In this document: piece by piece, positions 1-64,000 of the stretch | Layout: every line of letters starts with the position of its first letter | How positions within the stretch are numbered: the first letter of the stretch is position 1 | Origin: Streptomyces netropsis | Lineage (GTDB): Bacteria > Actinomycetota > Actinomycetes > Streptomycetales > Streptomycetaceae | Direction of reading: 5' to 3' | Length of the DNA: 64,000 nt | Assembly (NCBI RefSeq): GCF_014203545.1 | Contig: NZ_JACHJG010000002.1 | Location: 434,001 to 498,000, forward strand | The notes under the pieces: model-generated | Database searches by the model: none | Told to the model about the DNA's origin: nothing | The model's input: only the letters and a program-made list of their open reading frames with translations | Program-made: the position numbers and the translations under genes

Positions 1-28416
<28,416 letters not shown>

Positions 28417-28428
28417 CGGAGTAGAGAC

Positions 28429-44610
<16,182 letters not shown>

Positions 44611-44646
44611 GCCCCGGTCGATTTTTACAAGGAAGGTTCCCTGAGG

Positions 44647-47600
44647 ATGCCGGACGACAAGAAACTCGTCGACTACCTGAAGTGGGTCACCGCCGATCTG
44701 CACGAGACCCGGCAGCGCCTGCGGGAGGTCGAATCCGGCCGGCACGAGCCGGTGGCGATCGTGGGAATGGCCTGCCGGCTGCCTGGCGAAGTCCGCTCCC
44801 CGGAGGAACTGTGGGATCTCGTCGCCTCCGGCGGTGACGCGATCAACAGCTTCCCGAACGACCGTGGCTGGGACCTGGATGTGCTGGCCGCCGACGGACA
44901 GGGCGGCAGCGCGACGCTCGAGAGCGGATTCCTCTACGACCTCGCGGACTTCGATCCGGGGTTCTTCGGGATCTCGCCGCGTGAGGCGGTGGCGATGGAC
45001 CCCCAGCAGCGCCTGCTGCTGGAGGTGTCCTGGGAGGCGATGGAACGCGCGGGAATCGATCCGGTCTCGCTGCGGGGCACCAGGACCGGTGTCTTCGTGG
45101 GCACCAGCGACCAGGACTACGTCCACCTGGTGCTGGCCTCGCAGGACGACATGGGCGGCTACGCCGGTACCGGTCTGGCGGCGAGCGTCCTCTCGGGCAG
45201 GCTGTCCTTCACCCTCGGGCTCGAAGGGCCCGCGGTGACGGTGGACACGGCCTGCTCCTCGTCGCTGGTCTCGCTGCACCTCGCGGCGCAGGCGCTGCGC
45301 AACGGTGAGTGCTCGCTGGCACTGGCCGGTGGCGCGACGGTGATGGCGACCTCCGCGAACTTCGCCGGATTCAGCCAACAGGGCGGCCTCGCACCCGACG
45401 GGCGCTGCAAGTCCTTCTCCGATGCCGCGAACGGCACCGCCTGGTCGGAGGGCGCCGGCATGCTGCTGGTGGAGCGGCTCTCCGACGCCCGGCGCAACGG
45501 CCACCCGGTCCTCGCGGTGCTGCGGGGCAGTGCCGTGAACCAGGACGGCGCGTCGAACGGTCTGACGGCGCCCAACGGCCCCTCGCAGCAGCGGGTGATC
45601 CGCCAGGCCCTGGCCAGTGGTGGTCTGTCACCGGCCGACGTGGACGCGGTCGAGGCGCACGGCACGGGCACCACGCTGGGTGACCCGATCGAGGCACAGG
45701 CGCTCCTGACCACCTACGGCCAGGACCGGGAGCGCCCGCTGCTGCTGGGCTCGCTGAAGTCGAACATCGGCCACACGCAGGCCGCCTCCGGCGTCGCCGG
45801 TGTGATCAAGACGGTCATGGCGATACAGCACGGAGTGCTGCCCCGGAGCCTGCATCTGGACACCCCGTCCTCGCACGTGGACTGGGACGCCGGTGCGGTG
45901 GAGCTGTTGACGGACAGCAGGGCATGGCCGGAGACGGGCCGTGTGCGACGTGCCGGTGTGTCGTCGTTCGGCATCAGCGGCACGAACGCGCACGTGATCC
46001 TCGAGCAGGCCCCGTCGGACGAGGACGCCGCATTCGACAGCGTTGTGGAGCCCGGTGTGGTGCCGTGGGCGCTGTCGGGCAAGTCCGCCGAGGCGCTGCG
46101 CGGGCAGGCGGCACGGTTGCTGTCGTGGCTCCAGGAGCACCCCGAGGCGCGGCCGGCGGACATCGGATTCTCGCTCGCGACGGGCCGGACGGCCTTCGAG
46201 TACCGGGCCGTCGTACCGGCCGCCGACCTGGCGGAAGCGGTGGACGCCCTGACGGCACTGGCCGCCGACGAGCCGACGGCCGCGGTGGTCCACGGCGTGG
46301 TCTCGGGTGGAAAGCTCGCGTTCCTGTTCTCCGGGCAGGGCAGTCAGCGGATCGGCATGGGCCGCGAGCTGTACGAGCGCTTCCCCGTCTTCGCCGAGGC
46401 GCTGGACGCCGTCCTCGCCCGGCTGGACCCGGCGTTGGACCGCCCGCTGCGGGACGTGATGTGGGCCGACGACCCGGAGCCGCTGAACCGGACGGGCTTC
46501 ATCCAGCCCGCGCTGTTCGCGGTGGAGGTGGCGCTGTTCCGGCTGCTGGAATCGTGGGGCGTCACCCCCGACTTCGTGGCGGGCCACTCCATCGGCGAGA
46601 TCGCGGCCGCCCATGTGGCGGGGGTGTTCTCGCTGGAGGACGCCTGCCGACTCGTGACGGCCCGCGCGGGGCTGATGCAGGCGCTGCCGACGGGCGGGGC
46701 GATGGTGGCGCTGCAGGCCACCGAGGAGGAGGTCCTGCCGCTGCTGTCCGACCGGCTGTCGCTCGCCGCGGTCAACGGCCCCTCGTCCGTGGTGATCTCC
46801 GGCGACGAGGACGCGGCACTGGAGGTCGCGGCCCGGCTGTCGGCCCAGGGCCGCAAGACGTCCAGGCTGCCGGTCAGCCACGCGGCCCACTCGCCGCTGA
46901 TGGACGCGGTGCTGGACGACTTCCGCGCCGTCGTACAGGGCCTGTCGCCCCGGACGCCGGCCATCCCGGTGGTCTCCCACCTCACCGGCGACGTGGCGGT
47001 GGCCGAGGAACTGTGCTCGGTCGACTACTGGGTGCGGCACGTACGCGAGGCGGTGCGCTTCGCCGACGGCACGCGGACGCTCCTCAAGCAGGGCGTGACC
47101 ACCTTCGTCGAACTGGGCCCGGACGCCGTGCTGTCGGCTCTGGTCCAGGAGACACTCGCGGACGAGACGGTGGTCGTCGTACCCGTCCTGCGCAGGAACC
47201 GTCCCGAGGAACTCACCGCCGTCACCGCCCTGGCCGAGCTGCACGCCGGCGGCGTCACGGTGGACTGGGACGCGTTCTTCCGGGGCACGGGCACGCGTCG
47301 CGTCGACCTGCCGACGTACGCGTTCCAGCGTGAGCGGTTCTGGCCGACGGTCTCGGCGCGCGGCGGTGACGCCGCGGGTCTCGGGCTGATACCCGCCGAG
47401 CATCCACTGCTGGGCGCGGCGATGTCCGTGGCGGGCTCCGACGAGCTGCTCCTGACCGGAACGCTGTCCGTGGCCACGCACCCCTGGCTGGCCGATCACC
47501 GGGTCATGGGCCGGATCACCCTGCCCGGCACGGCGTTCGCCGAACTGGCCGTCCGGGCCGGGGACCAGGCGGGTTGCGACCGGGTGGCGGAGCTGACCCT

Positions 47601-50600
47601 GGACGCCCCGCTGGTCCTCGCTGCGCGGGGCGCGGTCTCGGTCCAGGTGCGCGTCGGGGAGGCGGACGAGTCCGGCCGACGCGCGGTCACCGTCCACTCC
47701 CGGCCAACGGACGCCGTGGACGGGGACTGGACGTCGCACGCCCACGGTGTGCTCGTCGCCTGTGAGCCGACGGGCGGGACCGAGGGGGCCGACGGGCTCG
47801 ACGACGGTGTGTGGCCCCCCAAGGGAGCGCAGCCGGTCGACCTCGCCGACCTGTATCCGCGACTCGACCGGGCCGGACTGGCCTACGGGCCGGTGTTCCA
47901 GGGGCTGCGGGCCGCGTGGCGCCGTGACGGCGAGTGGTACGCGGAGGTGTCGCTCACCCAAGAGGCGGCGTCCACCGGGACCTTCGCGATACACCCGGCG
48001 CTGCTGGACGGTGTCGTCCGGGCCGCCGGTCTGCTGGCCGCCGGTGACTTTGACGGTGGTGTCGTGCCCGGTTCGTGGGGCGGGCTCACCCTGCACGCCT
48101 CCGGTGCCTCGACGCTCCGCGTCAGGCTGGCCGCCACGGACGGGGATTCCCTGTCGTTCACGGCCGTCGACACGGCGGGCGCCCCGGTGGTCTCGGCGGA
48201 GTCGCTCACGCTGCGTCCGCTCTCCGGCGAACAGCGGGTGGCGGTCGCGGCAGCAGGCGGCCAGGCATCGCTGTTCGGTGTCGAGTGGGCCAAGGTCCCG
48301 ACGGGTTCCGCGCCCGTGGCGGGCACCCGTTGGGCCATCGTCGGTGCCGATGAACTCGACCTCGCCTACGCGATGCACCGGGCCGACGAGTCGATCACCG
48401 GATACGGGGACACCCTGGCCGGGGCGATCGGCGACAGCGGCGTCGCGCCGGACGTCTTCCTGGTGCCCGTCGTGGGTGACGCGGCGGACGACGGACCCGC
48501 GTCGGTGCGCGCGTTGACGACCTGGGTGCTGGGTCTGCTGCAGGAATGGCTGGCGGACGAGCGGCTGGCGAACTCACGGCTCGTGTTCGTGACCCGGGGC
48601 GCCATCGCCCTCGACGGCGAGGACGTCCGGGACCTGGCCGCGGCCTCGGTATGGGGCCTGGTGCGCTCCGCCCAGACCGAGAACCCCGGCAGCTTCCTGC
48701 TGGTGGACCTGGACGACGCGTTCGTCTCGGCCGCGGAGCTGCCCGGCCTGCTCACCCTGGACGAGCAGCAACTGGCGGTGCGTGCGAACACCGTCCGCGT
48801 GGCCCGTATGGCACGGCTGCCCGAGCGGAGTCCGGCAGGACCGGCAGTGGACGGTGGCGGCCCGTGGGCCGGCCGCGGGACGGTGCTGATCACCGGTGGT
48901 ACGGGTGGCCTCGGCAGCGGCCTGGCGCGTCACCTGGCGGCCGAACACGGCGTGCAGCGACTGCTGTTGGTCAGCCGCCGTGGCGAATCGGCGCCGGGGG
49001 TCGCGGAACTGCGGGCGGAGCTGGGTGCGCTGGGCGCCGAGGTCTCCGTCGCCGCGTGCGACGTGGCCGACCGGGACGCGGTGGCCGCGCTGGTGGCGGG
49101 CGTGCCGGCCGAGCATCCGCTCACGGCCGTGGTGCACACCGCCGGTGTCCTGGACGACGCGATGCTGGGTTCGTTGACGCCTGAGCTCATGGAGCGGGTG
49201 CTGCGGCCGAAGGTGGACGCGGCGTGGCACCTGCACGAGGCGACGCGCGGGCTGGATCTGTCGGCGTTCGTGCTGTACTCGTCCGTCTCCGGTGTGCTGG
49301 GTGCCCCGGGACAGGGCAACTACGCCGCGGCCAACGCGTTCTTGGACGCGCTGGTCCGGCACCGCAGGGGGCTGGGCCTGCCGGGTACCTCGCTGGCCTG
49401 GGGCCCGTGGGCCGAGGGCAGCGGCATGACCGGCTCCCTGAACAAGTCGGACGTGGAACGGATGTCCCGATCGGGTATGCCCCCACTGTCCATGGAACAG
49501 GGCCTGGCCCTGTTCGACGCCGCGATCGGCCGGGCGGAAACGCCGGTCGTCCCGGCCCGCGTCAACATCGCGGGACTGCAGGTGCAGCAGGCGCTGCCGG
49601 CCCTGTGGCGGGACCTGGTCCCGGCCGCGCGTCGCGCGGCCACGGCGGGGGACAGGTCCGCCGTCACGCTGCGGGAGCGGCTGCGAGGTCTCGAAACGGC
49701 GGAGCAGGCAAGCCTCTTCATGGAGGTGGTGGTGGGGTACGCCGCCGGTCTGCTCGGCCACCGGGACGCAAGCGCGATCAACCCCGAGCGTCGCTTCCTC
49801 GAACTCGGCTTCGACTCGCTGGCCTCCGTCGGACTCCGCAACCAGCTCGCCGACGTGCTCGGCATGCGACTGCCGTCCTCAGTGGTGTTCGACAACGAGA
49901 CGCCCGTCAAGCTCGCCGGGTGGCTGCACACCGAGTTCGTGAACCAACACGATCCGAAAGCCGCGCCCACGGCGGCCGGTGGCGCGCGAACGGCCCACCA
50001 CGCGGACGAGACGGTGGAAGGGCTGTTCTTCAACGCGGCGAAGGCCGGCAAGCTGGTCGAGGGCATGCGCCTGCTGAGGGCGGTCGCGAACACCCGGCCC
50101 ACCTTCGAGAGCCCGGCCGAGCTGGAGGAGCTGTCCGCTCCGGTCACCCTGGCCGAAGGCCCGAGCACCCCCCGTCTGGTCTTCGTCAGCGCGCCGGGTG
50201 CCACCGGGGGCGTCCACCAGTACGCCCGTATCGCGGCGCACTTCCGGGGCAAGCGGCATGTCTCCGCGCTCCCGCTCATGGGATTCGCGCCGGGTGAACC
50301 GCTGCCCGCCACCAGCGAGGCCGCGGGCAGAATCGTCGCGGAGAGCGCCCTGCACGCCAGTGACGGCGAGCCGTTCGTCCTGATCGGCCACTCCTCCGGC
50401 GGCTCGCTCGCCTATCAGGCCGCGGGTGTGCTGGAGGAGACGTGGGGGGTCCGTCCCGAGGCGGTCGTCCTGCTGGACACCCCGAGCGTTCGCTACGAGC
50501 CGGGTGAAGGAAACGACCTCGACCAGACCATGCGCTTCTACCTGGCCGACGTCGACTCCCCGTCGGTCAACCTCAACAGTGCGCGGATGTCGGCCATGGC

Positions 50601-50832
50601 CCACTGGTTCATGGCCATGACCAGCATCGAAGCATCCCCCACGACCGCTCCGAAGCTCCTGGTCAAGTGCTCGCTGCCCTGCAACGGCCTCATCTTCGAC
50701 ACCTCGTCGGTGCCCGTGGACGAGGTGCGCACGATCGAGGCCGACCACCTGTCGCTCGCCAAGGAGCACTCGGCACTGACGGCGCGGGCGATCGAGGAGT
50801 GGGTCCGGGCCCTGCCGGCCGCCGGCGCGTGA
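44647..50832 (+). CDS. nysK: Final type I PKS, module 18 plus thioesterase, NysK/AmphK type
   Basis: This 2061-residue cytosolic PKS performs the last extension and releases the chain as a macrolactone. ATG at 44647 lies 36 bp after the previous stop. A plausible ribosome site is AAGGAAGG at 44629-44636; the GAGG that abuts the ATG is too close. N-terminal docking helix: [18 protein letters not shown]. Domains are KS (Cys203), AT (Ser648, GHSIGE but HAAH instead of HAFH), DH (H951, D1121, R1125), B-type KR (LDD, Tyr1559), ACP (Ser1724) and TE (Ser1916 in GHSSG, Asp1944, His2034). About 80 residues of linker separate ACP and TE. Expected chemistry is the C3 hydroxyl followed by lactonisation. 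Confidence 0.95.
44749..49940 (+). other. PKS module 18: KS-AT-DH(doubtful)-KR-ACP
   Basis: KS Cys is at 45253 and AT Ser at 46588. The specificity motif reads HAAH at 46879-46890. The DH has H at 47497 ([10 protein letters not shown]) and Asp at 48007, but the His/Gln normally four residues on is Arg (48019). KR LDD starts at 49150 and Tyr is at 49321. ACP Ser is at 49816. Family products keep a C3 hydroxyl, so this DH is inferred to be silent even though both catalytic residues are present. Confidence 0.82.
50149..50829 (+). other. Thioesterase domain releasing the macrolactone
   Basis: This is an alpha/beta hydrolase thioesterase fused to the C-terminus of module 18. The nucleophile Ser (50392) is in GHSSG, with the Asp at 50476 (LLDTPS) and the His at 50746 (EADHLSLAK). 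It should accept the full chain from the adjacent ACP and close the large ring. The triad is intact. Confidence 0.92.
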
Positions 50833-50858
50833 CCCCACCCGGTCACCGGGACCCGTAT

Positions 50859-50897
50859 GTGGCGTGGCCGCCCCGGAAACCGGGGCGGCCACGCCAC
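50859..50897 (+). terminator. Perfect 18-bp hairpin after the TE gene
   Basis: Arms 50859-50876 and 50880-50897 are exact reverse complements with an AAA loop. No T-run follows, as is common for terminators in high-GC actinomycetes. It lies 26 bp after the PKS stop and 32 bp before the next ATG. It could end the long PKS transcript or attenuate the P450. Confidence 0.75.
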
Positions 50898-50929
50898 GCC
50901 CCCTCGTCCAACCGCCAGAAGGAGGCTCC

Positions 50930-52117
50930 ATGACCACGTCCTACGAACTGCCCGAGATCACCGCCGACCCGCCCGCCGTACTGAGGCTGAGCCCGCTGCT
51001 GCGCGGCCTGCAGGCCCGAAGCCCGGTCTGCCGGGTCAAGACCCCCGCCGGCGACGAGGCATGGCTCGTGACCCGTCACGCCGAGCTCAAGCAACTGCTG
51101 CTCGACGAGCGTCTCGGCCGCTCGCACCCCGACCCGGCGAACGCCCCGCGGTACGTCAGGAACCCGTTCCTGGACATGCTGATCACCGACGCCGACCCCG
51201 AGAGCGCGCGCAAGCTGCACGCCGAGACCCGCACACTGCTCACACCGAACTTCTCCGCCAAGCGCGTCCGCGATCTGAAGCCCCGTGTGGAGGCCATCGC
51301 GGAGGGCGTGCTGGAGGGTTTCGTCGCCCAGGGGCCGCCGGCCGATCTGCACGGGCAGCTGTCCCTGCCGTACTCCCTGATGGTGCTCTGCGAACTCATC
51401 GGCGTGCCGCCGCAGGACCGGGCGCGCCTGGTGGAGCTGCTGTCCGGCATGGCCGGGGTGGACGACCCACAGCGGGTCGTGGAGGGCCAGCAGGCCCTCT
51501 TCGCCTACCTGGTGGAGCTGGCGGGTCGTAAACAGGCCGACCCCGGCGACGACGTGATGTCCCGGCTGTGCGAGACCGGGGCCCCGGCCGAGAAGGTCGG
51601 CCCCATGGCCGCGGGGCTGCTGTTCGCCGGGCTGGACGCCGTCGCGAGCCACGTCGACCTCGGCGTGGTGCTGCTCGCCACCAACCCCGACGCGCGGCAG
51701 GCCGCGCTGGGGGACCCGCGCGTCATGGCCGCCGCCGTCGAGGAGATCCTGCGGACGGCCAAGGCCGGTGGTTCGGTGCTGCCGCGGTACGCCAGCGCCG
51801 CCGTCGAGATCGGCGAGGTGACCATCGAGGCGGGCGACCTCGTCCTGCTCGACTTCACCCTCCCCAACTTCGACGAGCAGGTCTTCGACGAGCCGGAGCG
51901 CTTCGACATCACCCGCTCGCCCAACCCGCATCTGACGTTCGGCCACGGCATGTGGCACTGCGTCGGCGCCCCGCTGGCCCGGCTGGAGCTGCGGACGATG
52001 TACACCCTGCTCTTCACCCGGCTGCCCGAGCTGCGGCTCGACCTGCCGGTGGAGGACCTCCAGGTGCTGGGCGGACGCCTCTCGGGCGGTCTCACCGAAC
52101 TGCCCATGCGGTGGTGA
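50930..52117 (+). CDS. nysL: Cytochrome P450, polyene macrolide hydroxylase of NysL/AmphL/PimD type
   Basis: This 395-residue soluble P450 probably hydroxylates the polyol side of the macrolide, C10 in nystatin. ATG at 50930 follows AAGGAGG with about 5-bp spacing. The longer in-frame start at 50864 lies inside the hairpin and is rejected. Heme ligand Cys344 sits in [10 protein letters not shown], and the ExxR motif is EILR. In the I-helix, AGLDAVAS has Asp236 but Ala237 where most P450s carry Thr or Ser, so the usual proton-relay alcohol is missing. Regiochemistry is inferred from its position next to the TE gene and the nystatin-like PKS. It probably draws electrons from the ferredoxin encoded convergently. 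CYP161A is my best family guess. Confidence 0.88.
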
Positions 52118-52135
52118 CGGCCCCGCCCGGAAGGT

Positions 52136-52181
52136 GAAACGGGCCCCGCCCCCACCATCAGGTGGGGGCGGGGCCCGTTTC
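52136..52181. terminator. Bidirectional hairpin terminator, 21-bp perfect stem
   Basis: Arms 52136-52156 and 52161-52181 are exact reverse complements around ATCA. It lies 18 bp past the P450 stop and 23 bp from the convergent ferredoxin stop, so it can terminate transcription from both sides. The stem ends in GAAAC/GTTTC, which gives short A- and T-runs. Confidence 0.85.
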
Positions 52182-52204
52182 GTGCCACCGGTACGTACGG
52201 CGGC

Positions 52205-52402
52205 TCAGTCCTCGTGCACGGTGATCGCCTGGGACGGGCAGATCCTGCCCGCCAGCCGCACGTCCTCCGCCACCGGCTCCGCCGGCTCCCCGTCGAGGAC
52301 CATGACGATCCCGTCGTCGTCCTGGTCGAAGACCTCCGGCGCCGACAGCACGCACTGCCCTGCTCCGATACAACTGTCGATGTCCACGCTGATACGAACC
52401 AT
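52205..52402 (-). CDS. nysM: [3Fe-4S] ferredoxin serving the P450s
   Basis: This small soluble acidic electron carrier of 65 residues supplies electrons to the flanking P450s. Cysteines 11, 17 and 55 (CIGAGQC and CPSQAI) are the three-cysteine pattern of bacterial P450-type [3Fe-4S] ferredoxins. Two ATGs lie in tandem (52405 and 52402) after GGAGG. The second is chosen because the first is only one base from the Shine-Dalgarno. A longer in-frame reading to 52465 crosses a tandem repeat and lacks family character. It lies downstream of the minus-strand P450 but is separated from it by a hairpin. No ferredoxin reductase is present in the window. Confidence 0.92.
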   Translation of the reverse strand: MVRISVDIDSCIGAGQCVLSAPEVFDQDDDGIVMVLDGEPAEPVAEDVRLAGRICPSQAITVHED

Positions 52403-52431
52403 CATTCCTCCATCGGCGAATCGATACCTTC

Positions 52432-52463
52432 TCGCGTGCCCCGGTACTCGCGTGCCCCGGTAC
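52432..52463. repeat. Exact 16-bp tandem duplication in the ferredoxin leader
   Basis: TCGCGTGCCCCGGTAC occurs twice with no gap (52432-52447 and 52448-52463). It lies between the P450 hairpin and the ferredoxin start, about 30 bp upstream of the ATG. It could be replication slippage or a regulator half-site pair; nothing in the sequence decides. Confidence 0.8.
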
Positions 52464-52467
52464 ATGA

Positions 52468-52506
52468 CGGGTCGGACGGGGGAGTCCGAGTCCCCCGTCC
52501 GACCCG
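52468..52506 (-). terminator. Perfect 16-bp hairpin between the minus-strand P450 and ferredoxin
   Basis: Arms 52468-52483 and 52491-52506 are exact reverse complements around a 7-base loop. On the minus strand it lies 13 bp beyond the P450 stop and about 65 bp before the ferredoxin start. It could terminate, attenuate or protect the upstream mRNA. Confidence 0.75.
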
Positions 52507-52519
52507 CGGGCGAGCGCCG

Positions 52520-53695
52520 CTACCAGCGCACGGGCAGCGCGTGCAGCCCGAACAGCACGCCGTCGTACTTCAGCGGCAGCTCCTCGACCGGCACCGCGAG
52601 TTCCAGCGTCGGGATCCGCTCGAACAGCGACCGGTAGGCGAGCTCCATCTCGACCCGGACCAGGTTCTGCCCCAGGCACTGGTGCACCCCGTATCCGAAC
52701 GCCACGTGGTGGCGCGCGGACCGGCTGGGATCGAACTGGTGCGGGCACTCGAAGACGGTCTCGTCGTGGTTGGCCGCGGCGACGAGCGGGACGATGCCCT
52801 CGCCCGCCTTGATGAGCTGCCCGCCGATCTCCACGTCCTCGACGGCCACCCGGAAGGCCACCAGGTCGGCCACGGAGTAGTAGCGCAGCAGCTCCTCCAC
52901 CGCCCGGTCGTCGCCGATCCACTGCGGGTTCATCAGCAGCGTCACCGCGCCGAGCCCGATGTTGTTCGCCGTCGTCTCGTGGCCGGCGATGAGCAACAGC
53001 ATCCCCACGCCCGACAGTTCCTGCGGGGTCAGCTTGCCGTCCGCCAGCAGCCGGCTCATCAGGTCGTCGCCCGGCCGCTTCGTCTTGAGCGCGATCAGCC
53101 GGTTGAGATAGCGCAGCAGCGCCTTGGTGGCCGCCTCCCGCTGCCCGTCGGTCGAGGTCAGAGTGACCAGCACCCGGGTCTGGGCCTCGAAGAAGTCGCA
53201 GTCGGCCTTCGGTACGCCCAGCAGCCTGGAGATCACCAGCGACGGCACCGGCAGCGCGAAGTCCGAGATGAGATCGGCGGAGTTGCCCCCGGCGAGCATG
53301 GCGTCGATGCGCTCGTCGACGATCGCCTGGATCACCGGCCGCATCTCCCTGATGCGGCGGACGGTGAATTCCGGGATCAGCGTCTTGCGGAACCGGGTGT
53401 GCTCCGGCGGGTCCAGGGCCACGAACCAGCCGGGCACCTGGTCCTGGGCCGGCACGCCACCGGTCTTCGCCGGACGGGGGAAGCCCGGGTGCGAGGGGTT
53501 GGAGCTGATCCGGGGGTCGGTGAGCACGGCACGGACCTCTTCGTGCCGGGTCACCAGCCAGACCGGGGCACCGGTGGGCAGCGTCGAGCGGACGAGCCCC
53601 TCGCGCTTGCGCAGGCCCTCGTACTCCGCGGGCGGATAGGGCTGGCCGGGCCGCCGCAACGGGAAGCCGACCAGGTTCGAATCGGTGGTAGTCAT
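52520..53695 (-). CDS. nysN: CYP105-like cytochrome P450, exocyclic methyl oxidase of NysN/AmphN/PimG type
   Basis: This 391-residue soluble P450 is expected to oxidise the C16 methyl branch to a carboxyl group by repeated hydroxylation. ATG at 53695 follows AGGGA with 9-bp spacing. Motifs: I-helix AGHETT intact, ExxR as ELLR, and heme Cys340 in FGYGVHQCLGQNL, which is typical of the CYP105 group. The substrate methyl is supplied by module 11, the only methylmalonyl module in the C1-C21 half. Its neighbours are a ferredoxin downstream and the aminotransferase upstream, each separated by a hairpin. The methyl-oxidase role is inferred from family and gene order. Another oxidation cannot be excluded from motifs alone. 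Confidence 0.88.
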   Translation of the reverse strand: MTTTDSNLVGFPLRRPGQPYPPAEYEGLRKREGLVRSTLPTGAPVWLVTRHEEVRAVLTDPRISSNPSHPGFPRPAKTGGVPAQDQVPGWFVALDPPEHTRFRKTLIPEFTVRRIREMRPVIQAIVDERIDAMLAGGNSADLISDFALPVPSLVISRLLGVPKADCDFFEAQTRVLVTLTSTDGQREAATKALLRYLNRLIALKTKRPGDDLMSRLLADGKLTPQELSGVGMLLLIAGHETTANNIGLGAVTLLMNPQWIGDDRAVEELLRYYSVADLVAFRVAVEDVEIGGQLIKAGEGIVPLVAAANHDETVFECPHQFDPSRSARHHVAFGYGVHQCLGQNLVRVEMELAYRSLFERIPTLELAVPVEELPLKYDGVLFGLHALPVRW

Positions 53696-53744
53696 GTGTG
53701 CAATTCCCTGAGGGTCGGAACGTCCCGGTCGTTGGCAGTTGGTG

Positions 53745-53777
53745 CCGAGGGGGGCGGCCGCCGGCCGCCCCCCTCGG
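53745..53777 (-). terminator. Perfect 15-bp hairpin between the aminotransferase and P450
   Basis: Arms 53745-53759 and 53763-53777 are exact reverse complements with a 3-base loop. It starts about 5 bp after the aminotransferase stop on the minus strand and about 50 bp before the P450 start. It is probably an intrinsic terminator or attenuator for the sugar-gene transcript. Confidence 0.78.
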
Positions 53778-53782
53778 GCCGG

Positions 53783-54841
53783 TCAGCGCGCGCCGTAGAA
53801 CTCGCGGATCTTCCCGACGATGTAGGTCTGGTCCTCTTCGGTCAGGCCCGTGTGCGTCGGCAGGTAGAAGCCGTCCTCGGCGAACCTGGTCGCGTTCAGC
53901 GTCGGCCAGACCGGGTCGAGGTAGCCGGGCTGCATGCTCATCGGCTTGAAGAACACCCGGGTCTCGATGGAGGCGTCGGCCAGGAACGCGCGCAGCTCCT
54001 CGCGGCGCTCGGCGCGCAGGTCGTACATCCACAGCACGTCCCGCGGGGGCATCAGGGTGATGCCCTCGATGTCCCGCAGCCCCTCGTCGTAGCGCTTCTC
54101 TATCTCCCGGCGGGTGGCCAGGATCTCGTCCAGCTGCTCGACCTGGGCCAGCGCGACGGCGGCCTGGAGGTTCGTCATACGGAAGTTGTAAGCGAGCTTC
54201 TTGTGCAGGAAGTTGTGTTCCTTGTTGAAGGCCATGCCCCGCAGATGGGCCATCTGCTCCGCCAGCCGGGGGTCGTTCGTGAGGCAGATGCCGCCCTCGC
54301 CAGAGGTGATGATCTTGTTGGCGAAGAGCGAGAAACAGGCGATGTCGCCGACCGGCCGTACGCCGTGCGCCTCCGCCGTGTCCTCGACGACCCGCAGGTT
54401 GTAGTCGTGGGCCAGCTCCATGATCGCGTCCATGTCGCACCGGCGCCCGTAGATGTGCACCGGCATGATGACCTTCGTGCGCGGGGTGATCTTCTCCTCG
54501 ATGCGGGAGACGTCGATATTGAGATCGTCCCCGCAGTCCACGAACACCGGGGTCGCGCCCAGATACGTCGCCGCCCACGCGGTCGCGATCATCGTGAATT
54601 CGGGAATCAGCACCTCGTCGCCCGGGCCGACACCCAGCGCCCGCAGGGCGAGGGTCAGCGCCGTGGTCCCGGAGGAACAGGCGACGCCGTGCGCGACGCC
54701 GTTGTACCGCGCGAATTCGCTCTCGAATTCCTTGACCTTCGGCCCCTGCGACGAGATCCAGCCGTCGTTGATCGCCTCGGTCACATAGGAAAGCTCCCGC
54801 CCCTTGAGCCAGGGCTGCGAAACCGGATACGTGAATGCCAT
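53783..54841 (-). CDS. nysDII: PLP-dependent sugar aminotransferase, mycosamine synthase type (NysDII/AmphDII/PimC)
   Basis: This 352-residue cytosolic enzyme of the DegT/DnrJ/EryC1 family is expected to transaminate a GDP-keto-6-deoxymannose intermediate, using an amino-acid donor, to give GDP-mycosamine. ATG at 54841 follows GAGG with 5-bp spacing, 11 bp after the glycosyltransferase stop, so the two are co-transcribed. PLP features are visible: ACSSGTTAL (residues 54-62), EDTAEAHG (153-160) with the ring-nitrogen Asp, and Lys176 in FANKIITSGEGG as the Schiff-base lysine. It resembles GDP-perosamine synthases. The partner GDP-mannose dehydratase (DIII in nystatin) is not in the window. In the nystatin layout it lies just upstream of base 1. 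Confidence 0.92.
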   Translation of the reverse strand: MAFTYPVSQPWLKGRELSYVTEAINDGWISSQGPKVKEFESEFARYNGVAHGVACSSGTTALTLALRALGVGPGDEVLIPEFTMIATAWAATYLGATPVFVDCGDDLNIDVSRIEEKITPRTKVIMPVHIYGRRCDMDAIMELAHDYNLRVVEDTAEAHGVRPVGDIACFSLFANKIITSGEGGICLTNDPRLAEQMAHLRGMAFNKEHNFLHKKLAYNFRMTNLQAAVALAQVEQLDEILATRREIEKRYDEGLRDIEGITLMPPRDVLWMYDLRAERREELRAFLADASIETRVFFKPMSMQPGYLDPVWPTLNATRFAEDGFYLPTHTGLTEEDQTYIVGKIREFYGAR

Positions 54842-54852
54842 GGAAACCTCGC

Positions 54853-56241
54853 TCAGTCCTTTGCCAGTGCGGGGAGTCCAAGGATCAGATCGGCCGCGGC
54901 GCCCCGCCCGCCGGCCGCCCGCAGAACCTGTCCGAAGTGCTCGGCGCGCTCGCGGAACGAACGGTCGCTGAGCACCCTGGCCAGCTTGTCGACCACGTCG
55001 TCCGCGTCGATGGTCTCGGGGCGGTCGAGCTTCAGGCTCACCCCGAAGTCCTGGCCGCGCCGGGCCTGGTCGTCGCAGTCCACCCACAACGGCCGCACGA
55101 CCAGGGGCTTGCCGAAATACAGGCCCTCGTGGAAACCGTTGCCGCCCGCGTGGGTGAAGAAGACCTTCACGCTCGGGTGGGCCAGCACATCGAGCTGGGA
55201 GGGAACCCAGTCCACGATCCGCAGATTGTCCGGCAGCAGCTCCGCCGAGGGCAGCAGCTTCTGCTGCTCCTGGGGCAGCTTCCACAGGAATTGGTGCCGG
55301 TCGCTCATCCGCCGTGCGACCTCCACCAGCGACGCGATGTGCTCCCGCGTCATCCTGGTGATCGTGCCGAAGCCCATGTAGACCACGGAGTCGTTGTGCG
55401 CGAGCCATTCGGAGAGACCGTCGTCCTCGGGCGCCTGGGGCAGCGGCGGCACCATCGTGCCGACCAGCTTCATCTTGGCGGGAACGGGGAACGGGTAGTC
55501 CAGTTCGGGCACCGAATAGCACAGGACCATCTCGGACTTGTCGATCCGGACCATCATCCCGCGCGCCTCGGGGGAGATGCCCAGCTCCGCGCGGACCTGA
55601 TTGTCCTCCTCCACCACCTTGCGCATGTCGGAGGTCATGAACAGCCCCAGCGTGCGCATTCTGAACAGCTGGTTGGCCACCCGCTGGACGGGGGTCATGT
55701 CCAACGGCAGACCGGTGTGCGGCACGGGAAAGTGAGGCGGCGTGTGCGACTTGGCGAAGGGCACGTGCGAGGTCAGCACATTGCTGGGCAGGAACGGCAC
55801 ACCCAGCACGAACGGGATCTTCTTGGTGACCGCCAGTTCGTACGCGTACTGGCACATGCTCTCGATGACCATCAGCGCCGGCTCGACCTCGTCCACCACG
55901 GCCTCGAGCGCCCGGTACTTCTCCACCCGCGAGCGCGGGGCGAACGAGTGCTTGATGACCGCCCGGTGCGCCTTGAACCTCGACCGCTGCGTCACCTCCC
56001 GGTACGTCTTGTCGTCCCAGGTGACGGCCGACATCTCGGACACCACCTCGCCCAGGGAAGCGAACTCCACCGGGGTGTCCACCTTGAGCGCCTCGATCTC
56101 CGAGCGCCGGTTCTCGTCCGTCGCGAACCACAGGTCCTCGACTCCCCGGCGGGACAGCTCCTCGGCCAGGACGAGCAGCGGATTCAACAGTCCGCTTTCG
56201 GGATAACTGACGAACAGAATCGGCCGCCGAGTCGAGCCCAT
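54853..56241 (-). CDS. nysDI: Glycosyltransferase, mycosaminyl transferase type (NysDI/AmphDI/PimK)
   Basis: This GT1-family, GT-B-fold enzyme of 462 residues is expected to transfer mycosamine from GDP-mycosamine to the C19 hydroxyl of the macrolactone. ATG at 56241 follows GGAGG with 9-bp spacing. Longer in-frame readings upstream run into the promoter region and add no family sequence. The N-terminal acceptor domain starts ILFVSYPESGLLNPLLVLAE. The C-terminal nucleotide-sugar motif THAGGNGFHEGLYFGKPLVV is near residues 360-385. It is the first gene of a minus-strand unit with the aminotransferase and is transcribed divergently from the loading PKS. A PimM-like operator lies about 180-190 bp upstream. 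The acceptor position is inferred from the family. Confidence 0.92.
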   Translation of the reverse strand: MGSTRRPILFVSYPESGLLNPLLVLAEELSRRGVEDLWFATDENRRSEIEALKVDTPVEFASLGEVVSEMSAVTWDDKTYREVTQRSRFKAHRAVIKHSFAPRSRVEKYRALEAVVDEVEPALMVIESMCQYAYELAVTKKIPFVLGVPFLPSNVLTSHVPFAKSHTPPHFPVPHTGLPLDMTPVQRVANQLFRMRTLGLFMTSDMRKVVEEDNQVRAELGISPEARGMMVRIDKSEMVLCYSVPELDYPFPVPAKMKLVGTMVPPLPQAPEDDGLSEWLAHNDSVVYMGFGTITRMTREHIASLVEVARRMSDRHQFLWKLPQEQQKLLPSAELLPDNLRIVDWVPSQLDVLAHPSVKVFFTHAGGNGFHEGLYFGKPLVVRPLWVDCDDQARRGQDFGVSLKLDRPETIDADDVVDKLARVLSDRSFRERAEHFGQVLRAAGGRGAAADLILGLPALAKD

Positions 56242-56417
56242 GACAATAACCCTCCAGAAGTGGCGGCCCGGCAGCTCGGCGCCAGGTGTGCGCACGGCCG
56301 GTCGCCGAGTGGCCGCGTTCATCGATGCCCGCGCCCACAGCCGGCGTCGTCCGCCCGGGACGTCAAGGGACAAGAGTGCGGGAAGAAGCGTGACAGTTAC
56401 TTGGTCTCACGCCAGGT

Positions 56418-56433
56418 CGAAGAGAATCCCTAG
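56418..56433 (-). promoter_or_regulatory. PimM-like PAS-LuxR operator candidate facing the glycosyltransferase
   Basis: Read on the minus strand, the sequence is CTAGGGATTCTCTTCG. It matches the published PimM consensus CTVGGGAWWTCCCBAG at 12 of 16 positions, with one half-site perfect (CTAGGGATT). It lies about 180 bp upstream of the glycosyltransferase start. Confidence 0.6.
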
Positions 56434-56524
56434 TCTTCGCGACCGACGGATCGACCGGACCGCCGGACCGTGGCCGTCCGTAGCGGATATGACGCGACGT
56501 CAGACGAGAGATCACGTTCTTCTT

Positions 56525-56540
56525 GTAGGGAAATCTACAG
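56525..56540 (+). promoter_or_regulatory. PimM-like PAS-LuxR operator candidate facing the loading PKS
   Basis: GTAGGGAAATCTACAG matches the PimM consensus CTVGGGAWWTCCCBAG at 13 of 16 positions. It is itself an inverted repeat (TGTAG...CTACA, 56524-56539). It lies about 72 bp upstream of the loading PKS start, where it would overlap a -35 region, as PimM sites do. Confidence 0.68.
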
Positions 56541-56552
56541 CCTTCCCGCCCA

Positions 56553-56558
56553 TACGAT
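56553..56558 (+). promoter_or_regulatory. Possible -10 element of the loading PKS promoter
   Basis: TACGAT fits the TANNNT pattern and lies 12 bp after the operator candidate. The -35 position would then fall inside the operator (about 56530-56535), consistent with an activator-dependent promoter. It is a single-hexamer call and therefore weak. Confidence 0.4.
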
Positions 56559-56611
56559 CCGGCTCGAAGTGAAGTATCCGAGCCGACATTCCTCATGGGT
56601 GGTGCAGCGTC

Positions 56612-59600
56612 ATGACGAGCGGAGCAGACAGCGCGTCCTGCGGCGCGGGCGATCAGGGGGCCGGAGCGCACGCCGACGACCCGGTGGTGATCGTCGGGAC
56701 GGCGTGCCGGTACCCCGGCGGCGTACGGTCGGCCGCGGACCTGTGGGACGTGGTCGCCTCCGGCCAGGACGTGATCTCCGCGTTCCCCGCCGACCGCGGC
56801 TGGGACCTGGAGGCCCTCGCCGGTACCGGCCGGGGCTCCAGCGCCACCCGTGAGGGCGGATTCCTCTACGACGCGGCCGACTTCGACGCCGGGTTCTTCG
56901 GCATCTCCCCCCGGGAGGCGCTGGGCATGGACCCGCAGCAGCGCCTGACGCTGGAGGTGTCCTGGGAGGCCGTGGAACACGCCGGGATCGACCCGGTGAG
57001 CCTGCGCGGCAGCCGGACCGGCGTCTTCGTCGGCACGAACGGCCAGGACTACGCGCTCGTCACCCAGCTGTCGACGGAGGACCTGGAAGGGCACTCCCTG
57101 ACCGGACTGTCCCCCGCGGTGGCCTCCGGCCGGGTGGCCTACACCCTCGGACTGGAGGGGCCGGCGATCACCGTGGACACGGCCGCCTCCTCCTCCCTGG
57201 TCGCCCTGCACTGGGCGGCGCAGTCGCTGCGCGCGGGGGAATGCTCGCTCGCCCTGGCCGGCGGGGTGACGGTCATGTCCACCCCGACGGCCTTCGTCGG
57301 GCACTCCCGGCAGGGCGGCATGGCTCCCGACGGGCGGTGCAGGGTGTTCTCCGACGCCGCGGACGGCACGGCTTGGGCCGAGGGCGTCGGCATGGTGCTG
57401 CTGGAACGGCTGTCGGACGCGCGGCGCAACGGTCATCCGGTGCTGGCGGTGCTGCGGGGCAGTGCGGTGAATCAGGATGGTGCGTCGAACGGTCTGACGG
57501 CGCCCAATGGTCCGTCGCAGCAGCGGGTGATCCGTCAGGCGTTGGCCAATGCGGGTCTCACTGCGGCTGATGTGGATGCGGTGGAGGCGCACGGTACGGG
57601 TACCAAGCTGGGTGATCCGATCGAGGCGCAGGCGCTGCTGGCCACGTACGGCCAGGGTCGTGAGGTGCCGTTGCGGCTGGGTTCGTTGAAGTCGAACATC
57701 GGTCATACGCAGGCCGCTGCCGGTGTCGCGGGTGTCATCAAGATGGTCATGGCGATGCGCCACGGCGTCCTCCCCAAGACCCTGCACAGCGACACCGCCT
57801 CCTCCCATGTGGACTGGTCGGCGGGCGCCGTGGAACTGCTCACCGACTCGGTGCCGTGGCCGGAGACGGGGCGCGCCCGGCGGGCCGGGGTGTCGTCGTT
57901 CGGCATCAGCGGCACCAACGCGCACGCGGTGCTGGAGCAGGCCCCGCCGGTCGACGAACCGGTACGGGAGCCGGGCACGGGCACGGCGCCCGCCGTGGTG
58001 CCGTGGGTGATATCCGCCCGCACCGAGGAAGCGCTCGACGCCCAACTGGACCGCGTCAGGCCGCTCGCGGCCGCCGACGCCGGACTCTCACCGGTGGACG
58101 TCGGCTTCTCACTGGCGGCCGGCCGGTCGGTGTTCGAGCACCGCGCGGTGCTGCTCGCCGCACGGGGCGAGACGGCCCTGGCGGCACGTGGCACGGCGGG
58201 CGGCGCGGGAGCACTGGCGGCGCTGTTCCCGGGGCAGGGGAGCCAGCGCCTCGGCATGGGCCGGGAGCTGTACGGCCGGTTCCCGGTGTTCGCCGACGCC
58301 CTGGACAAGGCGCTGTCCGTCCTGGACCGCTACCTGCCGCGCCCGCTCCGGGACGTGATGTGGGGCGACGACCCCGAGGAGCTGAACCTCACCGGCTACA
58401 CCCAGACCGCCCTGTTCGCGGTGGAGGTGGCGCTGTTCCGTCTGGTGGAGTCCTTCGGCGTCACACCGGACTTCGTGGCCGGCCACTCCATCGGCGAGGT
58501 GGCGGCCGCCCATGTGGCCGGGGTGTTCTCGTTGGAGGACGCCTGCCGGCTGGTGGCCGAACGCGGACGGCTGATGCAGGAGGTCGCGGACCGCGGCGCG
58601 ATGGTGGCCGTCCAGGCGACCGAGGACGAGGTGCTGCCGCTGCTGACCGAGAAGGTGTCGATCGCCGCGGTCAACGGCCCGTCGTCGGTGGTCGTCTCCG
58701 GCACCGAGGACGCGGTCCTGGAGATCGCGGGACGACTGGCGGCCGACGGGCGCAAGACCTCGCGGCTGCGGGTGACGATGGCCGCCCACTCGCCGCTGAT
58801 GGAATCGATGCTGGACGCGTTCCGCGCGGTGCTCGAAGGCCTGACGTTCTCCGCGCCGACCCTGCCCGTGGTCTCCAACCTCACCGGCCGCATCGCCGAG
58901 CCCGAGGAGCTGTGCGCGCCGGAGTACTGGGTGCGGCACGTACGCCGGGCCGTCCGCTTCGCCGACGGGATCACGACCCTGCACACGGCCGGCGTCGGCG
59001 TCACCCTCGAACTGGGCCCCGGCGGCATCCTCTCCGCCATGGCCCGGGACTGCCTGGGTGCGGCGGACCTCACGGTGGTGCCCGCGCTGCGCGACGACCG
59101 CGGCGAGGAGGCCGCCCTGGTGACCGCGCTGAGCCGCCTGCACGTCATCGGCGCGCCGGTGGACTGGCCGCGGATGTTCGAGGGCACGGCCGCCCACCGG
59201 GTGGACCTGCCGACGTACGCCTTCCAGCACGAGCGTTTCTGGCCGATCGGCGCGGACACCACGCTGCGGCACACGGCGGTCGACGGTGACCATGCCGAGG
59301 CGCGGCCCGCGCCCGCACCGGCCGGCGGGGCGCGGCCGCTCGGCGAGTGGCTGGAGTCGATGCCCGCCGCCAAGCGCGCCGGGTACCTGCTCGACCTCGT
59401 ACGCTCCGAGGCCGCCGCCGTGCTCGGGCACGGCGGCGTGGGGCGCGTCGGCGCCCACCACATCTTCAAGGAACTGGGCTTCGACTCGCTGACCGCCGTC
59501 GAACTCTGTGACCGGCTGAGCGCCGTCACCGGGCTACGGCTGCCCAGCTCGCTCGTCTTCGACTGCCCGACACCGGCGTCGGTCGCCGACCACCTGCTGG

Positions 59601-59854
59601 CGCACCTCGTGGACGGCTCCCCGGAGTCGGCTCTCCGCGAACTCGACACGCTGGAAGCCGTGGTGCGGGCCGCGGCGGTGGACGGCACGGACGCCGAGCG
59701 CGCGGCGATCGCCGCACGGCTGGACCAACTCGTCCTCTCCCTAAGGGAATTGACGCGAACGGCGGAGCTGCCCGACGACTCCGAAGAGGACATCAAGACG
59801 GCGTCGGTCGACAGACTGCTCGACATCATCGACGAAGAATTCGAAATCGCTTAA
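56612..59854 (+). CDS. nysA: Polyketide loading protein KS(Ala)-AT-ACP, NysA position, without DH
   Basis: This 1080-residue starter module primes the assembly line, expected to give acetate by loading and decarboxylating malonyl-CoA. ATG at 56612 is the only sensible start; the Shine-Dalgarno is weak. The KS (from residue 24) has DTAASSS, with Ala192 where extension KSs have Cys, while EAHGTGT and SNIGHTQ are intact, so it cannot condense but may decarboxylate. The AT has Ser626 in GHSIGE and MAAH in place of HAFH. The AT-ACP linker is only about 60 residues and has no DH. ACP Ser959 is in GFDSL. The C-terminal docking region (leucine-rich helix then [14 protein letters not shown]) matches the N-terminal helix of the next PKS. 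As I recall, NysA and AmphA carry Ser at the KS site and a DH, so this is a stripped-down version. Confidence 0.9.
57407..57843 (+). repeat. KS tract of the loading module, about 99% identical to 60724-61160
   Basis: This 437-bp segment covers the C-terminal half of the KS, including [12 protein letters not shown] and SNIGHTQ. It aligns gap-free with 60724-61160 at offset 3317, and I count about five differences. Codons in most of the tract end in T or G far more than the flanks, so it looks like a recent conversion patch. Confidence 0.9.
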
Positions 59855-59895
59855 AGATCGACAGCTTTCGTTCATAACGGGATGAGGACGGACCG

Positions 59896-62800
59896 GTGCA
59901 GGAAGACCAGCAGGACAAAGTTGTCGACTACTTGAGGCGAGTCGCCGCGGACCTCCGACGTGCGCGCCAGCGCATCGACGAACTGGAGTCCAAGAGCCGC
60001 GAGCCGATCGCGATCGTGGGCATGGGCTGCCGGTTCCCCGGCGGGGTCGCCTCGCCGGAGGGGCTGTGGGACCTGGTCGCGTCCGAGGGTGACGCCATCT
60101 CCGGCTTCCCGGCCGACCGCGGCTGGGACCTGGCCGCGCTGACCGGCGACGGCGAGGGCCACAGCGCGACCCACGAGGGCGGATTCCTCTACGAGGCGGG
60201 CGACTTCGACGCCGGGTTCTTCGGGATCTCCCCGCGTGAGGCGCTGGGCATGGACCCGCAGCAGCGGCTGCTGCTGGAGGTCTCCTGGGAGGCGCTGGAG
60301 CGGGCCGGCATCGACCCGCTGTCGCTGCGCGGCAGCCAGGCGGGCGTCTTCGTCGGCTCGTACCACTGGAACCCGGGCACGGCCCGGGCGACGGGCGAAC
60401 TGGACGGCCACGCGCTGACCGGCACCGCGGCCAGCGTCCTGTCGGGACGCCTCGCCTACACACTCGGCCTCGAGGGCCCGGCGCTCACCGTCGACACCGC
60501 CTGCTCGTCCTCGCTGGTGGCCCTGCACGTGGCGATGCGGTCGCTGCGTGACGACGAGTGCTCGCTCGCCGTCGTCGGCGGCGTCACCGTCCTGTCCGAC
60601 CCCGCCGTGTTCGTCGAGTTCAGCAAGCAGGGCGGACTGGCCCCCGACGGCCGCTGCAAGGCGTTCTCCGACGCCGCGGACGGCACGGGCTGGTCCGAGG
60701 GCGTCGGCGCACTCGTCATCGAGCGGCTGTCGGACGCGCGGCGCAACGGTCATCCGGTGCTGGCGGTGCTGCGGGGCAGTGCGGTGAATCAGGATGGTGC
60801 GTCGAACGGTCTGACGGCGCCCAATGGTCCGTCGCAGCAGCGGGTGATCCGTCAGGCGTTGGCCAATGCGGGTCTCACGGCGGCTGATGTGGATGCGGTG
60901 GAGGCGCACGGTACGGGTACCAAGCTGGGTGATCCGATCGAGGCGCAGGCGCTGCTGGCCACCTATGGCCAGGGTCGTGAGGTGCCGTTGCGGCTGGGTT
61001 CGTTGAAGTCGAACATCGGTCATACGCAGGCCGCTGCCGGTGTCGCGGGCGTGATCAAGATGGTCATGGCGATGCGCCACGGCGTCCTCCCCAAGACCCT
61101 GCACAGCGACACCGCCTCCTCCCATGTGGACTGGTCGGCGGGCGCCGTGGAACTGCTCACGGAGTCGGTCGAGTGGCCGGCGGGGGAGCGGCCGCGCCGC
61201 TGCGCGGTGTCGTCCTTCGGCGTCAGCGGGACGAACGCGCACGCGGTGCTGGAGGAAGCACCGCAGGAGGAGCCCGCCGTCGAGGAGCCGCCGACCACGG
61301 ACAACACCGCCACGGTGGTCCCCTGGGTGCTCTCCGGCCGGGCCCCGGCCGCCGTGCGCGACCAGGCCGCGAACCTTCTCTCCCGGCTGGACGCCGAACC
61401 CGGCCTCCGCGCGGTCGACGTGGGGTACTCCCTCGCCTCCCGGTCGCTGTTCGAGCACCGCGCCGTGGTGCTGGGCGCCGGCATGGACGACCTGCGGGAG
61501 GGACTCGGCACCCTGGCGGCCGAGGAGAGCGCCGCAGCCGTCGTCCAGGGTGTCGCGGACATCGAGGGCAAGACGGTGTTCGTGTTCCCGGGGCAGGGTT
61601 CGCAGTGGGTGGGCATGGGTGCCCGGCTGCTGGAGGAGTCGCCCGTCTTCGCCGAGAGGCTGGCGGAGTGCGCGGAGGCGCTGGGCACCTTCGTGGACTG
61701 GTCGTTGACGGACGTCCTGCGCCAGATGCCGGGTGCGCCGTCCCTGGAGCGGGTCGACGTCGTACAGCCGGCGTCGTTCGCGGTGATGGTGTCGTTGGCG
61801 GCGTTGTGGCAGGCGCATGGTGTGCGTCCTGATGCTGTGGTGGGTCATTCTCAGGGTGAGATCGCCGCGGCTGTGGTGTCGGGTGCGTTGTCGTTGGAGG
61901 ACGGCGCGCGGGTGGTGGCGTTGCGGAGCCAGGCGATCGGCCGTCGGCTGGCGGGGCGTGGCGGGATGATGTCGGTCGCGCTGCCGGTCGCGGAGGTCGA
62001 GGAGCGGCTGGACGGTTTCGCGGGCCGGGTGTCGGTCGCGGCGGTCAACGGGCCGCGTTCGGTGGTGGTTTCCGGTGATCCGCAGGGTCTGGACGACCTG
62101 TTCGCGCAGCTCACGGACGAGGGTGTTCGGGTCCGGCGGATCGCGGTGGACTACGCCTCGCACTCCGCTCAGGTCGAGGACCTTCACGAGGAGCTGCTGT
62201 CCGAGCTGGGACCGATCCGTCCCCGCGAGTCCGAGGTGCCGTTCGTCTCGACGGTGTCGGGCGAGTGGCTGGACACCAGCGGGATGGACGCCGAGTACTG
62301 GTACGGCAACCTGCGCAACACCGTCCGGTTCGAAGCGGGCATACGGACGCTGCTCGACGCGGACCACGGCGTGTTCGTGGAGGTCAGCTCGCACCCCGTG
62401 CTGGCGATGGCCGTTCAGGACGTCATCGAGGACGCCGGCGGTCACGCCGTCGCCGTGGGGACCCTGCGGCGCTACGAGGGCGACCTGTACCGCTTCCTGA
62501 CCTCGCTGGCGGAGGTGTACGTCCGGGGCGTCCCGGTCGACTGGCGGTCCGTCCACACCGGCACCGGTGCCCGCCGGGTGGACCTGCCGACCTACGCGTT
62601 CCAGCACGAACGCCTCTGGGCCATGCCGCACGAGGTCGAGCTCCTCGCGGCGGCGGACCCCGCCGACGCCGAGTTCTGGGCCGCCGTGGAGCGGGAGGAC
62701 CTGGGCTCGCTCACCTCCCGTCTGCACATCGACGAGGACTCCCTCGCCGCCGTGCTGCCCGCCCTGTCGTCGTGGCGCCGTGAGCGGCGTGAGCAGTCCG

Positions 62801-64000
62801 CGCTGGACGCGTGGCGCTACCGCGTCGCCTGGTCGCCGCTCAGCGGTGTCCCGCAGGCTTCGGTGTCGGGCACCTGGCTGGTGGTCGGTGCCGAAGGCAT
62901 CGCGGACGACGACGTGGTGGCCGCGCTGTCCGGCCAGGGCGCCGAGGTGCGCCGACTGGTGCTGGACGAGTCCTGCGTCGACCGCACGGTGCTCGCGGCC
63001 CGGCTCGAAAACGCCCACGACGTCTCGGGCATCGTCTCGGTGCTGGCGGCGGCGGAACAGCCGTGCGCCGCGTACCCCGCGCTCGCCTCCGGTCTCGCCC
63101 TGACGGTCGCGCTCGTCCAGGCCCTGGGCGATGCGGGCGTCGACGCCCCGCTGTGGTGCGTGACCCGTGGCGCGGTCTCGACCGGCCGTTCGGACCTGGT
63201 GACGAACCCGGTGCAGGCGCAGGTGCTGGGCGTCGGCTGGACGGCCGCGCTGGAGCACCCGCAGCGCTGGGGCGGCATGATCGACCTGCCCCACACGCTC
63301 GACGAACGCGCCGGCCGACGGCTCGCCGCCGTCCTCACGGGTACCACCGGCGAGGACCAGCTCGCCATCCGGTCCTCCGGTGTCTTCACCCGCCGCGTGG
63401 TCCGGGCCGCCGCCGGCAGCCAGGGCGCGGGACGCGACTGGAAGCCGCGCGGCACGACGCTGATCACCGGCGGCTCCGGGGCGCTGGCCCCGGACCTCGC
63501 GCGATGGCTCGCGGGCCAGGGCGCCGAGCACCTCGTGCTGGTCAGCCGCCGGGGCCCGGACGCGCCCGGCGCCGCCGCGCTGGTGGCCGACCTCGCCGAG
63601 CTGGGCACGGAGGCCGAAGCGGTCGCCTGCGACATCAGCGACCGCGACGCCGTCGCCGGACTGCTGTCGAGGCTCAGGACCGACGGGCGCACCGTGCGGA
63701 CGCTCGTGCACGCCGCGGCGGTCATCGAGCTGGAGTCGCTGGCGGAGACCACCATGGCGGAGTTCGCCAGGGTGGTGCACGCCAAGGTCGCCGGTGCCCG
63801 GCACCTGGACGAACTGCTGGACGACGAGGAGCTCGACGCGTTCGTCCTCTTCTCCTCCATCACCGGCATGTGGGGCAGCGGCCGGCACGCCGCGTACGGC
63901 GCGGGCAACGCCTATCTGAGCGCGCTGGCCGACCACCGCCGCGCCCGTGGCCTGACCGCCACGTCCCTGCACTGGGGGAAGTGGCCCGACGACGCCGAGG
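59896..64000 (+). CDS. nysB: First extension PKS, NysB/AmphB type, module 1 KS-AT(methylmalonyl)-KR(A2), 3' end missing
   Basis: 1368 residues are visible and the frame is open to the window end. The GTG at 59896 is the first start after an in-frame TAA at 59875-59877, with GAGG at 59884-59887 and 8-bp spacing, 41 bp after the loading gene. The N-terminal docking helix is [22 protein letters not shown] Cys203 is present. The AT has Ser652 in GHSQGE and YASH from 62152, so it takes methylmalonyl-CoA. There is no DH. The KR has Trp (63871) eight before and His (63886) three before Tyr (63895), predicting A2 stereochemistry. The ACP lies beyond the window. Expected role: the first propionate unit, setting one methyl-bearing carbon near the lactone oxygen, as in nystatin. 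Confidence 0.92.
60724..61160 (+). repeat. KS tract of module 1, partner of 57407-57843
   Basis: This is the second copy of the 437-bp loading-KS tract. Immediately after it (about 61167 on) the sequence instead follows module 11 (about 11091 on), so this KS is a visible mosaic of two parents. Confidence 0.9.
61741..62244 (+). repeat. Methylmalonyl-AT tract of module 1, partner of 11680-12183
   Basis: This copy of the module 11 AT tract is 50 kb away at constant offset 50061. Similarity continues into the linker and KR N-terminal subdomain (for example 62737-62978), so most of the AT-KR unit is shared between the two methylmalonyl modules. Confidence 0.85.

Follow-up and report, generated by a model that had tools for sequence, protein, structure and literature searches.

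Gene conversion as the probable source of a mosaic first extension module in a nystatin-type polyketide synthase cluster of Streptomyces netropsis

The first extension module (M1) of a polyketide synthase (PKS) cluster in Streptomyces netropsis holds tracts that are nearly identical to two other modules of the same cluster, namely to the loading module (LM) in the C-terminal half of its ketosynthase (KS) and to module 11 (M11) at the end of the KS, in the core of the acyltransferase (AT), in the dimerization element, and in a part ahead of the ketoreductase (KR); the N-terminal half of its KS follows its counterparts in other genomes. The explanation that we strongly favor is ordinary gene conversion within the cluster, in which non-reciprocal homologous recombination between modules of one chromosome would have replaced tracts of ~60–500 bp. 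Such exchange would recur, so that the ATs of M1 and M11 evolve in concert, and selection would keep only those swaps that spare the identity of the KS active site and the substrate class of the AT.

Layout of the cluster and its relatives

The window (i.e., the whole 64,000-nucleotide stretch of DNA that was analyzed) covers positions 434001–498000 of an 808 kb contig, and the PKS cluster spans the window together with flanking DNA. It consists of the LM and 18 extension modules, which by module order and number gives 19 KSs; their count and order are the same as in the clusters of S. noursei and genome G380, and the module numbering used in an earlier note on this DNA fits that order. The PKS genes are listed below (in window-relative numbering, anything below 1 or beyond 64000 belongs to the flanking DNA).

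56612–59854: LM gene
59896–69387: M1–M2 gene (end outside the window)
69408–101738: M3–M8 gene (outside the window)
−5 to 28416: M9–M14 gene (start outside the window)
28429–44610: M15–M17 gene
44647–50832: M18 gene

Between the PKS genes lie two P450 genes and one glycosyltransferase gene, and the order of the modules and their division into genes are as in the nystatin cluster; the nystatin gene names and the roles expected of the modules are those generally given for these clusters. Judged by the match in KS order and this background, the locus is a PKS of the nystatin/amphotericin type, and its modules indicate that the product is probably an antifungal of the nystatin type. As in the nystatin-type cluster of S. 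noursei A-2-1 (L058), the 19 KS domains have the same order and spacing pattern, and the GHSQGE/YASH motifs occur in M1, M2, and M11. The two clusters differ in the enoyl reductase, which is in module 4 here (L004:10703–16831, window-relative 74703–80831, outside the window) and in module 5 in S. noursei A-2-1 (the latter inferred from module length). With dehydratase signals in M5–M9 and the enoyl reductase in module 4, the product may be a pentaene. From the KS of the LM to that of M1 the distance is 3323 bp; S. celluloflavus has 3268 bp, and the clusters of S. fulvorobeus, S. noursei, G380, G119, G028, and S. lushanensis have ~4.2–4.6 kb. The short spacing suggests that the present cluster lacks a segment downstream of its loading AT.

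The clusters compared were those of S. fulvorobeus (G082), S. noursei A-2-1 (G392), S. lushanensis (G394), and G380, together with partial clusters in G028, G119, and S. celluloflavus (G513); the KS trees were built without k95, k225, and k303, and G029, G180, G184, G272, L041, L050, and L072 lay outside the comparisons. No near strain of the S. netropsis cluster was found among 392 plus 296 overlapping genomes (69 of the 392 genomes in the genus search were unscored), the best match to window positions 53790–56317 being 82%.

The ketosynthase half shared by the loading module and module 1

The earlier note had described 60724–61160 as ~99% identical to the loading KS, with breakpoints inside a KS and a recent homogenization, and the alignment supports this description: the best-scoring segment, M1 60724–61160 against LM 57407–57843, has 5 mismatches in 437 aligned bases (98.9%), all of them at codon position 3, as compared with 75.7% identity in the N-half of the KS and 77.1% at its end. 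None of 5000 column shuffles reaches the observed score (maximum 139 vs. 402), and sliding-window and pairwise identity comparisons confirmed the mosaic structure. The relevant features are the following.

57407–57843 (+): LM KS C-half tract, the copy in common with M1 (5 differences in 437; coordinates set by the exact match 60724/57407)
60724–61160 (+): M1 KS C-half tract in common with the LM, approximately Pfam Ketoacyl-synt_C (~60760–61107, M1 residues 289–404)
57185–57187 (+): GCC (Ala instead of Cys/Ser) at the active site of the loading KS, outside the tract
60502–60504 (+): active-site Cys codon of the M1 KS, TGC, outside the tract

The tract begins ~220 bp past the active-site codon and includes the HGTGT and KSNIGH motifs; it coincides with the C-terminal domain of the KS and leaves the active-site region untouched. 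Over the tract, the LM and M1 are 98.8% identical here vs. 75.4–81.5% in seven other LM–M1 pairs and 67–78% against the LM and M1 KSs in the compared clusters (i.e., the C-half pair is closer within than between clusters, as in concerted evolution). Identity to the S. fulvorobeus counterparts is 74.6% (LM) and 75.8% (M1) in the tract and 80.5% and 81.9%, respectively, in the N-half.

In the tree of KS N-halves, module position governs the grouping of LM, M1, M2, M3, M9, and M11–M18, with the eight LM rows in one clade (100/99) and the eight M1 rows in another (100/100); M4–M8 and M10 do not group by position but mostly by genome. In the C-half tree, the present LM pairs with M1 as its sister (100/100) and stands away from six other LMs, and the M1 KS of S. 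fulvorobeus falls with its own M2 and a G119 module (98/95), those of S. lushanensis and G028 with S. lushanensis M2 (100/98). For each segment, we also counted the modules whose best match within the cluster beats their best counterpart. The counts below are for 52 rows (the 19 modules of the four complete clusters minus M4–M8 and M10), for all 76 rows, and for the 52 rows on third positions alone.

KS 60001–60300: 5 of 52; 24 of 76; 22 of 52 on third positions
KS 60301–60660: 3 of 52; 25 of 76; 18 of 52 on third positions
KS C-half: 18 of 52; 42 of 76; 27 of 52 on third positions
Linker: 8 of 52; 21 of 76; 22 of 52 on third positions
AT: 26 of 52; 45 of 76; 35 of 52 on third positions

Over the 52 modules, whose rows are not independent, the contrast between the N- and C-halves of the KS is 15 vs. 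0 at all sites and 14 vs. 5 at third positions (p = 0.064), and its weakness on third positions implies that part of it is protein constraint. Judged from these sequence comparisons, the C-half is subject to repeated exchange within clusters and the N-half mostly tracks position. Tentatively, the KS could be regarded as two evolutionary units, that is, an N-half that holds the active-site residue and keeps its position, and a C-half (Ketoacyl-synt_C, with HGTGT and KSNIGH) that may be exchangeable across the border between loading and extension modules and would here have spread into a loading KS that has lost its chemistry. The tree hints at a second LM–M1 KS exchange, in S. celluloflavus (96/90), but the signal in sliding windows is weak, and we do not claim it. 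In G119 (L120/L121, C450, ~17265–22100), a single module stands between the loading module and the M3 gene, with a KS N-half 93.3% identical to S. fulvorobeus M1 and an AT 93.9% identical to S. fulvorobeus M2; it looks like a fusion of M1 and M2 through a deletion with its breakpoint in the KS, although the draft state of the genome (~460 contigs, frameshifts) could be the cause.

As to the direction of transfer, the earlier note held that the KS half had been copied from the loading module, a claim that the residues of the tract do not bear out. Six further loading KSs differ from six further M1 KSs at nine sites of the tract (G119, k119, was omitted for its frameshifted translation); at these informative sites, both copies have the M1 state in seven cases and the LM state in two, one of which (Glu, 61150) is at the same time the most frequent residue in extension KSs. 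In the N-halves, class identity is preserved, 27 of 43 residues being LM-type in the present LM and 28 of 43 M1-type in the present M1. Because seven of the nine tract residues are extension-type, the loading KS was probably the one overwritten, its C-half replaced by that of M1 or by that of another extension KS that overwrote M1 too, although the tree tests do not decide on the donor. In the best C-half tree, the LM–M1 pair falls within the extension KSs, joined at 87/87 by S. lushanensis M1 and M2 and by G028 M1; by path, the KSs of M6, M7, and M18 lie closest to it. The opposite direction, with the loading KS giving its C-half to M1, would account for the two LM-state residues and agrees with the AU tests, in which a position of the pair within the LM clade is not rejected (p = 0.27) and one within a single M1 clade is (p = 0.008), the M1 rows themselves being scattered in the C-half tree of these tests; set against the seven residues and the best tree, however, we regard it as unlikely.

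The loading module also stands apart in its motifs. Among the eight nystatin-type loading modules examined, only the present one combines Ala in the KS with MAAH in the AT, whereas the other seven, including that of S. noursei A-2-1, have Ser and HAFH; the loading-type modules of other cluster types in G095 and G225 have Ser and YASH. That the Ala active site and MAAH occur in this one module of the eight suggests that the loading KS is idle, i.e., no longer needed catalytically, and replacement of its C-half was perhaps tolerated since a KS of this kind would be dispensable for catalysis. A KS in which the active-site Cys is changed to Ala is not known to carry out condensation but may still decarboxylate. 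A loading AT with GAAH loads acyl-CoA starters directly, according to a 2026 study (PMC12843615), and by analogy the present loading AT may take acyl-CoA directly, leaving the KS as a scaffold.

Patchwork identity and concerted evolution of the module 1 and module 11 acyltransferases

Downstream of the KS tract, the earlier note had M1 nearly identical to M11 from ~61167 into the KR region and drew the rest of the module from M11. The switch is found at ~61165 (11089 in M11), and M11-like patches do follow, but they are patchy rather than continuous, with identity between them dropping to ~58–86%. The match extends over the dimerization element and the pre-catalytic part of the KR region, the catalytic KR of M1 (Pfam residues 1186–1363, ~63451–63984) being only 75–84% identical to M11; the exchange between the M1 and M11 ATs, whichever its direction, recurs in related clusters. 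Of the three modules called distant, M11 lies ~50 kb away, whereas the LM and M1 are neighbors ~3.3 kb apart. The M1–M11 comparison is given below as matches per 60-base window, with the M1 Pfam AT at residues 561–879 (~61576–62532).

61165–61240 (+): M1 KS end, in common with M11 (from ~11089); 57/60, then 49/60
61282–61569: KS–AT linker; 35–41 per 60
61570–61629: 60/60, followed by 47–50 per 60 over 61630–61749
61750–62229: 56–60 per 60, followed by 37–51 per 60 over 62230–62763
61502–62401 (+): M1 AT region qualifying as GRINS (defined below), partner M11; mean best identity 0.93, mean skews 0.21/0.29
11455–12354 (+): M11 AT region qualifying as GRINS, partner M1; mean best identity 0.93, mean skews 0.15 (rounded, just past the cut-off)/0.27
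62740–62989 (+): M1 tract in common with M11, overlapping the dimerization element (Pfam PKS_DE, ~62665–62793); 60/60, 58/59, 59/60, and 43/47 over 62764–62989
62990–63049: 47 per 60
63050–63349 (+): M1 tract in common with M11, ahead of the catalytic KR; 56–60 of 60 per window

Within clusters, the ATs of M1 and M11 (61561–62200) are 94.3% identical in the present genome, 85.2% in S. fulvorobeus, 95.6% in S. noursei, 87.8% in G380, and 94.6% in S. lushanensis; between these five clusters, identity is 73.9–80.8% for M1–M1 and 75.2–82.8% for M11–M11. The pair is thus closer within than between clusters in all five compared, a count that leaves out G119, which is close to S. fulvorobeus, lacks a separate M1 AT, and forms an exception in that its M11 AT is 95.9% identical to the M11 AT of S. 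fulvorobeus. In the AT tree, M1 and M11 are sisters with support of 99–100 in four of the five clusters (the S. fulvorobeus pair is not resolved), and the tests reject a single clade of M1 ATs (p = 0.00017). The ATs of M2 branch together on their own; they carry the same methylmalonyl-type motif as those of M1 and M11 but are just ~62–65% identical to them and have not been drawn in. As part of the explanation favored above, the M1 and M11 ATs very probably evolve in concert through recurrent gene conversion within the cluster.

An assembly artefact, in which reads of one repeat ended up in both copies through collapse or chimerism, would be conceivable in so repetitive a region, and in the draft assemblies of two relatives contigs break off within the M1/M11 AT: in S. 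celluloflavus, the first 94 bases shared exactly with another site tie the start of contig C87 to its own end, and an exact match of 61 bases links the end of C89 to C87 bases 253–313; in S. lushanensis, two contigs stop there. The longest exact runs, however, are 155 bp (M1–LM) and 165 bp (M1–M11), every difference in the KS tract falls on a third codon position, the 808 kb contig also carries an exact repeat of 333 bp (M17–M8, the longest of the cluster), and the M1–M11 AT pattern recurs, at 95.6%, in S. noursei, whose record is titled as a complete chromosome. With the exact repeats short and the same M1/M11 pattern in relatives, misassembly is unlikely, and we give the collapse or chimera of reads a very small chance. 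Duplication of the whole of M1 from M11 (or the reverse) with unequal divergence and no conversion would fit their common KS-AT-KR make-up by motif and length and their common extender motifs, but it is made highly improbable by the separate, supported clades of the two KS N-halves and by identity that runs from 100% to <60% over a few hundred bases inside one module, as well as by the ATs of four other clusters, which again are closer within than between clusters.

Relation to known systems

Both GRINS and the concerted evolution of polyene ATs have been described before; what is worth keeping here is the exchange of half a KS across the loading/extension border and, possibly, an idle loading KS. 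Medema 2014 (PMC4256081) describes cluster-specific branching of polyene ATs and names pimaricin, nystatin, and amphotericin for homogenization. As in that work, domains are homogenized within the cluster; there, however, it is the ATs of the polyenes and not the KSs that are homogenized, whereas here half a KS is shared by the LM and the first extension module. The mycolactone mls PKS (PMC2569948) resembles the present case in recombination-driven replacement of domains, those of the loading module included, but its like domains are >98% identical, and here only patches reach that level. We found no exchange of half a KS between a loading and an extension module in the literature searched, the coverage of which is thin for subscription journals. 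M1 would be a natural example of where PKS modules accept cut-and-paste (past the KS active site, inside the AT, and ahead of the catalytic KR), and such tolerated exchange points could guide module engineering. Exchange of half a KS could be blurred in trees of whole domains, and this exchange and the possibly idle loading KS give testable predictions.

The M1/M11 AT pair also resembles GRINS in its high identity within one PKS and in its GC/TA skew, and gene conversion has been put forward for GRINS (PMC10394414, PMC9899208). We applied the definition of PMC9899208 (an identity of >80% to a second region of the PKS over no fewer than 500 bp, together with a skew cut-off of 0.15), with an ungapped best match in place of the gapped pairwise alignment used there. 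By this measure, both AT regions pass in identity and skew. PMC10394414 describes GRINS as ~1 kb long, often >90% identical, and with GC and TA skews >25%; the cores of the pair show GC and TA skews of 0.249 and 0.347 (M1, 61720–62215) and 0.209 and 0.296 (M11, 11659–12154), the GC mean being lower over the whole region in each case. The LM–M1 KS regions have the identity (0.91–0.92) but fall below the skew cut-off, with 0.14/0.14 at 57152–57931 and 0.12/0.11 at 60482–61261; GRINS as the cause of the KS tract is rejected on these skews (0.11–0.14 vs. 0.15). In this the KS tract and the pre-KR tract are unlike the GRINS described in these papers, being equally identical but under the cut-off. 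Seven of the 44 high-identity regions of the cluster qualify as GRINS, and the present finding concerns a few of the 44. A longer GRINS set than that of M1 and M11, with identity of 0.92–0.95, is formed by the ATs of M16 (36115–37284), M4 (76082–77341), and M6 (87572–88651), the latter two outside the window.
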